64,000 nt of DNA from Hyphomicrobiaceae bacterium (lineage in GTDB: Bacteria; Pseudomonadota; Alphaproteobacteria; Rhizobiales; Hyphomicrobiaceae): positions 558,001 to 622,000 of the forward strand of contig JALHOW010000002.1 of NCBI GenBank assembly GCA_022842785.1, given 5' to 3'. Under the pieces are notes generated by a model. That model was given only the letters and a program-made list of their open reading frames with translations, ran no database searches and had not been told where the DNA came from. Shown one piece after another: positions 1-64,000 of this stretch; the stretch's first letter is position 1, and each line of letters begins with the position of its first letter. The position numbers and the translations under genes are program-made.

Positions 1-276
1 GGCCAGATCGCCGACGGCATCGAAACCGACACACGCCTGCTCGGCGATGCCATGACGCGATCGCGCAATGCCGCAGGCGCCCTCGAAGCCACTCAGGCCG
101 GCAACGAGCTTACCGGTCTCGCCGTCAAGCAATCCCTCACATTGCAAGGTCTGCTCGCCGCACAACATCGCACCGAAACCGTCAGCCAGGCCCGCGATCT
201 TGCTGCCGAGGACGAAGCCCGCCAGCGCTTCAAATCCTTCGTCGGTACGGGATCGGGATACTCGGCAAGTCGATGA
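1..276 (+). CDS. trbJ: TrbJ, conjugative transfer protein, C-terminal part
   Basis: This is the 3' end of a gene that begins before the window; about 91 codons are open from base 1 to the TGA at 274-276. TrbJ is the VirB5-like, periplasmic minor-pilus component of P-type (Trb) conjugation systems. The visible tail is a charged, helical stretch with GNELTGLAVKQSLTLQGLLA and a following AAQHRTE segment, the usual shape of the TrbJ C-terminus (helix rich in Gln, Leu and Ala, then an Arg-rich end). The identity is strengthened by trbL, trbF, trbG and trbI following in canonical order. The start, signal peptide and N-terminal half cannot be seen. Confidence 0.8.
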   Translation, partial: GQIADGIETDTRLLGDAMTRSRNAAGALEATQAGNELTGLAVKQSLTLQGLLAAQHRTETVSQARDLAAEDEARQRFKSFVGTGSGYSASR

Positions 277-591
277 GGATGGGAGGAACGAAGATGCGTG
301 CATCTCGCTTCGCAAATGGGGCTGCCGCCCCAAATCCCGCGCATCATGCCGGAGGCGTGTCTTCGAAACGACGGGACACCCCTCGCACTCCCCGTCTTTT
401 GAAGTTTCAGAAAAGGAGGGAGCTTGAGGGACACGTCCCTCAATCGGGCGCGGGCGGCAGCCCGCTAGCGCAGCGACATCATCGCGGCCGCCGACGACGA
501 TAGCCGCAACCTGATCTGCCACCCCTGACACGACCAATGGCGAACCCGATTTCCGCCGACGGCGGAGCGTTGCCCGGAGCTCGAGAAACGC
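277..591. other. Gap between trbJ and trbL without a recognisable gene
   Basis: These 315 bases sit where rhizobial trb operons usually carry a small trbK or trbK-alt (entry exclusion) gene. All three forward frames were read: the only open stretch (about 273-503) is Arg/His/Pro-rich, has no signal peptide or lipobox and does not look like TrbK. A short open stretch near 465-525 reads DIIAAADDDSRNLICHP before a stop and could be a relic of a coding tail. I see no supported gene; trbK is probably lost or eroded. Confidence 0.5.
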
Positions 592-1881
592 ATGGAAGAT
601 CTCGCGATCATTGACCAGTTTACGGCGACGTTCAGCCGTTACATCGACAGTGGCTTTGGATTGATCGCCGGTGACGTGGCGTTCCTGACGAGCATTCTGA
701 TTGCGATCGACATCACGCTGGCCGGTTTGTTCTGGGCGCTGATGGGCGAGGACAACGTCATCGCGCAGCTCATCCGCAAGGTGCTGTACGTCGGCTTCTT
801 CGCGCTGCTGCTGTCGAACTTCCAGAGCCTGGCCGACATCATCTTCCAGTCCTTCGCCGGATTGGGATTGAAGGCAACGGGGACGTCGCTGACGTCGGCC
901 GATCTGATGCGGCCTGGGTTTGTCGCGTCGACTGGGTTCACAGCTTCAAAACCGCTCCTGGAGAAAGCCGGTGAGCTGATCGGCATCACGACGTTCTTTT
1001 CCAACTTCGTGACTATCGCGGTGTTGATGCTGGCGTGGGTGATCGTGCTGCTCGCCTTCTTCGTGCTGTCGGTCCAACTCTTCATCACCATCATTGAGTT
1101 CAAACTGACGGTGCTGGCCGGGTTCGTGCTGGTGCCTTTCGCTTTGTTCGGCCAGACCGCGTTCCTCGCCGAGCGCGTACTTGGCAACGTGATCTCCAGC
1201 GGCATCAAGCTGATGGTTCTGGCGATCGTGGTCGGCATCGGCGCCTCGATCTTCGGTACGGTCATGCGCCCGACCGGCGAGGTGACGCTGACGCAGGCGG
1301 CATCCTGCATCCTCGGCGCCATCGCTGTGTTCGGCCTTGCGATCTTCATTCCTGGCATCGCCGCCGGATTGATCACCGGCGCGCCGCAGCTCGGTGCCGG
1401 CGCCGCGGTTGCGACCACGGCCGCACTCGGCGGCACGGCTGTTGCCGGCGGCATTGCGACGGCAGGCGCAGCGCGCATGGCAGGCCGTACGGCCGGTAGT
1501 GCGATCAAGTCGGCCGCCTCGCTGTCGGGCCGCCTCGGTGCGGCCTATGAGGCGGGTGGCGTGGGAGGTGTCGCGCGCGCCACCGTCTCCGGTCCGGCTT
1601 CGCGCATGGCGGCTTCGGCAACGGCGCCCGCGCGCAATGCGTATCGCCAGGGCGCTGCACAGGGATACCGCGATGCAGCGCCGTCGGGAGACGCCGGCGG
1701 CAAAGGTTCCGATGGCGATGGTCCGGAAGGTAGCGCGCCGGCATCCGGTCCACCGCAGTGGGCTCAGAGCATGGCCCGCCGACAGCGCATGACACAGGCC
1801 GGAATGATGGCCGCGCACGCGCTCCGGGATGGCGACCGCCCCGGCATGAGCAGCGGCCCGGATCTCAAGAACAAGACGTAG
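592..1881 (+). CDS. trbL: TrbL, P-type conjugative transfer inner-membrane protein
   Basis: TrbL is the VirB6-like polytopic inner-membrane component of the Trb mating-pair-formation (type IV secretion) apparatus. The 429-residue protein has a start near MEDLAIIDQFTATFSRYI, about six hydrophobic segments between residues 25 and 270, and then a long Ala/Gly-rich, low-complexity and finally polar, soluble tail (about 270-429), which is typical of TrbL/VirB6. It lies between trbJ and trbF in the standard order and ends 13 bases before trbF. The length and topology fit the family, so function in the secretion channel is a safe family-level inference, but whether this element still transfers is unknown. 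Confidence 0.93.
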   Translation: MEDLAIIDQFTATFSRYIDSGFGLIAGDVAFLTSILIAIDITLAGLFWALMGEDNVIAQLIRKVLYVGFFALLLSNFQSLADIIFQSFAGLGLKATGTSLTSADLMRPGFVASTGFTASKPLLEKAGELIGITTFFSNFVTIAVLMLAWVIVLLAFFVLSVQLFITIIEFKLTVLAGFVLVPFALFGQTAFLAERVLGNVISSGIKLMVLAIVVGIGASIFGTVMRPTGEVTLTQAASCILGAIAVFGLAIFIPGIAAGLITGAPQLGAGAAVATTAALGGTAVAGGIATAGAARMAGRTAGSAIKSAASLSGRLGAAYEAGGVGGVARATVSGPASRMAASATAPARNAYRQGAAQGYRDAAPSGDAGGKGSDGDGPEGSAPASGPPQWAQSMARRQRMTQAGMMAAHALRDGDRPGMSSGPDLKNKT

Positions 1882-1894
1882 GGGGACAGACACC

Positions 1895-2593
1895 ATGTCG
1901 TTCAAGCGATCGACCTTGCGCTATGGCGAGACACCGGAGCCAGTGACGCCTTACCAGAAGGCCGCGCAGGCCTGGGACGAGCGAATCGGCAATGCGCGCG
2001 TGCAGGCGGCCAACTGGCGGCTAATGGCGGTCGGGAGCCTCGGCTTGTCGCTTCTCCTGGCAGGCATCCTGCTGTGGGTCGGACGAACCGGCACGGTGGT
2101 GCCCTACATCGTCGAGGTGGACTCGCGCGGCAGTACCCGTGCGGTCGGGCCGGCCGCCGAGACCTACACACCGAGCGATGCGCAGGTCGCCTATCACCTC
2201 TCACGCTTCGTCGACAACGTGCGTGCGCTATCGATCGATCCCGTCGTCGTGCGACAGAACTGGCTCAAGGCTTATGACTTCGTGACCGACAAGGCTGCGG
2301 TCACGCTCAACGAATATGCGCGCGAGAATGATCCGTTCGCCCGCGTCGGCCGCCAGACCGTCGCCGTCGAGGTGACGAGCGTCGTGCGCGCCTCGGATAC
2401 CTCCTTCCAGGTGCGCTGGCTCGAACGCACGTTCGAGGGCGGGGCGGTGAGAGACACAAAGCGCCTCACCGGCCTCTTTTCCATCGTCATCACCCCGCCA
2501 CGCACCGTCGACGCCGTGCGCAAGAACCCGCTCGGCATCTACGTGCATGCCTTCAACTGGTCGCAGGACGCCACCACCGGAGAGGCCAAATGA
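1895..2593 (+). CDS. trbF: TrbF, conjugal transfer protein (VirB8-like)
   Basis: TrbF is the VirB8-like bitopic protein that nucleates the type IV secretion assembly. The 232-residue product begins MSFKRSTLRYGETPEPVTPY, a recognisable TrbF N-terminus. It has one membrane anchor at about residues 43-62 and a periplasmic NTF2-like domain after it (VVPYIVEVDSRG onwards, ending with YVHAFNWSQD). The ATG follows a GGGGGACAGACACC leader that contains a weak ribosome-binding site. Its stop overlaps the start of trbG by four bases (ATGA), so the two are translationally coupled. Confidence 0.95.
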   Translation: MSFKRSTLRYGETPEPVTPYQKAAQAWDERIGNARVQAANWRLMAVGSLGLSLLLAGILLWVGRTGTVVPYIVEVDSRGSTRAVGPAAETYTPSDAQVAYHLSRFVDNVRALSIDPVVVRQNWLKAYDFVTDKAAVTLNEYARENDPFARVGRQTVAVEVTSVVRASDTSFQVRWLERTFEGGAVRDTKRLTGLFSIVITPPRTVDAVRKNPLGIYVHAFNWSQDATTGEAK

Positions 2594-3591
2594 GCAAACT
2601 GCGCAATCTCACGATTGTTCTGGTGACGTCGAGCAGCCTCGGTGCCTGCGCCACCAACGTCAAGGTTCCCGAGATCCCGATCTTCGACAGCCAGGCGATG
2701 GCCGCCGCGCGGCGCGAGCCCGATCCGAAACTGCCTGTCCGCTACGTCGAAGTGCCGACGCCGCTTCCTCTTCCCGGTCAGCTCAAACCTGTCGACAAGG
2801 ACGCCGGCAAGAAGAGGGATACGCGTTCGCCATCGGAGCGCGTCAGCGGTGCGAATGCCGCTGCGCGCTTCGAGCCGGTGAAGGACGGCTACATCAATGC
2901 CATCCAGGTCTATCCCTACACCAAGGGCGCGCTTTACCAGCTCTATGCCGCCATCAACCAGGTGACAGACATCGCGCTCGAGGCGGGCGAGAAACTTGTC
3001 TCCGTCTCGGCGGGCGACACGGTGCGATGGGTGGTCGGCGACACGACCAGCGGTGAGGGGAAGGATGCGCAGGTCCATATCCTGGTGAAGCCCGTCGGCG
3101 CCGACCTCGAGACCAATCTCGTTATCACGACGGACCGGCGCACCTATCACCTCGAAATGCGCTCGAGCGACAAGACGTACATGGCGTCGGTGTCGTGGAC
3201 ATATCCGGCTGCCGAACTCGTCTCGCTCCGCCGTCAGCGCGACGAGGCGGCGGCCTCGCTGGCCTCGATCGCGGATGCTGGCGTCAACATCGACCAGTTG
3301 CGCTTCCGCTATCGCATCGAGGGTGACGCGCCGTGGAAGCCGCGCCAGGTCTTCGACGACGGCGCCAAGGTCTACATCCAGTTCCCGTCGGGCCTTGCGC
3401 AGAGCGAAGCGCCGCCGCTGTTCGTGATCGGTCCCGATGGCAAGTCCGCGCTCGTCAACTATCGGGTACGCGGCACCACCTACATCGTCGACCGGCTGTT
3501 CGCCGCCGCCGAGCTGCGCCTCGGGACAGCCCCGCAGCGTGTCGTGCGCATTGTCCGCACCGACGCCGTCTGGCGGGAGACGCGCTCATGA
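2590..3591 (+). CDS. trbG: TrbG, conjugal transfer lipoprotein (VirB9-like)
   Basis: TrbG is the VirB9-like outer-membrane-complex component of the Trb channel. The 333-residue protein starts with a short hydrophobic signal ending in a lipobox (LGAC, Cys about residue 20), so it is probably exported and lipidated. The mature part shows the VirB9/CagX layout: an N-terminal region with VYPYTKGALYQLYAA, a central beta domain containing the paired WVVGDT and HILVKP strands, a coiled linker (about 205-230), and a C-terminal beta domain with PRQVFDDGAKVYIQFP. It overlaps trbF upstream and trbI downstream by ATGA junctions, as expected in a tight operon. Confidence 0.95.
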   Translation: MSKLRNLTIVLVTSSSLGACATNVKVPEIPIFDSQAMAAARREPDPKLPVRYVEVPTPLPLPGQLKPVDKDAGKKRDTRSPSERVSGANAAARFEPVKDGYINAIQVYPYTKGALYQLYAAINQVTDIALEAGEKLVSVSAGDTVRWVVGDTTSGEGKDAQVHILVKPVGADLETNLVITTDRRTYHLEMRSSDKTYMASVSWTYPAAELVSLRRQRDEAAASLASIADAGVNIDQLRFRYRIEGDAPWKPRQVFDDGAKVYIQFPSGLAQSEAPPLFVIGPDGKSALVNYRVRGTTYIVDRLFAAAELRLGTAPQRVVRIVRTDAVWRETRS

Positions 3592-4877
3592 CCGAGGCTC
3601 CCGATAAGAAGGAAGAGAATGAGAAGGTGGCACCGGAAAACCTGGAGCTACGCGCACGGCCGCAACCTGTAACGCGCATCAACCGCAAGGTCGTGTTTGG
3701 CGGCGCAGCCCTCGTGCTGCTGCTCGTCTCCTTCCTCGTTCTCGTCGCCCTGCAGCCGCCGAAGCTTCAGGTCGGCACGCCGCGCGAGCTGATCAATGTC
3801 GAGAACAAGCCGATCACAGAGAGCCTGGCACGGCTGCCGGCGACCTATGAAGGTGTCCGCACGGAGAGACCGCCCGAGCCGGTACGTCTGCCATCGGGAA
3901 TCCCGCAACTGACCGATGTCGGAGGAGATCCGATTGATCAGGCAGAGCAGATGGAACGGGCGCGGCTCGCGCGCATGGCCGGTCAGGCGCGGGAATCGCA
4001 GGTCTTCTTCCGCCTTCAGCTCAAGGCGCCGCCGCAAACGAGCGGAGAACAGACGAGGGCAGCAGAAAGTGCGGCGTTGGTGTCCCCACCTCGTTCGAGC
4101 ACGGTGGCTCTCGATGAGAATCCGACGACGCTTTCGCTGCTGCGTGCCGCCGAGCGCGGCCGCGGCGTTGCCGCGGGTGATCTGGAGCCGGGCGGCACGG
4201 ACACGACCGAGGCACTTCGCAAACTGACCTTTCTGCGCTCTGGCCCCGAGAAGGAAATCTACAACCCGCATGGCCTGCAGACGCCGGCCTCGCCGTATCA
4301 GCTCATGGCCGGCACGGTCATCGCTGCCAGTCTCGTGACAGGTCTCAACTCTGACCTTCCCGGCTTCGTCATCGCCCAGGTCACGGAGAACATTTTCGAT
4401 ACCGTCTCCGGCCGGTTTCTGCTTATCCCGCAGGGATCCCGGCTGATCGGCAAGTACGACAATGTCGTCGCGTTCGGGCAGGAGCGCGCGCTCGTCGTCT
4501 GGCAGCGGATCATCCTGCCGGACGGCTCGTCTGTCGTCATCGACAACCTGCCAGCGACAGATACCGGCGGCTATGCCGGCCTCGCCGATCAGGTCGATCT
4601 TCATACCTGGCAACTGCTGAAGGGCGTCGCGCTCGCAACCGTACTCGGCGTCGGCAACGAGCTGGTGTTCAGCGGTTCTGGAGACAGCGATCTCATCCGC
4701 GCCCTGCAGCTCTCGACGCAATCGACCACCAACCGCGCCGGTCAGCGCCTCATCGAGCGTCATCTCAACGTCCAGCCGACCATCACCGTGCGCCCCGGCT
4801 GGCCGCTTCGGGTCATCGCGCACAAGGACATCATCCTGCGCCCCTACCGCGCCGCCGCCCCAATCACCGCCAACTGA
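3588..4877 (+). CDS. trbI: TrbI, conjugal transfer protein (VirB10-like)
   Basis: TrbI is the VirB10-like protein that spans the envelope and transduces energy to the secretion channel. The start was placed at 3588 (MTEAPDKKEENEK) because it overlaps the trbG stop by ATGA; the open frame extends upstream into trbG without a reason to use it. The 429-residue protein has a charged cytoplasmic N-terminus, a single membrane helix at about 36-55, a Pro-rich linker and a C-terminal beta-barrel domain (about 230-420) with TVIAASLVTGLNSDLPG and LIPQGSRLIGKYD, both hallmark segments of VirB10/TrbI. It is the last trb gene before the DUF736 gene 14 bases downstream. Confidence 0.95.
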   Translation: MTEAPDKKEENEKVAPENLELRARPQPVTRINRKVVFGGAALVLLLVSFLVLVALQPPKLQVGTPRELINVENKPITESLARLPATYEGVRTERPPEPVRLPSGIPQLTDVGGDPIDQAEQMERARLARMAGQARESQVFFRLQLKAPPQTSGEQTRAAESAALVSPPRSSTVALDENPTTLSLLRAAERGRGVAAGDLEPGGTDTTEALRKLTFLRSGPEKEIYNPHGLQTPASPYQLMAGTVIAASLVTGLNSDLPGFVIAQVTENIFDTVSGRFLLIPQGSRLIGKYDNVVAFGQERALVVWQRIILPDGSSVVIDNLPATDTGGYAGLADQVDLHTWQLLKGVALATVLGVGNELVFSGSGDSDLIRALQLSTQSTTNRAGQRLIERHLNVQPTITVRPGWPLRVIAHKDIILRPYRAAAPITAN

Positions 4878-4891
4878 CGAAGGAGAACATC

Positions 4892-5212
4892 ATGGCCATT
4901 ATCGGAACCTTCTCGGCCATCAAGGACGGCTACACCGGCACCATCCGCACGCTCTCGATCAACGCGCGGGTGAAGCTGCTCGCCAACGATCGCAAGGGCA
5001 AAGAGAGCGGCCCCGACTTCCTCCTTCTAGTCGGCGACACCGAGATCGGCGTCGCCTGGCGCCGGACCAAGCGCGAAACCGAGCAGAGCTACCTGCGCGT
5101 GCGGATCGACGACCCAGCCTGGCCGCAGCCGCTGTGGGGCGCAATGATGGAGAGCACCGACGACGGGGTCGTCCGGCTGCTCTGGCGTCGCGACAAGCCG
5201 GAGGGGGCATAG
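4892..5212 (+). CDS. DUF736 family protein
   Basis: The 106-residue product starts MAIIGTFSAIKDGYTGTIRT and contains GPDFLLLVG and IGVAWRR, the signature segments of DUF736, a small family of unknown function found on alphaproteobacterial plasmids and integrative elements. An AAGGAG ribosome-binding site precedes the ATG. In many such elements DUF736 lies in the replication/partition or maintenance block, not directly after trbI, so its position here hints at a rearranged or shortened element. The family assignment is firm; no molecular role can be given. Confidence 0.9.
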   Translation: MAIIGTFSAIKDGYTGTIRTLSINARVKLLANDRKGKESGPDFLLLVGDTEIGVAWRRTKRETEQSYLRVRIDDPAWPQPLWGAMMESTDDGVVRLLWRRDKPEGA

Positions 5213-5216
5213 GTCC

Positions 5217-5729
5217 ATGACCACCCCCAACGCATCCGAGGCGAGAACGCCATGGCCAAGCTCCTCGCGAGAGCAACCGAGCCTCGCCGACTATCCACTG
5301 CGCACGGCAGAGAAGCTGCGCTTCGCCGACACCGACTGCAACGGTCACATATCCAATGCTGTGTTCGCGGTCTGCTGCCAGAACGCGCGCATGGAGCTCT
5401 TGCATGATCCACGCCGCGTTCCGCTGCCGGTCGATGCCCGGTTCGTCATCGTGCGGCTCGAGATCGATTTCCTCGACGAGATGCACTGGCCGGGCACAGT
5501 CGTGGTCGGCACCCGCTGCGAGCGTATCGGCCGCACCTCGCTTACACTGGCACAGGTCTTGTTCATCGACGGGAGTTGCGCCGCCAGCGCCAGATCGACC
5601 GTCGCGCTCATGGATCGCGCCACACGGCGCGCAACCCCACTTCCCCCTGAAACGGCCTCCGCACTCGACGGCTTCCGTGCCCCGCAGAACAGAAGCCTGC
5701 AAACCTGCTGGCAGGAACACGAGGGGTGA
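5217..5729 (+). CDS. Acyl-CoA thioesterase, 4-hydroxybenzoyl-CoA thioesterase type (hotdog fold)
   Basis: The 170-residue protein carries the hotdog thioesterase core: LRFADTDCNGHISNAVFAV with the Asp of the DxxGH(I/V)xN motif, then RLEIDFLDEMHWPGTVVVGT and FIDGSCAASARSTVALMD. Family members hydrolyse acyl-CoA thioesters in the cytoplasm; the substrate cannot be read from the sequence. The first 25 residues are a polar extension absent from many homologues, so a later start is possible, although no better ATG is seen. It begins 4 bases after the DUF736 stop and its TGA overlaps the GTG of the MFS gene, so it looks like cargo co-transcribed with the conjugation block. Confidence 0.8.
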   Translation: MTTPNASEARTPWPSSSREQPSLADYPLRTAEKLRFADTDCNGHISNAVFAVCCQNARMELLHDPRRVPLPVDARFVIVRLEIDFLDEMHWPGTVVVGTRCERIGRTSLTLAQVLFIDGSCAASARSTVALMDRATRRATPLPPETASALDGFRAPQNRSLQTCWQEHEG

Positions 5730-7399
5730 TCGGCATGGCAACCTCAAGGGGATTGTCCCGCAGTCCGTATTTCGACGCCTCCCATGGCTTCGCCGCCGAT
5801 CCGGATGATGAGCTGCCACGCATCTTGAGCCGGCCAAGAGATCAGGACGAGGAAACGAACTATGGGCCGAGCACGCGGTATCTCGTCGCCACAGTGCTGC
5901 TCCCGTTCGCGGTCGGCTATTACCTCGGCTATCTCTATCGCACCATCAATGCTCTGATCTCGGGCACGCTGGTCAGCGAGTTCGGGCTCTCTGCGGCCGA
6001 TCTCGGCGTTCTCACAGCCTCTCTGTTCCTGACGTTCGCGGCCATTCAGCTTCCGCTCGGCGCGTTGCTCGATCGCTTCGGGCCGCGCCGCGTGCAAGCT
6101 GCTCTTCTTTCCATTGCGGCGATCGGTGCCGCAGTCTTTGCCCATGCCCATACCCTTGCCGGCCTGATCCTCGGGCGAGCCTTGATCGGCGTCGGCGTCG
6201 CCGGCGCACTGATGGCTGGGCTGAAAGCTCTCGTGCTGTGGTTTCCTGCCGAACGCATCGCACTGGCGAACGGCTGGCTCATCATGCTCGGAGCACTCGG
6301 CGCCGTCACGGCAACAGCACCCGCGGAGTTCATTGTTGCCGAGATTGGATGGCGCGGCCTGTTCCTGATCCTGTCGATCCTATCCGCGATCGCTGCACTG
6401 CTGATCCTGCGGGTCGTTCCCGAACGCCCCGCGTGCAGGCAGGGTGAGGCGACTGCGCCCGGTATGAGCATCAGAGTGATCTACCAGGATGCTCGGTTCT
6501 GGCAAATCGCGCCCCTCTCGGCCACGACGATCGGCTCAGCCTGGGCACTACAGAGCCTGTGGACCGGACCATGGCTTGCGGAGGTCGAAGGACTGCCGCG
6601 CCACGACGTCGTCATGCATCTCCTGCTGATGGCGATCGGCCTCAGTGCGTACGCGCTGATACTAGGGACGACCGGCGATCGGCTTCGCAGGCGCGGCGTC
6701 TCGCTTTCGGCGACGTTCGGGTTTGCAACCGGGCTCGCGATGCTAGCGCAGCTCGCGCTGATCTTGCGCTGGCCAATCCCGGCCTGGCTTCCTTGGATCG
6801 CGATCGCAGGCATAGGTGCCGGCACGGTCCTGAGCTACGCCATCGTCACGGAGCTCTTCCCGAAATCGGCATCCGGACGCGCCAACGGCGCGCTCAACCT
6901 CCTCCATATCGGAGCAGCCTTTGCGGTCCAGGTCGGCATAGGTTTTGTCGTAAATCTCTGGCCGACAGAGGAGGGACGCCATCCGGCCATCGCCTATCAA
7001 ACTGCGCTTGGCATAGTTCTCGCCTTGCAGGCGGTCGCATTCCTCTGGTTCGCGCGACCGACACGGCACGCAGCATGTGCTCGGCATCTCACCGCTCATC
7101 CCATCCACACCCTGGCCGCGGCGCTCGGTGTGCCAGCGGCAGTGGCCGTTCCCTATTTGAAGGCGCGCGAGGATTGGAGATTTCGACAGGCGATCGCGCA
7201 GGGACAGATGTCGTCATGGCGCTCGGCGGCACTGGCCTCGATGATGACCGCGGCCGCCATCAGCTCCCTGCTCCTCATTCCGGTCTCCACGACAACCGGA
7301 ACAGCGCACGCAGAACTCACGTCACCAGAGAATGCCGGCGCGATGGCGGCGCAAGTCCTGCTCGGCCTCGCAGCCGCGCACTCGAGTACAGCGCATTGA
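5726..7399 (+). CDS. MFS transporter with an unusual C-terminal extension
   Basis: This 557-residue membrane protein has about 12 hydrophobic segments from residue 50 to about 450, with the MFS loop 2-3 motif in GALLDRFGPRRVQ and an equivalent loop at GTTGDRLRRRGVS. The substrate is unknown. A GTG at 5726 overlaps the thioesterase stop; an in-frame ATG at 5735 is an equally good start. The N-terminal 45 residues are polar and cytoplasmic. After the last helix there is a tail of roughly 100 residues with a YLKAREDWRFRQAIAQGQM segment and another hydrophobic stretch (about 510-535), which is not part of a standard MFS protein and could be a short extra domain or read-through fusion. Probably cargo of the mobile element. 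Confidence 0.78.
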   Translation: MIGMATSRGLSRSPYFDASHGFAADPDDELPRILSRPRDQDEETNYGPSTRYLVATVLLPFAVGYYLGYLYRTINALISGTLVSEFGLSAADLGVLTASLFLTFAAIQLPLGALLDRFGPRRVQAALLSIAAIGAAVFAHAHTLAGLILGRALIGVGVAGALMAGLKALVLWFPAERIALANGWLIMLGALGAVTATAPAEFIVAEIGWRGLFLILSILSAIAALLILRVVPERPACRQGEATAPGMSIRVIYQDARFWQIAPLSATTIGSAWALQSLWTGPWLAEVEGLPRHDVVMHLLLMAIGLSAYALILGTTGDRLRRRGVSLSATFGFATGLAMLAQLALILRWPIPAWLPWIAIAGIGAGTVLSYAIVTELFPKSASGRANGALNLLHIGAAFAVQVGIGFVVNLWPTEEGRHPAIAYQTALGIVLALQAVAFLWFARPTRHAACARHLTAHPIHTLAAALGVPAAVAVPYLKAREDWRFRQAIAQGQMSSWRSAALASMMTAAAISSLLLIPVSTTTGTAHAELTSPENAGAMAAQVLLGLAAAHSSTAH

Positions 7400-7410
7400 A
7401 AGGAGCAATC

Positions 7411-7641
7411 ATGACAATGACAACCGATCCTGACGCTGGGAGAGATACGAAATCTGTTTCGGATGACCTCTTTTGGAGCCTCAAGACCGTCCGTCAGAAG
7501 ACCGGACTGTCGTCGGCCACCATATACCGTTACATGGCGCTCGACCTGTTTCCTGCGCAGCGCAAGCTCGGGCCCAATCGCGTGGGCTGGCTCGCTTCAG
7601 AAGTAAGAGCATGGAGTGAGAGCCGACCCCGAACCGGATAA
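7411..7641 (+). CDS. AlpA-family DNA-binding regulator / excisionase-like protein
   Basis: The 76-residue product has the short winged-helix pattern of AlpA/MerR-like phage regulators: LKTVRQKTGLSSATIYRYM as the helix-turn-helix, then LFPAQRKLGPNRVGWLASEV and an RAWSESR end. Such proteins typically activate integrase genes or act as recombination directionality factors for prophages and integrative elements. The start at 7411 follows an AAAGGAGC ribosome-binding site at good spacing; a longer open frame runs upstream antisense-like through the MFS gene and was ignored. The position 1.1 kb from the tRNA-Pro gene fits a role in element excision, although no integrase is visible. Confidence 0.85.
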   Translation: MTMTTDPDAGRDTKSVSDDLFWSLKTVRQKTGLSSATIYRYMALDLFPAQRKLGPNRVGWLASEVRAWSESRPRTG

Positions 7642-7700
7642 ATTATAGGGAGCCACGAGCTCTATGCGAATCTAGCAACAAGGCCAGCAGGCCAATTGTA

Positions 7701-8468
7701 TTACGCCGCTCTATGCGCCTGTCTCTGCCGGAAAGTCAGACCCAAACTATTCAGCTGATACGGGCCATACATAGACAACTCTCGATACCGCTTTGACCAC
7801 TTGAAATAGCCGCCCGCAGAGTTCTCGATCCCCCCCTCTTCGTACCAAGTGCTTTCATTCACGTAGTACTGATGCCCCTTCAGCGTCGCACGCCACATGG
7901 TCTGATCTGAGGGGCAATTCATCCACATTCCCTCCTTCCCGTTAAGACCATGCACCCACCTCTCGAACGGTCGGGCCGCGTAGCGCTCCACAAAAAGGTA
8001 CCGGTCAACCCCGTTCCCTCGCCACTCGCCAGCTTCGAAGACCGAGGGCCTTATGAATGGCAACCAGAGCTGCGCTATTCCGCGGCGCGCGTACGCGAAT
8101 GCGCGCGCCTCGATCTCTTCAAGACCAATTGACGTGTGCTGAAACTCAAACGCTAGAACTATTGCGCCAACCCACGAAGCTACGTCAGCTCGTCGATCAC
8201 CGGGGAGAGTGTCGAGTACGTACTCGACCTCAGTCGGAATTCCCCGTCGGCGCATCTCTTCAGCAAGCCATGCCTTCGCCAACATATGAGCGGTGGTTTC
8301 GCCAGCGGCCCAAGTGCAATCGGAAGGAGGTTTGTGAGCAAAATGCGGTACTCTTATCCGCCCCTGCTTCAGAATAACTTCACGATGGCATTGGGGGCAT
8401 AGAAAAAGCTGGCCGCGCGATGCCACGCTTGCTTCAATAGCCTTGCCGTCCAATGAGGACTTTAGCAT
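7701..8468 (-). CDS. CoiA-like competence/nuclease family protein
   Basis: The 255-residue protein has the CoiA layout: an N-terminal zinc-finger-like part with CPQCHREV, followed by VPHFAHKP and then a Cys (SDC), and a restriction-endonuclease-like domain with ETTAHMLAKAWLAEEM, RRADVASWVG and IVLAFEFQHT (Asp of RRADV and Glu-x-Gln of EFQ as candidate metal and catalytic residues). CoiA is a competence-associated protein in Gram-positive bacteria; proteobacterial homologues on mobile elements are uncharacterised putative nucleases. The C-terminal 100 residues (Trp/Tyr-rich, WRATLKGHQYYVNESTW) do not match anything I know. It is transcribed toward alpA and is the last gene before the tRNA-Pro. 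Confidence 0.72.
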   Translation of the reverse strand: MLKSSLDGKAIEASVASRGQLFLCPQCHREVILKQGRIRVPHFAHKPPSDCTWAAGETTAHMLAKAWLAEEMRRRGIPTEVEYVLDTLPGDRRADVASWVGAIVLAFEFQHTSIGLEEIEARAFAYARRGIAQLWLPFIRPSVFEAGEWRGNGVDRYLFVERYAARPFERWVHGLNGKEGMWMNCPSDQTMWRATLKGHQYYVNESTWYEEGGIENSAGGYFKWSKRYRELSMYGPYQLNSLGLTFRQRQAHRAA

Positions 8469-8770
8469 GCAGCCGCTCGGTACCTCGTCTTCTCTAGACG
8501 ACGACGATGGACCGATTCGCTGGACGTATCAGCGGGAGTGTGACGGCGATTGAGTGCGAATTGCTTCTAGTATCGCCGACACCGAACCCATCGCATGCGT
8601 TGACTTACATGCCGCGAAACCACCTCTTTCATTCGCACCAGGGCTCATCAGCAAGCTTCGCCGTTTTGTGTCCCATATGTGTCCCAAACTCGAAAAACAT
8701 CGTTTAAATGGGGATTTGATCCGCCATCACCATAACTTGTAAGTTATTGATTTTCACCTATGATTTTAAA
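8469..8770. other. Probable element boundary region between coiA-like gene and tRNA-Pro
   Basis: This 302-base stretch has no supportable gene. It is distinctly AT-richer near the tRNA (about 8690-8770, including CTTGTAAGTTATTGATTTT) and contains a tandem-like pair TGTGTCCCATATGTGTCCCA at about 8669-8688. Such sequence immediately 3' of a tRNA is what one expects at an attachment junction, where integrase arm sites may lie. I found no second copy of the tRNA 3' end inside the window. Confidence 0.4.
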
Positions 8771-8848
8771 TGGTCGGAGCGGCGAGATTCGAACTCGCGA
8801 CCCCCAGTCCCCCAGACTGGTGCGCTAACCAGGCTGCGCTACGCTCCG
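8771..8848 (-). tRNA. tRNA-Pro (anticodon GGG)
   Basis: The reverse strand folds as a 78-nt tRNA with encoded CCA. The acceptor arm pairs CGGAGCG with CGCTCCG, the D arm has GCGC/GCGC, the anticodon arm CCAGT/ACTGG encloses the loop CTGGGGG (anticodon GGG, proline), and the T arm GCGAG/CTCGC encloses TTCGAAT. Its 3' end points toward the trb element, the orientation expected if the element integrated into the tRNA 3' half. Confidence 0.97.
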
Positions 8849-9180
8849 ATCCGACCCCGCCCGTCCTGCTCGAGGACGAAGCTAAAGGCTCCGGCCGCTG
8901 GTTCCATGGCGAATCTCTCACCCGGTCAGCCGGTATTTCCTCGCCAGTCCGTGGACCAGCAGGGATCGCCGACACGGGTACTCGACACGCCGCAACCCGT
9001 CAAGGAACTTGGGGCCGGCACGGTGGTTGCACCAGAATCAGCACGCGCGATTTACCCCATACGGATAAGCCACCGCGCTAGGCTGGCGGCGAGACGCCAT
9101 CCAGGGTAAATCGACGGACGCCCAATTCACCGCCCACGCGGCCCGATCCCCATTGCCCCAATACGCGGAGGAAAAAAACC
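8849..9180. other. Intergenic region between tRNA-Pro and aldolase
   Basis: These 332 bases hold no supportable gene. They must contain the promoter of the reverse-strand tRNA-Pro and, toward 9180, that of the aldolase gene. A GGAGG ribosome-binding site lies at about 9168-9172, eight bases before the aldolase ATG. No clear hairpin or repeat was found. Confidence 0.5.
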
Positions 9181-10203
9181 ATGACGATGACGCTTGAACA
9201 GGTTGCAGAGGCCATGGTCGCCCCCGGGAAAGGCATCCTCGCAGCGGACGAAAGTACCGGCACCATCAAGCGCCGCTTCGACAGCATCAAGGTCGACAAT
9301 ACCGAGGACAACCGCCGCGACTATCGCGAAATGCTGTTCCGTTCGACGGATGCCATGAAGACCGCGATCTCCGGCGTCATCCTGTTCGACGAGACCATCC
9401 GCCAGAAGGCCAAAGACGGCACCCCGCTCGCGAAAATCATCGCCGACACCGGTGCGCTCCCCGGCATCAAGGTCGACGGCAGCACGAAGCCGCTCCAGTT
9501 CTGCCCAGGAGAGGTCATCACAGAGGGCCTCGACGGGCTCCCGGGCCGCGTTAAGGAGTATGTCGGCCTCGGCGCTAAGTTCGCGAAGTGGCGCGCGGTG
9601 ATCGATATCGGCCAGGGCATGCCGTCCTATACCTGCATCAAGGCGAACGCCCATCTGCTCGGCCGCTATGCTGCGATCTGCCTCGAGAACGGCCTCGTGC
9701 CGATCGTCGAGCCCGAAGTGCTGATGGACGGCGCGCACGACATCGACCGCTGCGCCGAAGTCACCGAGTGGGTGCTCAAGGAGGTCTACCAGGAGCTCTA
9801 CTTCAATCGTGTGGTGCTCGAGCAAACCATCCTGAAGCCCAACATGGTCGTTTCGGGCAAGAAGTGCGCTCGTCAGGCGAGCCGCGAGGAAGTAGCGGAG
9901 AAGACCATCAAGGTGCTGAAGCGCTGCGTGCCGTCCGCCGTGCCGGGCATCGCCTTCCTCTCCGGCGGCCAGTCGGACGAGGATGCGACGGCACATCTCC
10001 ATTTCATGAATGCCATGGGCGGCCTGCCCTGGAAGCTCTCGTTCTCCTACGGTCGCGCCCTGCAGGCTGCCGCACTCAAGGCCTGGAGCGGCAAGAGCGA
10101 AAACTTCGCAGCCGGCCAGCGTGCGTTCAGCCACCGCGCGAAGATGAATGGCCTTGCGGCGGCCGGAAAGTGGAGCGAGCAGCAAGAGAAGGCTGTCGCC
10201 TAA
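9181..10203 (+). CDS. Fructose-bisphosphate aldolase, class I
   Basis: The 340-residue protein is a class I (Schiff-base) aldolase that interconverts fructose 1,6-bisphosphate with dihydroxyacetone phosphate and glyceraldehyde 3-phosphate in glycolysis and gluconeogenesis. Diagnostic segments are GKGILAADESTGTIKRRF near the N-terminus, a VPIVEPEVLMDG strand, and VLEQTILKPNMVVSG with the Schiff-base Lys at about residue 219. The length equals the bacterial/eukaryotic-type class I family. It is preceded by GGAGG and followed by its own short 3' region, so it is probably monocistronic. Plain class I aldolase is common in Hyphomicrobiales and there is nothing odd in the sequence. Confidence 0.95.
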   Translation: MTMTLEQVAEAMVAPGKGILAADESTGTIKRRFDSIKVDNTEDNRRDYREMLFRSTDAMKTAISGVILFDETIRQKAKDGTPLAKIIADTGALPGIKVDGSTKPLQFCPGEVITEGLDGLPGRVKEYVGLGAKFAKWRAVIDIGQGMPSYTCIKANAHLLGRYAAICLENGLVPIVEPEVLMDGAHDIDRCAEVTEWVLKEVYQELYFNRVVLEQTILKPNMVVSGKKCARQASREEVAEKTIKVLKRCVPSAVPGIAFLSGGQSDEDATAHLHFMNAMGGLPWKLSFSYGRALQAAALKAWSGKSENFAAGQRAFSHRAKMNGLAAAGKWSEQQEKAVA

Positions 10204-10258
10204 GCTCGCAGCAAGGGGGCGCTAGTTTGGAGCGCGCCCTCGAGGGGAACATCTCGCG

Positions 10259-10717
10259 ATGCGGTGGAGGCTATCGACCTGTGCCGCATCGCTCATTCTG
10301 CTTTGCTCATTCATTGCCGTGCGCGCGGTCCACGCGGACGATTTCCTCGCGCGCAATGCCATGAGCCGCGATGACATCATCGCCGCTTTTGTCGATCAGC
10401 AACTCTCTGGTGTTTATCCGGGTGGCGCGCCGTGGAGCGAACTCGTTCGCTCCGACGGCACGAGCGACTACCGCGAAGGTGGACGCCAGCGCGAGGGTCG
10501 CTGGTGGATGCAGGGAGATAACTTCTGCTTCCGCTATGACCTGCCGCTGTCGGGGGGCTGCTTTCGCGTCGTGCGCATCGGAGCGAATTGCTACGAGCTC
10601 TATGCCGTAAATCCGGGCCAGGAGACGGTACCGGGGCCACAGGCGGGCGCGAACTGGAATGGTCGCATGTGGCGCGACGATGCCCCGCCGACTTGCGAGG
10701 AGCGGCCGACTTCGTGA
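10259..10717 (+). CDS. Small exported protein of unknown function
   Basis: The 152-residue product begins with a clear signal peptide (MRWRLSTCAASLILLCSFIA, cleavage probably after AVHA at about residue 26) and is otherwise soluble. The mature part contains four Cys residues likely to form disulfides, a Trp/Tyr-rich centre (GRWWMQGDNFCFRYDLP, then GGCFRVVRIGANCYELYAV) and a Pro-rich end. This pattern of a secreted beta protein with a WW...CFRY...CF...CYE core recurs in alphaproteobacterial hypothetical proteins, but I cannot assign a function. It lies 55 bases after the aldolase on the same strand. Confidence 0.7.
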   Translation: MRWRLSTCAASLILLCSFIAVRAVHADDFLARNAMSRDDIIAAFVDQQLSGVYPGGAPWSELVRSDGTSDYREGGRQREGRWWMQGDNFCFRYDLPLSGGCFRVVRIGANCYELYAVNPGQETVPGPQAGANWNGRMWRDDAPPTCEERPTS

Positions 10718-10799
10718 GCTTGCCGACTAGAGGGCACCCTGCCGGCATAGCACCACAGTAACGGGCGAGAACCTCTTTCCGGCAGCCGGCAGAATTGAA

Positions 10800-11168
10800 C
10801 TAATGCGGCTGGAGGAACTTCGCGCGGTAGCGCCCGTCCGCGCCAGCGACGAACAGCTCCTTCACCTGCGGATGACGCAAGGGCGTGCCGGTCGTATCCG
10901 GCAACAGGTTCTGCTCGGAGACATACGCCACGTACTCGGTGTCTGCGTTCTCGGCGAGCAGGTGATAGAAGGGCTGCTCCTTCTTCGGGCGGATCTCCTC
11001 AGGGATGGACTCCCACCATTCCTCGGTCGAATTGAAGACCGGATCCACGTCGAAGATAATCCCCCGGAACGGATAAATCCGATGACGCACGACTTGCCCG
11101 AGCTGGAACTTGGCCAGCTTCATGCCGCGGGTCGATTTCCGCGATTTGGGAGGATTTGGCGTACTCAT
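10800..11168 (-). CDS. hspQ: HspQ, heat shock protein (YccV-like, hemimethylated DNA-binding domain)
   Basis: HspQ is a small cytoplasmic protein known in E. coli to bind hemimethylated DNA and to act as an adaptor/enhancer for the Lon protease. The product shows the YccV-like domain: KFQLGQVVRHRIYPFRGIIFDVDP, PFYHLLAENADTEYVAYVSEQNL and a C-terminal DGRYRAKF. The ATG at 11168 (MSTPNPPKSRKSTRG) was preferred over an upstream TTG at 11186; the basic N-terminal extension of about 20 residues is common in alphaproteobacterial versions. It stands alone, convergent with the small exported-protein gene. Confidence 0.92.
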   Translation of the reverse strand: MSTPNPPKSRKSTRGMKLAKFQLGQVVRHRIYPFRGIIFDVDPVFNSTEEWWESIPEEIRPKKEQPFYHLLAENADTEYVAYVSEQNLLPDTTGTPLRHPQVKELFVAGADGRYRAKFLQPH

Positions 11169-11369
11169 GTCGCGAGGTATCGCCAATCCGCCTTCGATCT
11201 GTCAATGGCGCGCATTGTTGCAGATCTTGAGCCGAGGGAGCCCCGCGCTAAAAGACTACCCCCCGCGCGCCCAGCATCCTAGATTGCGCCTCTCTGGTTC
11301 CATGGCGCGCGCCACCTTCCGGCACCGCCCATCCATAAACACGCGACAGGCGAGGAAGAGAGACGAGAT

Positions 11370-13028
11370 ATGCGTCACGGCGGCAAAATCCTGATCGATC
11401 AGCTTGAAACCCAGGGCGCGTCGGCGGCCTTCACGGTGCCGGGCGAGAGCTTCCTGGCCGCCCTCGACGGCCTGCACGACTCGAACCGCATCAAGACGGT
11501 GATCTGCCGCCAGGAAGGCGGCGCGGCCATGATGGCGGAAGCCTGGGGCAAGGTCACGGGTGAGCCCGGCATCTGCTTCGTCACGCGCGGCCCGGGCGCC
11601 GCCAACGCGATGAGCGGCCTGCACGTCGCCCAGCAGGACTCGACGCCGATGATCATGTTCCTCGGCCTGCCGGGCGAGAAGCATGAAGACCGCGAAGCCT
11701 TCCAGGAGATCGAGACCAAGCAGCTCTTCTCTTCATTCGTGAAATGGGCCGCCGTGATCCGCTCGACGGCGCGCATTCCCGAGTACGTGAGCCATGCCTA
11801 TCACGTTGCCATGAACGGCAGGCCAGGCCCCGTCGTCCTCGGCCTTCCCGAGGACATGCTCTCGAGCATCGGCGAAGCGCCGGATGCCAAGCCTGCACGC
11901 TTCGCACATCCTGCGCCGAGTGCAGGCAACGTCGAGGGACTGAAGGCCGCGCTCGCCAAGGCCAAGCGCCCGATGATGATCATCGGTGGGCCCCTCTGGA
12001 GCCGCGACATCCAGAAGCGCGTCGAGGCATTTGCAGAGCGCTACGACATGCCGGTCGCGGCAGCCTTCCGCTTCCAGGACTACATGGACAACCGGCACCC
12101 GAACTATGTCGGCCATGCGGGCATCGGCCTCGACGCCAAGCTGGCGAACGCGATCAAGGGCGCGGACGTTCTGATCGTGATCGGCGCCCGCCTCGGCGAG
12201 ATGACGACATCGACCTATACGCTCGTCGACATCCCGAACCCGAGCCAATATCTCGTGCACGTCCATCCCTCGGGGAACGAGCTCGGCTCGGTCTATCGCG
12301 CCGATCTGCCGATCAATGCGACCGCTGAGACGTTCGCGCACGTCCTCGACGGGCTCGGCAAGCCGGCATCGACACCTTGGAGCGGCCTGCGCAAGGAGCT
12401 GCGGGCGACCTATGAGGACTCCCTCAAGCCACTGGCAATGCCGGGCGCAGTATCGTTTGGAGAGGTGGTCCGCACGGTCTCGGACATGATGCCGGAGAAC
12501 GGTATCGTGACCAACGGCGCCGGCAACTACGCCGGCTTCGTGCACAAGTACACGCAATACAAGGGTTACAGGAGCCAGCTCGCGCCGACTTCGGGCTCCA
12601 TGGGCTACGGCCTCCCTGCAGCGATCGCCGCCAAGCTCGCCGACCCGACACGCACCGTCGTCAACTACGCAGGCGACGGCTGCTTCATGATGACGGGCCA
12701 GGAGATTGCGACGGCCGTGCAGTATGGCCTCAACGTCATCACCATCATCGCCAACAACGGCATGTACGGCACGATCCGCATGCACCAGGAGAAGCACTAT
12801 CCGGAGCGCGTGGTCGGTACGCAGCTCGTCAATCCGGACTTCGCGGCCTATGCGCGCGCGTTCGGCGCCCACGGCGAGACAGTGGAGCGGACCGAGGACT
12901 TCAAGGCGGCATTCGAGCGGTCGCTCAACTCAGGCAAGCCAGCGATCATCGAGTGCCGCGTGGATCCCGAGGCGCTGTCTCCGCGTCAGACCCTGACCCA
13001 GGTTCGCCAATCGGGCGGCAAGAAGTAA
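11370..13028 (+). CDS. Thiamine-diphosphate-dependent enzyme, acetolactate synthase large-subunit-like
   Basis: The 552-residue protein has the three-domain TPP fold: an N-terminal pyrimidine-binding domain with the catalytic Glu at about residue 49 (CRQEGGAAMMAEAWG), a central domain (about 190-330) and a C-terminal PP-binding domain with GDGCFMMTGQEIATA and the closing NNGMYG (about 434-463). Acetolactate synthase, sulfoacetaldehyde acetyltransferase, glyoxylate carboligase and others share this fold, and no subfamily-specific residue pattern was recognised. There is no ilvN-like small-subunit gene beside it, so a role in branched-chain synthesis is unlikely. It stands alone, with a terminator-like hairpin just downstream. 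Confidence 0.85.
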   Translation: MRHGGKILIDQLETQGASAAFTVPGESFLAALDGLHDSNRIKTVICRQEGGAAMMAEAWGKVTGEPGICFVTRGPGAANAMSGLHVAQQDSTPMIMFLGLPGEKHEDREAFQEIETKQLFSSFVKWAAVIRSTARIPEYVSHAYHVAMNGRPGPVVLGLPEDMLSSIGEAPDAKPARFAHPAPSAGNVEGLKAALAKAKRPMMIIGGPLWSRDIQKRVEAFAERYDMPVAAAFRFQDYMDNRHPNYVGHAGIGLDAKLANAIKGADVLIVIGARLGEMTTSTYTLVDIPNPSQYLVHVHPSGNELGSVYRADLPINATAETFAHVLDGLGKPASTPWSGLRKELRATYEDSLKPLAMPGAVSFGEVVRTVSDMMPENGIVTNGAGNYAGFVHKYTQYKGYRSQLAPTSGSMGYGLPAAIAAKLADPTRTVVNYAGDGCFMMTGQEIATAVQYGLNVITIIANNGMYGTIRMHQEKHYPERVVGTQLVNPDFAAYARAFGAHGETVERTEDFKAAFERSLNSGKPAIIECRVDPEALSPRQTLTQVRQSGGKK

Positions 13029-13050
13029 CCATTGCCCTATCATTGAGTGT

Positions 13051-13091
13051 ACGGCCGTCGCGGGCTCGTCCTCGGCGGCCGTTGCCGTTTT
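13051..13091 (+). terminator. Probable terminator of the TPP enzyme gene
   Basis: ACGGCCG (13051-13057) pairs with CGGCCGT (13076-13082) around an 18-base loop and is followed by TGCCGTTTTA. The stem is strong but the loop is long and the T run short, so termination is likely but not certain. It begins 22 bases after the TPP gene stop. Confidence 0.5.
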
Positions 13092-13240
13092 AGAGGCCCG
13101 CGAAGCCGCGCCGAAGACGTAAACAAGTACTTAAATTAATATTCGCACCGTTTACCAAGCACATTACCAACAATCGACTAAGTACGGAAAATGTATTACT
13201 GATTGTACACCACGAAATTGGACACAGCAGGGCGCAAGCC

Positions 13241-13417
13241 ATGGATCATCGCGCAAATCTCGAAGCAGTCGGCCGCCTTGGGCGCGCTGCACGTATCAGC
13301 GCCGTGATCTGCCTACTGGTTGCGTGCGCCCTGCTGGTGAGCTCGCTGATGTCGGCGAACCGCGTCGTAGCCGACATCCAATCCCCTCTTCACAATCCCG
13401 CACTTCGGATCTTCTGA
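13241..13417 (+). CDS. Small single-pass membrane protein candidate
   Basis: An ATG-started frame of 58 codons begins MDHRANLEAVGRLGRAARIS and continues with one hydrophobic helix (AVICLLVACALLVSSLM, about residues 21-37) and a short polar tail ending NPALRIF. It has the charge pattern of a small inner-membrane protein with cytoplasmic N-terminus. It is preceded by an AT-rich promoter-like region and followed 61 bases later by a perfect intrinsic terminator on the same strand, which supports a real short transcript. No homologue comes to mind, and the alternative is a small RNA with a chance ORF. Confidence 0.4.
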   Translation: MDHRANLEAVGRLGRAARISAVICLLVACALLVSSLMSANRVVADIQSPLHNPALRIF

Positions 13418-13477
13418 CTGAGCTTGTTTGCTCACCCCATTCTCACTTCGCTCTTCTGACATCTCCTGCAACGACTA

Positions 13478-13510
13478 GCCCCCGCTTCGCGCTGAAGCGG
13501 GGGCTTTTTT
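13478..13510 (+). terminator. Perfect rho-independent terminator
   Basis: GCCCCCGCTTC (13478-13488) and GAAGCGGGGGC (13494-13504) form an 11-bp perfect stem with a 5-base loop GCGCT, followed by six T (13505-13510). The T run is on the + strand, so it ends the transcript carrying the small ORF at 13241. Confidence 0.92.
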
Positions 13511-13538
13511 ATTCTGGAGATTGGGAGCTGCGTCCGTG

Positions 13539-14057
13539 TCAATAACCGAGCAGAGCCTCGATCGGCCCCTTTGGAAGCGGCACGAGGAACCACTTCTCGA
13601 ACATGAAGAAGAAGAAGATCGGCACCCCGAGAGCGACGCAGATTGAGCGGAGCACGCTCTCGCCGCCGACGAAGATCATGAACAGCACCAGGAAGCCCGC
13701 CGAGGCCGCATAGAAGCCGATGAACTGCACCGCGCCCACATAGCCTATGGCCGGGATGAGCACCGTCAGGACGCGGCCAAACGATGTGCGCGAGACGAAC
13801 GACTCGCTCAGCCCCTCGCTCTTTGCCAAAACGGCTTTCACGAGAATGGAGATGCTTGCCGAGCCCAGCACCACGGCAATGTAGAATGGAAAGTACCCAG
13901 CGCGCGGCCCCTCGCCTTCGGCCCAGCCGATACCGAGCCGCAAGCTGTCAGAGATGATGATGGCACTGACGGCGAGCAACAGCAGCGCCACCACGATTTC
14001 CATCGTCCGATTCGAGACCAGGGACCGCTCGTCCGAGGCATCACCCTGCTCGTGCAT
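13539..14057 (-). CDS. tctB: TctB, tripartite tricarboxylate transporter small membrane subunit
   Basis: The 172-residue protein has four hydrophobic segments (about 20-40, 58-76, 98-118, 122-160) and the TctB pattern of a conserved first helix (MEIVVALLLLAVSAIIISDS) followed by GPRAGYFPFYIAVVLG. TctB is the small permease subunit of the TTT family, secondary transporters that import di- and tricarboxylates with a periplasmic binding protein. The ATG is preceded by AAGGAG at good spacing. It is the last gene of the reverse-strand tctA-tctC-tctB operon. Confidence 0.9.
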   Translation of the reverse strand: MHEQGDASDERSLVSNRTMEIVVALLLLAVSAIIISDSLRLGIGWAEGEGPRAGYFPFYIAVVLGSASISILVKAVLAKSEGLSESFVSRTSFGRVLTVLIPAIGYVGAVQFIGFYAASAGFLVLFMIFVGGESVLRSICVALGVPIFFFFMFEKWFLVPLPKGPIEALLGY

Positions 14058-14083
14058 TCCGCTCTCCTTAACTGGTCAGCGCC

Positions 14084-14107
14084 CCCGCGGCGAGCCCTCG
14101 CCGCGGG
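14084..14107 (-). repeat. Intercistronic hairpin between tctC and tctB
   Basis: CCCGCGGCGAG and CTCGCCGCGGG form an 11-bp perfect stem with a 2-base loop between the tctC stop and the tctB start. No T run follows. Hairpins after binding-protein genes commonly protect the upstream mRNA and raise the ratio of binding protein to permease; here that is an inference from position. Confidence 0.7.
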
Positions 14108-14125
14108 AACCAGTTGTCTGGTGGC

Positions 14126-15154
14126 TTACTTTCCGGCCGCAAGGAAGCCCGCTTCCTTCATGAGCCCATGATGGCGCTTTTCGGCCGCCTCGACCCACTT
14201 CGCGTACTCGTCGCCGGACATGAACGTGTTGTTGAAGGCGCCCTTCTCCATGAACTCTTTCCAATCGGGTGTCTCGCGCACCTTCTTGAAGAGATCGACG
14301 TAGAAAGCGACCTGCTCCTTGGTCACGCCCGCTGGCATGAAGATACCGCGCAGCATCTGATAGTCGACGTTCACGCCCGACTCCTTGCAGGTCGGAATGT
14401 CGGACCAAGCCATCGTGTCCGTCACCTTTGACGTGTACGTGCTGCGCTTGTCGTCAAAGATGCAGAGCGGCCGAAGCCCGCCCGCACGCCACTGCGCGAC
14501 AGCCTCGATGGGATTGTTGACAGTCGAGTCCACATGCTTGCCGACCAGCTGCACCGCAACGGCACCGCCGCCCGCGAACGGCACGTACGTGAACTTCTTG
14601 CCGCCGGTCACGCTTTCGAGCGCAACGGTGATGATCTGGTCTTCCTGCTTGGAGCCAGTGCCACCCATCTTGAACTTCTTGTCATCGCCGGCCTTCACGG
14701 CCTCGATGTAGTCCTTGGCGGTCTTGTAGGGCGTCTCGGCGTTGACCCAGAGAATGAACTGATCGAGCGCCAGCATCGATACAGGGGTCAGATCCTTCCA
14801 GTTGAACGGCACACCTGTCGCCAAAGGTGTTGTGAATAGGTTCGAGAGCGTGATGATGATCTGGTGCGCATCACCCTTGCTCTTCTTGACCTCGAGGAAG
14901 CCTTCCGCTCCTGCGCCGCCCGCCTTGTTGACGACGACGATGGGCTGCTTCATGAGGTTGTGCTTACCGACAACACCCTGAATGAAGCGCGCCATCTGGT
15001 CAGCGCCACCGCCGGTGCCGGCCGGAATGATGAACGTTACCTGCTTGGTCGGCTCCCATGCGTGAGCCGGAAGAGCGGCGCCCGCGAGCAGCGTCGCGCT
15101 CGACAGGATGGCTCCTGCAATGCGGCGCCCCAGCTTCGTGCGTCGAAAGTCCAT
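14126..15154 (-). CDS. tctC: TctC-family substrate-binding protein of a tripartite tricarboxylate transporter
   Basis: The 342-residue protein is a periplasmic Bug/TctC-type receptor. It has a Tat-like or Sec signal (MDFRRTKLGRRIAGAILSSA, twin Arg at 10-11, cleavage after LPAHA) and then VTFIIPAGTGGGADQMARF, the canonical start of the mature TctC fold; ITVALESVTGGKKFTYVPFAG is also diagnostic. The ATG at 15154 was chosen over 15160 and 15262 because AGGAGG lies 8 bases before it. The gene sits between tctA and tctB. Given the oxalate genes divergent from this operon, oxalate or a related dicarboxylate is a plausible ligand, but the sequence alone does not show the substrate. Confidence 0.92.
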   Translation of the reverse strand: MDFRRTKLGRRIAGAILSSATLLAGAALPAHAWEPTKQVTFIIPAGTGGGADQMARFIQGVVGKHNLMKQPIVVVNKAGGAGAEGFLEVKKSKGDAHQIIITLSNLFTTPLATGVPFNWKDLTPVSMLALDQFILWVNAETPYKTAKDYIEAVKAGDDKKFKMGGTGSKQEDQIITVALESVTGGKKFTYVPFAGGGAVAVQLVGKHVDSTVNNPIEAVAQWRAGGLRPLCIFDDKRSTYTSKVTDTMAWSDIPTCKESGVNVDYQMLRGIFMPAGVTKEQVAFYVDLFKKVRETPDWKEFMEKGAFNNTFMSGDEYAKWVEAAEKRHHGLMKEAGFLAAGK

Positions 15155-15285
15155 TGCCATTTCCTCCTTGTTACCCGCCTCCATTTGTGAGGCTTTATTG
15201 CCGCCTTCATTTCCAAAGGCGGAATGCGCAATGCCGACTTTCACGAGCGGAGGCCGGCTCAATTCTCCCTAAGCAGCTGGCCTCC

Positions 15286-16797
15286 TTATGCAGCGGGCGC
15301 CGAGCGTGCTTGACCGAAGCGTGTCTTGATCGCGCTCGCGAGCGGCCAGAGGACCATGACGAGACCGAGCGACATGATCGACGCAACCAGCGGATTGGCC
15401 CAGAAGATGCTGAGGCTACCCTGCGAGAGCAGCATGCTCTGGCGGAACGCCTCCTCGGCCTTGTCGCCCAGCACGATCGCCAGCACCAGCGGCGCGAGCG
15501 GATACTGCAGCTTGTTGAAGACGTATCCGATCACGCCAAAGACCAGCATCATCCACACGTCGAACATGTTGTTGTTCACAGTGTAGGCGCCGATCGCGCA
15601 GATGACGAGGATAACCGGCGCGATGATCGAGAAGGGAATGCGGAGGATCGCGGCGAACATCGGCACACACGTGAGCACGACGATCAGGCCGACGATATTG
15701 CCAAGGTACATCGAGGCGATGAGGCCCCAGACGAACTCCTTCTGCTCGACGAAGAGCAACGGTCCCGGCTGCAGTCCCCAAATGAGGAGGCCGCCGAGCA
15801 GCACCGCTGCCGTCGGCGAACCCGGGATACCGAGCGTGAGCATCGGCAGAAGCGCGCTCGTTCCGGCAGCATGTGCCGCCGTCTCCGGCGCCACGACACC
15901 TTCGATCTCACCCTTGCCGAAGTTGTCGCCTCGCGGGGACATGCGCTTGGCGATGCCATAGCTCATGAACGATGCCGGCGTCGCACCACCCGGCGTGATG
16001 CCCATCCAGCAGCCGATGATGCAGCTTCGGATGGACGTCTTCCAATAGGCGAGCAGCTTCTTCCAGGTCGTCAGCACGACGCTCAGGCGCAGCTTTGCTT
16101 CCGAGCCGTGGAACTTCAGCCCATCCTCCATGGACGAGAGGATCTCTCCGATGCCGAAGAGGCCGATCACCGCGATCAGGAAGTCGAAGCCGCCGAGCAG
16201 CTGGTCGTAGCCGAACGTCATGCGGAGCTGGCCGGTGACGCCATCCATACCGACAGCAGCGAGCGCGAAGCCAAGCGCCATAGCCGCGATCGTCTTCGAG
16301 GCGCTGCCGCGCCCCATGCCGACGAAACTCGCGAATGTGAGGAAGAAGACTGAAAAGAACTCGGCTGGCCCGAATTTTAAGGCAAATCTGGCGATGATGG
16401 GCGCCAGGAACGTGATAACGACGACCGCGACGAAGGCGCCGACGAATGACGAGGTGAAGGCTGCCGTCAACGCCTCATCCGCGTTGCCCTTGCGCGCCAT
16501 CGGATGCCCGTCGAAGGTCGTCGCGACGGACCAGGGCTCGCCCGGGATGTTGAAAAGGATCGAGGTAATGGCGCCGCCGAAGAGCGCTCCCCAGTAGATG
16601 CAGGAGAGCATGATGATCGCCGAGGTCGGCGGCATGGTGAAGGTCAGCGGTAGCAAGATAGCGACGCCGTTTGCGCCCCCAAGCCCCGGTAGAACTCCGA
16701 TGATCACCCCAAGAACGATGCCGATGAACATCAGGGCTAGGTTGTAGGGGGTCAGAGCTACACCGAAGCCCTGCATCAACGATGCGATCTCTTCCAC
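15286..16797 (-). CDS. tctA: TctA, tripartite tricarboxylate transporter large membrane subunit
   Basis: The 503-residue polytopic protein has about 12 hydrophobic segments and the TctA signature GVLPGLGGANGVAILLPLTF near residues 38-57, with a second similar motif at WMGITPGGATPASFMSYG, the two inverted-repeat halves of the family. It forms the main translocation subunit of the TTT importer. The first codon is a GTG at 16797; GGAGGG lies only three bases upstream, so an internal ATG at 16776 is an alternative. It is the first gene of the reverse-strand operon, divergent from the GntR regulator, with a palindrome about 155 bases upstream. Confidence 0.93.
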   Translation of the reverse strand: MEEIASLMQGFGVALTPYNLALMFIGIVLGVIIGVLPGLGGANGVAILLPLTFTMPPTSAIIMLSCIYWGALFGGAITSILFNIPGEPWSVATTFDGHPMARKGNADEALTAAFTSSFVGAFVAVVVITFLAPIIARFALKFGPAEFFSVFFLTFASFVGMGRGSASKTIAAMALGFALAAVGMDGVTGQLRMTFGYDQLLGGFDFLIAVIGLFGIGEILSSMEDGLKFHGSEAKLRLSVVLTTWKKLLAYWKTSIRSCIIGCWMGITPGGATPASFMSYGIAKRMSPRGDNFGKGEIEGVVAPETAAHAAGTSALLPMLTLGIPGSPTAAVLLGGLLIWGLQPGPLLFVEQKEFVWGLIASMYLGNIVGLIVVLTCVPMFAAILRIPFSIIAPVILVICAIGAYTVNNNMFDVWMMLVFGVIGYVFNKLQYPLAPLVLAIVLGDKAEEAFRQSMLLSQGSLSIFWANPLVASIMSLGLVMVLWPLASAIKTRFGQARSAPAA

Positions 16798-16952
16798 ATT
16801 CCCTCCGCAGACCAGCCTTCCGCCCTAAAGCGGGGAACAAGGTGCGCGGATCTCAGACCCTCGTGCCTCTTAACCCCACCCTGCCCGTCGTTGCGGGCTC
16901 ATCCTCCAGAGCTAGGTTTTTCCTGCTCCACCATTCGAAGGATGCTTTATTT

Positions 16953-16962
16953 TGGCATACCA
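16953..16962. promoter_or_regulatory. Candidate GntR operator, tctA side
   Basis: TGGCATACCA is 9/10 identical to the perfect palindrome TGGTATACCA at 17196 and lies about 155 bases upstream of tctA. GntR/FCD regulators commonly bind short palindromes of the type TGGTnnACCA or TGTATACA. Assignment is by pattern and position only. Confidence 0.5.
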
Positions 16963-17195
16963 TATACCCCTTCTAAGCAGCGTGACAAGAAGTCACCTAC
17001 GCAGGCGCAACGAGATATTCCGCCGTCGTTGCGGCGGCGCAAAATTGCTGGTGTCGAAGTCTCATTAGTTTCGCAATTATGGGGGTTTCTGCGTGTTCCT
17101 TTGTGCGATCGATTCGCATCAAGCTGGTACTCGGGCTCGGTACTTGTACGCATGTGCACCATAGGGGACTTGAACAGGCCATATCGAGCGATCTA

Positions 17196-17205
17196 TGGTA
17201 TACCA
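17196..17205. promoter_or_regulatory. Candidate GntR operator, regulator side
   Basis: TGGTATACCA is a perfect 10-bp palindrome about 50 bases upstream of the chosen GntR start, a place that suits autoregulation and control of the oxalate genes. A one-mismatch copy at 16953 near the divergent tctA promoter strengthens the case. Confidence 0.55.
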
Positions 17206-17253
17206 GAAACCACAGCGGGCCTGCGGTTGCTGCGCGTCTCATCAGCGACCCAA

Positions 17254-17955
17254 ATGCAGGGTGCACTTTTGTCAGATACTCAAATCCGAATCGCCCCGAT
17301 CGTCGAGAGCCTGAGCCTCAAGGCCAAGGCCTACTCCGCGCTCAAGTCTGCGATCATGCAGATGAACATCTACGACAACAACGCCGAGCTGAAGCTGGAC
17401 GAGCGCGACCTCTCGGCGCGTTTCGGCGTATCGCGCACGCCGCTCAGGGAAGCCCTTGCCCAGCTCGATTCCGAGGGGCTCGTGCGCATCGTACCGCGCA
17501 AGGGCATCTTCATCGTCCGGCGCACGAAGGCCGAGATCCTCGAGATGATCACGGTGTGGGCGGCGCTCGAGAGCATGGCCGCGCGCCTCGCGACGAAGGA
17601 AGCGACCGACGAGGAACTGGCCAGCCTGCACGATCTCGTCGACACGTTCTCGACCGACAAGGTCGCCGCGACCATGGGCGAATACTCGGACGCGAACATC
17701 CGCTTCCATCAGGCGATCATCAAACTCAGCAAGTGCGGGCTCATCGCCGAAATGACGGAAAGCCTGTTCTTCCACGTCCGCGCCATTCGTCAGCGCACGA
17801 TCTTCGAGGATGACCGCGCAAAGCGCTCGATCATCGATCATAGGGAAATCGTCGCCGCCCTCGAGGCGCGCGGCGCCGACCGCGCAGAGCGGCTGGTGCG
17901 TGAGCACACGCTCAAGCTACGCGATCACGTCGAGCGCTTCGTCGATATCGATTGA
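17254..17955 (+). CDS. GntR-family (FCD subfamily) transcriptional regulator
   Basis: From the ATG at 17254 the product has 233 residues: an N-terminal winged helix (AYSALKSAIMQMNIYDN, then LDERDLSARFGVSRTPLREA and GLVRIVPRKGIFIVRR) and a C-terminal all-helical FCD ligand-binding domain with the conserved metal-site type pattern FHQAIIKLS and DHREIVAALEARGADRAE. FCD regulators sense small organic acids. The start was placed here because the upstream open frame is not protein-like and contains the candidate operator. It is divergent from tctA and 72 bases upstream of oxc on the same strand, so it probably controls both units. Confidence 0.9.
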   Translation: MQGALLSDTQIRIAPIVESLSLKAKAYSALKSAIMQMNIYDNNAELKLDERDLSARFGVSRTPLREALAQLDSEGLVRIVPRKGIFIVRRTKAEILEMITVWAALESMAARLATKEATDEELASLHDLVDTFSTDKVAATMGEYSDANIRFHQAIIKLSKCGLIAEMTESLFFHVRAIRQRTIFEDDRAKRSIIDHREIVAALEARGADRAERLVREHTLKLRDHVERFVDID

Positions 17956-18027
17956 CGCCCATACCGGGCGGGAATGAACGGGTTCAACGAACTCCGAATA
18001 ACCAACAAGTGCGTGGAAGGGAGCGAA

Positions 18028-19767
18028 ATGTCCGCAACTGCACAAAACACTGACGCAAACGCGGCCGCGGGCGAGCAAGAGCTGACCGACGGCTTCAATC
18101 TGATCATCGATGCGCTGAAGCTGAATGGCCTCGAGACGATCTATGGCGTGCCCGGCATCCCGATCACCGATTTTGGTCGCATGGCACAGGCCTCGGGCAT
18201 TCGCGTCATCTCTTTCCGCCACGAGCAAAACGCCGGCTATGCGGCGTCGATCGCCGGCTTCCTGACCAAGAAGCCCGGCATCTGCCTCACGGTGTCTGCG
18301 CCGGGCTTCCTCAACGGCCTCACCGCGCTCGCGCACGCGACGACCAACTGCTTCCCGATGATCCTGATCTCAGGCTCGTCCGAGCGTGAGATCGTCGATC
18401 TCCAGCAGGGCGACTACGAGGAGATGGATCAGCTCGCGATCGCCAAGCCGCTGTGCAAGGCCGCCTATCGCATTCTGCACGCGCAGGACATCGGCATCGG
18501 CATTGCACGCGCGATCCGCTCGGCGGTCTCGGGCCGTCCTGGCGGCGTCTATCTCGATTTGCCGGCCAAGCTCTTCGGCCAGGTCATCAATGCCGAGATC
18601 GGCCGCAAATCGCTCGTCAAAGTGATCGATGCGGCACCCGCGCAGATCCCGGCACCGGACGCGATCAAGCGCGCGCTCGACGTGTTGAAGGGCGCCAAGA
18701 AGCCGCTCATCATCCTCGGCAAGGGCGCCGCTTATGCCCAGGCCGACGACACGATCCGCGCCTTCGTCGAGAAGAGCGGTGTGCCCTTCCTGCCCATGAG
18801 CATGGGCAAGGGCCTGCTGCCCGATACGCACCCGCTGTGCGCCGGCGCTGCGCGCTCGACCGTGCTCAAGGACAGCGACGTCGTCATGCTGATCGGCGCG
18901 CGCCTGAACTGGCTGTTGTCCCACGGCAAGGGCAAGACATGGGGCGACGCGCCGAAAAAGTTCATCCAGATCGACATCGAGCCGCGCGAGATGGATTCGA
19001 ACATCGAGATAGTGGCGCCGGTCGTTGGTGATATCGGCTCATGCGTCTCGGCACTGCTCGACGGCATGGATACGATGTGGCCCGCGCCGCCGGTTGAATG
19101 GACAGGCTCTGTCGCCAAGAAGCGCGACGAGAACGTCGCCAAGATGGCGCCGCGCCTGATGAACAACAACAGCCCGATGGACTATCACGGTGCTCTCGGC
19201 GTGCTGCGAACAGTCATCAAGGAGCGCCCTGACGCCATCCTCGTGAACGAAGGCGCCAACACGCTCGATCTCGCGCGCGGCATCATCGACATCTATCAAC
19301 CGAGAAAGCGCATCGACGTCGGTACGTGGGGCGTCATGGGCATCGGCATGGGATACGCCATCGCCGCAGCCATCGAGACCGGTAAGCCTGTGCTCGCAGT
19401 CGAAGGCGACAGCGCGTTCGGGTTCTCCGGCATGGAGGTCGAGACGATCGCTCGCTACAATCTGCCGGTATGCATCGTCATCTTCAACAACGACGGCATC
19501 TATCGCGGCACCGACGTCAACAAGGGCGGCGATGATCCCGCGACGACAGTGTTCGTCAAGGGCGCGCGCTACGACAAGATGATGGAAGCGTTCGGTGGCG
19601 TCGGCGTGAATGCAACCTCGCCGGACGAGCTACGGCGCGCCGTCAATGCCGCAATGGACTCCGGCAAGCCGACGCTCATCAACGCCGTTATCGACCCCGC
19701 TGCCGGCAGCGAAAGCGGCCGCATCGGTAATCTCAATCCGCAAAGCGCGCTGTCCAAGAAGAAGTGA
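18028..19767 (+). CDS. oxc: Oxalyl-CoA decarboxylase
   Basis: Oxalyl-CoA decarboxylase is a TPP enzyme converting oxalyl-CoA to formyl-CoA and CO2 in the cytoplasm. The 579-residue product has the family sequence around the catalytic Glu ([17 protein letters not shown], Glu at about residue 66), the Oxc-typical [20 protein letters not shown] and [15 protein letters not shown], and the TPP motif [16 protein letters not shown] closing with NNDGIYRG (from about 459). The start at 18028 has GGAAGGGAG upstream; a longer frame starts at 17974. Only 11 bases separate it from frc, which, with the specific Oxc segments, makes this assignment stronger than for the two other TPP enzymes in the window. 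Confidence 0.96.
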
Positions 19768-19778
19768 GGGAGGGTACC

Positions 19779-21056
19779 ATGAAAGCGCTCGCAGGCGTTC
19801 GCATTCTCGATTTCACGCACGTCCAGTCCGGCCCGACGTGCACACAGCTCCTCGCATGGTTCGGCGCCGACGTGATCAAGGTCGAGCGCCCCGGCACGGG
19901 CGACATCACGCGCGGCCAGCTGCAAGACATTCCCAAGGTGGACAGCCTCTACTTCACGATGCTGAACCACAACAAGCGCTCGATCACGCTCGACACCAAG
20001 AACAAGACGGGCAAGGAAGTGCTCGAGCGTCTGATCAAGACGTGCGACGTGCTCGTCGAAAACTTCGGGCCTGGCGTGCTCGACCGCATGGGCTTCCCAT
20101 GGGAGACCATTCACCAGCTCAATCCGCGCATGATCGTCGCCTCGATCAAGGGCTTCGGTCCCGGCCCCTTCGAGGACTGCAAGGTCTACGAAAACGTCGC
20201 GCAGTGCACGGGCGGCGCCGCCTCGACGACCGGCTTCCGCGATGGTCTACCGCTGGTGACGGGCGCGCAGATCGGGGACAGCGGCACCGGCCTGCACCTC
20301 GCCCTCGGCATCGTGACGGCGCTCTACCAGCGCACGCACTCGGGCAAGGGCCAGCGCGTGACCTGCGCCATGCAGGACGGCGTGCTGAATCTCTGCCGCG
20401 TGAAGCTGCGTGATCAGCAGCGTCTCGACCACGGCCCGCTCACTGAATACAGCCAGTTCGGCGAAGGCGTGCCGTTCGGCTCGGCCGTGCCACGCGCCGG
20501 TAACGACTCAGGCGGCGGCCAGCCCGGCCGCATCGTGAAGTGCAAGGGTTGGGAGGGCGATCCCGACGCCTACCTCTATTTCATCACGCAGGCGCCCGTC
20601 TGGGAGAAAATCTGCGACGTCATCGGCGAGCCGACCTGGAAGACCGATGAGAATTTCGCGACCCCGAAGGTCCGTCTGCCGCGGCTCAACCAGATCTTCG
20701 AGCGCATCGAGCAGTGGACGATGACGAAGACGAAATTCGAGGCGATGAACATCCTCAACGAGTTCGACATCCCCTGCGGGCCGATCCTCTCGATGAAGGA
20801 GCTCGCCGAGGACCAGTCGCTCCGCGCCACGGGCACTGTCGTCGAGGTCGATCATCCGACGCGCGGCAAGTACCTCTCGGTCGGCAATCCGATCAAGCTG
20901 TCGGACTCACCTGCCGACGTGAAGCGCTCGCCCCTACTCGGCGAGCACACTGAGGAGGTGCTGCGTGACGTGCTCGGCTACTCACTCGACGAGGTGTCTG
21001 CCATCAAGGCCTCGGGGGCAACCGAACCACCACAAAAGCGCGCTGCAGCGGAATAG
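19779..21056 (+). CDS. frc: Formyl-CoA:oxalate CoA-transferase
   Basis: Frc is a class III CoA-transferase that moves CoA from formyl-CoA to oxalate, regenerating oxalyl-CoA for Oxc and releasing formate. The 425-residue protein begins [20 protein letters not shown], has [15 protein letters not shown], and carries the catalytic Asp at about residue 167 in [17 protein letters not shown], equivalent to Asp169 of the Oxalobacter enzyme. A Gly-rich loop and the [20 protein letters not shown] segment also match Frc. GAGGGAGG precedes the ATG; an earlier GTG at 19764 overlapping the oxc stop was rejected. The length and direct linkage to oxc make the specific function likely over generic CaiB-like enzymes. 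Confidence 0.95.
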
Positions 21057-21145
21057 CAGACGCCCTTCGCCGCAAGCATTCGACCAGAGAATGAAAACCC
21101 GCTCGCCGCACGGCGCGCTGCGGGACCAGGGAGAGACAGCAAGCG

Positions 21146-22081
21146 ATGCGTATCGTCGTCCATGGCCAAGAGGCCTTCGGCAAAGCAGTCCTCGAGAAGC
21201 TACTCGAGCGCGGTGAAAATGTCGTGGCGGTGTGCTGCGCGCCCGACAAGGCCGGCCGCCCGGAAGATCCGCTCAAGGTACTCGCTGCCGAGAAAGGTCT
21301 TCCCGTTCACCAGCCCAAGAGCTGGAAGACGCCGGAAGCCCTCGAGCTGATGAAGTCCTTCAACGCGGACGTCTGCCTCATGGCCTACGTCCTGCTCTTC
21401 ATTCCGCAGCCCGTACTCGACGCGCCGCGGCTCGGCACCTTCCAGTACCATCCGTCGCTGCTACCAGCCCATCGCGGTCCTTCGTCGATCAACTGGCCGA
21501 TCGCTATGGGCAAGACGCGCACCGGCCTCACGATCTTCTGGCCCGACGAGGGCTTGGATGAGGGTCCAGTCCTCATCCAGAAGTCCATCGAGGTTGGTCC
21601 GGACGAGACGCTCGGCGACGTCTATTTCAAGAAACTCTTCCCCATGGGCGTCGATGCCATGATGGAAGGCCTTGATCTGGTGAGGGCCGGTGTCATCCTC
21701 AAGCATAAGCAGGATCTCACCGCGGGCTCCTATGAGAGCTGGTTCAAGAAGGATCTCGCCGAGCTCGACTGGTCGAAGCCCGTCGCCGAGAACTACAACA
21801 TCATCCGCGCGGCGAACCCCGCGCCCGGCGCCTGGACTACGCTCAAGGGTGCCAAGCTCGATATCTACGACGCCGCGCGCAGGGGCGGGAGCGGCAAGCC
21901 CGGCCAGGTGCTCGCGATCACCGATGAAGGGATCACGATTGCCGGCAACGGCGGCGCAATCCTCGCGAAGCGCGTCAAGACACCTGAAACGAAGAAGATC
22001 AGCGCTGCTGAGTGGGCAAAGTCGGTCGGCCTCGCGGTCGGCGACATCTGCTCTGCCCCGCAGCCCAAAGCGCCTGCCTGA
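21146..22081 (+). CDS. Stand-alone formyltransferase resembling the hydrolase domain of 10-formyl-THF dehydrogenase
   Basis: The 311-residue protein is a formyl_transf_N/C enzyme. Residues 1-200 carry YHPSLLPAHRGPSSINW (His at about 102) and LTIFWPDEGLDEGP (Asp at about 138); their 36-residue spacing equals that of His106/Asp142 in the hydrolase domain of ALDH1L1-type 10-formyltetrahydrofolate dehydrogenase, and later segments (LDWSKPVAENYNIIRAANP, PGAWT) also follow that enzyme. The Asn of Fmt-type enzymes two residues before the His is replaced by Gln (100). There is no C-terminal aldehyde dehydrogenase domain. Lying 89 bases after frc and 130 before fhs, it probably handles the formyl group of formyl-CoA or 10-formyl-THF; the exact reaction is unproven. 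Fmt is an unlikely alternative in this context. Confidence 0.85.
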   Translation: MRIVVHGQEAFGKAVLEKLLERGENVVAVCCAPDKAGRPEDPLKVLAAEKGLPVHQPKSWKTPEALELMKSFNADVCLMAYVLLFIPQPVLDAPRLGTFQYHPSLLPAHRGPSSINWPIAMGKTRTGLTIFWPDEGLDEGPVLIQKSIEVGPDETLGDVYFKKLFPMGVDAMMEGLDLVRAGVILKHKQDLTAGSYESWFKKDLAELDWSKPVAENYNIIRAANPAPGAWTTLKGAKLDIYDAARRGGSGKPGQVLAITDEGITIAGNGGAILAKRVKTPETKKISAAEWAKSVGLAVGDICSAPQPKAPA

Positions 22082-22211
22082 TCCCACAGCGCGCCGACGG
22101 ACGCGGCAGAGTCTCGCGTCCGATGGCTAGGCGACACTTAAGAGACGCGCCTCAGCTCACAGAGTTCGATCCGAGCGCACGCCCGCAACGCCCATCCGCT
22201 GGAGCCTATCC

Positions 22212-23888
22212 ATGGCCGTCAAATCCGACATCGAAATTGCCCGCGAAGCCAAAAAGAAGCCGATCCAAGAGATCGGTTCCCGCCTCGGCATCGGCAGCGA
22301 ACACCTTCTGCCCTTCGGCCACGATAAGGCGAAGGTCTCGGCCGAGTTCATCAAGTCACTCGAGAGCCGCAAGGACGGCAAGCTGATCCTCGTCACCGCG
22401 ATCAACCCGACGCCCGCGGGCGAAGGCAAGACGACCACGACGGTCGGCCTCGGCGACGGTCTCAATGCGATCGGCAAGAAAGCCGCGATCTGCCTGCGCG
22501 AGCCTTCGCTCGGTCCCTGCTTCGGCATGAAGGGTGGCGCCGCCGGCGGTGGCTATGCCCAGGTCGTGCCCATGGAGGACATCAACCTCCACTTCACCGG
22601 CGACTTCCACGCGATCACAAGCGCGCACAACTTGCTCTCGGCGCTGATCGACAATCACATCTATTGGGGCAATGCGCAGAACATCGACACGCGCCGCGTT
22701 GCCTGGCGCCGCGTCATGGACATGAACGACCGCGCGCTGCGCGAGATCGTCTGCTCGCTCGGCGGCGTGGCCAACGGCTTCCCGCGCGAAGCCGGCTTCG
22801 ACATCACGGTCGCGTCCGAAGTCATGGCGATCCTCTGCCTCGCGACGGACATCGCTGATCTCGAGAAGCGCCTCGGCGACATCATCATCGCCTACCGTCG
22901 CGATCGGAGCCCCGTCTACGCTCGCGACATCAAGGCCAACGGCGCCATGACCGTGCTGCTCGCGCAGGCCATGCAGCCGAACCTCGTGCAGACGCTCGAG
23001 AACAATCCGGCCTTCATTCACGGCGGCCCGTTCGCGAACATCGCGCACGGCTGCAACTCGGTGGTCGCGACGAAGACCGCGCTGAAGCTCGCCGACTACG
23101 TCGTGACCGAGGCAGGCTTTGGCGCCGATCTCGGAGCTGAGAAGTTCTTCGACATCAAGTGCCGCAAGGCGGGCCTTACGCCGGCCGCTGCGGTCATCGT
23201 CGCGACCGTCCGCGCGCTCAAGATGAACGGCGGCGTCAAGCGCGAGGATCTCGGCACCGAGAACGTCGATGCCGTGAAGAAGGGCCTGGCAAACCTCGGC
23301 CGCCACATCGAGAACGTGAAGAGCTTCGGCGTTCCTGCCGTCGTCGCGATCAATCACTTCATCTCGGATACCGACGCCGAGATCGCCGCGGTTCAGGAAT
23401 ACGCCAAGTCGCAGGGCTCGGAGGCATTCCTGTGCAAGCACTGGGCACAGGGCTCGAAGGGCATCGAGGCGCTCGCCCGCCGTGTGGTCGAGATCGCCGA
23501 TTCCGGCACGTCGAAGTTCGCGCCGCTCTATCCGGACGAGATGGGTCTGCTCCAAAAGGTCGAAACGATCGCGAAGAAGATCTACCGCGCTGGCAGCGTT
23601 GCGGCCGACAAGAGCGTCCGCGACCAGCTCAAGACGTGGGAGGATATGGGCTACGGCAATCTTCCCATCTGCGTGGCGAAGACGCAGTACTCGTTTACCA
23701 CGGATCCCAACCTGCGCGGCGCGCCAGTCGATCACGTTGTGCCGATCCGCGAGGTGCGTCTCTCGGCCGGCGCCGGCTTCATCGTCGCCATCTGCGGTGA
23801 GATCATGACGATGCCGGGCCTACCGAAGGTTCCAGCCTCCGAGACAATTCGCTTCAACGAAGCAGGTCAGATCGAGGGGCTGTTCTAG
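22212..23888 (+). CDS. fhs: Formate-tetrahydrofolate ligase
   Basis: Formate-THF ligase (also ftfL) activates formate with ATP to give 10-formyl-THF. The 558-residue protein shows the P-loop [19 protein letters not shown] (about 67-85), [41 protein letters not shown] and the C-terminal [20 protein letters not shown], all standard for the family, and the usual length. It is the last gene of the forward oxalate cluster and is followed by a strong terminator. Its place behind oxc-frc links oxalate-derived formate to the folate C1 pool for assimilation or biosynthesis, as in methylotroph-like metabolism. Confidence 0.97.
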
Positions 23889-23933
23889 TCCCCCGCACGC
23901 ACTGCTTTACAGCGCGTCGACCGATGAAAATAA

Positions 23934-23980
23934 TGCCGCAGTGCGCCCTCCAATCGAGGGTGCACTGCGGCATTTCTTTT
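23934..23980 (+). terminator. Terminator of the oxc-frc-fhs cluster
   Basis: TGCCGCAGTGCGCCCTC (23934-23950) pairs with GAGGGTGCACTGCGGCA (23956-23972) as a 17-bp stem with one G-C/C mismatch region and a 5-base loop CAATC, followed by TTTCTTTT. It lies 46 bases after the fhs stop and closes the operon. Confidence 0.9.
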
Positions 23981-24129
23981 GCCATTAATCCAGGCGTCCA
24001 AATGTCTGGACAACGGGTTGCATTCCCTGCGAAAAGACCGCAATGTAGCTCAGATGGATGATGTGTAGAGCGCATCCGACAATGGCAGACAGCGAACGAG
24101 CTGCCGAGGGTGTACTAGGGAGGTTCAGT

Positions 24130-26199
<2,070 letters not shown>

Positions 26200-26312
26200 G
26201 TCGTAGCAAACGGACGCCGCTCATTGTTCGCGACGCGCCCGGGCCCGACCGCAATACGGAAGGAAGCGAAGAAGGGAAGCCTGACTTAAGGGTTTACCGA
26301 GGAGGACTGGCA

Positions 26313-27914
26313 ATGAAGTGGAAGACAAGCGTATTAGCAATACCGCTGGCCGCCGCGTTTGCGGTCGCGGGCCTGGGAGCCCCTCAGGCTCAGGAGCCCA
26401 AGCGGGGTGGCGTACTCAAGTTCGTCGTTCCCGATGAGCCGCCGAGCTTCGATGGTCATCGCGAGACGACATTCGCGCTCATCCATCCGATCGCGCCGTT
26501 CTACAGCGTGCTCATCCGCCCTGATCCGCAGGATCCCGACAATCCGGCGAAGTTCCAGTGCGATATCTGCACGGAGATGCCGACCGCCACGGACGGCGGC
26601 AAGACCTTTACCTTCAAGATTCGTCAGGGTCTCAAGTTCCACGATGGCACTCCCCTGACATCGGCGGACGTGCTCGCGACTTTCCAGCGCATCATTTTCC
26701 CGAAGGAGGGAATCTCGAGCGCCCGCCAGGCTCAGCTCTCGATGGTCGAGAGCGTCACTGCCCCGGATGCCGACACGATCGTCTTCAAGCTGAAGCATCC
26801 TTCTGGCGCGTTCATCCCGGCGCTCGCAGCTCCGTTCCACTTCATCTATTCGAAGGCGAAGCTGGACGCAGATCCGCGCTGGTATGAGCAGAACGTGATG
26901 GGCTCGGGCCCGTTCGTGTTCGACGTGCGTGAAGCCGGCGCTCGGATCACCGGCAAGCGCTATGACAACTACCACCACAAGGGCCAGCCGTACCTCGATG
27001 GCTTCGAGGCGATCTTTGCGAAGACCCAGACGCTCCGCGTCCAGGCTATTCGCGGCGATCAGGCTGCCGCAGAGTTCCGTGGCCTTCCGCCAAAGAGCCG
27101 CGACGACCTCGTCGCCGCACTCGGCAAGGACATCACCGTTCAGGAAAGCGACTGGAACTGCCTGCTGATCACGTCGCCGAACCACGAGCGCAAGCCGTTC
27201 GACGACGCTCGCGTGCGGCGCGCGCTGACGCTGGCTGTCGATCGCTGGGGCGGGGCGGAAGCTCTCTCCAAGATTGCGATCGTGAAGACGGTGGGCGGCA
27301 TCGTGTTCCCGAACCATCCGCTCGCAGCAACCAAGGACGAGCTGCAGAAGATGGCGGGCTACTGGCCCGACATCAAGAAGTCGCGCGCTGAGGCCCGGCG
27401 CCTGCTGAAGGAAGCCGGACAGGAGAACCTCAAGTTCACCCTCGCCAACCGCGCGGTTGATCAGCCCTACACGATCGTCGGCACCTGGTTGATCGATCAG
27501 TGGAAGCAGATCGGCGTCGAGGTCACGCAGAAAGCTGAGGCGACCGGGCCGTTCTATGCCCAGCTTCGCTCCGGCAACTTCGATGTCGCGCTCGACTTCA
27601 ACTGCCAGTCGGTCGTGAACCCGCTGTCCGATACGTCGAAGTTCCTCGGCACGAAGGCGGGTGATCAGTACGGTCGCTATACTAATCCGAAGATTGAAGC
27701 GATCCACGACAAGATGAACCAGACTGCAGACGTGGCCGAGCAGCGGAAGCTGATGCGTGAGTTCGAGCGCATCGTGCTCGACGAGGAAGCCCACAACTCG
27801 ATCTCGCTGTGGTGGTACCGCATCATTCCGCACCGTTCGTACATGAAGGGGTGGAAGGTGAGCTCGAGCCACTACATCAACAATCAGCTCGACGTGGTCT
27901 GGATCGACAAGTGA
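26313..27914 (+). CDS. Peptide-type ABC transporter substrate-binding protein (SBP_bac_5 family)
   Basis: The 533-residue periplasmic receptor starts with a Sec signal (MKWKTSVLAIPLAAAFAVAG, cleavage near APQAQ) and has the family features KRGGVLKFVVPDEPPSFDGH, the IRQGLKFHDGTPLTSADVLAT motif split over the typical FxxRxGxxFHDGxPxxAxDV region, and VRRALTLAVDR. Ligands in this family include di- and oligopeptides, glutathione, nickel and sugars; nothing in the sequence fixes the ligand. GAGGAGG lies eight bases before the ATG at 26313, which was chosen over the longer frame from 26175. A strong hairpin follows the stop, before the permease genes. Confidence 0.9.
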   Translation: MKWKTSVLAIPLAAAFAVAGLGAPQAQEPKRGGVLKFVVPDEPPSFDGHRETTFALIHPIAPFYSVLIRPDPQDPDNPAKFQCDICTEMPTATDGGKTFTFKIRQGLKFHDGTPLTSADVLATFQRIIFPKEGISSARQAQLSMVESVTAPDADTIVFKLKHPSGAFIPALAAPFHFIYSKAKLDADPRWYEQNVMGSGPFVFDVREAGARITGKRYDNYHHKGQPYLDGFEAIFAKTQTLRVQAIRGDQAAAEFRGLPPKSRDDLVAALGKDITVQESDWNCLLITSPNHERKPFDDARVRRALTLAVDRWGGAEALSKIAIVKTVGGIVFPNHPLAATKDELQKMAGYWPDIKKSRAEARRLLKEAGQENLKFTLANRAVDQPYTIVGTWLIDQWKQIGVEVTQKAEATGPFYAQLRSGNFDVALDFNCQSVVNPLSDTSKFLGTKAGDQYGRYTNPKIEAIHDKMNQTADVAEQRKLMREFERIVLDEEAHNSISLWWYRIIPHRSYMKGWKVSSSHYINNQLDVVWIDK

Positions 27915-27941
27915 TCGGACTTCGATGAACTGAGGCGGAAT

Positions 27942-27967
27942 GGGCCACGGCCGTCAGGCCGTGGCCC
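27942..27967 (+). repeat. Intercistronic hairpin after the binding-protein gene
   Basis: GGGCCACGGCC and GGCCGTGGCCC form a perfect 11-bp stem with loop GTCA, 27 bases after the binding-protein stop and without a T run. It probably stabilises the binding-protein message relative to the permease genes downstream, parallel to the hairpin after tctC. Confidence 0.75.
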
Positions 27968-28002
27968 TTGACCAAACGAACATCACAGGAATCTGGACCA
28001 CA

Positions 28003-28977
28003 ATGCTGCGCTACGTGATCAAGCGACTTCTGCTCATGATCCCGACGCTGTTCGGCGCGGCGGTTCTCATATTTCTTCTGATGCGGACGATACCTGGCGA
28101 CATTTGCTACCTGCGGCTCGCGGCCGGCGGCGGCTCTGTCGTGCAGGACGTCCTGAACAACTGCCGCCGCGAACTCGGCCTCGATGAGCCGATGCTCATG
28201 CAGTTCTGGGCCTTCATCAAAGGCCTCGTGACGTTCGACTTCGGCAAGTCCATGTGGACGAACCGCCCGATCGTCGATGAAATCGCGCTGCGCTTTCAGC
28301 TTTCGCTTCAGGTCGCGATCATGGCGACGCTGACAGCCATCCTGATCGCGATACCGCTCGGGACGCTTGCCGCGGTAAAGCAGAACACCTGGGTCGACTA
28401 CTTCGTACGCACATTCACGATCGCGGGCATCGCGATGCCGTCCTTCTGGCTCGGCATCCTGATCATCCTGGCCATCCTCGTGACCAGCAAGGCGTGGTTC
28501 GGTGTGCCTTGGATGCCACCGATACGTTACGTCCCGATCTGGCAGGATCCCTGGTACAATTTATCGATGCTGATCTGGCCGGCACTGGCGACGGGCTATC
28601 GCTACTCCGCTGTCGCGACACGCATGACGCGATCGGCACTGCTCGAGGTGCTGCGCGAGGACTACGTTCGCACCGCGCGCGCCAAAGGCCTGTACGAGAA
28701 GCTCGTCATCAATCGCCATGCCCTGCGCAATGCACTGCTGCCGGTTGTTACCGTCGTCGGCATCGAGTTCGCATTCCTCATGGGCGGACTGGTCGTCACC
28801 GAGCAGGTCTTCAACCTGAACGGCCTCGGCAAGCTGTTTGTCGAATCGGTCCTCAATCACGACTACGCCATGACCCAGTTCCTTGTGATGATGGTGGTCG
28901 CCATCTTCGCGTTCACAAACTTCGTAGTCGACATCTGCTATGCGTGGCTCGATCCGCGCATTCGCTATACCCGCTGA
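28003..28977 (+). CDS. Peptide-type ABC transporter permease (DppB/GsiC type)
   Basis: From the ATG at 28003 the product has 324 residues: MLRYVIKRLLLMIPTLFGAA is the typical DppB first helix, followed by a periplasmic loop, and then five more membrane segments. The EAA motif, TARAKGLYEKLVINRHALRN, lies at about residues 222-241 and contacts the ATPase. A longer frame begins at 27940 but runs through the hairpin, so it was rejected. It pairs with the next permease, 12 bases downstream, to form the membrane channel. Confidence 0.93.
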   Translation: MLRYVIKRLLLMIPTLFGAAVLIFLLMRTIPGDICYLRLAAGGGSVVQDVLNNCRRELGLDEPMLMQFWAFIKGLVTFDFGKSMWTNRPIVDEIALRFQLSLQVAIMATLTAILIAIPLGTLAAVKQNTWVDYFVRTFTIAGIAMPSFWLGILIILAILVTSKAWFGVPWMPPIRYVPIWQDPWYNLSMLIWPALATGYRYSAVATRMTRSALLEVLREDYVRTARAKGLYEKLVINRHALRNALLPVVTVVGIEFAFLMGGLVVTEQVFNLNGLGKLFVESVLNHDYAMTQFLVMMVVAIFAFTNFVVDICYAWLDPRIRYTR

Positions 28978-28989
28978 GTGGAGGGCGAC

Positions 28990-29886
28990 ATGGCTACTGA
29001 GACTGTCTCCCCCGGAACCATCGTCGAAGACATCCCGCGCAAACCGACCCTGCTCGGCACGATCGGTTCGTTCTGTCGCGGAAATCCCCTCGGCGCCTTC
29101 GGCGGGTTCATCGTCGTCACCATGTGCGTGATGGCGATCTTCGCCCCGCTTCTCACGAGCTACGACCCGACCGCCAACGACTTCGGCGCGATGCTCGCCG
29201 CGCCCGATTGGGAGCATTGGCTCGGAACGGACCAGTTCGGCCGCGATCTTCTCTCGCGCATCATTTACGGCGCCCGGACGGCTCTCCTCGTCGGCTTCGT
29301 TTCATCATTCATAGGCTGCTTTCTCGGCCTCATCCTCGGCGTGACATCAGCCTACTTTGGCGGACGCTTCGACCTGCTCTTCCAGCGCGTCATGGACGTC
29401 TTCATGGCGTTCCCGCTGATCATTCTGGCGCTCGCCGTCGTCGCCATCTTCGGCACCGGCGTCACCAACGTGATCATCGCCATCACGATCCCCGTGATTC
29501 CGCGCGCCGCACGCATCGTTCGCGCGAGTGCGCTTGCCATTCGCGAGATGCCCTACGTCGATGCCGCGCGCGCAAACGGCTTCAGTAACTCGCGCATCAT
29601 CTTCCGCCACATGATGCCGAACGTCATGGCGCCGTTCCTGATCATTCTCACCGCGCAGGTCGGCCAGGCCATTCTCATCGAAGCATCGCTTTCCTACCTG
29701 GGCCTCGGCGTGCAGGAGCCGGTCCCTGCGTGGGGCCTCATGCTGCGCGGCGGCGCGCAGGAGTACGCCGAGAGCGCGCCCTGGGTCGCGATCTTCCCTG
29801 GTCTCGCCATCACGCTCGCTGTGTTCGGTTTCAATCTCTTCGGCGACTCGTTGCGCGACTGGCTCGATCCAAAGATGAAGACCTGA
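28990..29886 (+). CDS. Peptide-type ABC transporter permease (DppC/GsiD type)
   Basis: The 298-residue permease begins with a short cytoplasmic tail, has a first helix at about residues 38-58, the LGTDQFGRDLLSRIIYGAR segment characteristic of DppC proteins, and an EAA motif in DAARANGFSNSRIIFRHMMP. Five or six helices in total. GTGGAGGG precedes the ATG at 28990; a start at 28978 overlapping the previous stop is possible. It ends six bases before the stop of the convergent gamma-glutamyltransferase gene. Confidence 0.93.
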   Translation: MATETVSPGTIVEDIPRKPTLLGTIGSFCRGNPLGAFGGFIVVTMCVMAIFAPLLTSYDPTANDFGAMLAAPDWEHWLGTDQFGRDLLSRIIYGARTALLVGFVSSFIGCFLGLILGVTSAYFGGRFDLLFQRVMDVFMAFPLIILALAVVAIFGTGVTNVIIAITIPVIPRAARIVRASALAIREMPYVDAARANGFSNSRIIFRHMMPNVMAPFLIILTAQVGQAILIEASLSYLGLGVQEPVPAWGLMLRGGAQEYAESAPWVAIFPGLAITLAVFGFNLFGDSLRDWLDPKMKT

Positions 29887-29892
29887 CAGCGC

Positions 29893-31749
29893 TCAATCGC
29901 CGAGTGCCACACCCTCGCGCCTCGGATCCGCTCCGCCTTCCAGGTGATGGGGTCCGCGGCGCACAACGATGTGCGTCCCCGAGGTCATGAGATCGAAGTC
30001 GATGCGGTGGCCTAGCGGCTTCAGTCGCAGCGCCTGCCAGATCGTCGAGCCCCACGCCCATGGCCGCGTGAGCACCTCATAGGCCGACGCGGTGGTCGAC
30101 TCGAGTTCGAAGCCGCGCCCCTGACTGCCGAAGTTCGCCAGTGCCGCTGCCTCCTGCGCATTCATTTCCCAGTCGATCAGTGCCACCAGCGATTTCACCA
30201 CATAGAGAATGATGCGGCTGCCGCCCGGAGATCCAAGCACGGCTTTCAGCTGGCCATCCGCGTCGAGCACGATCGTCGGCGCCATGGAACTGCGCGGTCG
30301 CTTACCGCCGGCTACGCGATTGGCGATCGGGCGTCCCTGCGCATCAGTAGGGCGGAACGAGAAATCGGTCAGCTCATTGTTGAGCAGAAAACCCGCTGCC
30401 CAGATACGCGAGCCGAACGCAGCCTCGATCGTCGTCGTCATGGACACGGCGTTTCCGGCGCCATCCACGATCGAGATGTGGCTCGTGCCCGAAGCCTCCT
30501 GCGTGGCGTCATCACCGAAGAGGCGCGCACCGTCGGCGCCGGGATCACCGGCCTCGACGCGGCCGGCCGCGCGCAGCGGCGCGATGAGTGCACGACGCCG
30601 CTCGAGATAGTGCGCCCCCAGCAGCCCGGGCGGAATCTTCACGAAATCGGGATCGGCGAGATAGCGGTTGCGGTCCGCGTAGGCGAGCTTCTGCGCTTCC
30701 GCGATGATGTGAAGCGCGCGTGCATTGAGCGCAGCACTCGGACCACGGCCAAGATCGAAAGGCTCGATCAGGCGCAGGGTCTGTCCGATCGTATGAGCGC
30801 CGGAAGATGGCGGCCCCATCCCGCAGACCTTGAGATCGCGGTAGGGAACGCACACGGGCTCGCGCTCGCGCGGTTGATAGCTTGCGAGGTCCACGCGCGT
30901 AATGTCTCCGACGGGCGCTGGTCCGCTCGTGACTGCCGCAATGACGCGATCAGAGAGCGGCCCATCGTGGAGCGCACGCGCACCGTCGCGCGCAACCAGC
31001 TCCAGCGTCTCGGCGAACTCGGGATTGCGCAGACGATGACCGGGCGTCCATGCCTTGCCGCCCACATCGAAGAAGTAGTGGCGCGCAGCCGATGAGAAGG
31101 CCTCGGGCCCCATCCAGTCGAGCATCAGGGAAAGCCGCGGCAAAACGAGAAAACCGTCACGCGCGAGCGCGATCGCGGGCGCAAAGAGGCGCGCCCAGGG
31201 CAGGCGGCCGTGCTGACGATGCACGTGCTCCATCAGAGCGAGCGCACCGGGAACGCCGACGGCCGCTCCCGAGGCAATGGCCGTTGCAAAGGCAATCGGC
31301 TTTCCATCCGCGTCGAGAAAGCGGTTTGGCTGCGCGGCAACCGGCGCCGTCTCGCGGCCGTCATAAGTCCTGAGCGTACGCGTCGCGGCATCGAAGTGAA
31401 GGAGAAAAGCACCGCCGCCGATACCAGATGACTGTGGCTCGACAAGATTCAGCACAAGTTGCACGGCCACAGCTGCATCCACCGCGCTACCACCCGCGCG
31501 CAGGATTTCACGACCGGCTTCGCTGGCATACGGGTTAGCAGCCGCGACCATGTGATGGCGGGCAACGGCGAGGTCGCGGCTGTGGCGACCTGATGCAGCC
31601 TCGGGTGCAGCGCGCGTCGGGCCCGCAGTCGGCAGCGTTTGCGCCGCGATGTGAATAGTGGTGGAGGCGAGGACCGGGATCGCGAGGAATAGTGCCAGTG
31701 CGCTGCAGATCAGAAAAGAACGTCTGGGCATCATGGCAGAGAGAGACAT
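29893..31749 (-). CDS. ggt: Gamma-glutamyltransferase
   Basis: GGT is an N-terminal nucleophile hydrolase that cleaves the gamma-glutamyl bond of glutathione and related compounds in the periplasm. The preprotein of about 618 residues has an exported N-terminus (PRRSFLICSALALFLAIPVL), the large-subunit segment SSGIGGGAFLLHFD, the autoprocessing and catalytic Thr in GTSHISIVDGAGNAVSMTTT (about residue 420), and the small-subunit SPGGSRI glycine motif. Starts at 31779 (GTG), 31749 and 31734 are all possible; 31749 is used here. It lies 60 bases after dnaE2 on the same strand and faces the peptide importer convergently. Confidence 0.92.
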   Translation of the reverse strand: MSLSAMMPRRSFLICSALALFLAIPVLASTTIHIAAQTLPTAGPTRAAPEAASGRHSRDLAVARHHMVAAANPYASEAGREILRAGGSAVDAAVAVQLVLNLVEPQSSGIGGGAFLLHFDAATRTLRTYDGRETAPVAAQPNRFLDADGKPIAFATAIASGAAVGVPGALALMEHVHRQHGRLPWARLFAPAIALARDGFLVLPRLSLMLDWMGPEAFSSAARHYFFDVGGKAWTPGHRLRNPEFAETLELVARDGARALHDGPLSDRVIAAVTSGPAPVGDITRVDLASYQPREREPVCVPYRDLKVCGMGPPSSGAHTIGQTLRLIEPFDLGRGPSAALNARALHIIAEAQKLAYADRNRYLADPDFVKIPPGLLGAHYLERRRALIAPLRAAGRVEAGDPGADGARLFGDDATQEASGTSHISIVDGAGNAVSMTTTIEAAFGSRIWAAGFLLNNELTDFSFRPTDAQGRPIANRVAGGKRPRSSMAPTIVLDADGQLKAVLGSPGGSRIILYVVKSLVALIDWEMNAQEAAALANFGSQGRGFELESTTASAYEVLTRPWAWGSTIWQALRLKPLGHRIDFDLMTSGTHIVVRRGPHHLEGGADPRREGVALGD

Positions 31750-31809
31750 CCGCTCGTCGCCCGGCGACAGGCTGAACACTCCGCACGCTCGCAGCGGCGC
31801 CGCTATCGG

Positions 31810-34800
31810 TCAATGGAAATCGCGCGACTTCGGCAGGATGCGCTCGTTGCGCGGATGACCAGCCCAGCGCGGATGCCCCTTTGGACGGGCAGAATCTGGA
31901 TTTGGGCGGAGGACCTCATCGGCAGGGGCGATCGGTATCGGCATGGTCTCGCGGCCGCTTTCGCTCAAGAGGCTCAGCCATTCCGTGCGGTCCTCGAGCC
32001 GCGCGGCGACGATGTGAATGATCTCGTCCTTCCGCTGAATGCGGCCATGAATGACAACGAGACGGGACGCCATGACGACGCGGCGATAGAGGGCCATCGT
32101 TTTCGCCCACACCACTACGTTAGCAATGCCGGTCTCGTCCTCGATGGTCATGAAGATCACCCCCTTGGCCGTGCCGGGCTGCTGCCGCACGAGTACAACA
32201 CCAGCTACAGATACCCATTGTCCGTTACGCGTTGTCCGCAGATCCGCGCAGGCCAAAATGCGCCGACGCCTTAGCCCACCCCGCAGGAACTTTACCGGGT
32301 GCGCCTTGAGCGATAGGCGCAGCGTCTGGTAGTCGGTTACAACATGGTCAGGGAGAGGCATCTGCGGAAGTGCGACTGCCGGCTCGGGCCCGGCCTCGCG
32401 CGTTTCGCTCCAGGCAAAGAGCGGTAGCGGCGCCACACCATTGAGCGCCTTGACCTCCCACAGCGCCTGACGCCGATCGAGGCCGATCGAACGGAAGGCA
32501 TCCGCCGCTGCCAGCCGCTCGATCGTCTCGAGGCGGACGCCGCCTCGTCGCCAAAGATCGTACGCATCGGCAAAGGGTGCCGCCGCGCGAGCCGCCAGCA
32601 GCTTCTCGCAGGTCTCCTTTTCGTTCATGCCATCGATCTGGCGAAAACCGAGGCGCAGTGCAGGCCGACCGTCAGAGCCACCCGGTTCAAGCGTGCAGTC
32701 CCAATCGGAGTGATTGATATCCACCGGGCGCACCTCAACGCCGTTCTCGCGAGCATCGCGCACGAGCTGTGCCGGCGCATAGAAACCCATGGGCTGGGAA
32801 TTCAGAAGCGCCGTGCAGAAAGCTGCCGGATGATGGTGTTTGATCCACGCTGATACATAGACGAGCAGCGCGAAGCTCGCGGCATGGCTCTCAGGAAAGC
32901 CGTATTCGCCAAAGCCCTTGATCTGGTTGAAGCAGCGCTGTGCAAACTCGCGCGCGTAACCACGCTCGACCATCTTGGAAACCATCTTCTCTTCGAGCTG
33001 TTCGATAGTCCCGCGACGACGAAAGGCCGCCATGGCCTTCCTCAGCTCGTTGACTTCAGAATCTGAAAATTGCGCGGCGATCATGGCAATGCGCATGGCC
33101 TGCTCCTGAAAGAGCGGAACGCCGAGAGTCTTGTGGAGGATGTTGCGTAGCTCGTCGGGATCGCCGCCTTTGGGAGCCGGATAATCCACCTCCTCGAGAC
33201 CGTCACGCCGGCGTAGATAAGGATGGACCATGTCGCCCTGGATGGGGCCTGGGCGCACGATGGCCACCTCGATCACGAGATCGTAGAAACACCTCGGTTT
33301 CAGGCGCGGCAGCATGTTCATCTGCGCACGGCTCTCGACCTGGAAGACGCCGATGGCCTCGGCCCGGCACAGCATCTCGTAGACCTTCTCGTCGCCCCGC
33401 GGAAGATTGGCGAGCGTCAGATGCTTGTCCTCGTGCGCCGCGATCAGATCGAAGGCGCGGCGGATGCAGGTGAGCATCCCGAGTCCCAGAACGTCGACCT
33501 TGAGCAGCCCGACTGTGGCGAGGTCGTCCTTGTCCCACTCAATGAAGGTACGGTCTTCCATCGCCGCATTGCCAATAGGGACGCTCTCCACGAGCGGACC
33601 ACGCGTGAGAACGAAGCCGCCGACATGCTGCGAAAGATGGCGGGGAAAGCCGATCAGCTCATCAGTCAGCTCCAGCACACGTTGGAGCAAAGGATCTTCG
33701 GGATCCAGGCCGGCCTCGCGCACACGCTCACTGGGAAGGGCACCTCCTGAGCGCGTTCCCCAAACCATGCCGGCAAGTGCCGCTACGACATCCTCGCTGA
33801 GGCCCATGGCCTTGCCGACCTCGCGCACGGCCGAGCGAGAGCGATAGCTGATGACAGTGGCGGCGAGCCCTGCGCGATGGCGTCCGTATTTCTTATAAAT
33901 GTACTGGATGACCTCTTCGCGCCGCTGGTGCTCGAAGTCGACGTCGATATCCGGTGGCTCCTGACGATCGGCGCTGATGAAACGCTCGAAGAGGAGATCG
34001 ACCTCCGTCGGGTTCACCGCGGTGATGCCTAGGCAGTAGCAGACCACCGAGTTGGCCGCAGAACCGCGGCCCTGGCAGAGGATCTCCTCCCTCTTAGCGT
34101 AGGCGACGATGTCGTGGACCGTGAGGAAATAGGGCGCATATTTCAGATCCGCGATCAGCGCGAGCTCTTTGTCAATGAGCCCGCGCACTTTTCCGGATAC
34201 GCCATCAGGGAAATGCTCTCGCGCGCCGGCTTCGACGAGATCGATGAGATGTTCGTGCGGTGTCTTTCCAGGAGGGACGGGCTCGTCGGGATATTCGCAT
34301 TGCAGATCGTCGAGATTGAATGTGCAGGCAGCAGCAATATCGATCGTATGGGCAAGTGCCGTCTCATATCCTTCGAAGAGATGCGCCATCTCGTGCGGCG
34401 GCTTGATGTAACGCTCGGCATTGGGGGCAAGCCGCAGCCCCGCCTTGCTGATGCGCACGCCCTCACGGATGCAGGTCAGCACGTCCTGGAGAGGGCGACG
34501 ATGGGACGTGTGATAGAGCACATCTCCCGTCGCGACGAGCGGCACACGACAGCGCCGGGCCAGGGCTGCGAGCGCGGCAATGCGGGCGCGGTCGTCCCCG
34601 CGATAACTGTGCGTGGCGGCGAGATAGAGAGTGGCCGATGCGAGACTCGCCTTGAAACGGCGCAGTTCCGCCTCGAAGACTGCATGTGCGTCTTCCGCCT
34701 GCCAGCTCCAGCCCTCGGGAGGCAGCGCAATCATGATCTGGCCGCGCGCTGCGGCCGCAACGTTTTCGAGCGCGAGAATGCATGCGCCCTTGTCCGCGGC

Positions 34801-35112
34801 AAGCTGGCCCTGTGAAAGAAGACGGCAGAGGCGGCCATAAGCCTCGCGGTCTGTTGGCAGGCAGATGAGACTCGGCGCGTCGATGAGATCGAGGCGCGTG
34901 CCGACGATGAGCTTGAGGTCGGCCTTCTTTGCAGCCGTATGCGCACACACGACACCGGCGAGCGTATTGCGATCCGTGATTGCCAGCGCCGCGAGGCCCT
35001 GCAGCTTCGCCTCCGCCACCAGCTCATGAGGATGAGAGCCGCCACGCAAAAAGGAGAAGTTGGTCGTCACCTGCAGCTCGGCATAAGCAGGTTTCATGAC
35101 ATCAAGTTTCAT
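31810..35112 (-). CDS. dnaE2: DnaE2, error-prone DNA polymerase III alpha subunit
   Basis: The 1100-residue product is the catalytic polymerase of the ImuA-ImuB-DnaE2 translesion mutasome. It starts with a PHP domain (TTNFSFLRGGSHPHELVAEA), then a C-family palm containing PPDIDVDFEHQRREEVIQYI with the two active-site Asp at about 388-390, a third acidic site near LLKVDVLGLGML, and a C-terminal OB domain (VSVAGVVLVRQQPGTAKGVI). The length is that of DnaE2 rather than of the about 1160-residue replicative DnaE1, and the genetic context settles the call. It overlaps the imuB stop by ATGA and is expressed from the SOS promoter upstream of imuA. Confidence 0.97.
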   Translation of the reverse strand: MKLDVMKPAYAELQVTTNFSFLRGGSHPHELVAEAKLQGLAALAITDRNTLAGVVCAHTAAKKADLKLIVGTRLDLIDAPSLICLPTDREAYGRLCRLLSQGQLAADKGACILALENVAAAARGQIMIALPPEGWSWQAEDAHAVFEAELRRFKASLASATLYLAATHSYRGDDRARIAALAALARRCRVPLVATGDVLYHTSHRRPLQDVLTCIREGVRISKAGLRLAPNAERYIKPPHEMAHLFEGYETALAHTIDIAAACTFNLDDLQCEYPDEPVPPGKTPHEHLIDLVEAGAREHFPDGVSGKVRGLIDKELALIADLKYAPYFLTVHDIVAYAKREEILCQGRGSAANSVVCYCLGITAVNPTEVDLLFERFISADRQEPPDIDVDFEHQRREEVIQYIYKKYGRHRAGLAATVISYRSRSAVREVGKAMGLSEDVVAALAGMVWGTRSGGALPSERVREAGLDPEDPLLQRVLELTDELIGFPRHLSQHVGGFVLTRGPLVESVPIGNAAMEDRTFIEWDKDDLATVGLLKVDVLGLGMLTCIRRAFDLIAAHEDKHLTLANLPRGDEKVYEMLCRAEAIGVFQVESRAQMNMLPRLKPRCFYDLVIEVAIVRPGPIQGDMVHPYLRRRDGLEEVDYPAPKGGDPDELRNILHKTLGVPLFQEQAMRIAMIAAQFSDSEVNELRKAMAAFRRRGTIEQLEEKMVSKMVERGYAREFAQRCFNQIKGFGEYGFPESHAASFALLVYVSAWIKHHHPAAFCTALLNSQPMGFYAPAQLVRDARENGVEVRPVDINHSDWDCTLEPGGSDGRPALRLGFRQIDGMNEKETCEKLLAARAAAPFADAYDLWRRGGVRLETIERLAAADAFRSIGLDRRQALWEVKALNGVAPLPLFAWSETREAGPEPAVALPQMPLPDHVVTDYQTLRLSLKAHPVKFLRGGLRRRRILACADLRTTRNGQWVSVAGVVLVRQQPGTAKGVIFMTIEDETGIANVVVWAKTMALYRRVVMASRLVVIHGRIQRKDEIIHIVAARLEDRTEWLSLLSESGRETMPIPIAPADEVLRPNPDSARPKGHPRWAGHPRNERILPKSRDFH

Positions 35113-36785
35113 GGGACCAATCCGTGCATGAACCAGCGGGGCACGCCGGCCGATAGATCATCGCTGCCTTCGTCTCCCTCTTCATCTCTCTCCTTGTCAT
35201 AAAGACCCGCGCGGAAAACCCAGTAGCGCGCGCCACCTGCCTCCTCGATCAGGTAGTAGTCGCGGGTGCGCGCCGCGCCGCTGCCCGCTTCGGGCGCGCG
35301 TGGGACATAGGCCGCCCACCATGCGGGCGCGAGCCGCTCGGGCCCCTCGGCGCGCACGATCCGCCGGCGCACGCGCCGCCAGACGATCAGGGCAGGCGCT
35401 CCCTCTGGAATGGCAGCAAGCACCTCGATCGGCTCGGGCGGATCCAGTAGGAAGGCTGGGCGGCGCCCCTCGAAAGTGGGTGCAGCTTCCTCGGATTGGG
35501 CCGGCAATTTCGCCGGTGCGGCGCTGATGGCCGGCGCGCGCTTTTGTGCCGCCTCCGGAATGTGGCTGGCACGAGGGAGAAGACGCATGACGCGACCTTT
35601 GCCGAGACGGCCCGAGAGGCGATCGACGAGCCGGGCGGTCGCGCGTGCGTGCGTGCCGGCGACGTCCGCGTCGAGTGCCTGCTGGTGTGCGTCGAGACGC
35701 GTTACTTCGCTCGTCTCGAGCGTCATCAGGTCAATGCCGAAACCGGCGTCGAACGTGGCGATCTTCTCGAGCAGCAGCCGACGGATGTGGGCGTCATCCC
35801 GGCAGGACGCGCTGGTACCGATCGCAACCTCACCGAGCGTCCCGTCCGAGCGGTAGAGCGTAAGACGAAAGCGGCGCCCGCCGACAGCCGCCTCGGCCAG
35901 CGCACCAGCTAGGTCGCTGCATAGCCGCTCGAGTGCAGCCTCGATGCCGGCCGCCGTGAGCAGCGGATCGGAGAACGGCAGGCGTGCGCTGAAGGTCGAC
36001 TGCTCGACCAGCGGCGCGCGAGGTTCGCTATACTGCCCAAGCGCCTGGTCGAGACGCAGGAGCACCGTGGCAATGGCTTCAGCTCCGGACGGCTCCCTGC
36101 GGCTCAGGGCGCGGAAACGGCGCTCGAGAGCGACCCGCGGGAGACCATAGAGCTGACCAATGCGCCTGAGCCCCAGCCGCTCCAGCAGGCGGACGTCATC
36201 CGCGCCGATACGAAGGGCTGCTACAGGCAAGGGTGCGAGCGCGTGGCTCGTTCCTCCCGATGGCGCGATTACGAAAGAGCCCTCCGGCGGCGTCCCGAAC
36301 CGGGCGAGCGCGGACGCGGCGCCGAGCGTGTCGGCACACGCCGCTCGCACAGTGAGACAGAGGCGCGAAAAACGCTGAGAGAGATCGGCGAGCAGCGCCT
36401 GTTCGCCATCGTCATCGGGTTGTGCAGCAAAGAGATGCGCGACGCCGGTGATGTCGATCCAGATCCCGTCTTCGCCATCGACGTTGCGGGTCGGCCCATA
36501 GCGGCCGCACCAGCGCGCGAGACGTGCAAGATCGTCGCGCTCTCGAGCGCGGTCGGCAGGTAGCGTGAGCAGCTCTGGCAAAGCCGCCCGTGTATCTGCG
36601 AGGCCAGCACCGGCGCGCACGCCGAGTGCACGTGCCGCTTCATTTGCGGCGGCGATCTCCAACCCATGCGTACTGTGCATCACCAGCGCCAGCGGCCGGT
36701 CTGCAGGCACTTCCTCAGGCCCTCGATGCCGCCGCAGACGCTCGATCGCCCACGTCGGCAGCCAAACGGAAACGATACGCGTCAT
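35109..36785 (-). CDS. imuB: ImuB, Y-family polymerase-like SOS mutagenesis protein
   Basis: ImuB is a catalytically dead Y-family homologue that bridges DnaE2 to the sliding clamp. From the ATG at 36785 (MTRIVSVWLPTWAIERLRRH) it has 558 residues. The N-terminal active-site region reads VSVWLP where active Y polymerases have an Asp, and GIWIDITG replaces the SxDE motif, so the acidic triad is missing, as expected for ImuB. A helix-hairpin segment follows (VRLLERLGLRRIGQLYGLP). The C-terminal part (about 440-558) is the ImuB-specific extension. The frame extends upstream to 36935 within imuA but that part was rejected. It overlaps imuA by 71 bases and dnaE2 by four. Confidence 0.95.
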   Translation of the reverse strand: MTRIVSVWLPTWAIERLRRHRGPEEVPADRPLALVMHSTHGLEIAAANEAARALGVRAGAGLADTRAALPELLTLPADRARERDDLARLARWCGRYGPTRNVDGEDGIWIDITGVAHLFAAQPDDDGEQALLADLSQRFSRLCLTVRAACADTLGAASALARFGTPPEGSFVIAPSGGTSHALAPLPVAALRIGADDVRLLERLGLRRIGQLYGLPRVALERRFRALSRREPSGAEAIATVLLRLDQALGQYSEPRAPLVEQSTFSARLPFSDPLLTAAGIEAALERLCSDLAGALAEAAVGGRRFRLTLYRSDGTLGEVAIGTSASCRDDAHIRRLLLEKIATFDAGFGIDLMTLETSEVTRLDAHQQALDADVAGTHARATARLVDRLSGRLGKGRVMRLLPRASHIPEAAQKRAPAISAAPAKLPAQSEEAAPTFEGRRPAFLLDPPEPIEVLAAIPEGAPALIVWRRVRRRIVRAEGPERLAPAWWAAYVPRAPEAGSGAARTRDYYLIEEAGGARYWVFRAGLYDKERDEEGDEGSDDLSAGVPRWFMHGLVP

Positions 36786-37611
36786 AATTCCACTCCACGA
36801 CAGAAGACGGCGCCACACCGCCAACGGCCGTACCGCGGCAACGCTCCAAGGTGAGCTTGAAGCGCGGATCGCCGGGCGCAGCCGGATCGAAGGGATGCGG
36901 CGCACTCGCGGCCGTGGCGATGCGCCAGCGGGCAAAGGTTGCGGCTGTGGGGGGCGAGCGCGCCGCAGTCACCATCAGAGCCGGCGTACAGTGAGTGGCA
37001 GTGGCAAGCGCAAGGCGCCGGGCCGGCGTCAGGGGGACGGCATCGAGACAGCCGATGACAATGGCAGCCGCCTCTGAGTTGATACTCTCTTCCATGGCCC
37101 AGAGGGTTTCGGCCGGCGTCGCCGTCTCAACCAGCAGCAATCGCGCCGGATCGAGACCGAGGCGCACGAGACCTGGGCCATAGAGCCCGCCGTTCTCGCG
37201 CGCGAGCCTGTGAGGCCAACACCACACTACGAGGCCTGGCCGCCCGGTCGATGACGCAGAGGAGGGTCTGCCGCCGGTCCAGCCCATGCCAAGGCGGCGC
37301 GCAGCCAGCAGAAGCGCAAAGGCAAGAGCAGCCGAAGCATCGTTGTAAGTCTCCGGCTTGATCTCGCCGAGACTCGCGACATCCAGCTGGCGATCGGGCA
37401 GCCAGCCATCCACCTCCGGGGCGCCGAGGGTCCAGTCAGCACACACCGCGATCTCAGGTGAATCCGTGGCCGGTCCGCGGCCGAAGTCCTGGTGGCGCTC
37501 AAACGTCGCGAGCAAAGCTCTGAGTTGCTCGATCCGCGTCGGTCTGGAATGGGGGGCTGGCGGCGGTGCAAAAAAGGGGGCAACTGCACCGCCGCCAGAG
37601 GGACGCATACG
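36715..37611 (-). CDS. imuA: ImuA, RecA-like SOS mutagenesis protein
   Basis: ImuA is a RecA/SulA-like accessory protein of the DnaE2 mutasome. With the ATG at 37611 the product has 298 residues: a Pro/Gly-rich N-terminus, then RIEQLRALLATFERH, a RecA-like core with FALLLAARRLGMGW and RPGLVVWCWPH, and a C-terminal region with RFKLTLERCRGT and VVEWNYDAYRF, as in other ImuA proteins. The family's Walker A is degenerate. The frame is open to 37818, but the LexA box lies inside that extension, so the upstream start is excluded. A 12-bp inverted repeat (37559-37596) lies just after the chosen start; a later start is therefore conceivable. The gene overlaps imuB. Confidence 0.9.
   Translation of the reverse strand, partial: RMRPSGGGAVAPFFAPPPAPHSRPTRIEQLRALLATFERHQDFGRGPATDSPEIAVCADWTLGAPEVDGWLPDRQLDVASLGEIKPETYNDASAALAFALLLAARRLGMGWTGGRPSSASSTGRPGLVVWCWPHRLARENGGLYGPGLVRLGLDPARLLLVETATPAETLWAMEESINSEAAAIVIGCLDAVPLTPARRLALATATHCTPALMVTAARSPPTAATFARWRIATAASAPHPFDPAAPGDPRFKLTLERCRGTAVGGVAPSSVVEWNYDAYRFRLAADVGDRASAAASRA
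37559..37596 (-). repeat. Perfect 12-bp inverted repeat at the imuA 5' end
   Basis: GGCGGCGGTGCA (37559-37570) and TGCACCGCCGCC (37585-37596) form a perfect 12-bp stem with a 14-base loop; on the mRNA strand the loop contains a run of T (GTTGCCCCCTTTTT). It lies within the first 20 codons of the annotated imuA and would mask translation or serve as a leader structure if the true start is further in. Confidence 0.6.
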
Positions 37612-38504
37612 CTTACTCGTACTGATACTCTTACTGGCACTCACGTCCGTATTGCTACGAACCACGAAGATCCGCTTGGCCAAGGGCTGGGGGGAGAGGG
37701 GGTCTCGGTGCTCCTTGTCCAAGGGTACGCTCTTCGAAATACGTATGGTCCACCTTACGTTGGGTGGCCGTGTCTTCTGGCCGCCCAAGTTCTTTATTTG
37801 TTCTAGCCCTGCCCGCACTTTCTGTCAATGAAAATACGGAACAAAAAGAGATCAATGGAGTCGCGTGAAGCCTTCAGAGCAGCGCTGTCCCCAGCTCGGC
37901 CACACGTTTCCAACAGCCCACCGATACGTGCGATTGGCGCTCAGAAAAGCTTGATCCGTAAACAAATGATCTGTTCATATTTGCAATCCAACACCTCGCT
38001 ACGTGACGAGAATCCCACACTTTCCTTGAAATGCGCGCATTCTCGCCTTCGTGATGTCCAAATTGGGCAAAGCGCGGTTGCATCCACTCCGAACGCTCGC
38101 CAGTATACACACACACCACGATCGGACTGGGCAGCCGGACCTCAGAGGGGCCAAGTCAGCACGACCGATCCGTGGGTGGGGGCACATCCGCACGATTTAG
38201 CGAGGGATCAGACTCAGCTGATGGCGCGTTGTGACGACGCGGGCGTACGTCGGCGACCGGGCGGCAAATCCGGACTGGCGTAACGATCCGTTCAGCATAA
38301 CGGGGCACCATACAAACGAGGCACCTGGCCTGCGCATCCCCCCAACTGCGCTCGCGGCATTTGATTTGGCCGCAGTGAGGCCAGAGCTCTGCTCCGGCGA
38401 AGGTTCGCATTGGAATACGCACCGTGATCTTGGTGCGCGAGAAAATGAGATCGAAAACCCGCGCCCTGATGTAGGGGCCGCGAGAACGACGACCGGAGAC
38501 GAGA
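37612..38504. other. Region between imuA and the L,D-transpeptidase gene
   Basis: About 890 bases separate these divergent genes. The part next to imuA carries the LexA box and the leader. From about 37905 to 38110 the sequence is lower in GC than its surroundings and contains promoter-like AT-rich stretches. An open frame at 37828-38283 has no protein-like composition (Arg/Pro/Ser-rich, no domain). I see no supported gene or RNA here. Confidence 0.45.
37789..37803 (-). promoter_or_regulatory. LexA-binding SOS box of imuA-imuB-dnaE2
   Basis: GTTCTTTATTTGTTC is a perfect GTTC-N7-GTTC direct repeat, the LexA recognition motif of Alphaproteobacteria. It lies about 180 bases upstream of the chosen imuA start and nothing else in the operon's upstream region resembles it. 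DNA damage would derepress the operon from here. Confidence 0.9.
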
Positions 38505-39365
38505 ATGATCGGCCACGCTTTCCCCCGCACTCTGCTCGCTAGTGCAGCTTTGGCCTTCGCGGCCCTCGTTCCGATGGCGCCTACTGCGGCCGAAGCACAG
38601 GGACTGAGCTGGCTATGGGGCGGCGGCAGCCAGCAGGTCGGCGGCAGTGGCAAGGAAATCGTCCGCTTCGGCGTTCAGCACCGCCCTGGTCAAGTCATTG
38701 TGAGCTTCAGCGATCGCAAGCTCTATCTCGTCACGAAATCCGGCGAGGCGATCAGCTATCCGATTGCCGTACCGCGCGATCAGAGCCGCTGGCAGGGCAC
38801 GCTGCAGGTTTCCTCCAAGCGCGTCGACCCGCCGTGGACGCCGACGGCTGAAATGCTGCGCGAGAACCCCAAGTTGCCGCGTCACGTTCCTGGCGGCCAT
38901 CCGCAGAATCCGATGGGTGCTCGTGCGCTCTATCTTGGCGCCACGATGTATCGCATCCACGGCACGGACGCGCCGTGGTCGATCGGGCAAGCGGTCTCGA
39001 AGGGCTGCGTCCGCATGTACAATAAGGATGTGATTGATCTCTATGATCGCGTCCCGACGGGCGCCCGCGTGACCGTGACCTGGAACCGCTATACGACATC
39101 GGCCGCGCCAGTCGCGATGGGCGGAGGCGGATCGGTCGTCGATCGCACGAGCTCGCGCGGCCCCTCTGGCGCCGCGACCGGCTTTGTCTTCCCCTGGTTC
39201 GATCAGGAAGAGCCGGCCCCGCGCCGTCGCGCCGATCCGCCCAAGCAGCGCGCGCAGGAGAAGCGCCCAGTCCGCAGCGGCACCGCACCGGCGCCCAAGA
39301 AGCAGCAGACCACACCGGTCAGCAACAACACTGTGGCTCCTCAGCAAACCGTTTCCGTCCACTGA
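38505..39365 (+). CDS. L,D-transpeptidase (YkuD/ErfK family), exported
   Basis: The 286-residue protein has a signal peptide (cleavage near AAEAQG at about 32) and a YkuD domain at about 62-190. The catalytic motif is IHGTDAPWSIGQAVSKGCVR with His151 and the nucleophile Cys167. These periplasmic enzymes form 3-3 peptidoglycan cross-links or attach proteins to peptidoglycan; Hyphomicrobiales encode many copies. The C-terminal 100 residues are a Pro/Lys/Gln-rich, disordered tail (PAPRRRADPPKQRAQEKR) of unknown use. GGAGACGAGA precedes the ATG. The gene stands alone and has a hairpin terminator downstream. Confidence 0.92.
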   Translation: MIGHAFPRTLLASAALAFAALVPMAPTAAEAQGLSWLWGGGSQQVGGSGKEIVRFGVQHRPGQVIVSFSDRKLYLVTKSGEAISYPIAVPRDQSRWQGTLQVSSKRVDPPWTPTAEMLRENPKLPRHVPGGHPQNPMGARALYLGATMYRIHGTDAPWSIGQAVSKGCVRMYNKDVIDLYDRVPTGARVTVTWNRYTTSAAPVAMGGGGSVVDRTSSRGPSGAATGFVFPWFDQEEPAPRRRADPPKQRAQEKRPVRSGTAPAPKKQQTTPVSNNTVAPQQTVSVH

Positions 39366-39864
39366 GCAAGAGGCTCAGAGGCGAAAGCTTGTGATCTGCA
39401 CGCGGCCTGCCCCCTCGGGCGGGCCGCAATGTTTTCTGCCTCATCCGCACCCGGAGAAACTCGCCTGAAGCATTACCAATACTTGGCCGCGTCGGCCCGG
39501 CCATGTCACGGCGTCATGTGGCTTCGACGCGTCGGTGATTTGCGGCAGATCAAAGACTGGTTACGTAGCTAAGACATTCAATTTGCAAGTCCCGAGAGCA
39601 GCCGTTAGACCGATTTGTCAAGCATTCGTGACTCGCAATTGAAGTGGTAAAGAGCGATATCCTGACCTATGCCGACACCGCTTCCAGGTTCCGAGCCGCC
39701 ACTCTCTTGGCCGATCCTTTCGCAGTATTGCTCTGATACTCACGCATCTCGCGCCGGGCGCGCGTACGCCGTGGGCGCGTTGGATCTGTGGCCGGTCTCA
39801 GCTTGTTTCCGCACCCCTTCCGGCACGTCGCCCGAAGTCCCTGGCTCTATCGGACGGAAATGAG
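39366..39864. other. 499-base intergenic region
   Basis: Apart from the terminator at 39402 the region shows no supported gene. A 64-codon frame at 39669-39863 ends one base before the DUF1223 start but is Pro/Ser-rich without domain features, so it was not called. The stretch at about 39540-39670 is AT-richer and is the likely promoter zone of the downstream gene. Confidence 0.45.
39402..39434 (+). terminator. Probable terminator of the L,D-transpeptidase gene
   Basis: GCGGCCTGCCC (39402-39412) and GGGCGGGCCGC (39417-39427) form an 11-bp stem with one G-T pair and loop CCTC, followed by AATGTTTT. It starts 36 bases after the stop codon. Confidence 0.7.
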
Positions 39865-40647
39865 ATGCGCGCGCTGACTGAATGGTCGACGTACGTCGCA
39901 CTGGCCTTGGCCGGTGCGGTGCTGGCGGGACCGGCGGCGGCAGCAAGCCCCGAGAAGTCAGAGGATGCGACCCAAGCGCCTGCGGTGGCCGTAAACGTCA
40001 TCGAACTCTTCACCAGCCAGGGCTGCGCTTCTTGCCCCACCGCTGATGCGCTTCTCAAGACTTTTGCTCAGCGCCCCAACGTCGTCGCGCTGACGCTTCC
40101 CGTCGACTACTGGGATTACCTCGGCTGGAAGGACACGCTCGCCAGTCCCAAGTTCAGCGCCCGTCAGCGCTCCTACGCCACGGTCCGCGGCGATGGCCGG
40201 GTGTACACACCGCAAGTGATCGTTAATGGGCTCAAGCACGTGCTCGGCTCGAGCGAGACGGACATCGAAAAGGCCATCGCCGTCACCGGGCCGAAGATCG
40301 ATCCATACCGGGTCGGCGTCCGCGTGCGCAGCGGAAAAGAGCATATCGTCATCAACCTCGACGCCGCACGCGAGCCGGCCAAGGCCGGTGAAGCCACGAT
40401 CTGGCTCGCTCTCATTCGGCGCGAGGTCGAGGTCAAGATCAAGCGGGGCGAGAACGTCGGCAAGGTCGGCGTCTACCACAACGTGGTCCGCGAGTGGATG
40501 CCCGTCGGCATGTGGAACGGGACCGCGGCGACGATAAAGATCGCCCATCACGCGGTGAAGCAATCGGGCGCCGACGGCTGCGCAATCATCCTGCAGCGTG
40601 GCGATGCCGGCGCCATCATCGGGGCCGCACTTCTCGAGAAATGGTAG
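39865..40647 (+). CDS. DUF1223 family exported thioredoxin-fold protein
   Basis: The 260-residue product has a signal peptide (about 1-27, ending GPAAAA) and the DUF1223 core beginning VIELFTSQGCASCPTADALL, with a redox-like CxxC pair at Cys54/Cys57, followed by LPVDYWDYLGWKDTLASPKF and VYTPQVIVNG, all family hallmarks. DUF1223 proteins have a thioredoxin-like fold and are probably periplasmic; no activity has been established to my knowledge. The start ATG overlaps nothing and lies next to a short spurious frame. Standing alone, before nadE. Confidence 0.92.
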   Translation: MRALTEWSTYVALALAGAVLAGPAAAASPEKSEDATQAPAVAVNVIELFTSQGCASCPTADALLKTFAQRPNVVALTLPVDYWDYLGWKDTLASPKFSARQRSYATVRGDGRVYTPQVIVNGLKHVLGSSETDIEKAIAVTGPKIDPYRVGVRVRSGKEHIVINLDAAREPAKAGEATIWLALIRREVEVKIKRGENVGKVGVYHNVVREWMPVGMWNGTAATIKIAHHAVKQSGADGCAIILQRGDAGAIIGAALLEKW

Positions 40648-40753
40648 CACCGCGCTAGCGGAGCGCCCCACGAGCCTCGCGGCTGCGCATGGCTGGCCCC
40701 TCGGACCAAGAGTTGCGTTGCGCCGGGGCCCCGGCTCGCACTATTTTCCGACC

Positions 40754-42508
40754 ATGTCGAACGCACCCACCCGCACTCTATCGATCGCGCTTGCTCAGCT
40801 TAATCCCGTTCTCGGCGACATCGCCGGCAACCTGGCGAAGCTGCGCCGCGTACGCACAGACGCCGCCCGTCAGGGCGCGGACCTGCTCGTGCTGCCGGAG
40901 CTGTACGTAAGCGGCTATCCGCCGGAGGACTTGGTGCGCAAACCGGCGTTCGCCGCCGCATGCCGCGCCGCCGTCGAGCAGCTTGCGACCGATCTCGGAC
41001 CGGGTCCGGCCGTGCTCATCGGCACCGTTTGGCCGGAGGACGGCAAGGTCTATAACGCCGTCGCCCTGCTCGACGAGGGCAAGGTCGCCGCCGTGCGGCT
41101 GAAGGTGGATCTCCCGAACTATGGCGTCTTCGACGAGAAGCGCGTGTTCGATCCGGGGCCGCTGCCCGGCCCAATCAACTTCCGTGGCGTCAAGATCGGT
41201 GTGCCCATTTGCGAGGACATCTGGACCGACGAGGTCACCGAATGCCTCGCCGAGTGCGGCGCCGAACTGTTGATCGTGCCGAACGGTTCGCCCTTCGACT
41301 GGAAGAAGATCGACGTCCGGATGAACATCGCGGTCGCGCGTGTGACCGAGACCGGACTGCCGATGGTGTACCTCAATCAGATCGGTGGCCAGGATGAGCT
41401 GGTCTTCGACGGCGCATCGTTCGTCCTCAATGCAGACGCGAGCCTCGCTGTCCAGCTTCCGGACTGGGAAGAGTCCCTCGTCGTCACACAGTGGACGCGC
41501 ACCGAAGACGGCTGGCAGTGCAAGAGCGGCCCGCGCGCGCACCTCGAGGAAGACGACGCGGCCGCCTATCACGCGTCGGTGCTCGGCCTGAGGGACTATG
41601 TCGACAAGAACCGCTTTCCGGGCGTCGTTCTCGGCCTGTCCGGTGGCATCGACAGTGCGCTCGTCGCCGCCATGGCGACCGACGCCTTCGGCCCCGATCG
41701 CGTGCACTGCGTAATGCTGCCGTATCGGTACACGTCGAGCGACAGCCTCGACGATGCGGCAGCCTGCGCGAATGCACTCGGCGTTCGCTACGACACCGTA
41801 CCGATCGCACCGGCGGTCGACGGCTTCTACCAGATGCTCGCGCCCGTATTCGGCAATCGCGCGCCGGATACGACGGAGGAGAACGTTCAGAGCCGTGCTC
41901 GCGGCACGACGCTGATGGCCATCTCCAACAAGAACGGCTCCATGCTGCTGACGACCGGCAACAAAAGCGAGATGTCCGTCGGCTATGCGACCATCTACGG
42001 CGACATGAACGGCGGCTTCAATCCGATCAAGGATCTCTACAAGATGGAGGTCTATCGCCTCTCGCGCTGGCGCAACGCCAATGTACCGCGCGGCAGCAAG
42101 GGACCGGGCGGCATCGTGATCCCCGAGCGCATTCTCACGAAGGCGCCGAGCGCGGAACTCCGCGAGAACCAGACCGACCAGGACAGCCTGCCACCTTATG
42201 ATGCGCTCGATGACATGCTGGCGTGTCTCGTCGAGCACGAGATGTCGCTTCCCGAGATCATCGCCCGCGGCCATGCACCCGAAACGGTGAAGCGCATCGA
42301 GCGTCTGTTGTATCTTGCCGAGTACAAGCGCCGGCAGGCAGCGCCGGGCGTCAAGATATCGAGCCGCAGCTTTGGGCGCGATCGTCGATACCCGATCACC
42401 AACCGCTTCCGCGAGGAATTGACGGCGCCGGAGCCCGCGAGCAAGGCGCCCGTCCAACGCACGCCGCAACTGGTGCAACCGCGCGCCGACGGCGGCGACG
42501 TTTCTTGA
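40754..42508 (+). CDS. nadE: Glutamine-dependent NAD+ synthetase
   Basis: This cytoplasmic enzyme converts nicotinate adenine dinucleotide to NAD+ with ATP, using ammonia from glutamine. From the ATG at 40754 (MSNAPTRTLSIALAQLNPVL) it has 584 residues. The N-terminal nitrilase-type amidase has the catalytic triad Glu49 (LVLPELYVSGY), Lys117 (RLKVDLPNYG) and Cys153 (GVPICEDIW). The synthetase half has the PP-loop LGLSGGIDSALV (about 296-306) and TTGNKSEMSVGYAT. A longer frame from 40598 overlaps the previous gene and is not family-like. The short C-terminal tail (about 555-584) is Pro/Ala-rich. Length and both domains are complete. Confidence 0.96.
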   Translation: MSNAPTRTLSIALAQLNPVLGDIAGNLAKLRRVRTDAARQGADLLVLPELYVSGYPPEDLVRKPAFAAACRAAVEQLATDLGPGPAVLIGTVWPEDGKVYNAVALLDEGKVAAVRLKVDLPNYGVFDEKRVFDPGPLPGPINFRGVKIGVPICEDIWTDEVTECLAECGAELLIVPNGSPFDWKKIDVRMNIAVARVTETGLPMVYLNQIGGQDELVFDGASFVLNADASLAVQLPDWEESLVVTQWTRTEDGWQCKSGPRAHLEEDDAAAYHASVLGLRDYVDKNRFPGVVLGLSGGIDSALVAAMATDAFGPDRVHCVMLPYRYTSSDSLDDAAACANALGVRYDTVPIAPAVDGFYQMLAPVFGNRAPDTTEENVQSRARGTTLMAISNKNGSMLLTTGNKSEMSVGYATIYGDMNGGFNPIKDLYKMEVYRLSRWRNANVPRGSKGPGGIVIPERILTKAPSAELRENQTDQDSLPPYDALDDMLACLVEHEMSLPEIIARGHAPETVKRIERLLYLAEYKRRQAAPGVKISSRSFGRDRRYPITNRFREELTAPEPASKAPVQRTPQLVQPRADGGDVS

Positions 42509-42646
42509 TTTTAGTGTCGCGGGCTGTCGGGAAGAGGTACTTCGCCATCTTCCTTAGTGCTATGCCCGCGACGGCCATGCGGTCGGGTCGCATTACATGC
42601 TGCCCGCTGTAGGCCGATCGATCATCAGCCCGCCAAGGGTCGCCTC

Positions 42647-44017
42647 ATGACCGTTTCCGTCCGCTTTGCGCCAAGTCCGACCGGGCGCCTGCACATCGGC
42701 AATATCCGCACGGCCGTGCTGAACTGGCTGTTCGCACACCGCAGCGGGGGCAGCTTCATGCTGCGCCTCGACGATACCGATCGGTCACGCTCGACAGAGG
42801 CCTTCGCCGAGGCTATCCGCGCAGACCTCAAATGGCTCGGCCTTGTTTGGGATCGAGAGGCGCGCCAGTCAGATCGTATGGCGCGTTACGACGAGGTGGC
42901 CGAACAGCTCAAGAAGGCTGGCCGCCTCTATCCCTGCTTCGAGAGTGAGGACGAACTCGAGCGCCGCCGGGCCCGCCAGCGCGCGCGCGGCCTGCCCCCG
43001 ATTTACGATCGTGCCGCGCTGAAGCTCACGCCCGACGAGATCGCCCAGCGCATTGCCGCCGGAGAGAAGCCGCACTGGCGCTTCCTCCTCGCGAACACCG
43101 AGCCCTCGCGAGGTCTGACGCCGCTGCCGACGCTCGTCACATGGCATGATGTCGTACGCGGTGAGCAGACGGTCGACATCGGCTCGCTCTCCGACCCCGT
43201 GCTTATTCGCGCTGACGGCACACCGCTCTACACGTTCACCAGCATCGTCGACGACATCGACTTCGCGATCACGCATATCATTCGCGGCGAGGATCACGTC
43301 ACGAACTCGGCGGTACAGATCCAGCTCTTCGAAGCGCTCGACGCCGAGCCGCCGACGTTCGCTCACCACAGCCTGTTGATCGGCGCGGATGGACAGGCAC
43401 TCTCGAAGCGTCTCGGCGATCTCTCTGTCGAGAGTTTGCGCGAGGAAGGCCTCGAACCTCTCGCCGTGCTCTGCCACGCGGCGCTGCTTGGCACGTCAGA
43501 GGCCGTCGCGCCTTATGCGACCCTCGACGAGCTTGCCGCACGCCTTGATCTCTCGAAGCTATCGCGCGCGCCCGGCCGCTTCGACATTGCCGAGCTTCGT
43601 GCACTCAATGCGCGGCTGCTGCACATGCTGCCGCTGGATGCCGTCGCGGAGCACCTCGATACATTGGGACTGGATGTCTCGGCGGAGCTCTGGGATGCCG
43701 TACGTGGAAACATCGAAACGCTCGGCGACGTGCGCACGTGGCTCGAGGTCGTGAACGGCCCACTTGCGCCGCGCATCGAGGATGCCAATCTCTGCGCGAC
43801 CGCTGCCGGCTTGTTGCCACCGGAACCATGGAACGCGGAAACGTGGGGCGCATTGACGGCCGCTGTGCGTGAGGCAACTGGCATAAAAGGGCGCCAGCTC
43901 TTTCATCCGCTCAGGCTTGCGCTCACCGCGCGCGACGCAGGACCCGAGCTGCGTGCCCTGCTGCCGCTCATCGGGCGCGAACGTGTCGAAGCCCGGCTCA
44001 AAGGTAATGCCGCATAG
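42647..44017 (+). CDS. gltX: Glutamyl-tRNA synthetase
   Basis: GluRS charges tRNA-Glu, and in bacteria lacking GlnRS also tRNA-Gln. The 456-residue protein starts [20 protein letters not shown] with the HIGH-type motif HIGN and carries the KMSKS-type motif as ALSKRLGD at about residue 246, with [12 protein letters not shown] before it. The ATG at 42647 is supported by the conserved N-terminus; a 30-residue upstream extension is not. Alphaproteobacteria often have two gltX genes, one of which misacylates tRNA-Gln; the compact C-terminal anticodon domain here (about 290-456) leaves the choice open. The gene is convergent with the GNAT gene, a long inverted repeat lying between. Confidence 0.95.
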
Positions 44018-44030
44018 GTGGGGCCGCATA

Positions 44031-44094
44031 GGCGGGTGAGGGTGAGGGGCGGCCCTACGCGGTACATGGACCGCCGCCCCTCACCCCCGCCCGC
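44031..44094. repeat. Long imperfect inverted repeat between convergent genes
   Basis: The arm GGCGGGTGAGGGTGAGGGGC plus GG (44031-44052) pairs imperfectly with CCGCCGCCCCTCACCCCCGCCCGC (44071-44094), loop about 18 bases. This type of GC-rich CTCACCC/GGGTGAG palindrome is often a dispersed intergenic element. Lying between gltX and the reverse-strand GNAT gene it may terminate both. A related palindrome is at 48877. Confidence 0.6.
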
Positions 44095-44123
44095 TCCCCC
44101 CGCGGGCTAGACGAACCCTGAAC

Positions 44124-44801
44124 TCAATCCTCGACGAATATGCGGCGTGAAACCGGCGCCTCGTGGTGCATCATGCCCGGGAGGAGTTCCTCCTCGGTGA
44201 TGGCTGCAAGCACCAGCTTCGGCACATCGGATGTTTGAGTGGTTGCGCGCGCTGCAGCGTCCTGCTTGCGCATCACGAACACCGGCAGGTCACCTGCGAA
44301 GTCCGACACACCAGGGCCCTGCGCATAAACGTCATAGCCCGAGCGCATGAAGAAGGGGACCGATACAGACGACGCGAGTGCCGTGATGGTCGCATATCCC
44401 GCGCGGCGTGCCCGCACCTCGGCATTGGCGAGCAGCAACGAACCAAGACCCATGAACGCGAAGAGGGGCTGCACGAAAAGCCCTTCGATCCGTGCGACGC
44501 GACCACGGTTGTCCATTGGACGCCAGCCGGCCGTGCCCGCGAGTTGGCCGTCGAGCCAAGCACCGAACAGGTCTGCGCTGGCGAGCTGATCGACGTATTC
44601 GGGTGTCGCGAGGCAACGCATGAACTCGTCGACGGATTGTTGTGAGGCGCGCGGCCCGATTATCGTGCGAAACGACGTCGCGTGGACGTATCGCACGTCC
44701 GACCAGTGATCGATGTCGATGGGGCGGAGCTGGAGGAGCTCGGGGACATGAGTGCCGAGCTCACTCGGCTCGACATCGTCGGCACTGGCACGGCTACTCA
44801 T
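44124..44801 (-). CDS. GNAT-family N-acetyltransferase
   Basis: The 225-residue protein has the GNAT pattern: a substrate-side N-terminus with LLQLRPIDIDHWSDVRYVH, the strand AGTAGWRPMDNRGRVARIEGLFVQP, and an acetyl-CoA loop FAFMGLGSLLLANAEVRARRAGY (Q/RxxGxG/A replaced by FMGLGS), then FFMRSGYDVYAQGPG. Substrate unknown. The start at 44801 follows no strong ribosome-binding site. A C-terminal tail of about 40 residues after FVMRKQD is not part of the fold. It stands alone on the reverse strand. Confidence 0.82.
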   Translation of the reverse strand: MSSRASADDVEPSELGTHVPELLQLRPIDIDHWSDVRYVHATSFRTIIGPRASQQSVDEFMRCLATPEYVDQLASADLFGAWLDGQLAGTAGWRPMDNRGRVARIEGLFVQPLFAFMGLGSLLLANAEVRARRAGYATITALASSVSVPFFMRSGYDVYAQGPGVSDFAGDLPVFVMRKQDAAARATTQTSDVPKLVLAAITEEELLPGMMHHEAPVSRRIFVED

Positions 44802-45024
44802 GACACAAGACCTGTACGCAGATACTGGTAATCAGCAGGCGACTATCGATGATTTACGACAATCGTTTTTCTGATGCGTTGCAGCCTAGGCGGTCCTTCA
44901 GGTCATCTGCAATATGATCATCTTCCTAAACAGCTGTTCGGGAAATGATTCCTAGGCAAGTGATGCGGAAGCATCACACGCGTGCGGATTGATGGAATAG
45001 CTAGCCAAGTGGCGGGGGCGAAAA

Positions 45025-46107
45025 TTATCGACGTTGAGCCGCTGTCGCCGGGCGCGGATCCGGAGCCTGCGCCTTTCGTTCCGCCGGCTCGCCCGCCGTT
45101 GGCGAGTACTCAGCCTGCTTGCACGAGCAGCCCTCGACGTATTCTTTGCGGTGCCGGAAGGCGTTTTTCATGCTGGTGTATGGCTTATTATCTGCTGCCG
45201 ACACCATCTCCTCGACCGCACCACCCGGGTTCTGGTGGTAGTAGAGCTCCGTCGGCGCCGCGCACCGCGACTGGCACGCATCGACATCGCGCGGGAAGTG
45301 GCTCGGCAGCGTCGCGAAGCTGATCGGGAAGTAGTACCCGTCGCACGTTCTCACGCAGAGCGTCCGATAGGTCGCGTACGGCAGCGCACCGAACTGGTTG
45401 GTCGGCGTCTGCGGGCGGGCCCCCGACTCTTCGTCCTGCCAGAAGAACGAACCGAACGGATTGCTTGAGCCGCCACGCCGGCGCGCTTCCTGCTGATAGT
45501 TCGCACCGCAGTTGTTCCGCGCCAACTCGCGGATGATCTCGTCCTGCATGGATCGCGTGCTCGTGCCCATGATCTGCTGGCGCTGGATATCGAGGTCGCT
45601 CTGCCGCCGCCGCATGTCCTCCGACCTCTGCGCCAGGTTCACGCACTCGCGCGTACGCCGAAGCGTGCGCGAGAAAAGCCATGTCTCGTAGCACTCGTTC
45701 CGGTCGAGTTGGAGCTGCGTCGACTGGATCTCGCGATCGAGCTGGCGCATGTCGGCTTCGATCTTCGGCAGCACATCGCGCGGCTGGTTGCCGCGCTGGC
45801 CATCAGCGACAAGCCGCTGCTCGAGCTGGAAACAGATATTGCCGGCAGCGCCCGGCGGCGGAGCCGGTTCGCCGCGCTGCACTCCGCCCCAGCCCGGTGG
45901 CGGGGACGGCTGCGGGCCGCGATACACGGGTTCACGAGGCTGCGGGCGTGGCGGCGGGCGATCATCGCCACCGAACGGCCACCAGCCACTCTGGGCCTGA
46001 GCCGACGGCACGAACGACGGCCCAAGCGCGGTCACGGTCCCGACGAGCGCCAGCGCGACGGCAACCGATGCGATCGTTCTCGCGCGCAGATAGCGCCAAC
46101 CGCTCAT
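45025..46107 (-). CDS. DUF2865 family exported protein
   Basis: The 360-residue product has a signal peptide (about 1-39, ending SAQAQ), a Pro/Arg-rich linker (PPPRPQPREPVYRG), a coiled-coil-like central part rich in Gln/Arg (about 110-200, DMRQLDREIQSTQLQLDR), and the DUF2865 C-terminus with YRTLCVRTCDGYYFPISFAT and paired Cys residues (CQSRC, then CSCKQAEYSP). The family is restricted largely to Hyphomicrobiales and has no known role; the Cys pattern suggests a disulfide-bonded envelope protein. This gene is one of the better taxonomic pointers in the window. Confidence 0.9.
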   Translation of the reverse strand: MSGWRYLRARTIASVAVALALVGTVTALGPSFVPSAQAQSGWWPFGGDDRPPPRPQPREPVYRGPQPSPPPGWGGVQRGEPAPPPGAAGNICFQLEQRLVADGQRGNQPRDVLPKIEADMRQLDREIQSTQLQLDRNECYETWLFSRTLRRTRECVNLAQRSEDMRRRQSDLDIQRQQIMGTSTRSMQDEIIRELARNNCGANYQQEARRRGGSSNPFGSFFWQDEESGARPQTPTNQFGALPYATYRTLCVRTCDGYYFPISFATLPSHFPRDVDACQSRCAAPTELYYHQNPGGAVEEMVSAADNKPYTSMKNAFRHRKEYVEGCSCKQAEYSPTAGEPAERKAQAPDPRPATAAQRR

Positions 46108-46279
46108 TCACAGCCCCTCGGCGCGTTTTAAGCTCTGTGCACCTGCATAACAGGCGGCGCACTTGCCGGCGCATGATGATGGTGGTGAATTAGGCCGTCA
46201 ATGCGGAGCAATTGCGGCGGGCACCCTCGTACACAGTCCAGCGTGCGCCTGCGACAACAAGCATCGCAATCACCATGGG

Positions 46280-47077
46280 ATGGAGCCCAATCAAATGGAT
46301 AGCGGCAGGATAGGTGCTGCAGCAGACATTCTCGCCGCCGCTCGCCGGGATGGCCAGCTACTCGAACGCTTGCCGGACGAAAACCGCCCCCGATCCCTGG
46401 CCGAGGGCTACGAGATCCAGAACGCCTTCATCAAGAACTGGCCCGACAAACTCGCAGGCTGGAAGATAGGCGCCACTTCACACGTCACAATGGAGAGGTT
46501 CGGCGTGAGCGAGCCGATCTATGGCCCCTTCTTCGCCCGCGACGTCTACACGAGCCCGGCAACGCCCACCGCCGGCGGTCTCCAGCACATGGCTATCGAA
46601 AGCGAATTCGCCTATCGGCTCGGCAAGGATCTGCCAGCGCGCGGGACGCCCTACACCCGGGACGAGATTCTCGATGCCATGGATGCGATCATCCCCTGCT
46701 TCGAGATCGTCAGCCCGCGCTTCGTGCGCATTCCTTTCGACGACGTGGCCTCCGCAGTGGCGGACTGCATGCTCAACTACGCAATGATTCTCGGAACCCC
46801 GATCACAGACTGGCGCGGGATCGACGCAGCCCGCCATCCCGTTCAGCTTCGCATCGACGGCATGGTTACGGGTGAAGGCAATGGCTCCGATTGCCTCGGC
46901 GATCCGCGGAATGTGCTCGACTGGATCGTCGAGAAGCTCAGGGCCAGCGGCACCAGCCTGAAGAAGGGCGAGTTTCTGTCGACCGGGACCTGCACTGGCA
47001 TCGTCCCGCTGAAGAAGGGCCAGACGGCGGTCGGGGACTTCGGCCCCCTCGGCAAGGTCGAGCTTCGGTTCACCTGA
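46280..47077 (+). CDS. 2-oxopent-4-enoate hydratase / fumarylacetoacetase-fold hydratase
   Basis: The 265-residue enzyme belongs to the MhpD/2-keto-4-pentenoate hydratase group: SLAEGYEIQNAFI, GWKIGATS, EPIYGPFFARDVY, the metal-ligand stretch AIESEFAYRLGKDLP and IIPCFEIVSPRF, then LSTGTCTGIVPLKKGQ. Family members hydrate 2-hydroxypenta-2,4-dienoate in aromatic meta-cleavage pathways, or decarboxylate related acids. No other meta-cleavage gene is nearby. Start at 46280 (MEPNQMDSGR) or 46295 are both reasonable. It precedes a TPP enzyme gene by 165 bases on the same strand, which may indicate a joint 2-oxo-acid pathway. Confidence 0.85.
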   Translation: MEPNQMDSGRIGAAADILAAARRDGQLLERLPDENRPRSLAEGYEIQNAFIKNWPDKLAGWKIGATSHVTMERFGVSEPIYGPFFARDVYTSPATPTAGGLQHMAIESEFAYRLGKDLPARGTPYTRDEILDAMDAIIPCFEIVSPRFVRIPFDDVASAVADCMLNYAMILGTPITDWRGIDAARHPVQLRIDGMVTGEGNGSDCLGDPRNVLDWIVEKLRASGTSLKKGEFLSTGTCTGIVPLKKGQTAVGDFGPLGKVELRFT

Positions 47078-47242
47078 TCTCGGCCGCGGCGACCTCATGC
47101 GTCGGCGCTGTCATGCGCCGCGCGTAGGTCGTCGCGCGATGCTCACCATTCAAAGCATCCGGCTGGCGTGATACCGGTCGGCGCTCTATCAGCACTGCGC
47201 CCGAACAACGGGCGCACCGCCGCACGGGAAGGAACGCCGGTC

Positions 47243-48868
47243 ATGGCCGACACGATCAGGGGCGCGGACGTCGTCGCGCGCACGCTGGAGCAGCTTGGGA
47301 CGCAGAAGGTCTTCACGCTCTCCGGCAATCACATCATGTCGATCTTCGACGCCGCGCTCGAGACGAAGCTCGAGCTGATCCATGTGCGCCACGAGGCAGC
47401 GACCGTCCATATGGCCGATGCCTGGGGGCGTCTCACGGGCGAACCGGGCATTGCGATGGTGACCGGAGGGCCGGGCCACGCCAATGCCGTCGGCGCGCTC
47501 TATACGGCCCACGCGAACGAGTCGCCCATGGTGCTGCTCTCGGGTCATGCCGCAACGGATGAGCTCGGCCGCGGCGGCTTCCAGGAGATCGCGCAGGCCG
47601 ACATGGCCCGCCCGGTCGCCAAGGCTTCATGGACGTCGACCTCGGCGGCCTCCCTCGGCGAGGACGTCGCCAAGGCCCTGCATATCGCCAAGAGCGGCCG
47701 GCCTGGGCCGGTGCACCTAAGTCTCCCCTCCGACCTGCTCGACGCGGAAGTCGAAGCCTCCAGCACATTGATCCCTGGTCCTCAGCCCGCCACGACAGCA
47801 GCCGCACTCCCCGACGCGCTGGCTGATGTTGTGCTCGAAGCGATCGGCAAGGCCCAAGCGCCGCTGATCATAGCAGCGCCTCATCTCTCCGGGCCCCACG
47901 GCCGACCGCTCCTCGCCGAACTCGAGAGAGCGGTGCAGGCCCCGGTCGTCATCATGGAGAGCCCGCGCGGCATTCGCGATGCGACGCTCGGCTCATTTTC
48001 GGAGCTGCTCAAGCAGACCGATCTGATCGTGCTCCTCGGCAAGCCGCTCGATTTCACACTCAAGTGGGCCGAGCCGCCTGTCGTCGCGCCGACATGCCGT
48101 CTGATCAGCATCGATCCCGAGCCGGCGCTGATAGCCCGCGCGCAGAAGGAGCTCGGCAGCCGTCTTGCGCTGGCGGTACTCGCCGATGCGCGCAGCGCCG
48201 TGCGCTCGCTCACGGAGCGTGGGCGCAAGACCACGCCGCGCGCAGGAACATGGCTCACCGAAGCACGCCGCCTGCTCGATCATCGCCCCGAAAGCTGGGC
48301 GACGCTGAAGGGCAAGAACGGCCGCCTCCACGCCGTCGAAGTCTTCAAGGCACTGAAGCCGATCGTCGAGCGCGATCCGAAGACCGTGCTCATCTGCGAC
48401 GGCGGTGAGTTCGCGCAATGGGGGCAAAGCCTGATCAAGCCGCCGCGCCGGATCGTAAATGGCGTCGCCGGGTCGATTGGTGCCGGCATCCCGTTCGCGG
48501 TGGCGGCGCGCGCCTGGGAACCGAAGGCGCCGATCATCACCGTCATCGGCGACGGGACGTTCGGCTTTCACATGTCGGAGTTCGACACGGCTGTGCGGCA
48601 CAATCTGCCATTCGTCGCGATCGTCGGCACCGATGCGATGTGGAATGCCGAGAGCCAGATCCAGCTTCGCGACTACGGCGCCCAGCGCATGCACGGCTGC
48701 AGCCTGCTGCCGACGCGCTACGACCAGGTGGTCACGGCGCTCGGCGGTCATGGCGAGCTGGTCGACGATGCTGCCGCACTTCCGGCCGCCATCGAACGGG
48801 CCATTGCCTCGGGTAAGCCCGCCTGCGTCAATGTGATGATCGAGCCCATCGCGGCACCGGCGATTTGA
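47243..48868 (+). CDS. TPP-dependent enzyme, acetolactate synthase-like
   Basis: The 541-residue protein has the three-domain TPP fold with catalytic Glu in HVRHEAATVHMADAWG (about residue 51), a middle domain around LPDALADVVLEAIGKAQAP, and the PP motif GDGTFGFHMSEFDTA (from about 434). The usual NN of the motif end is replaced by GTDAMWNAE, so it is not a standard acetolactate synthase. The ATG at 47243 has GGAAGGAACG upstream; a longer frame from 47168 is rejected. No ilvN is present. Function within the decarboxylase/carboligase group is open; the upstream hydratase gene suggests a 2-oxo-acid substrate. Confidence 0.83.
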   Translation: MADTIRGADVVARTLEQLGTQKVFTLSGNHIMSIFDAALETKLELIHVRHEAATVHMADAWGRLTGEPGIAMVTGGPGHANAVGALYTAHANESPMVLLSGHAATDELGRGGFQEIAQADMARPVAKASWTSTSAASLGEDVAKALHIAKSGRPGPVHLSLPSDLLDAEVEASSTLIPGPQPATTAAALPDALADVVLEAIGKAQAPLIIAAPHLSGPHGRPLLAELERAVQAPVVIMESPRGIRDATLGSFSELLKQTDLIVLLGKPLDFTLKWAEPPVVAPTCRLISIDPEPALIARAQKELGSRLALAVLADARSAVRSLTERGRKTTPRAGTWLTEARRLLDHRPESWATLKGKNGRLHAVEVFKALKPIVERDPKTVLICDGGEFAQWGQSLIKPPRRIVNGVAGSIGAGIPFAVAARAWEPKAPIITVIGDGTFGFHMSEFDTAVRHNLPFVAIVGTDAMWNAESQIQLRDYGAQRMHGCSLLPTRYDQVVTALGGHGELVDDAAALPAAIERAIASGKPACVNVMIEPIAAPAI

Positions 48869-48876
48869 TGAACTTC

Positions 48877-48906
48877 CCCCTCTCCCCGCAAGGGCGGGGA
48901 GAGGGG
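48877..48906. repeat. GC-rich intergenic palindrome
   Basis: CCCCTCTCCCCGC (48877-48889) and GCGGGGAGAGGGG (48894-48906) form a perfect 13-bp stem with a 4-base loop, nine bases after the TPP gene stop. It lacks a T run. The sequence type CCCTCTCCCC...GGGGAGAGGG is a common dispersed palindromic unit in alphaproteobacterial intergenic DNA. Confidence 0.8.
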
Positions 48907-48928
48907 ATATCGGCGCGGGAGTTCGGTC

Positions 48929-49261
48929 ATGACCTTCACGACGCATCCCGTGTTGTTTTTCTGCGGTCTCGCGTTGACCGTCGTCGGCTTCCTGCTGTGG
49001 CGCATCGCCGGCCGCTGGGACCTCAAAGGTCATGCCCTCGATTCAGCCGTGAAAACGGCCTGGAATCGGCGCGTCGTCATCAGCGACGAGTTGCAGGAGC
49101 GCTATCGCGATGTGCGGGATGCACCAACGCATGTGACGCGCGCCGGGCGCGTGGCAGGACACGCCGCACGGCATTTCGTGGCGCAGGCGGTCTCGATCGC
49201 GGCAATGATCGTGCTCGCACTCGGCGTGGCACTGGCCGTGCTTGCGGTGGTTTGGCCGTAG
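48929..49261 (+). CDS. Small two-helix membrane protein of unknown function
   Basis: The 110-residue product has two hydrophobic segments, at about residues 7-26 (PVLFFCGLALTVVGFLLW) and 86-108 (VSIAAMIVLALGVALAVLAV), joined by a polar, Arg-rich middle (DELQERYRDVRDA). Both ends are thus likely on the same side of the inner membrane. The composition and codon use match the surrounding genes. No family is recognised. It lies 60 bases after the TPP gene on the same strand, behind a palindrome, and ends seven bases before the convergent yebC. Confidence 0.6.
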   Translation: MTFTTHPVLFFCGLALTVVGFLLWRIAGRWDLKGHALDSAVKTAWNRRVVISDELQERYRDVRDAPTHVTRAGRVAGHAARHFVAQAVSIAAMIVLALGVALAVLAVVWP

Positions 49262-49267
49262 CGTGAA

Positions 49268-50017
49268 TCAGGCGGCCGTCAGGCTGGCCATGGTCGCGTC
49301 GTCGATCTCGAAGTTGGCGAACACGGCCTGGACGTCGTCGTCATCCTCGAGCGCGGCAATCAGCTTCAGGATCGTGCCGGCATTGTCCTCGTCGAGCTGC
49401 GTCGACGTGACCGGCTTCCATACAGCCTTCACGGACTGCGGTGCTCCGAGCGCCCCTTCGAGGGCGGACGCCACGGGCATCATGCTCTCGAAGGCAGTCG
49501 TGATGGCGTGGCCACTCTCGTCGGAAACCACGTCGTCCGCACCGGCCTCGATGGCTGCCTCGAGCACAGCATCGGCGGAACCGGCCGCCGCCGGATAGAG
49601 GATCTCACCGACCCGGGCGAACATGTGGGAGACGGCGCCGGTCGCACCGAGATTGCCGTTGTACTTGGTAAAGACTGCGCGGATGGCGCCGCCTGTCCGG
49701 TTGCGGTTGTCGGTCAACGCTTCGACGATGATGGCCACGCCGCCGGGGCCATACCCCTCGTAGCGGATCTCGTCGTAGTTCTCGTCCGCCCCGCCGGCCG
49801 CCTTCTTGATGGCACGCTCGACATTGTCCTTGGGCATGTTCTCAGCGCGCGCGTTCTGTACGGCGAGGCGCAGGCGCGCGTTCATTTCCGGGTCGGGCAG
49901 GCCGGATTTGGCAGCGACGGTGATCTCACGGGCAAGCTTCGCAAAGAGCTTCGAGCGGGCAGCGTCCTGCTTGCCCTTGCGATGCATGATGTTCTTGAAT
50001 TGGGAATGGCCTGCCAT
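49268..50017 (-). CDS. YebC/PmpR-family protein
   Basis: The 249-residue protein starts [20 protein letters not shown], the diagnostic N-terminus of the family, with [31 protein letters not shown] and [19 protein letters not shown]. Family members have been described as transcriptional regulators and more recently as translation factors that relieve ribosome stalling. The length and all three sub-domains are normal. It is the first gene of a reverse transcript here. In many bacteria yebC precedes ruvC, but no ruv gene is next to it in this window. Confidence 0.95.
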
Positions 50018-50445
50018 GGATGATCCGTCGCGCGTCCAATAGCGGGAGCCCCTCCACGTTCATGCGTGTGCGCGGAGAAACCCCTAAGATTTTGATATTT
50101 CCGCCTTTTTCCGAAGGAGTAGGCGGCTCCGATCCGTCATGCCCGCACGCTGTGTCCCGACGCCGCAGGGCCGACCGGCGGGGTTATACGCTTCACCCCG
50201 TGCAAAATCCACAGATTGTCGCTATATAGGCGATCGGACCGGACGTTCCGAAGAAGCCAAAAGAACCTCTCGACCGCGAGACGGCCAGTCCCCCCGACAC
50301 TGCAAGCGAGCATCGCCTTCGTCAGACCATTTTGGCGTCGTGCGGTGACGTGCGCTTGGACGGAGGGAACCTTGGATCGGAAGGCGGGTTGAGAGGCAGC
50401 AATGAAGACGGCTGTGGTGATCCTTCTCCATGGGCGGAGTAGCAG
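50018..50445. other. 428-base intergenic region before the glycosyltransferase
   Basis: The region lies between divergent yebC and the GT2 gene and should contain both promoters. A TATATAGG stretch occurs near 50220-50230. No gene, RNA or clear repeat was found on either strand; the long reverse-strand frame covering it (50137-51456) is the antisense shadow of the glycosyltransferase. Confidence 0.45.
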
Positions 50446-51507
50446 TTGATCGAGGCTCGAGCCGTGCATAAGGCGAGTCTGGCGATACCGGAGGCGGCGA
50501 GCTTGCCGCAGGCCGGGAAGCCCGGAATGCTTTCCATCGCCATACCTGTGTTGAACGAAGAGCGTGGCCTGTCGCGCCTGCTGGATCGGCTTGTCGCCGT
50601 TCTCGATGGGCTCGGGCGGCCGTGGGAAGTCATTTTCGTCGATGACGGGTCGAAAGACGGCACCGCCGCAATGCTCATGGCGCTCAACGCCCGCGACCCG
50701 CGATTCAAGGCTGTCGTTCTCAGCCGCAACTTCGGCAAGGAAATCGCCGTGGCCGCAGGCCTGCGCTATGCCAGCGGCGCGGCGGCGATCGTCATGGATG
50801 GCGATCTGCAGCATCCGCCCGAGAGCATTCCCGCGCTCGTCCGCCAGTGGGAGCAGGGCTACGACGTCGTCTATGGCGAGCGCTCGAACAGAGCTACAGA
50901 CACGGCGCTTCATCGCTTCACGGCGAAGCTGTTCTACGGCATCTTCAGTTCGATGAGCCGCACCGAGCTGCCGCAAGGCGCCGGCGACTTCCGGCTCCTG
51001 GATCGTCGGGTTGTCGATGTGCTCAATCGCATGGATGAGCGCGCACGCTTCAACAAGGGGCTCTTTGCCTGGGTCGGCTTCCGCTCGATCGGCATCCCCT
51101 ATGAGGTGGCCGCACGCGGCGAGGGAGGCTCGCGCTGGCGCTGGCGCCAGTTGATGCGCTTCGCGCTCGACGGCCTCGTATCCTTCACGACCATTCCGCT
51201 CAGGGTCTGGTCCTATCTCGGCCTCTTCGTGTCTGCGTGTGCATTCCTGTTCGCGCTCTTTATTCTTGTCGAGTCGCTTGTCTTCGGCATCAGCGCACCG
51301 GGCTTCCCCACGCTCATCATCTCCATCATGTTCTTCTCTGGCATCCAGCTCATCTCGCTCGGTGTCATCGGCGAGTACCTTGGACGCGTCTACGAGGAGG
51401 TCAAAGGGCGGCCCCTTTTCGTCGTCTCCCGCGAGATCGGCCTCGGTGACGACCACGGCCCTCAGCCCACGGATCGGGTCACGGATCGAGGACGGGCACG
51501 CTCATGA
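50446..51507 (+). CDS. Family 2 glycosyltransferase, DPM1/GtrB type
   Basis: The 353-residue protein has a cytoplasmic GT-A domain (LSIAIPVLNEERGLSRLL, IFVDDGSKDGT, the DxD motif in VMDGDLQHPPE) and two C-terminal membrane helices (about 240-262 and 273-297). This is the architecture of polyprenyl-phosphate glycosyltransferases such as GtrB or ArnC that charge the undecaprenyl carrier with a sugar. The TTG at 50446 has GGCGGAG eight bases upstream; ATG at 50527 (MLSIAIPV) is an alternative. Its stop overlaps the gtrA start, so the pair is one unit for membrane-linked sugar transfer, e.g. O-antigen or lipid A modification. Confidence 0.9.
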   Translation: MIEARAVHKASLAIPEAASLPQAGKPGMLSIAIPVLNEERGLSRLLDRLVAVLDGLGRPWEVIFVDDGSKDGTAAMLMALNARDPRFKAVVLSRNFGKEIAVAAGLRYASGAAAIVMDGDLQHPPESIPALVRQWEQGYDVVYGERSNRATDTALHRFTAKLFYGIFSSMSRTELPQGAGDFRLLDRRVVDVLNRMDERARFNKGLFAWVGFRSIGIPYEVAARGEGGSRWRWRQLMRFALDGLVSFTTIPLRVWSYLGLFVSACAFLFALFILVESLVFGISAPGFPTLIISIMFFSGIQLISLGVIGEYLGRVYEEVKGRPLFVVSREIGLGDDHGPQPTDRVTDRGRARS

Positions 51508-51932
51508 ACCAGCAGAACTCGGTGATCGATCCCGCGCGCGACCTACCACCGCTCCGTCACTGGGGAGGCTTCCTCGTCTCGGGGCTGATCGCGCTGGCGT
51601 GTGACGCGAGCATCCTACAGTTCGGCATCCTCGTCGTCGGATTGAATCCGCTCACGGCACGGCTCATCGCGATCTCGGGAGCGATGGTCGCAGGGTGGCT
51701 CGCCCATCGGCGATTAACCTTCTCTTTGAGTGCACCGCCTACGCTTGGCGAGTTCAGCCGATATTCCGCGACAGCATGGATAGCCGCGGCGATCAACTAC
51801 GTGGTGTTCGCCGCCGTGCTCTACGTGCTGCCTGGAACACATCCACTCACGGCACTTGTATTCGCGTCAATTCTCGCCACATTTTTCGCATACATGGGAA
51901 TGCGTTACCGCGTGTTTCGGGGGAGAGCATGA
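51504..51932 (+). CDS. GtrA-family membrane protein
   Basis: The 142-residue product has four hydrophobic segments (about 22-40, 46-65, 88-106, 112-132) and the GtrA core, including FLVSGLIALACDASILQFGI, the basic loop AGWLAHRRLTF and the terminal YMGMRYRVFRG. GtrA proteins are thought to flip or help flip polyprenyl-phosphate-linked sugars. It overlaps the GT2 gene by four bases (ATGA), as is common for gtrA-gtrB pairs. Confidence 0.92.
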   Translation: MNQQNSVIDPARDLPPLRHWGGFLVSGLIALACDASILQFGILVVGLNPLTARLIAISGAMVAGWLAHRRLTFSLSAPPTLGEFSRYSATAWIAAAINYVVFAAVLYVLPGTHPLTALVFASILATFFAYMGMRYRVFRGRA

Positions 51933-52257
51933 CAGCTTTTCAAACACGTCGGAGGGAAGTCGAGAAGGGCGCAAGAAAGGCACGCTCCAGGTTCGTGAAC
52001 TCAGAATGCCGAGGCAGGAACCGTTCATTGAACATTCATCCGCGATACCATTGCATGGCTGTCGTTCCAGGAGAATTTGTAGCAGTTGGAGGACGCTGTA
52101 CGCGCTGGATGAGCGTGCTGCGAAGGTCTCGGCTGCGCGTGGGCGAGTTCTCGGCAGGACCCCACCTAGTAAAGAGGAAGTTCGGAACCGTAGCTGGACT
52201 ACGGACGTTATCTGGTGCGATGGCGTGAGCGCTTGAAATGCGTCTGGAGGCGCAAAT
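51933..52257. other. 325-base region before ribA
   Basis: An ATG at 51929 overlaps the gtrA stop and opens a 99-codon frame to 52228, but the frame is Arg-rich and low-complexity and is not convincing. No FMN riboswitch core (the conserved GGGGC...GAAAUUCCC pattern) is present, so ribA is not visibly riboswitch-controlled here. Confidence 0.5.
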
Positions 52258-52890
52258 ATGAAGTCGAATGCGGTTAAGTCCTACGCGCTTGATCTCGATT
52301 GGTCGGCACAGACAATCCTGCCGATCGAGTTTCGTGGGCGGGAATTGCACCTGGAGGCTCGCGCCTATCAGGGGCATGATCCCCACAATCAAGCGTTTGT
52401 CCTGATACACAGGGCGAACCAGGCAAACAGCGAGCTGCCGGTCGTACGCGTCCACAGCGGCTGCATCACCGGCGACATCTTCCACTCCCTCAAGTGCGAC
52501 TGCTATCCGCAGTTGCAGGCGGCTTTGGAGACGATAACGACGTCGCCGCTGGGTGTGCTTGTTTACCTGCCCTATCATGAGGGGCGTGGCATCGGGATCG
52601 TGAATAAGATCCGTGCCTACGCGCTTCAGGACCAGGGATATGACACGGTGGATGCCAACGTAGCGGTTGGCGCGCCGATCGAAGCGCGCACCTATGATCT
52701 CGCCGCGCATATCCTGTTCGATCTCGGGCTGCCGGACATCCGGCTGCTCACGAACAACCCCGCAAAGGTCGATGCGCTGCGCGCGGAGGGGATCAACGTG
52801 ATCGAGCGGCTGCCCGTCGTGTGCACACCGAATGCACACAACGTGCGCTATCTCGAAACAAAGAAGGCACGCATGGCCCACGCGCTATAA
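52258..52890 (+). CDS. ribA: GTP cyclohydrolase II
   Basis: RibA opens GTP to 2,5-diamino-6-ribosylamino-4(3H)-pyrimidinone phosphate, the first step of riboflavin synthesis. The 210-residue protein has the zinc Cys triad C69-x10-C80-x-C82 in RVHSGCITGDIFHSLKCDC, the catalytic segment YHEGRGIGIVNKIRAYALQD, and LLTNNPAKVDAL. E. coli RibA has RQEGRNIGL at the active-site loop where this has YHEGRGIGI, but the core residues are kept. The stand-alone form (no RibB fusion) is of normal length. An inverted-repeat terminator follows. Other riboflavin genes are not in this window. Confidence 0.94.
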   Translation: MKSNAVKSYALDLDWSAQTILPIEFRGRELHLEARAYQGHDPHNQAFVLIHRANQANSELPVVRVHSGCITGDIFHSLKCDCYPQLQAALETITTSPLGVLVYLPYHEGRGIGIVNKIRAYALQDQGYDTVDANVAVGAPIEARTYDLAAHILFDLGLPDIRLLTNNPAKVDALRAEGINVIERLPVVCTPNAHNVRYLETKKARMAHAL

Positions 52891-52927
52891 GCGCGAAGCC
52901 GAACGTCGTCTTCACGGCACAAAATTC

Positions 52928-52961
52928 AGCGAGGCGTCACTCAAATGGCGCCTCGCTTTTT
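52928..52961 (+). terminator. Terminator of ribA
   Basis: AGCGAGGCG (52928-52936) and CGCCTCGCT (52949-52957) pair perfectly with a 12-base loop and are followed by TTTTATT. It lies 38 bases after the ribA stop and 66 before the hslV stop, so it separates the convergent genes. Confidence 0.85.
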
Positions 52962-53026
52962 ATTGCGCGATAGCGATTTCCGATTGTTTGTCGTTACGCG
53001 TCGACTGGTAGCGCCCAGGGACGCGC

Positions 53027-53569
53027 TCAGCGCGACGACTCGAGCGTCTCGACGACCAGATTTCCATTCGTGTAAACGCAGATCTCCGCCGCGATCGCCA
53101 TCGCCTTCCTGGCAATGGCCTCGGCTTCGAGGTCCGTGTCCATGAGCGCCCGCGCCGCTGCGAGCGCGTAGTTGCCACCCGAGCCAATACCCATGACATC
53201 GTGCTCCGGCTCGAGGACGTCGCCCGTGCCGGTCAGGACCAGCGACCGCTCGCGGTCGGCGACGAGCATCATCGCTTCGAGCCGGCGCAGGAAGCGGTCC
53301 GTCCGCCAGTCCTTTGCCAATTCGACGCACGCCCGCGTGAGCTGCCCGGGATACTGCTCGAGCTTGGCCTCGAGCCGCTCGAACAGGGTAAAGGCGTCAG
53401 CGGTTGCTCCGGCGAAGCCGCCGATCACATCGCCCCGGCCGAGCGTACGCACCTTGCGCGCATTGGACTTGATGACCGTTGCGCCGAGGCTCACCTGGCC
53501 ATCGCCCGCAATGACGACACGGCCCTTCTTGCGCAAAGTGAGGATCGTTGTCCCGTGCCAGTTTTCCAT
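53027..53569 (-). CDS. hslV: HslV, ATP-dependent protease peptidase subunit
   Basis: HslV is the threonine protease that forms the HslVU complex with the HslU AAA+ ATPase. The 180-residue product reads [20 protein letters not shown]; the proprotein is cleaved before Thr7 of HGTTIL, which becomes the nucleophile. [20 protein letters not shown] and [13 protein letters not shown] are typical. Length is normal. In most Alphaproteobacteria hslU sits nearby, often next to the his operon, but neither hslU nor his genes flank it here; its stop faces ribA. It lies 104 bases after the methyltransferase stop on the same strand. Confidence 0.96.
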
Positions 53570-53673
53570 GAAATCTCCTCCGGCACGATCGGGCCGAGCT
53601 TGTGCTGGCCATTGGTATGGTGGCGCCGCGCGATCGAATCAAGGCCTTCGGCGCCCCCTGCCGACGTCGTCCC

Positions 53674-54420
53674 TCAAGCCACGAACACGAACCAGTCCAC
53701 GTCCTCGGTGACGACTTCGCCGGGCGGGGCTTCGGCCGCGTGCGCACGGAGCGCCGCCATGCCGGTCGCAAAATCCGCGTCGGAGATGCGAGACAGAAAG
53801 GAGTCCGCGCGCACGGACGTCTTCTGCGCATAGACCTGCCAGTCCTCACCCACGACCTGCGGCACGATTTCATGAACGCTCAGCCTGAAGCCGGCATTCA
53901 GGAATGGCTCCGCGATCCGGCTGCGGGGCGGAAGCTCCGCCGCGACGATGGGCCCGATCGCGGGAAAGAAGCGGTACTTGGGAAAATTGGTATCGCCCGT
54001 GCTGTTGCGCAAGGCGACGTGCCCGCCCTTGCGAAGGACGCGCCGGCACTCTCTTGCGACTGCAGCTGCATCATCGAGATGATGCAAAACCATCGACATG
54101 AACACGAGATCGGCAGCGTCGTCGGCGACCGGCAGCGCACTTGCCGAGGCGCATTCGAACACGACGCGATCGCCCCGCAGCTTTCCACGCGCCTGCTCGA
54201 GCATCTTGCTCGAGGGATCGACCCCCATCACGCGCGCGTCGAAATGCTCGGCGAGCGGCTCCGAAAAGCGCCCTGTTCCACATCCGAGGTCGATGATCAG
54301 CGACCCCGGCGCAGGCGCCGCGTCACGCGCAACGAGGTCGAGCCAGAACCGGAGCGTCTCCGGCGCGAGCGTGCGCGCTTTGTCGTAGACCCTCGCAATT
54401 TCCGTTCCGTCGTAGTCCAT
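53674..54420 (-). CDS. Class I SAM-dependent methyltransferase
   Basis: The 248-residue protein has the Rossmann-like methyltransferase motifs: motif I LIIDLGCGTGRFSEPL (about residues 42-57), the acidic end of strand 2 in VMGVDPSSKML, the ECASASALPVADDAADLVFM motif-II region and the HHLDDAAAVARECRRVLRKGG motif III. The substrate is unknown; the WYQVFVFVA-like end (DVDWFVFVA) has no clue. The ATG at 54420 (MDYDGTEIARVYD) was preferred to 54498. It is upstream of hslV on the same strand, with a hypothetical gene before it. A ubiquinone/menaquinone-type methyltransferase is possible but not supported. Confidence 0.85.
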   Translation of the reverse strand: MDYDGTEIARVYDKARTLAPETLRFWLDLVARDAAPAPGSLIIDLGCGTGRFSEPLAEHFDARVMGVDPSSKMLEQARGKLRGDRVVFECASASALPVADDAADLVFMSMVLHHLDDAAAVARECRRVLRKGGHVALRNSTGDTNFPKYRFFPAIGPIVAAELPPRSRIAEPFLNAGFRLSVHEIVPQVVGEDWQVYAQKTSVRADSFLSRISDADFATGMAALRAHAAEAPPGEVVTEDVDWFVFVA

Positions 54421-54507
54421 GATGTAAGCTCTCGCCGGCTGCAGCACATCCCCGTTTACCACACGATCCGCTTGGTCGCGATTATGCGGCAAACTCATAA
54501 ATGCCTA

Positions 54508-54999
54508 TCAAGGGCTGGAATTCATTCTCGAGAAATCCATCGTCCAGTTCGTTTCCCATGTCTTGCCGCTATCGGCGGACATGGCCTGTTCCCAACGTGG
54601 CGTTGGGGTATCTGTTTGTAGCCAAAGGAAGCGCACGAGCACCGGCGTACCGTTCATTATTTCGTTCGCAAAAAAGCTACCGACGCCATTCTCGAACTTG
54701 CCCACTACGGGATTGTCGAGCTGGTGCGGATCGTTGGAGGAGAGCCACCAAATGGCCCACGACATGCTCTGCGCATTGTAGGATCGGACCGCGATTGCCC
54801 GGATCGGCCGCCCCGGAAATTCGAGATAATTGTCTTCCACGTTGCCGTTTCCTCCGAGAACAGGGCGCGTCTCGGAAAGTCCACCAAACACATCCCAATC
54901 ATCGCAGCCGACAAGGCGCTCCCGCAAACGGCGATGATTGACGCGCCATTGCCCGAACTCGAAATCAAAATCATGGGAAACGTCAAAGCTATGGTCCAT
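54508..54999 (-). CDS. Conserved hypothetical protein, soluble beta-rich
   Basis: The 163-residue product is cytoplasmic and Trp-rich, with DFDFEFGQWRVNHRRLRERL at the start, GGNGNVEDNYLEFPG, MSWAIWWLSSNDPHQLDNPV, and ending FLWLQTDTPTPRWEQ and GKTWETNWTMDFSR. The pattern suggests a calycin-like or lipocalin-like beta-barrel, a family of unnamed proteins that I recognise only by shape. GGAG lies seven bases before the ATG at 54999. It lies 88 bases upstream of the methyltransferase on the same strand, so the two may be co-transcribed. No function is proposed. Confidence 0.72.
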   Translation of the reverse strand: MDHSFDVSHDFDFEFGQWRVNHRRLRERLVGCDDWDVFGGLSETRPVLGGNGNVEDNYLEFPGRPIRAIAVRSYNAQSMSWAIWWLSSNDPHQLDNPVVGKFENGVGSFFANEIMNGTPVLVRFLWLQTDTPTPRWEQAMSADSGKTWETNWTMDFSRMNSSP

Positions 55000-55194
55000 T
55001 TGTGATCTCCGGTAGGCCTCACCGATTCGATATTCGAATAAGAGCTATCACACGCTGCTGACTACATGTTGTCAGCAGCTTCGATTGAGATAAAATCGAA
55101 AACTGGCCTGGCGGCACTCGCTCGCATTGCCAGCCCAATACGCAGAACGGCGAAGGCTATCGCCGTGCCATAAGGCTTTTGACAGGGCGCACTA

Positions 55195-56253
55195 TTGTCA
55201 ACGAACAATCCTTCGCGGCCGCATGGCCGGACTTCCGCCCGTAACGCCGTCAAAATCGTCAACGTCGCGCTCCAGGGCGGCGGCGCGCATGGCGCCTTCG
55301 CTTGGGGCGTTCTCGACTATCTGCTCGAGGACGGGCGCCTCGACATCTGCGGCATCTCGGGCGCCAGCGCTGGCGCAGTCAACGCCGTCATACTCGCGCA
55401 CGGCGTGAGCACGGGCGGGCGCGAGGGCGGGCGCAGCGCGCTCGCGGACTTCTGGCGCAAAGTGGGCGAGCCTAGCTCCTTCGTCGGACCGCACCCCTTT
55501 CAGCAGTCGCTGCCGCTCTCCTACTTCAGCGAAGCGACACCGGCCTTCGTGCTGTTCGACTTGATGACGCGTTTCTGGTCGCCCTATCAGCTCAATCCGC
55601 TCAACATCAATCCGCTCCGCTCGCTGCTCGAAGCGACGGTCGACTTCGAGCGCCTGCGCTCTTGCCCACGCACGAGGTTGTTCCTCACGGCAACGAACGT
55701 CCGCTCGGGGAAGGTGCACGTTTTTCGAACGAAGGAAGTCTCTGCTGAAGTCGTGATGGCGTCTGCGTGCTTGCCGCAGGTCTTTCAGGCCGTCGAAATC
55801 GATGGTGAGGCGTACTGGGATGGCGGCTTCATGGGCAATCCCGCGCTCTTCCCGCTGATCTACGACAGCCCCTCTCAAGACGTGATCATCGTGCATGTGA
55901 ACCCGCTGGTGCGACCCGACGTGCCGCGCACCGCTCTCGAGATCGAGAACCGCATGAACGAGATCAGCTTCAATGCCTCATTGATCAGCGAGATGCGCGC
56001 GATCGCCTTCGTATCGCGCCTCATCGATCAGGGAAAAATCCCTGAAGGCACCATGAAGCGAATGCTGCTCCACTCCATTGCCGCCGACGATGTCATGCAA
56101 ATCCTGGGCGCGGTCTCCAAGATGAATACGAGCTGGGATTTCCTCACCCAGCTCCGCGACATCGGGCGCGAGCGTGCCGCGCAATGGCTGGACGATGCCT
56201 TCGACCGCATCGGCGAAGAGTCCTCGACCGACATCAGGTCGTTTTTACAATGA
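55195..56253 (+). CDS. Patatin-like phospholipase
   Basis: The 352-residue protein has the patatin catalytic dyad: oxyanion hole GGGAHGAFAWG (about 28-38), nucleophile Ser58 in GASAG, and the Asp of DGG (EAYWDGGFMGNP, about 208). Patatins hydrolyse phospholipids or other acyl esters. No signal peptide or membrane helix is seen, so it is probably cytoplasmic or peripheral. A TGA lies directly upstream in frame, so the TTG at 55195 is the only usable start, which is unusual but clear. The gene is followed seven bases later by the convergent alpha/beta hydrolase. Confidence 0.9.
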   Translation: MSTNNPSRPHGRTSARNAVKIVNVALQGGGAHGAFAWGVLDYLLEDGRLDICGISGASAGAVNAVILAHGVSTGGREGGRSALADFWRKVGEPSSFVGPHPFQQSLPLSYFSEATPAFVLFDLMTRFWSPYQLNPLNINPLRSLLEATVDFERLRSCPRTRLFLTATNVRSGKVHVFRTKEVSAEVVMASACLPQVFQAVEIDGEAYWDGGFMGNPALFPLIYDSPSQDVIIVHVNPLVRPDVPRTALEIENRMNEISFNASLISEMRAIAFVSRLIDQGKIPEGTMKRMLLHSIAADDVMQILGAVSKMNTSWDFLTQLRDIGRERAAQWLDDAFDRIGEESSTDIRSFLQ

Positions 56254-56259
56254 GCCGCG

Positions 56260-57060
56260 TCAGGCTTTCAGCTTCGACAGAAAATCGTCGAACAGCGCGT
56301 TGACCTCGGCCGGCTGCTCGATCTGCGGAAAATGCCCCGCCTTCTCGATGATCTCGATGCGCGCGCCCGGAACCAGCCGACGCACGTCATCCAGATAGGC
56401 TGACGCCTGGCCCTTCTGCATGGAGTCGCGCTTACCAGCGGGCGTCATGTACGTCGTCTGGATCGCCATCAGCGGCACGCGGGCCTTCGCGAAGATTTCG
56501 TCGAAGCGCTCGGCGTCCCACTTGCCGATGTTGGGGAAGAGGTTGCCGGCGAGCTTCTCCGGCATACCGATCGCGCGCTGCAGAACAGGCCGCACGACCG
56601 CAGGATCCGCCTCGGGCCGGAACATCTGCGCGAACATCGGCTCGATGAAAGCGCGATAGCCGATCTCCGCGACCGTCTTGCACCTATCAAGATAGGCGGT
56701 GCTGCCTGCCGCCCCAAGCCGGCTACCATCGACGAGAATGATTCCGGCAACCCGCGTCGGGGCCTCGCTCATGGCGTGCATGACGATGCGGCAGCCCATG
56801 CTGTGCCCGACCAGGACGGCGCGCTCGATTGCCAGTTCGGACAGCAGCGCGGCGACATCCTGTCCGTGCGTATCGATGATCTCGTGCGCCTCGCTTCCAG
56901 GCGTCGTGCCGTGCCCACCGAGATCGAGCGCGACCGTCTCGAAGCGGCCCCTCAAGTGCGCCACCTGCCGCGCCCAGTCGGAGCGGGCACAGCCGAACCC
57001 GTGCACGAAAACGATTGTCGGGCGGCCTCGGCCTTCGCGGGTGTGGTCGAGCACGGTCAT
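56260..57060 (-). CDS. Alpha/beta hydrolase
   Basis: The 266-residue enzyme has the fold's motifs: oxyanion-hole HGFG, DLGGHGTTPG, nucleophile elbow VLVGHSMGC (Ser about residue 87), an Asp near VPLMAIQTTYM and the catalytic His in KAGHFPQIEQP (about 240). Substrate class cannot be fixed; esterases, C-C hydrolases and lactonases share it. The ATG at 57060 has GAGGAAG upstream and starts the family core; a longer frame to 57138 is not needed. It is divergent from a MarR regulator, which may control it. Confidence 0.9.
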   Translation of the reverse strand: MTVLDHTREGRGRPTIVFVHGFGCARSDWARQVAHLRGRFETVALDLGGHGTTPGSEAHEIIDTHGQDVAALLSELAIERAVLVGHSMGCRIVMHAMSEAPTRVAGIILVDGSRLGAAGSTAYLDRCKTVAEIGYRAFIEPMFAQMFRPEADPAVVRPVLQRAIGMPEKLAGNLFPNIGKWDAERFDEIFAKARVPLMAIQTTYMTPAGKRDSMQKGQASAYLDDVRRLVPGARIEIIEKAGHFPQIEQPAEVNALFDDFLSKLKA

Positions 57061-57150
57061 GAGCAGCTTCCTCGGTCTTTTGATGGGTATCGGCGAAGGT
57101 TCGCGCGAACCCGCCGGCAGCGTCAATCGGGACATCACGCCCCCACCACC

Positions 57151-57167
57151 GTTCGAGTTGTACGAAC
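57151..57167. promoter_or_regulatory. Candidate MarR operator palindrome
   Basis: GTTCG-N7-CGAAC lies in the intergenic region between the divergent alpha/beta hydrolase and MarR genes. MarR proteins often bind palindromes of this size near their own promoter. The site is short and proposed by position only. Confidence 0.4.
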
Positions 57168-57272
57168 ACGCACAATTCCCGTTCCGAACCGGCCACCTAT
57201 GGTTGCCGAAGCAGCCCGAATCATAGCAACTGGCAAGAGACTCATCATGCGAACCACGAGGGAAGGTACGCG

Positions 57273-57752
57273 ATGAACGATATGACCCCGGCCGGTGGGA
57301 AGGTCCCTCTCGACATCGGCTCGATTGCTAATGCAACATCCGAAGCCTGCATCTCCACGCGGGTGCGCCAGCTCTCGCGCATTGTGACCCGCGTCTACGA
57401 TGATGCGCTCCGGCCCCACAAGATCACCGCGAGCCAGTTCACGCTGCTGACGCAGCTCGCGAACCAGGACGGCATCACCGCCGCCGAGATCGGCAGTACG
57501 CTCGATATCGAGAAGTCGACGCTCTCGCGCAACCTGAAGCGCCTCCTGGCTCTTGGCCACATCATCATGGACCCACCTGCTGGGCGCCGTGGTCGCGGCC
57601 TTCACCTGACGCCGAAGGGCAAGCAGGTGATCATCGAAGCTTTCCCGCTCTGGCAGGCTGCCCAGAAGCGCGCTGTCGAGGTCATGGGCCTCGAAAGCCG
57701 CCGCGTGCTGGATGATCTGCTCTCGCAGGCCGAGCGGCTGATCGTCCCCTGA
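57273..57752 (+). CDS. MarR-family transcriptional regulator
   Basis: The 159-residue protein has the winged helix-turn-helix of MarR: ITASQFTLLTQLANQDGITA, EIGSTLDIEKSTLSRNLKRL and the wing RRGRGLHLTPKGKQV. MarR regulators are dimeric repressors relieved by phenolic or other small acids. It is divergent from the alpha/beta hydrolase gene, with a candidate palindrome between, and has its own terminator. Nearby RidA, acyl-CoA synthetase, PrpD-type and SDR genes suggest a small catabolic regulon, but this is inferred from proximity. Confidence 0.9.
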   Translation: MNDMTPAGGKVPLDIGSIANATSEACISTRVRQLSRIVTRVYDDALRPHKITASQFTLLTQLANQDGITAAEIGSTLDIEKSTLSRNLKRLLALGHIIMDPPAGRRGRGLHLTPKGKQVIIEAFPLWQAAQKRAVEVMGLESRRVLDDLLSQAERLIVP

Positions 57753-57779
57753 GGCGAACCAGCCTGCTGCAGAATTCCG

Positions 57780-57808
57780 GGCCGGCGTGCACGCACGCCG
57801 GCCTTTCT
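57780..57808 (+). terminator. Terminator of the MarR gene
   Basis: GGCCGGCGTG (57780-57789) and CACGCCGGCC (57794-57803) form a perfect 10-bp stem with loop CACG, followed by TTTCT. It lies 27 bases after the MarR stop and overlaps the 3' end of the convergent RidA gene. Confidence 0.75.
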
Positions 57809-58152
57809 CATTCCTGGACTGCCGTGACCAGGATCTCGACCAGATCCTTATCCCAGAGCACAACGCCGATGCACGCACGCTGCGGGGGATTTTCGCGATC
57901 CACCCACTCGTCCCAGGCGCGGTCCATCTCCGGCTTGTTCTTCATCTCCGTGATGTAGACGGTCGTGCGGAGAATGCGCGACTTGCTCGATCCTGCTTCG
58001 GCAAGCGTCGCGTCGATCTGGACGAGTGCGTCCTTTGTCTGCGCATAGAGCCCGCCCGACTTGTCCTTGGCGGTGGCCACCGCATAGACGATGCCATCAT
58101 GGGCAACGGCGCGGCTGCGCGTCGGGATGGTGCCGGTATAGCGCTTGATCAT
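57808..58152 (-). CDS. RidA/YjgF-family protein
   Basis: The 114-residue protein matches the RidA fold: YTGTIPTRSRAVAHDGIVY, GLYAQTKDALVQIDATLAEAGSSKSRILRTTVYITEM and ENPPQRACIGVVLWDKDLVEI with the conserved Arg (QRACIG) that binds the imine or enamine substrate. RidA proteins hydrolyse reactive 2-aminoacrylate; the clade here has WDKDLVE instead of the canonical LPxxxxxVEIE at the end, so a different substrate is possible. It is divergent from the acyl-CoA synthetase gene and convergent with MarR. Confidence 0.85.
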   Translation of the reverse strand: MIKRYTGTIPTRSRAVAHDGIVYAVATAKDKSGGLYAQTKDALVQIDATLAEAGSSKSRILRTTVYITEMKNKPEMDRAWDEWVDRENPPQRACIGVVLWDKDLVEILVTAVQE

Positions 58153-58310
58153 GGACGGGTTCCTCGGCGATTGAGCGATGCCCGGCAGTGTCGACCCCGA
58201 AGGAGGCCTTTGGCAAGCCCAGGTGCGCCATGCTCACCCACCTTGCCCTTACCCTCCCGGTTGTGTTCCCATCCCCCGAGGAAACAAAAAACCAAGGGGA
58301 GGGCGCGCAC

Positions 58311-59939
58311 GTGAAGATTTCCGGCGCATCCTATGACGAGCTCTATCGGACCTTCCGCTGGGAGGTACCGGCACGCTTCAACATCGCGCAGGCCATCTGC
58401 GACAGGCATGCCGCCGCGACACCCGACGCTCCGGCGCTCATTCATGAAACCGGCGACGGTAGCGTGAACGCGTGGTCCTTCGCGCGGATAAAGGAGTCGG
58501 CGGACCGCCTCGCCAATGCGCTCGCTGCCCTCGGCGTCACTCGCGGCACCATCGTCGCGATCCAACTCTCGCAATGCCCCGAGAACCTGATTACGCACGT
58601 TGCCGCGCACAAGCTCGGCGCGGTCGCCATGCCGCTGTTTGCGCTCTTCGGGCCGGATGCCGTTCGCTTCCGCCTCGAGGACAGCGGCGCGGCGGTGCTC
58701 GTCACAGCCACCGACAACATGGCGCGCGTGGCTGCAGGTCTGACGGATGTTCCGACGCTCAACCACATCATCTCGATCGACGGGCCGGGCCCCCTTGGCG
58801 CCAAAGGCTTCTGGGAGCTGACAGCGGCAGCCTCGTCAAACGGTGTCGCGACGGACACTTCCGTCGATGATCCCGCCTACCTGATGTACACCTCGGGCAC
58901 GACCGGCAATCCCAAGGGCGTGCTCCACGCGCAGCGCGTGCTGCTCGGCCACCTGCCGGGCGTGATGGTGCCGCACAATCTCTTTCCTCAAGCCGGCGAC
59001 CGCTTCTGGACGCCAGCAGACTGGGCCTGGGCCGGCGGCATCTTCGACGTGCTGCTGCCGTCGCTCTATTTCGGCGTACCCGTCGTCGCGCAGCGCCTCG
59101 CCAAGTTCGAGCCGGACGCTGCCTTCGCACTCATGGCGCGTCATGGTGTGCGCAATGTCTTCATGCCGCCAACTGCGCTGCGCATGCTGCAGGCGATCCC
59201 CAATCCGCGCGCGCGATACGACTACAAGCTGCGTTCGCTGGCCTCCGGCGGCGAGCCCATGGGCGCCGACATCATCAACTGGGGGCACGAGACGTTCGGC
59301 CTCACGCTCAGCGAGTTTTACGGTCAAACCGAGGTCAATCTGGTCGTCGGCAATTGTCCGCCCGTCTTCCCGGCGAAGCCCGGCTCCATGGGCCGCCCGG
59401 TCCCCGGCCATATTGTCGAGATCGTCGATCGCGACGGCAATGTGCTGCCCGCTGGCGAGCTAGGCATCGTCGCCGTGCGCAGGCCCGACCCCGTCATGTT
59501 TCTCGAATACTGGAAGCAGCCCGAGGCAACCGCCGACAAATTCCGCGGCGAGTGGTGCCTGCTTGGCGATATCGCGGTGAAGGACTCCGACGGCTATTTC
59601 TGGTTCCAGGGTCGCGACAACGACATCATCAAGTCCGCCGGCTACCGCATCGGACCAGGCGAGGTCGAGGAGTGCCTCCTGAAACATCCCGCCGTGGCGC
59701 TCGCCGGGGTCATCGGCACGCCCGATCCCCTGCGCGGCGAGGCTGTCACCGCATTCATCGTCACCAAGCCCGAGTATGCCGGCAGCGCTGAGCTCGCCAA
59801 TGAGATCCAGGCGTTCGTCAAGGAGCGCCTCGCAGCGCACGAGTACCCGCGCCGCGTCCACTTCATTGCCGAGATGCCCATGACCGTGACCGGCAAGATC
59901 CGCCGGGTAGACCTGCGTCAGATCGCGGACAAACTCTAG
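58311..59939 (+). CDS. AMP-binding acyl-CoA synthetase (ACSM/medium-chain-like)
   Basis: The 542-residue enzyme activates a carboxylic acid with ATP and CoA. The AMP-binding motif YTSGTTGNPKG lies at about 193-203, followed by LSEFYGQTEVNLVVGNCPPVF (A5) and the WFQGRDNDIIKSAGYRIGPGE motif (A8), and the C-terminal K of MTVTGKIRRVDL (A10). The GDIAVKDSDGYFWFQGR order and length match medium-chain acyl-CoA ligases (ACSM-type) rather than long-chain FadD. Start at the GTG 58311, which has GGGGAGGG upstream. Next genes on the strand are an MmgE/PrpD-type protein and an SDR. Confidence 0.88.
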   Translation: MKISGASYDELYRTFRWEVPARFNIAQAICDRHAAATPDAPALIHETGDGSVNAWSFARIKESADRLANALAALGVTRGTIVAIQLSQCPENLITHVAAHKLGAVAMPLFALFGPDAVRFRLEDSGAAVLVTATDNMARVAAGLTDVPTLNHIISIDGPGPLGAKGFWELTAAASSNGVATDTSVDDPAYLMYTSGTTGNPKGVLHAQRVLLGHLPGVMVPHNLFPQAGDRFWTPADWAWAGGIFDVLLPSLYFGVPVVAQRLAKFEPDAAFALMARHGVRNVFMPPTALRMLQAIPNPRARYDYKLRSLASGGEPMGADIINWGHETFGLTLSEFYGQTEVNLVVGNCPPVFPAKPGSMGRPVPGHIVEIVDRDGNVLPAGELGIVAVRRPDPVMFLEYWKQPEATADKFRGEWCLLGDIAVKDSDGYFWFQGRDNDIIKSAGYRIGPGEVEECLLKHPAVALAGVIGTPDPLRGEAVTAFIVTKPEYAGSAELANEIQAFVKERLAAHEYPRRVHFIAEMPMTVTGKIRRVDLRQIADKL

Positions 59940-60011
59940 CCCGCACGCTTTTCTTCGCGTCCCACGTGCCCTACCATGTCCGGACAAAAAGCAGGCATGA
60001 GGGAGCGCAGG

Positions 60012-61379
60012 ATGCCCGGCACCATTGTCGAAAAGCTGGCCGAATACGGGGTTGCGGAACGGAGCAAGACGCTCCCGGCGGAAGTCCGCCATCACGCCAA
60101 GCGCGCGCTGATCGACTGGTTCGCGTCGCTGCTGCCCGGCACCGAGGTCGACCCCGCTCAGGCCATGATCAAGGGCCTCGCAGACGAACTGGGACACGGC
60201 AAAGCCTACGTCTACGGCTCAGGCAAGTTCGGACCACTGCGCACGGCTGCCCTCATCAACGGCACGGCCTCGCACACCATCGAGTTCGACGACATCTTCC
60301 GCGACGCCATCTATCACCCGGGATGCCCGACGATCAGCGCCGCGCTTGCCGCCGCCCAAGCCAAGGGCGCCAGCGCCGCCGATCTGCTGACCGCCATCAT
60401 CGTCGGCTATGAAGTTTCGACGCGCATCGGGCTCGCGGTGCAGCCCTCGCACTACAAGTACTGGCACACGACAGGTACGGTCGGCACCTTCGGCGCAGCG
60501 GCCGCGGTCGCCACCATCCTCAAGCTCAATGAAGAGCAGTTCGCTCACGCGCTCGCGACGTCCGCGACGATGGCAGCGGCGCTTCAGCAGGCCTTCCGCT
60601 CAGACTCCATGTCGAAGCCGCTTCATGCCGGCCACGCATCGGAAGCCGGCGCCATGGCCGCGCTTAGTGCCGAGTACGGCATGACCGGAACGCTCGACGT
60701 GCTCGAAGGCGAAGCGGGGTTCGGTGCCGCCATGAGCACCACCGTCGACTGGTCGAAGGCGACGGCGGGCCTCGGCGCGCACTACAACATCACGCAGATG
60801 ACCTTCAAGAACCACGGCTGCTGCGGCCACGCCTTCCCGGCCATTGACGGCGCGCTGCATCTCAAGGCCGAGCATGGCTTTGCGCCGGAGGCCATCAAGC
60901 GCATTCGCGTCGGTGGCTATCGCGCGACGCTCGACGTCGCTGGTGTTCCAAAGGCGACGACGCCGTTCGAAGGAAAGTTCTCGACGCCCTTCCTCGTCGC
61001 GAGCGCGCTCGTCCACGGCAGCGTGCGCCTCAATGCCTACGAGCCCGAGCGTCTCTCGGACTCGCGCGTGCAGGCCCTCTCCGACAAGGTCGAACTGAAA
61101 GTCGACGAACAGTGCGCCGCCGACTTCCCGAAACGCCGCTCGGCTAAAGTCGCCATCGAGCTCGTCGACGGCCGCACGCTCGAGCACTACCAGCCAACGC
61201 GCAAAGGTGATCCCGATGCGCCGCTCACCGATGCCGATGTCTCGGACAAGTTCCTCGAACTGACGGGACCGGTCCTCGGTGCCGACGCAGCCAAGCGGCT
61301 GCTTGCAGAGCTTTGGGCTGCAGACCAGCCGCGCACGCTTTATGCTGTTCCCGGAGATGTCCTGCGCAAAGCAGGCTGA
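60012..61379 (+). CDS. MmgE/PrpD family protein
   Basis: The 455-residue product has the MmgE/PrpD fold: AKRALIDWFASLLPGTE, LINGTASHTIEFDDIF, SAALAAAQAKGASAADLLTA, MTFKNHGCCGHAFPAIDGAL and KFSTPFLVASALVHG. Known members are 2-methylcitrate dehydratase (PrpD) and cis-aconitate decarboxylase; the subgroup in degradative clusters is uncharacterised. Starts at 59976, 59997 and 60012 are in frame; 60012 has GAGGGAG at ideal spacing. It lies between an acyl-CoA synthetase and an SDR gene 15 bases downstream, so they probably work in one pathway for an organic acid. Confidence 0.88.
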   Translation: MPGTIVEKLAEYGVAERSKTLPAEVRHHAKRALIDWFASLLPGTEVDPAQAMIKGLADELGHGKAYVYGSGKFGPLRTAALINGTASHTIEFDDIFRDAIYHPGCPTISAALAAAQAKGASAADLLTAIIVGYEVSTRIGLAVQPSHYKYWHTTGTVGTFGAAAAVATILKLNEEQFAHALATSATMAAALQQAFRSDSMSKPLHAGHASEAGAMAALSAEYGMTGTLDVLEGEAGFGAAMSTTVDWSKATAGLGAHYNITQMTFKNHGCCGHAFPAIDGALHLKAEHGFAPEAIKRIRVGGYRATLDVAGVPKATTPFEGKFSTPFLVASALVHGSVRLNAYEPERLSDSRVQALSDKVELKVDEQCAADFPKRRSAKVAIELVDGRTLEHYQPTRKGDPDAPLTDADVSDKFLELTGPVLGADAAKRLLAELWAADQPRTLYAVPGDVLRKAG

Positions 61380-61394
61380 ATCGGGAGGAGAAGC

Positions 61395-62144
61395 ATGAGG
61401 CTCAAGGACAAGGTCGCGATCGTCACGGGCGCGGCAGCTGGAATGGGTGCGGCCACCGCGCGTCTCTTCGCGCGCGAGGGCGCGATTGTCGTGCTCACCG
61501 ATGTCGACGAAAAGGACGGTCCAGCCGTCGCCGCCGATATCGTGCGCACGAACGGCAATGCGCGCTTCGAGAAGCATGACGTGTCGAGTGACACCGACTG
61601 GCAGCGCGTCGTCGATGCGACGCTCGCCGCTTATGGCCGCATCGACATTCTCGTCAACAATGCCGGCGTCAGCGGCTCGATCCCCGACAAGCTCAATCTG
61701 GAAATGTGGGATCGGCAGATGTCGATCAACGCGCGCGGCAATTTTCTCGGCCTCCGCGCCGTCATCCCGACCATGCAGAAGCAGAAGGCCGGCGCGATCG
61801 TGAACATCTCGTCGATCAGCGGCGTGCTTGGCCAGGACTACGTGCACATGGCCTACAACGCCGCCAAGGGTGCCGTGCGGACCATGACGAAGGCGGCGGC
61901 CGTGCAATATGCAAAGGACGGCATACGCGTGAACTCCGTGCATCCCGGCTTCATGCCGCCCATGCGCACATCGAAGCTCACGGCCGATCCGGAACTGCGC
62001 AAGAGCTTGCTCGCGGGCATTCCCATGGGCCGCACCGGCGAGATCGACGAAGTCGCGTACGCGAATCTCTTCCTCGCGTCGGATGAAGCATCCTACATCA
62101 CCGGCGTCGAACTGATGGTGGATGGTGGATTCACGGCTGTATAG
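61395..62144 (+). CDS. SDR-family NAD(P)-dependent oxidoreductase
   Basis: The 249-residue protein is a classical short-chain dehydrogenase: TGAAAGMGAATARLF at 11-25, LTDVDEKD (Asp after strand 2, favouring NAD+), NNAGVSGS, NISSISGVL with the catalytic Ser, and the Tyr-Lys pair in AYNAAKGAV (Tyr about 154, Lys about 158). A conserved GFMPP loop and GRTGEIDEVAYANLFL follow. The substrate is an alcohol or ketone of unknown identity. GGGAGGAG precedes the ATG; it is 15 bases after the MmgE/PrpD gene, which suggests co-transcription. Confidence 0.92.
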   Translation: MRLKDKVAIVTGAAAGMGAATARLFAREGAIVVLTDVDEKDGPAVAADIVRTNGNARFEKHDVSSDTDWQRVVDATLAAYGRIDILVNNAGVSGSIPDKLNLEMWDRQMSINARGNFLGLRAVIPTMQKQKAGAIVNISSISGVLGQDYVHMAYNAAKGAVRTMTKAAAVQYAKDGIRVNSVHPGFMPPMRTSKLTADPELRKSLLAGIPMGRTGEIDEVAYANLFLASDEASYITGVELMVDGGFTAV

Positions 62145-62147
62145 CCG

Positions 62148-63206
62148 CTAACCGGCGATCGCATTCTCGGCAACGCAAGCGCTCTTCGCGCGCAGGTCGA
62201 AGCTTCCGCCGATCTTGATCGAGCAGCACGCATGTTGCTGCTCGAACGGCCGTCCGATGGACTCGCACACGCCGATCACACCCTCGGCAGGAAATGCGAT
62301 GCCGTCGAGACCGGCCATGACAGCATAGGCATCGACGACGCGCTTGTGCATACCCGGCGGGCGCGCGCAGCCGAGTAGCACCGGCTTATTCGCGAGCCGC
62401 TGCCGCGCTTCCAGAAAAATGTGGCCGACATCGTGCGCTGAGGGCGTAACGAACATGCCGGATCGCGCGTAGAACGGCATGACCACCACGAGCACGAGGC
62501 TGTGGATCCCATGGCGCGCGCAAATGTCGAGCGCATTGGCCTCGCCGAGCAGCCGCCCGTAGTGCAGGCCGATGACGATGTGCGGCACGACCTCCATGCG
62601 CGTTGCGCAGAGTGCCGCGAGCGTCGCTTCGAAGTCATCGACCGAGCGCTCGAGATGATAAACCTCGCGGATCGTCTCCTCAGCGCCGATCACATCCATC
62701 ATGGCGGTATCGACGCCAGCGCTTTCCATGAGGCGCGCGCGGCGCTCATCGAGCAGCGCTGAGTGAAGCGCGATCTTGAGGTGCGGGAAGTCGCCCTTCA
62801 GCTTCTCGATGACCGGATAGTATTTCTCGTACTTGATCTCGTTGCGCCGGTTCGAGCCGCCCGACAGCAGGAAACCCTGAAGATCCTGCAGCAGCACGAG
62901 ATCGCGCACTTTGCTGTCGAGCATTTCCGGCGTCGTTGCCGGGATCATCGGCTCCAAAATCTTCGCCTGGCAGTGGTCGCAGTCGAGAGCGCACGCGCCA
63001 GCTGTCACCGAAAAGGCCGGAAAGGAGTTCTTCCCGCAGCCCTGGATTTCTGAGGTGTTGTATTCTTTGAATGTCGGCGTCGAAAAACGGATCGATCGCT
63101 GCTCGCCGCGCGCAACTGCGGCGTCCTGCATGGCAGCAACGAGCGCCGCATCGAATTCGGCGTCCTCGAGCGGCTCGATTGCAGCGAGATGATCGATCCA
63201 GTTCAT
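62148..63206 (-). CDS. Radical SAM protein
   Basis: The 352-residue protein carries the [4Fe-4S] cluster motif CALDCDHCQ (Cys72-x3-Cys76-x2-Cys79) and the GGSNRR SAM-binding region (LLSGGSNRRNEIKY). The lead-in SVTAGACALDCDHCQAKILE and MIPATTPEML resembles the archaeal and bacterial LipS-type lipoyl synthase halves and related unnamed radical SAM proteins, but I cannot confirm this. The C-terminal third has paired Cys (CCSIK, and a Cys-rich end ACVAENA). The ATG at 63206 (MNWIDHLAAIEPL) was chosen; an upstream frame to 63254 exists. It is divergent from a GNAT gene. Confidence 0.83.
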   Translation of the reverse strand: MNWIDHLAAIEPLEDAEFDAALVAAMQDAAVARGEQRSIRFSTPTFKEYNTSEIQGCGKNSFPAFSVTAGACALDCDHCQAKILEPMIPATTPEMLDSKVRDLVLLQDLQGFLLSGGSNRRNEIKYEKYYPVIEKLKGDFPHLKIALHSALLDERRARLMESAGVDTAMMDVIGAEETIREVYHLERSVDDFEATLAALCATRMEVVPHIVIGLHYGRLLGEANALDICARHGIHSLVLVVVMPFYARSGMFVTPSAHDVGHIFLEARQRLANKPVLLGCARPPGMHKRVVDAYAVMAGLDGIAFPAEGVIGVCESIGRPFEQQHACCSIKIGGSFDLRAKSACVAENAIAG

Positions 63207-63321
63207 GCCGCGATCATATTCGCATTCGCGAATATTGAGCAACAAAGACTTCACGGATGCTCAGTCGATCGAGTTATACGCTGCGCCCAAGCACAACAGC
63301 CTCAGCCCCAATCGAGCGAAC

Positions 63322-63831
63322 ATGACCAGCGCCTTTCAGTGGCGGCCCGCCACGCTCTCCGATACGGCCCATATCGCGCGGCTCTCCAAAGAGCATCTCG
63401 GCGTCTATGCCGAGGGTGAGGAGATCTTCGCCGAGCGCATCAGACTCGCACCCGAAGGATGCTTCGTGCTCGCCAATGGCGTGGCCATCGCCGGATATTT
63501 CTGCAGCCACCCGTGGGTGCGCATGAAGCCGCCCGCCCTCCATCAAATGCTCAGCCAGATCCCCGACAGCGCGGACTGCTGGTACGTCCACGATGTGGCT
63601 GTCGATCCAATTGCGCGCGGCGGTGGCGTCGTCGCCGATGCCTGCGAACGCGCACTCGAAGTGGCGAGGGCCAAGGGATTTCGCGTGGCCATGCTTGTCG
63701 CCGTCAGTGGCGCGGGAAGCTATTGGCAGCGGCTCGGCTTCAAAGATGCCACCACCGAGGCGCTGCGCCTGAAGCTGAAGGACTATGGCGACGACGCCGT
63801 CTACATGGAGCGTGCCCTCTCAGACGATTGA
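63322..63831 (+). CDS. GNAT-family N-acetyltransferase
   Basis: The 169-residue protein has the GNAT acetyl-CoA fold: a substrate side with WRPATLSDTAHIARLSKEHL, the ADCWYVHDVAVDPIARGGGVVADACERAL segment with the acetyl-CoA binding R/QxxGxG-like loop RGGGVV, and the terminal VAVSGAGSYWQRLGFKD. The substrate is unknown. The ATG at 63322 follows no strong ribosome-binding site; a longer frame from 63205 overlaps the divergent promoter region and is not family-like. It converges on the partial gene at the window end, their stops overlapping by 12 bases. Confidence 0.85.
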   Translation: MTSAFQWRPATLSDTAHIARLSKEHLGVYAEGEEIFAERIRLAPEGCFVLANGVAIAGYFCSHPWVRMKPPALHQMLSQIPDSADCWYVHDVAVDPIARGGGVVADACERALEVARAKGFRVAMLVAVSGAGSYWQRLGFKDATTEALRLKLKDYGDDAVYMERALSDD

Positions 63832-64000
63832 GGAAGGGCGAAGCGGGTGCTCCTCGATCAGAGCCGCTACTTGCGGCCGGATCGGTCCGGCATTCGGCGC
63901 ATCGATGAGCGTCGTCAGCCATGCCGGATCGCGATCTTCGTCATCGACGAGATCGCAGTCGAGGCCGGCGAGCACAGTCTGCGCGGCAGGAGGTAGATCG
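63820..64000 (-). CDS. Unidentified protein, C-terminal part only
   Basis: An open frame runs off the window end on the reverse strand and stops at the TGA complementary to 63820-63822. The visible 59 residues are DLPPAAQTVLAGLDCDLVDD, then DPAWLTTLIDAPNAGPI and RPQVAALIEEHPLRPSSIV. The composition is protein-like and matches neighbouring codon use, but no family is recognised. It overlaps the GNAT stop by 12 bases. Confidence 0.6.
   Translation of the reverse strand, partial: DLPPAAQTVLAGLDCDLVDDEDRDPAWLTTLIDAPNAGPIRPQVAALIEEHPLRPSSIV

Follow-up and report, generated by a model that had tools for sequence, protein, structure and literature searches.

A stand-alone formyltransferase in a bacterial oxalate operon may connect formyl-CoA with the tetrahydrofolate pool

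What is a formyltransferase doing between frc and fhs in an oxalate operon? The window analysed here is the whole stretch of 64,000 nucleotides from a Hyphomicrobiaceae bacterium, and it holds a same-strand run of a GntR/FCD regulator, oxc, frc, a formyltransferase gene (its product is called FT below) and fhs. Bacterial oxalate breakdown and the 2-hydroxyacyl-CoA lyase pathways both centre on formyl-CoA, and 2-hydroxyacyl-CoA lyases are in use for building synthetic C1 assimilation. The three genes of the OXC-Frc oxalate pathway with Fhs are all present in the window. As described in the available portions of the literature, however, that pathway has no folate-linked exit from formyl-CoA, and FT would add one if our reading is right. 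With modest confidence we propose that FT is a formyl-CoA:tetrahydrofolate N10-formyltransferase feeding one-carbon metabolism. Among the observations behind this reading, FT tracks the enzymes that make or probably make formyl-CoA, it groups with the hydrolase domain of ALDH1L1, and it has residues in common with ALDH1L1 and HypX.

The formyltransferase and its operon

The FT reading frame is intact, starts with ATG and encodes 311 amino acids (Table 1). A Pfam search of the 311-aa protein found Formyl_trans_N (residues 1-161) and Formyl_trans_C (201-293) and nothing else. Thus FT has no aldehyde-dehydrogenase domain and no acyl-carrier domain, and the protein stops at 311 aa without the enoyl-CoA-hydratase-like C-terminal domain of the HypX type. 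His102 and Asp138 are 36 residues apart, and Gln100 takes the place of the Asn of Fmt. All this agrees with the original prediction, which had also rightly placed the gene between frc and fhs in an oxalate operon. In this run frc overlaps oxc by 4 bp, and the gaps are 89 bp between frc and FT and 130 bp between FT and fhs. Upstream and divergent from the operon lie the genes of a tripartite carboxylate transporter, TctABC (13539..16797, minus strand). About 145 residues precede the GntR domain in the regulator frame, so its true start probably lies further inside the listed frame. The window also contains two further thiamine-enzyme genes, one of them adjoining TctB.

Table 1. Genes of the oxalate operon and other features of the window (positions counted from the first letter of the window)
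Feature	Position	Strand	Evidence
Further thiamine enzyme, PRK08199 subfamily	11370-13028	+	826 bits, cut-off 539
TctB, tripartite carboxylate transporter	13539-14057	-	PF07331
TctC, tripartite carboxylate transporter	14126-15262	-	PF03401
TctA, tripartite carboxylate transporter	15286-16797	-	PF01970
GntR/FCD regulator, 5' of operon	16891..17955	+	PF00392 146-208, PF07729 218-339
oxc, oxalyl-CoA decarboxylase (OXC), makes formyl-CoA	17974..19767	+	TIGR03254 1022 bits, cut-off 739
frc, formyl-CoA:oxalate CoA-transferase	19764..21056	+	TIGR03253 736 bits, cut-off 504
FT, stand-alone formyltransferase	21146..22081	+	His102, Asp138, Ser104, Gln100, HPS and RGPS motifs
fhs, formate-tetrahydrofolate ligase	22212..23888	+	NF010030 939 bits, cut-off 652
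Another thiamine-enzyme gene	47168-48868	+	about 200 bits against the OXC model

Is FT merely one of the well-known formyltransferases? It scores 144.5 bits against the Fmt model TIGR00460 (cut-off 201.5), 139.7 against PRK06988 (316), 112.5 against the ArnA model (777), 44.1 against the PurN model (150.1) and 17.9 against the PurU model (285.95), and passes no curated cut-off among the NCBIfam models matched. The source genome has five proteins with a Formyl_trans_N domain, FT included. Three of the others, all encoded away from FT, pass as Fmt (263.3 bits, cut-off 201.5), PurN (227, cut-off 150) and PurU (333, cut-off 286), and FT is therefore an extra protein. Likewise, 27 of the 29 related genomes with FT have a second, Fmt-like match. 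PurU has the Formyl_trans_N domain in common with FT, but a PurU-like deformylase was rejected on the score of FT and the presence of a proper PurU elsewhere in the genome. The fifth protein (L005, contig C5) has a formyltransferase-like N-terminal domain on an open frame of 1595 aa, which by eye looks like a non-ribosomal peptide synthetase that includes a formylation domain.

Nearest kin of the formyltransferase

Among solved structures, the sequence nearest to FT is the ALDH1L1 hydrolase domain (E 5e-54), and Fmt comes next at 5e-44. The main tree has 41 rows, made up of 33 of the 90 FT rows, two of ALDH1L1, five of Fmt, and ArnA. FT and the ALDH1L1 hydrolase domain are separated there from Fmt and ArnA with support 100/100. 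Hence, in the phylogeny that had been proposed as a check, FT falls with ALDH1L1 and shows no clustering with Fmt, but the rejection of the rival grouping of FT with Fmt is marginal (p-AU 0.049). ALDH1L1 is placed inside FT in the same tree with support 81/29, which is not firm. This main split recurs in a quick tree of 101 rows (SH-aLRT 100), where HypX falls on the side of FT and ALDH1L1, on a branch too long to trust. The fold does not separate the families: the AlphaFold2 model of FT (mean pLDDT 92.3) aligns in VIA-align with Z of 31-33 to both Fmt and ALDH1L1, Fmt being nominally first.

His102, Pro103, Ser104, Ser113, Trp117, Asp138 and Tyr160 are invariant in all 90 aligned FT rows. At position 100, 77 of these rows have Gln and the other 13 have Cys. 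The four Fmt rows compared and ArnA all have Asn at this position, two residues before the catalytic His, and no FT row of the 90 does; the equivalent is Ile in ALDH1L1 and Val in HypX. FT, ALDH1L1 and HypX have in common HP(S/G), Ser113, Trp117 and one residue after Tyr160 that is missing from the Fmt and ArnA rows. Note that Trp117 also occurs in one Fmt and in ArnA, so it is no exclusive mark. Thus FT has the features of the ALDH1L1 hydrolase-type N domain, that is, the His, Ser and Asp triad with no Asn, together with the HPS and RG(A/P)S motifs. It differs from ALDH1L1 in lacking the acyl-carrier and aldehyde-dehydrogenase domains and in standing in bacterial operons, and the identity is 33-35%. 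HypX, which serves CO synthesis for NiFe hydrogenase, is 20-26% identical to FT and has an enoyl-CoA-hydratase-like domain, thought to release CO, that FT lacks.

These kin suggest what kind of acceptor or donor might be involved. According to the available portion of one paper (PMC6802093), the ALDH1L1 hydrolase domain takes formyl from 10-formyl-THF and loads it onto the phosphopantetheine thiol of a carrier, and the N-terminal domain of HypX is proposed to pass formyl from 10-formyl-THF to CoA, a proposal for which its authors say that direct experimental results are still lacking. For the nearest kin of FT the reaction therefore involves, or is proposed to involve, a pantetheine thiol, and by analogy FT may use one too. 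As a separate observation, an enoyl-CoA-hydratase-like gene lies divergent beside FT at two loci (L040:1236-2033 and L104:6110-6955); it recalls the second domain of HypX and may be there by chance.

Could FT instead be another N-formyltransferase, acting on initiator tRNA, a sugar or an amine, which came into the operon by chance? It has the fold of Fmt and ArnA and the Formyl_trans_N/C domain pair of Fmt, and the record of plasmid pLA6_002 names the gene fmt_2. We nevertheless consider this highly improbable, since every NCBIfam model matched leaves FT under its cut-off, the genome has a separate Fmt over the cut-off as most FT relatives seem to, the Asn of the amine formylators compared is absent throughout the family, and the gene context is conserved. 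An ordinary or duplicate Fmt was rejected on the score, the replaced Asn, the tree position and the separate Fmt gene. Annotation as an extra Fmt, as in that one record, may hide the FT family.

Genomic partners of the formyltransferase

Which genomes have FT, and what accompanies it? Among 60 related genomes, 29 carry an orthologue with at least 47% identity and at least 308 bits; the match ranking next falls to 152 bits with 35% identity, and one partial match reaches 40%. OXC is above its cut-off in 22 of the 60 and present as fragmentary, sub-cut-off matches in two more (G001, G032), and all 24 have FT. A second thiamine enzyme, which we label ThDP8 and whose nearest solved kin are 2-hydroxyacyl-CoA lyases, was found in seven relatives, six of them with FT. 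Taken together, all 29 FT genomes have OXC (24) or ThDP8 (the other five), while the 31 relatives without FT have OXC in none and ThDP8 in one (G025). The association gives a Fisher p of 5e-16, a value that ignores relatedness among genomes that are not independent. In a phylum-wide sample of 398 genomes, FT was found in ten, all at 352 bits or more with the next protein at 237; OXC passes its cut-off in nine of these, and the remaining one (G351) carries ThDP8. The co-occurrence with oxc that had been suggested as a check is thus borne out, with ThDP8 as a second partner. The same sample contains 20 genomes with OXC and without FT, or 21 counting one fragment. FT is therefore an addition to formyl-CoA metabolism and unnecessary for oxalate use. 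The family is widespread among bacteria, nearly always in genomes with actual or probable makers of formyl-CoA. The FT on one contig labelled Rubripirellula (Planctomycetota; L060) closely resembles the FT of a Filomicrobium bin (L066), and the contig is probably misbinned.

Gene order was read in 80 named loci, the best 80 of 570 confirmed, which therefore lean toward close relatives; many of them are from metagenome bins. Neighbours were picked from open reading frames, and the next gene was taken as one on the same strand less than 600 bases away. The genes usually run regulator, thiamine enzyme, CoA-transferase, FT, Fhs, and the regulator and TctABC recur beside the operon in other loci. 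Directly 5' of FT, the 78 of these best 80 of 570 loci with more than 600 bases on that side have an Frc-type CoA-transferase in 63, ThDP8 in two, a regulator in one and another gene in 12. Directly 3', among 68 loci of the same best 80 of 570, Fhs follows in 43, a fused Fhs in two, a Usp-domain protein in one and another gene in 22; Fhs is thus next or fused in 45 of 68, and at least one of the others (L051) is a cut-off Fhs. Such recurrence puts the association of FT with the operon beyond chance.

Not every locus follows this order. Fifteen of the best 80 of 570 have no CoA-transferase, OXC or ThDP8; among these, L117 and L119 are contig ends with Fhs, and L069 and L079 have OXC elsewhere in the genome. 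In 11 (L095, L100, L103, L104, L115, L116, L120, L121, L127, L128, L129) FT stands alone. OXC lies elsewhere in three of these 11 genomes (in two pieces in one of them), ThDP8 in four and a sub-cut-off OXC-like protein in two, and the remaining two (L103, L129) show nothing clear. So the random context that would have spoken against the original prediction was not seen, but 11 of the best 80 of 570 loci do lack the operon setting. At two of them (L095:8777-9900 and L100:8712-9853) a two-subunit thiamine enzyme resembling sulfopyruvate decarboxylase, under model cut-offs, lies immediately 5' of FT; the pair was annotated in L095.

What, then, is ThDP8? OXC was found in 32, ThDP8 in 28 and neither in 20 of the best 80 of 570 loci, and since ThDP8 is nearly as frequent as OXC, an oxalate-only role of FT was rejected. 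The enzyme occupies the place of OXC, 5' of the CoA-transferase. The nearest solved structures of one representative are actinobacterial 2-hydroxyacyl-CoA lyases (E 7e-74), followed by a lyase-like protein, an entry named oxalyl-CoA decarboxylase (4e-65), benzaldehyde lyase and E. coli OXC (2e-46). The representative is under every NCBIfam cut-off listed (341 of 600 for NF058623 and 425 of 587 for PRK05858), and in an alignment of 22 ThDP8 and 13 OXC rows ThDP8 misses the C-terminal ESGR stretch of OXC. An actinobacterial 2-hydroxyacyl-CoA lyase makes formyl-CoA, according to the accessible text of PMC7176365. ThDP8 probably does so as well. Operons in which ThDP8 (for example L036:6452-8200; the others fall within L050-L129) replaces OXC beside an Frc-type CoA-transferase, often with TctABC, likely represent an undescribed carboxylate pathway.

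The relation to Fhs is looser. On the one hand, FT and Fhs share one open frame in four of the 29 FT relatives (G010, G013, G015, G033). On the other hand, four genomes of one genus, all 100% complete (G222, G274, G363, G451), have OXC and FT with no Fhs match anywhere; an operon of OXC, two CoA-transferases and FT was read in three of them, and in the fourth OXC and FT are about 3 kb apart. Among 30 FT genomes searched, chosen mostly because Fhs did not adjoin FT, Fhs is present in 23; the seven without it are the four just named, G437, and the L114 and L128 bins. Genomes with OXC and FT and without fhs indicate that the constant partner of FT is OXC or ThDP8, whereas Fhs is frequent but dispensable. 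In L136-L138, from a genus with genomes of 1.7-2.1 Mb where no fhs was found, two Frc-type CoA-transferases precede FT, and the second may use another CoA donor.

These patterns bear on the suggestion, made as one branch of the original prediction, that FT is a 10-formyl-THF hydrolase balancing the folate pool, or else a THF-assisted formyl-CoA hydrolase, in either case releasing formate. The best solved match of FT is a hydrolase domain, and since 1963 no gene has been assigned to the activity of formyl-CoA hydrolase (EC 3.1.2.10), as stated in the available part of a 2023 oxalotrophy survey (PMC10192776). Yet the genome already has its own PurU, the family tracks OXC or ThDP8 rather than Fhs, and a hydrolase beside Fhs, above all fused to it, would burn ATP in a futile cycle. 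This branch thus finds little support, and we regard a hydrolase role as improbable.

Direction and setting of the formyl transfer

How might the transfer proceed? OXC, or in other genomes the lyase-like thiamine enzyme, would release formyl-CoA, and FT, by means of His102 and Asp138, would take the formyl group off the CoA thiol and place it on N10 of tetrahydrofolate, giving 10-formyl-THF and free CoA. Formate freed by Frc would join the same folate pool through Fhs. The C1 unit on folate would then go into serine and biomass, or Fhs running backwards could yield ATP. What the analysis shows directly is the gene and its family, the kinship and catalytic residues, the co-occurrence, the gene order and the fusions. 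In this scheme we infer the substrates, the production of formyl-CoA by the lyase-like enzyme, the main direction (from CoA to folate) and the physiological role. The forward direction is suggested by two loci with ThDP8 and FT and no CoA-transferase in reach (L107, L114) and by the genomes without fhs.

The original prediction had supposed that passing formyl between formyl-CoA and THF would save ATP. Frc spends the formyl-CoA thioester in activating the next oxalate. The thioester is thus already conserved by Frc, any formyl-CoA diverted to folate needs replacing, and a saving of ATP is not automatic. It would arise only if the thioester were made without ATP, for example as oxalyl-CoA from glyoxylate, which the available portion of PMC7486775 proposes as possible for Cupriavidus necator. 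Hence the transfer itself is supported by co-occurrence, the ALDH1L1 grouping and the residues, but a general saving of ATP is not. Moreover, where Frc is present, formyl-CoA lost to folate would mean too little CoA thioester for the cycle, and this counts against a fixed CoA-to-folate direction.

Then could FT work the opposite way? As the main rival, FT would move formyl from 10-formyl-THF to CoA. FT and Fhs would then together serve as a formyl-CoA synthetase driven by ATP, priming or refilling the Frc cycle, for example where glyoxylate formation draws off oxalyl-CoA. Thioesters usually make the better formyl donors, which speaks for the forward direction, and the fusions of FT with Fhs fit the reverse too. 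An adjacent Fhs-FT pair in a genome without OXC and with ThDP8 elsewhere (L142) would suit the reverse, as would the ketopantoate-reductase-like genes in the pLA6_002 cluster and in the source genome. HypX is proposed to work in this way (PMC6802093) and a need for priming has been proposed for E. coli YfdE (PMC3720670), both in the available portions of those papers. What speaks against it is that no fhs was found in the four complete genomes with OXC and FT, nor in at least two others of that kind (G437 and the bin of L128), and that at L107 and L114 the locus has no CoA-transferase to consume formyl-CoA. On balance we hold the reverse direction to be rather unlikely.

Returning to transfer from formyl-CoA to folate, how far might it extend beyond the oxalate operon? 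We are evenly divided on the wider proposal that FT founds a family of thiol-type formyltransferases joining the formyl-CoA and tetrahydrofolate pools. Such a family would offer an exit from formyl-CoA in several pathways (oxalate, 2-hydroxyacyl-CoA). Together with Fhs, to which it is fused in some species, it would form a reversible formyl-CoA/formate/ATP converter. The fold and the type of thiol formyl transfer are known, while the enzyme and its pathway link are apparently unassigned: among the matches listed from open-licence full-text literature, in the portions available, no formyl-CoA/folate formyltransferase was found outside the HypX N-terminal domain. If the proposal is true, it supplies a concrete gene for an exit from formyl-CoA, a natural path from there to biomass and serine, and a component for C1 engineering.

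A broader setting is seen on plasmid pLA6_002 of Paracoccaceae strain La 6, whose FT is 48% identical to that of the window. The cluster comprises formate dehydrogenase, ppc, SucCD-like genes, a regulator, oxc, frc, FT and fhs, and also a Usp protein, TctC-, TctB- and TctA-like genes, a ketopantoate-reductase-like gene, glyA, an aminotransferase (593 bits against BhcA, cut-off 650) and hprA. In a loose reading, ppc, glyA, the aminotransferase and hprA presumably suit a serine cycle on oxalate, which would be a consumer of 10-formyl-THF. In the source genome, a ketopantoate-reductase-like gene with 55% identity to that of the plasmid lies about 67 kb away from FT, and we take both genes to be kin of enzymes in M. 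extorquens and C. necator. These enzymes of the two species act on glyoxylate/oxalyl-CoA, as given in the accessible part of PMC7486775. The idea that the SucCD-like genes encode an oxalate-CoA or malate-CoA ligase was unsupported: SucC of pLA6_002 (L134) scores 580 bits against the succinate-CoA ligase model, over the cut-off of 370, and 516 against the malate-CoA ligase model, short of the cut-off of 604. In the source genome, matches to the SucC-like protein near the operon of L036 have only 36-37% identity, and that protein is itself barely over the succinate-CoA ligase cut-off (383 against 370).
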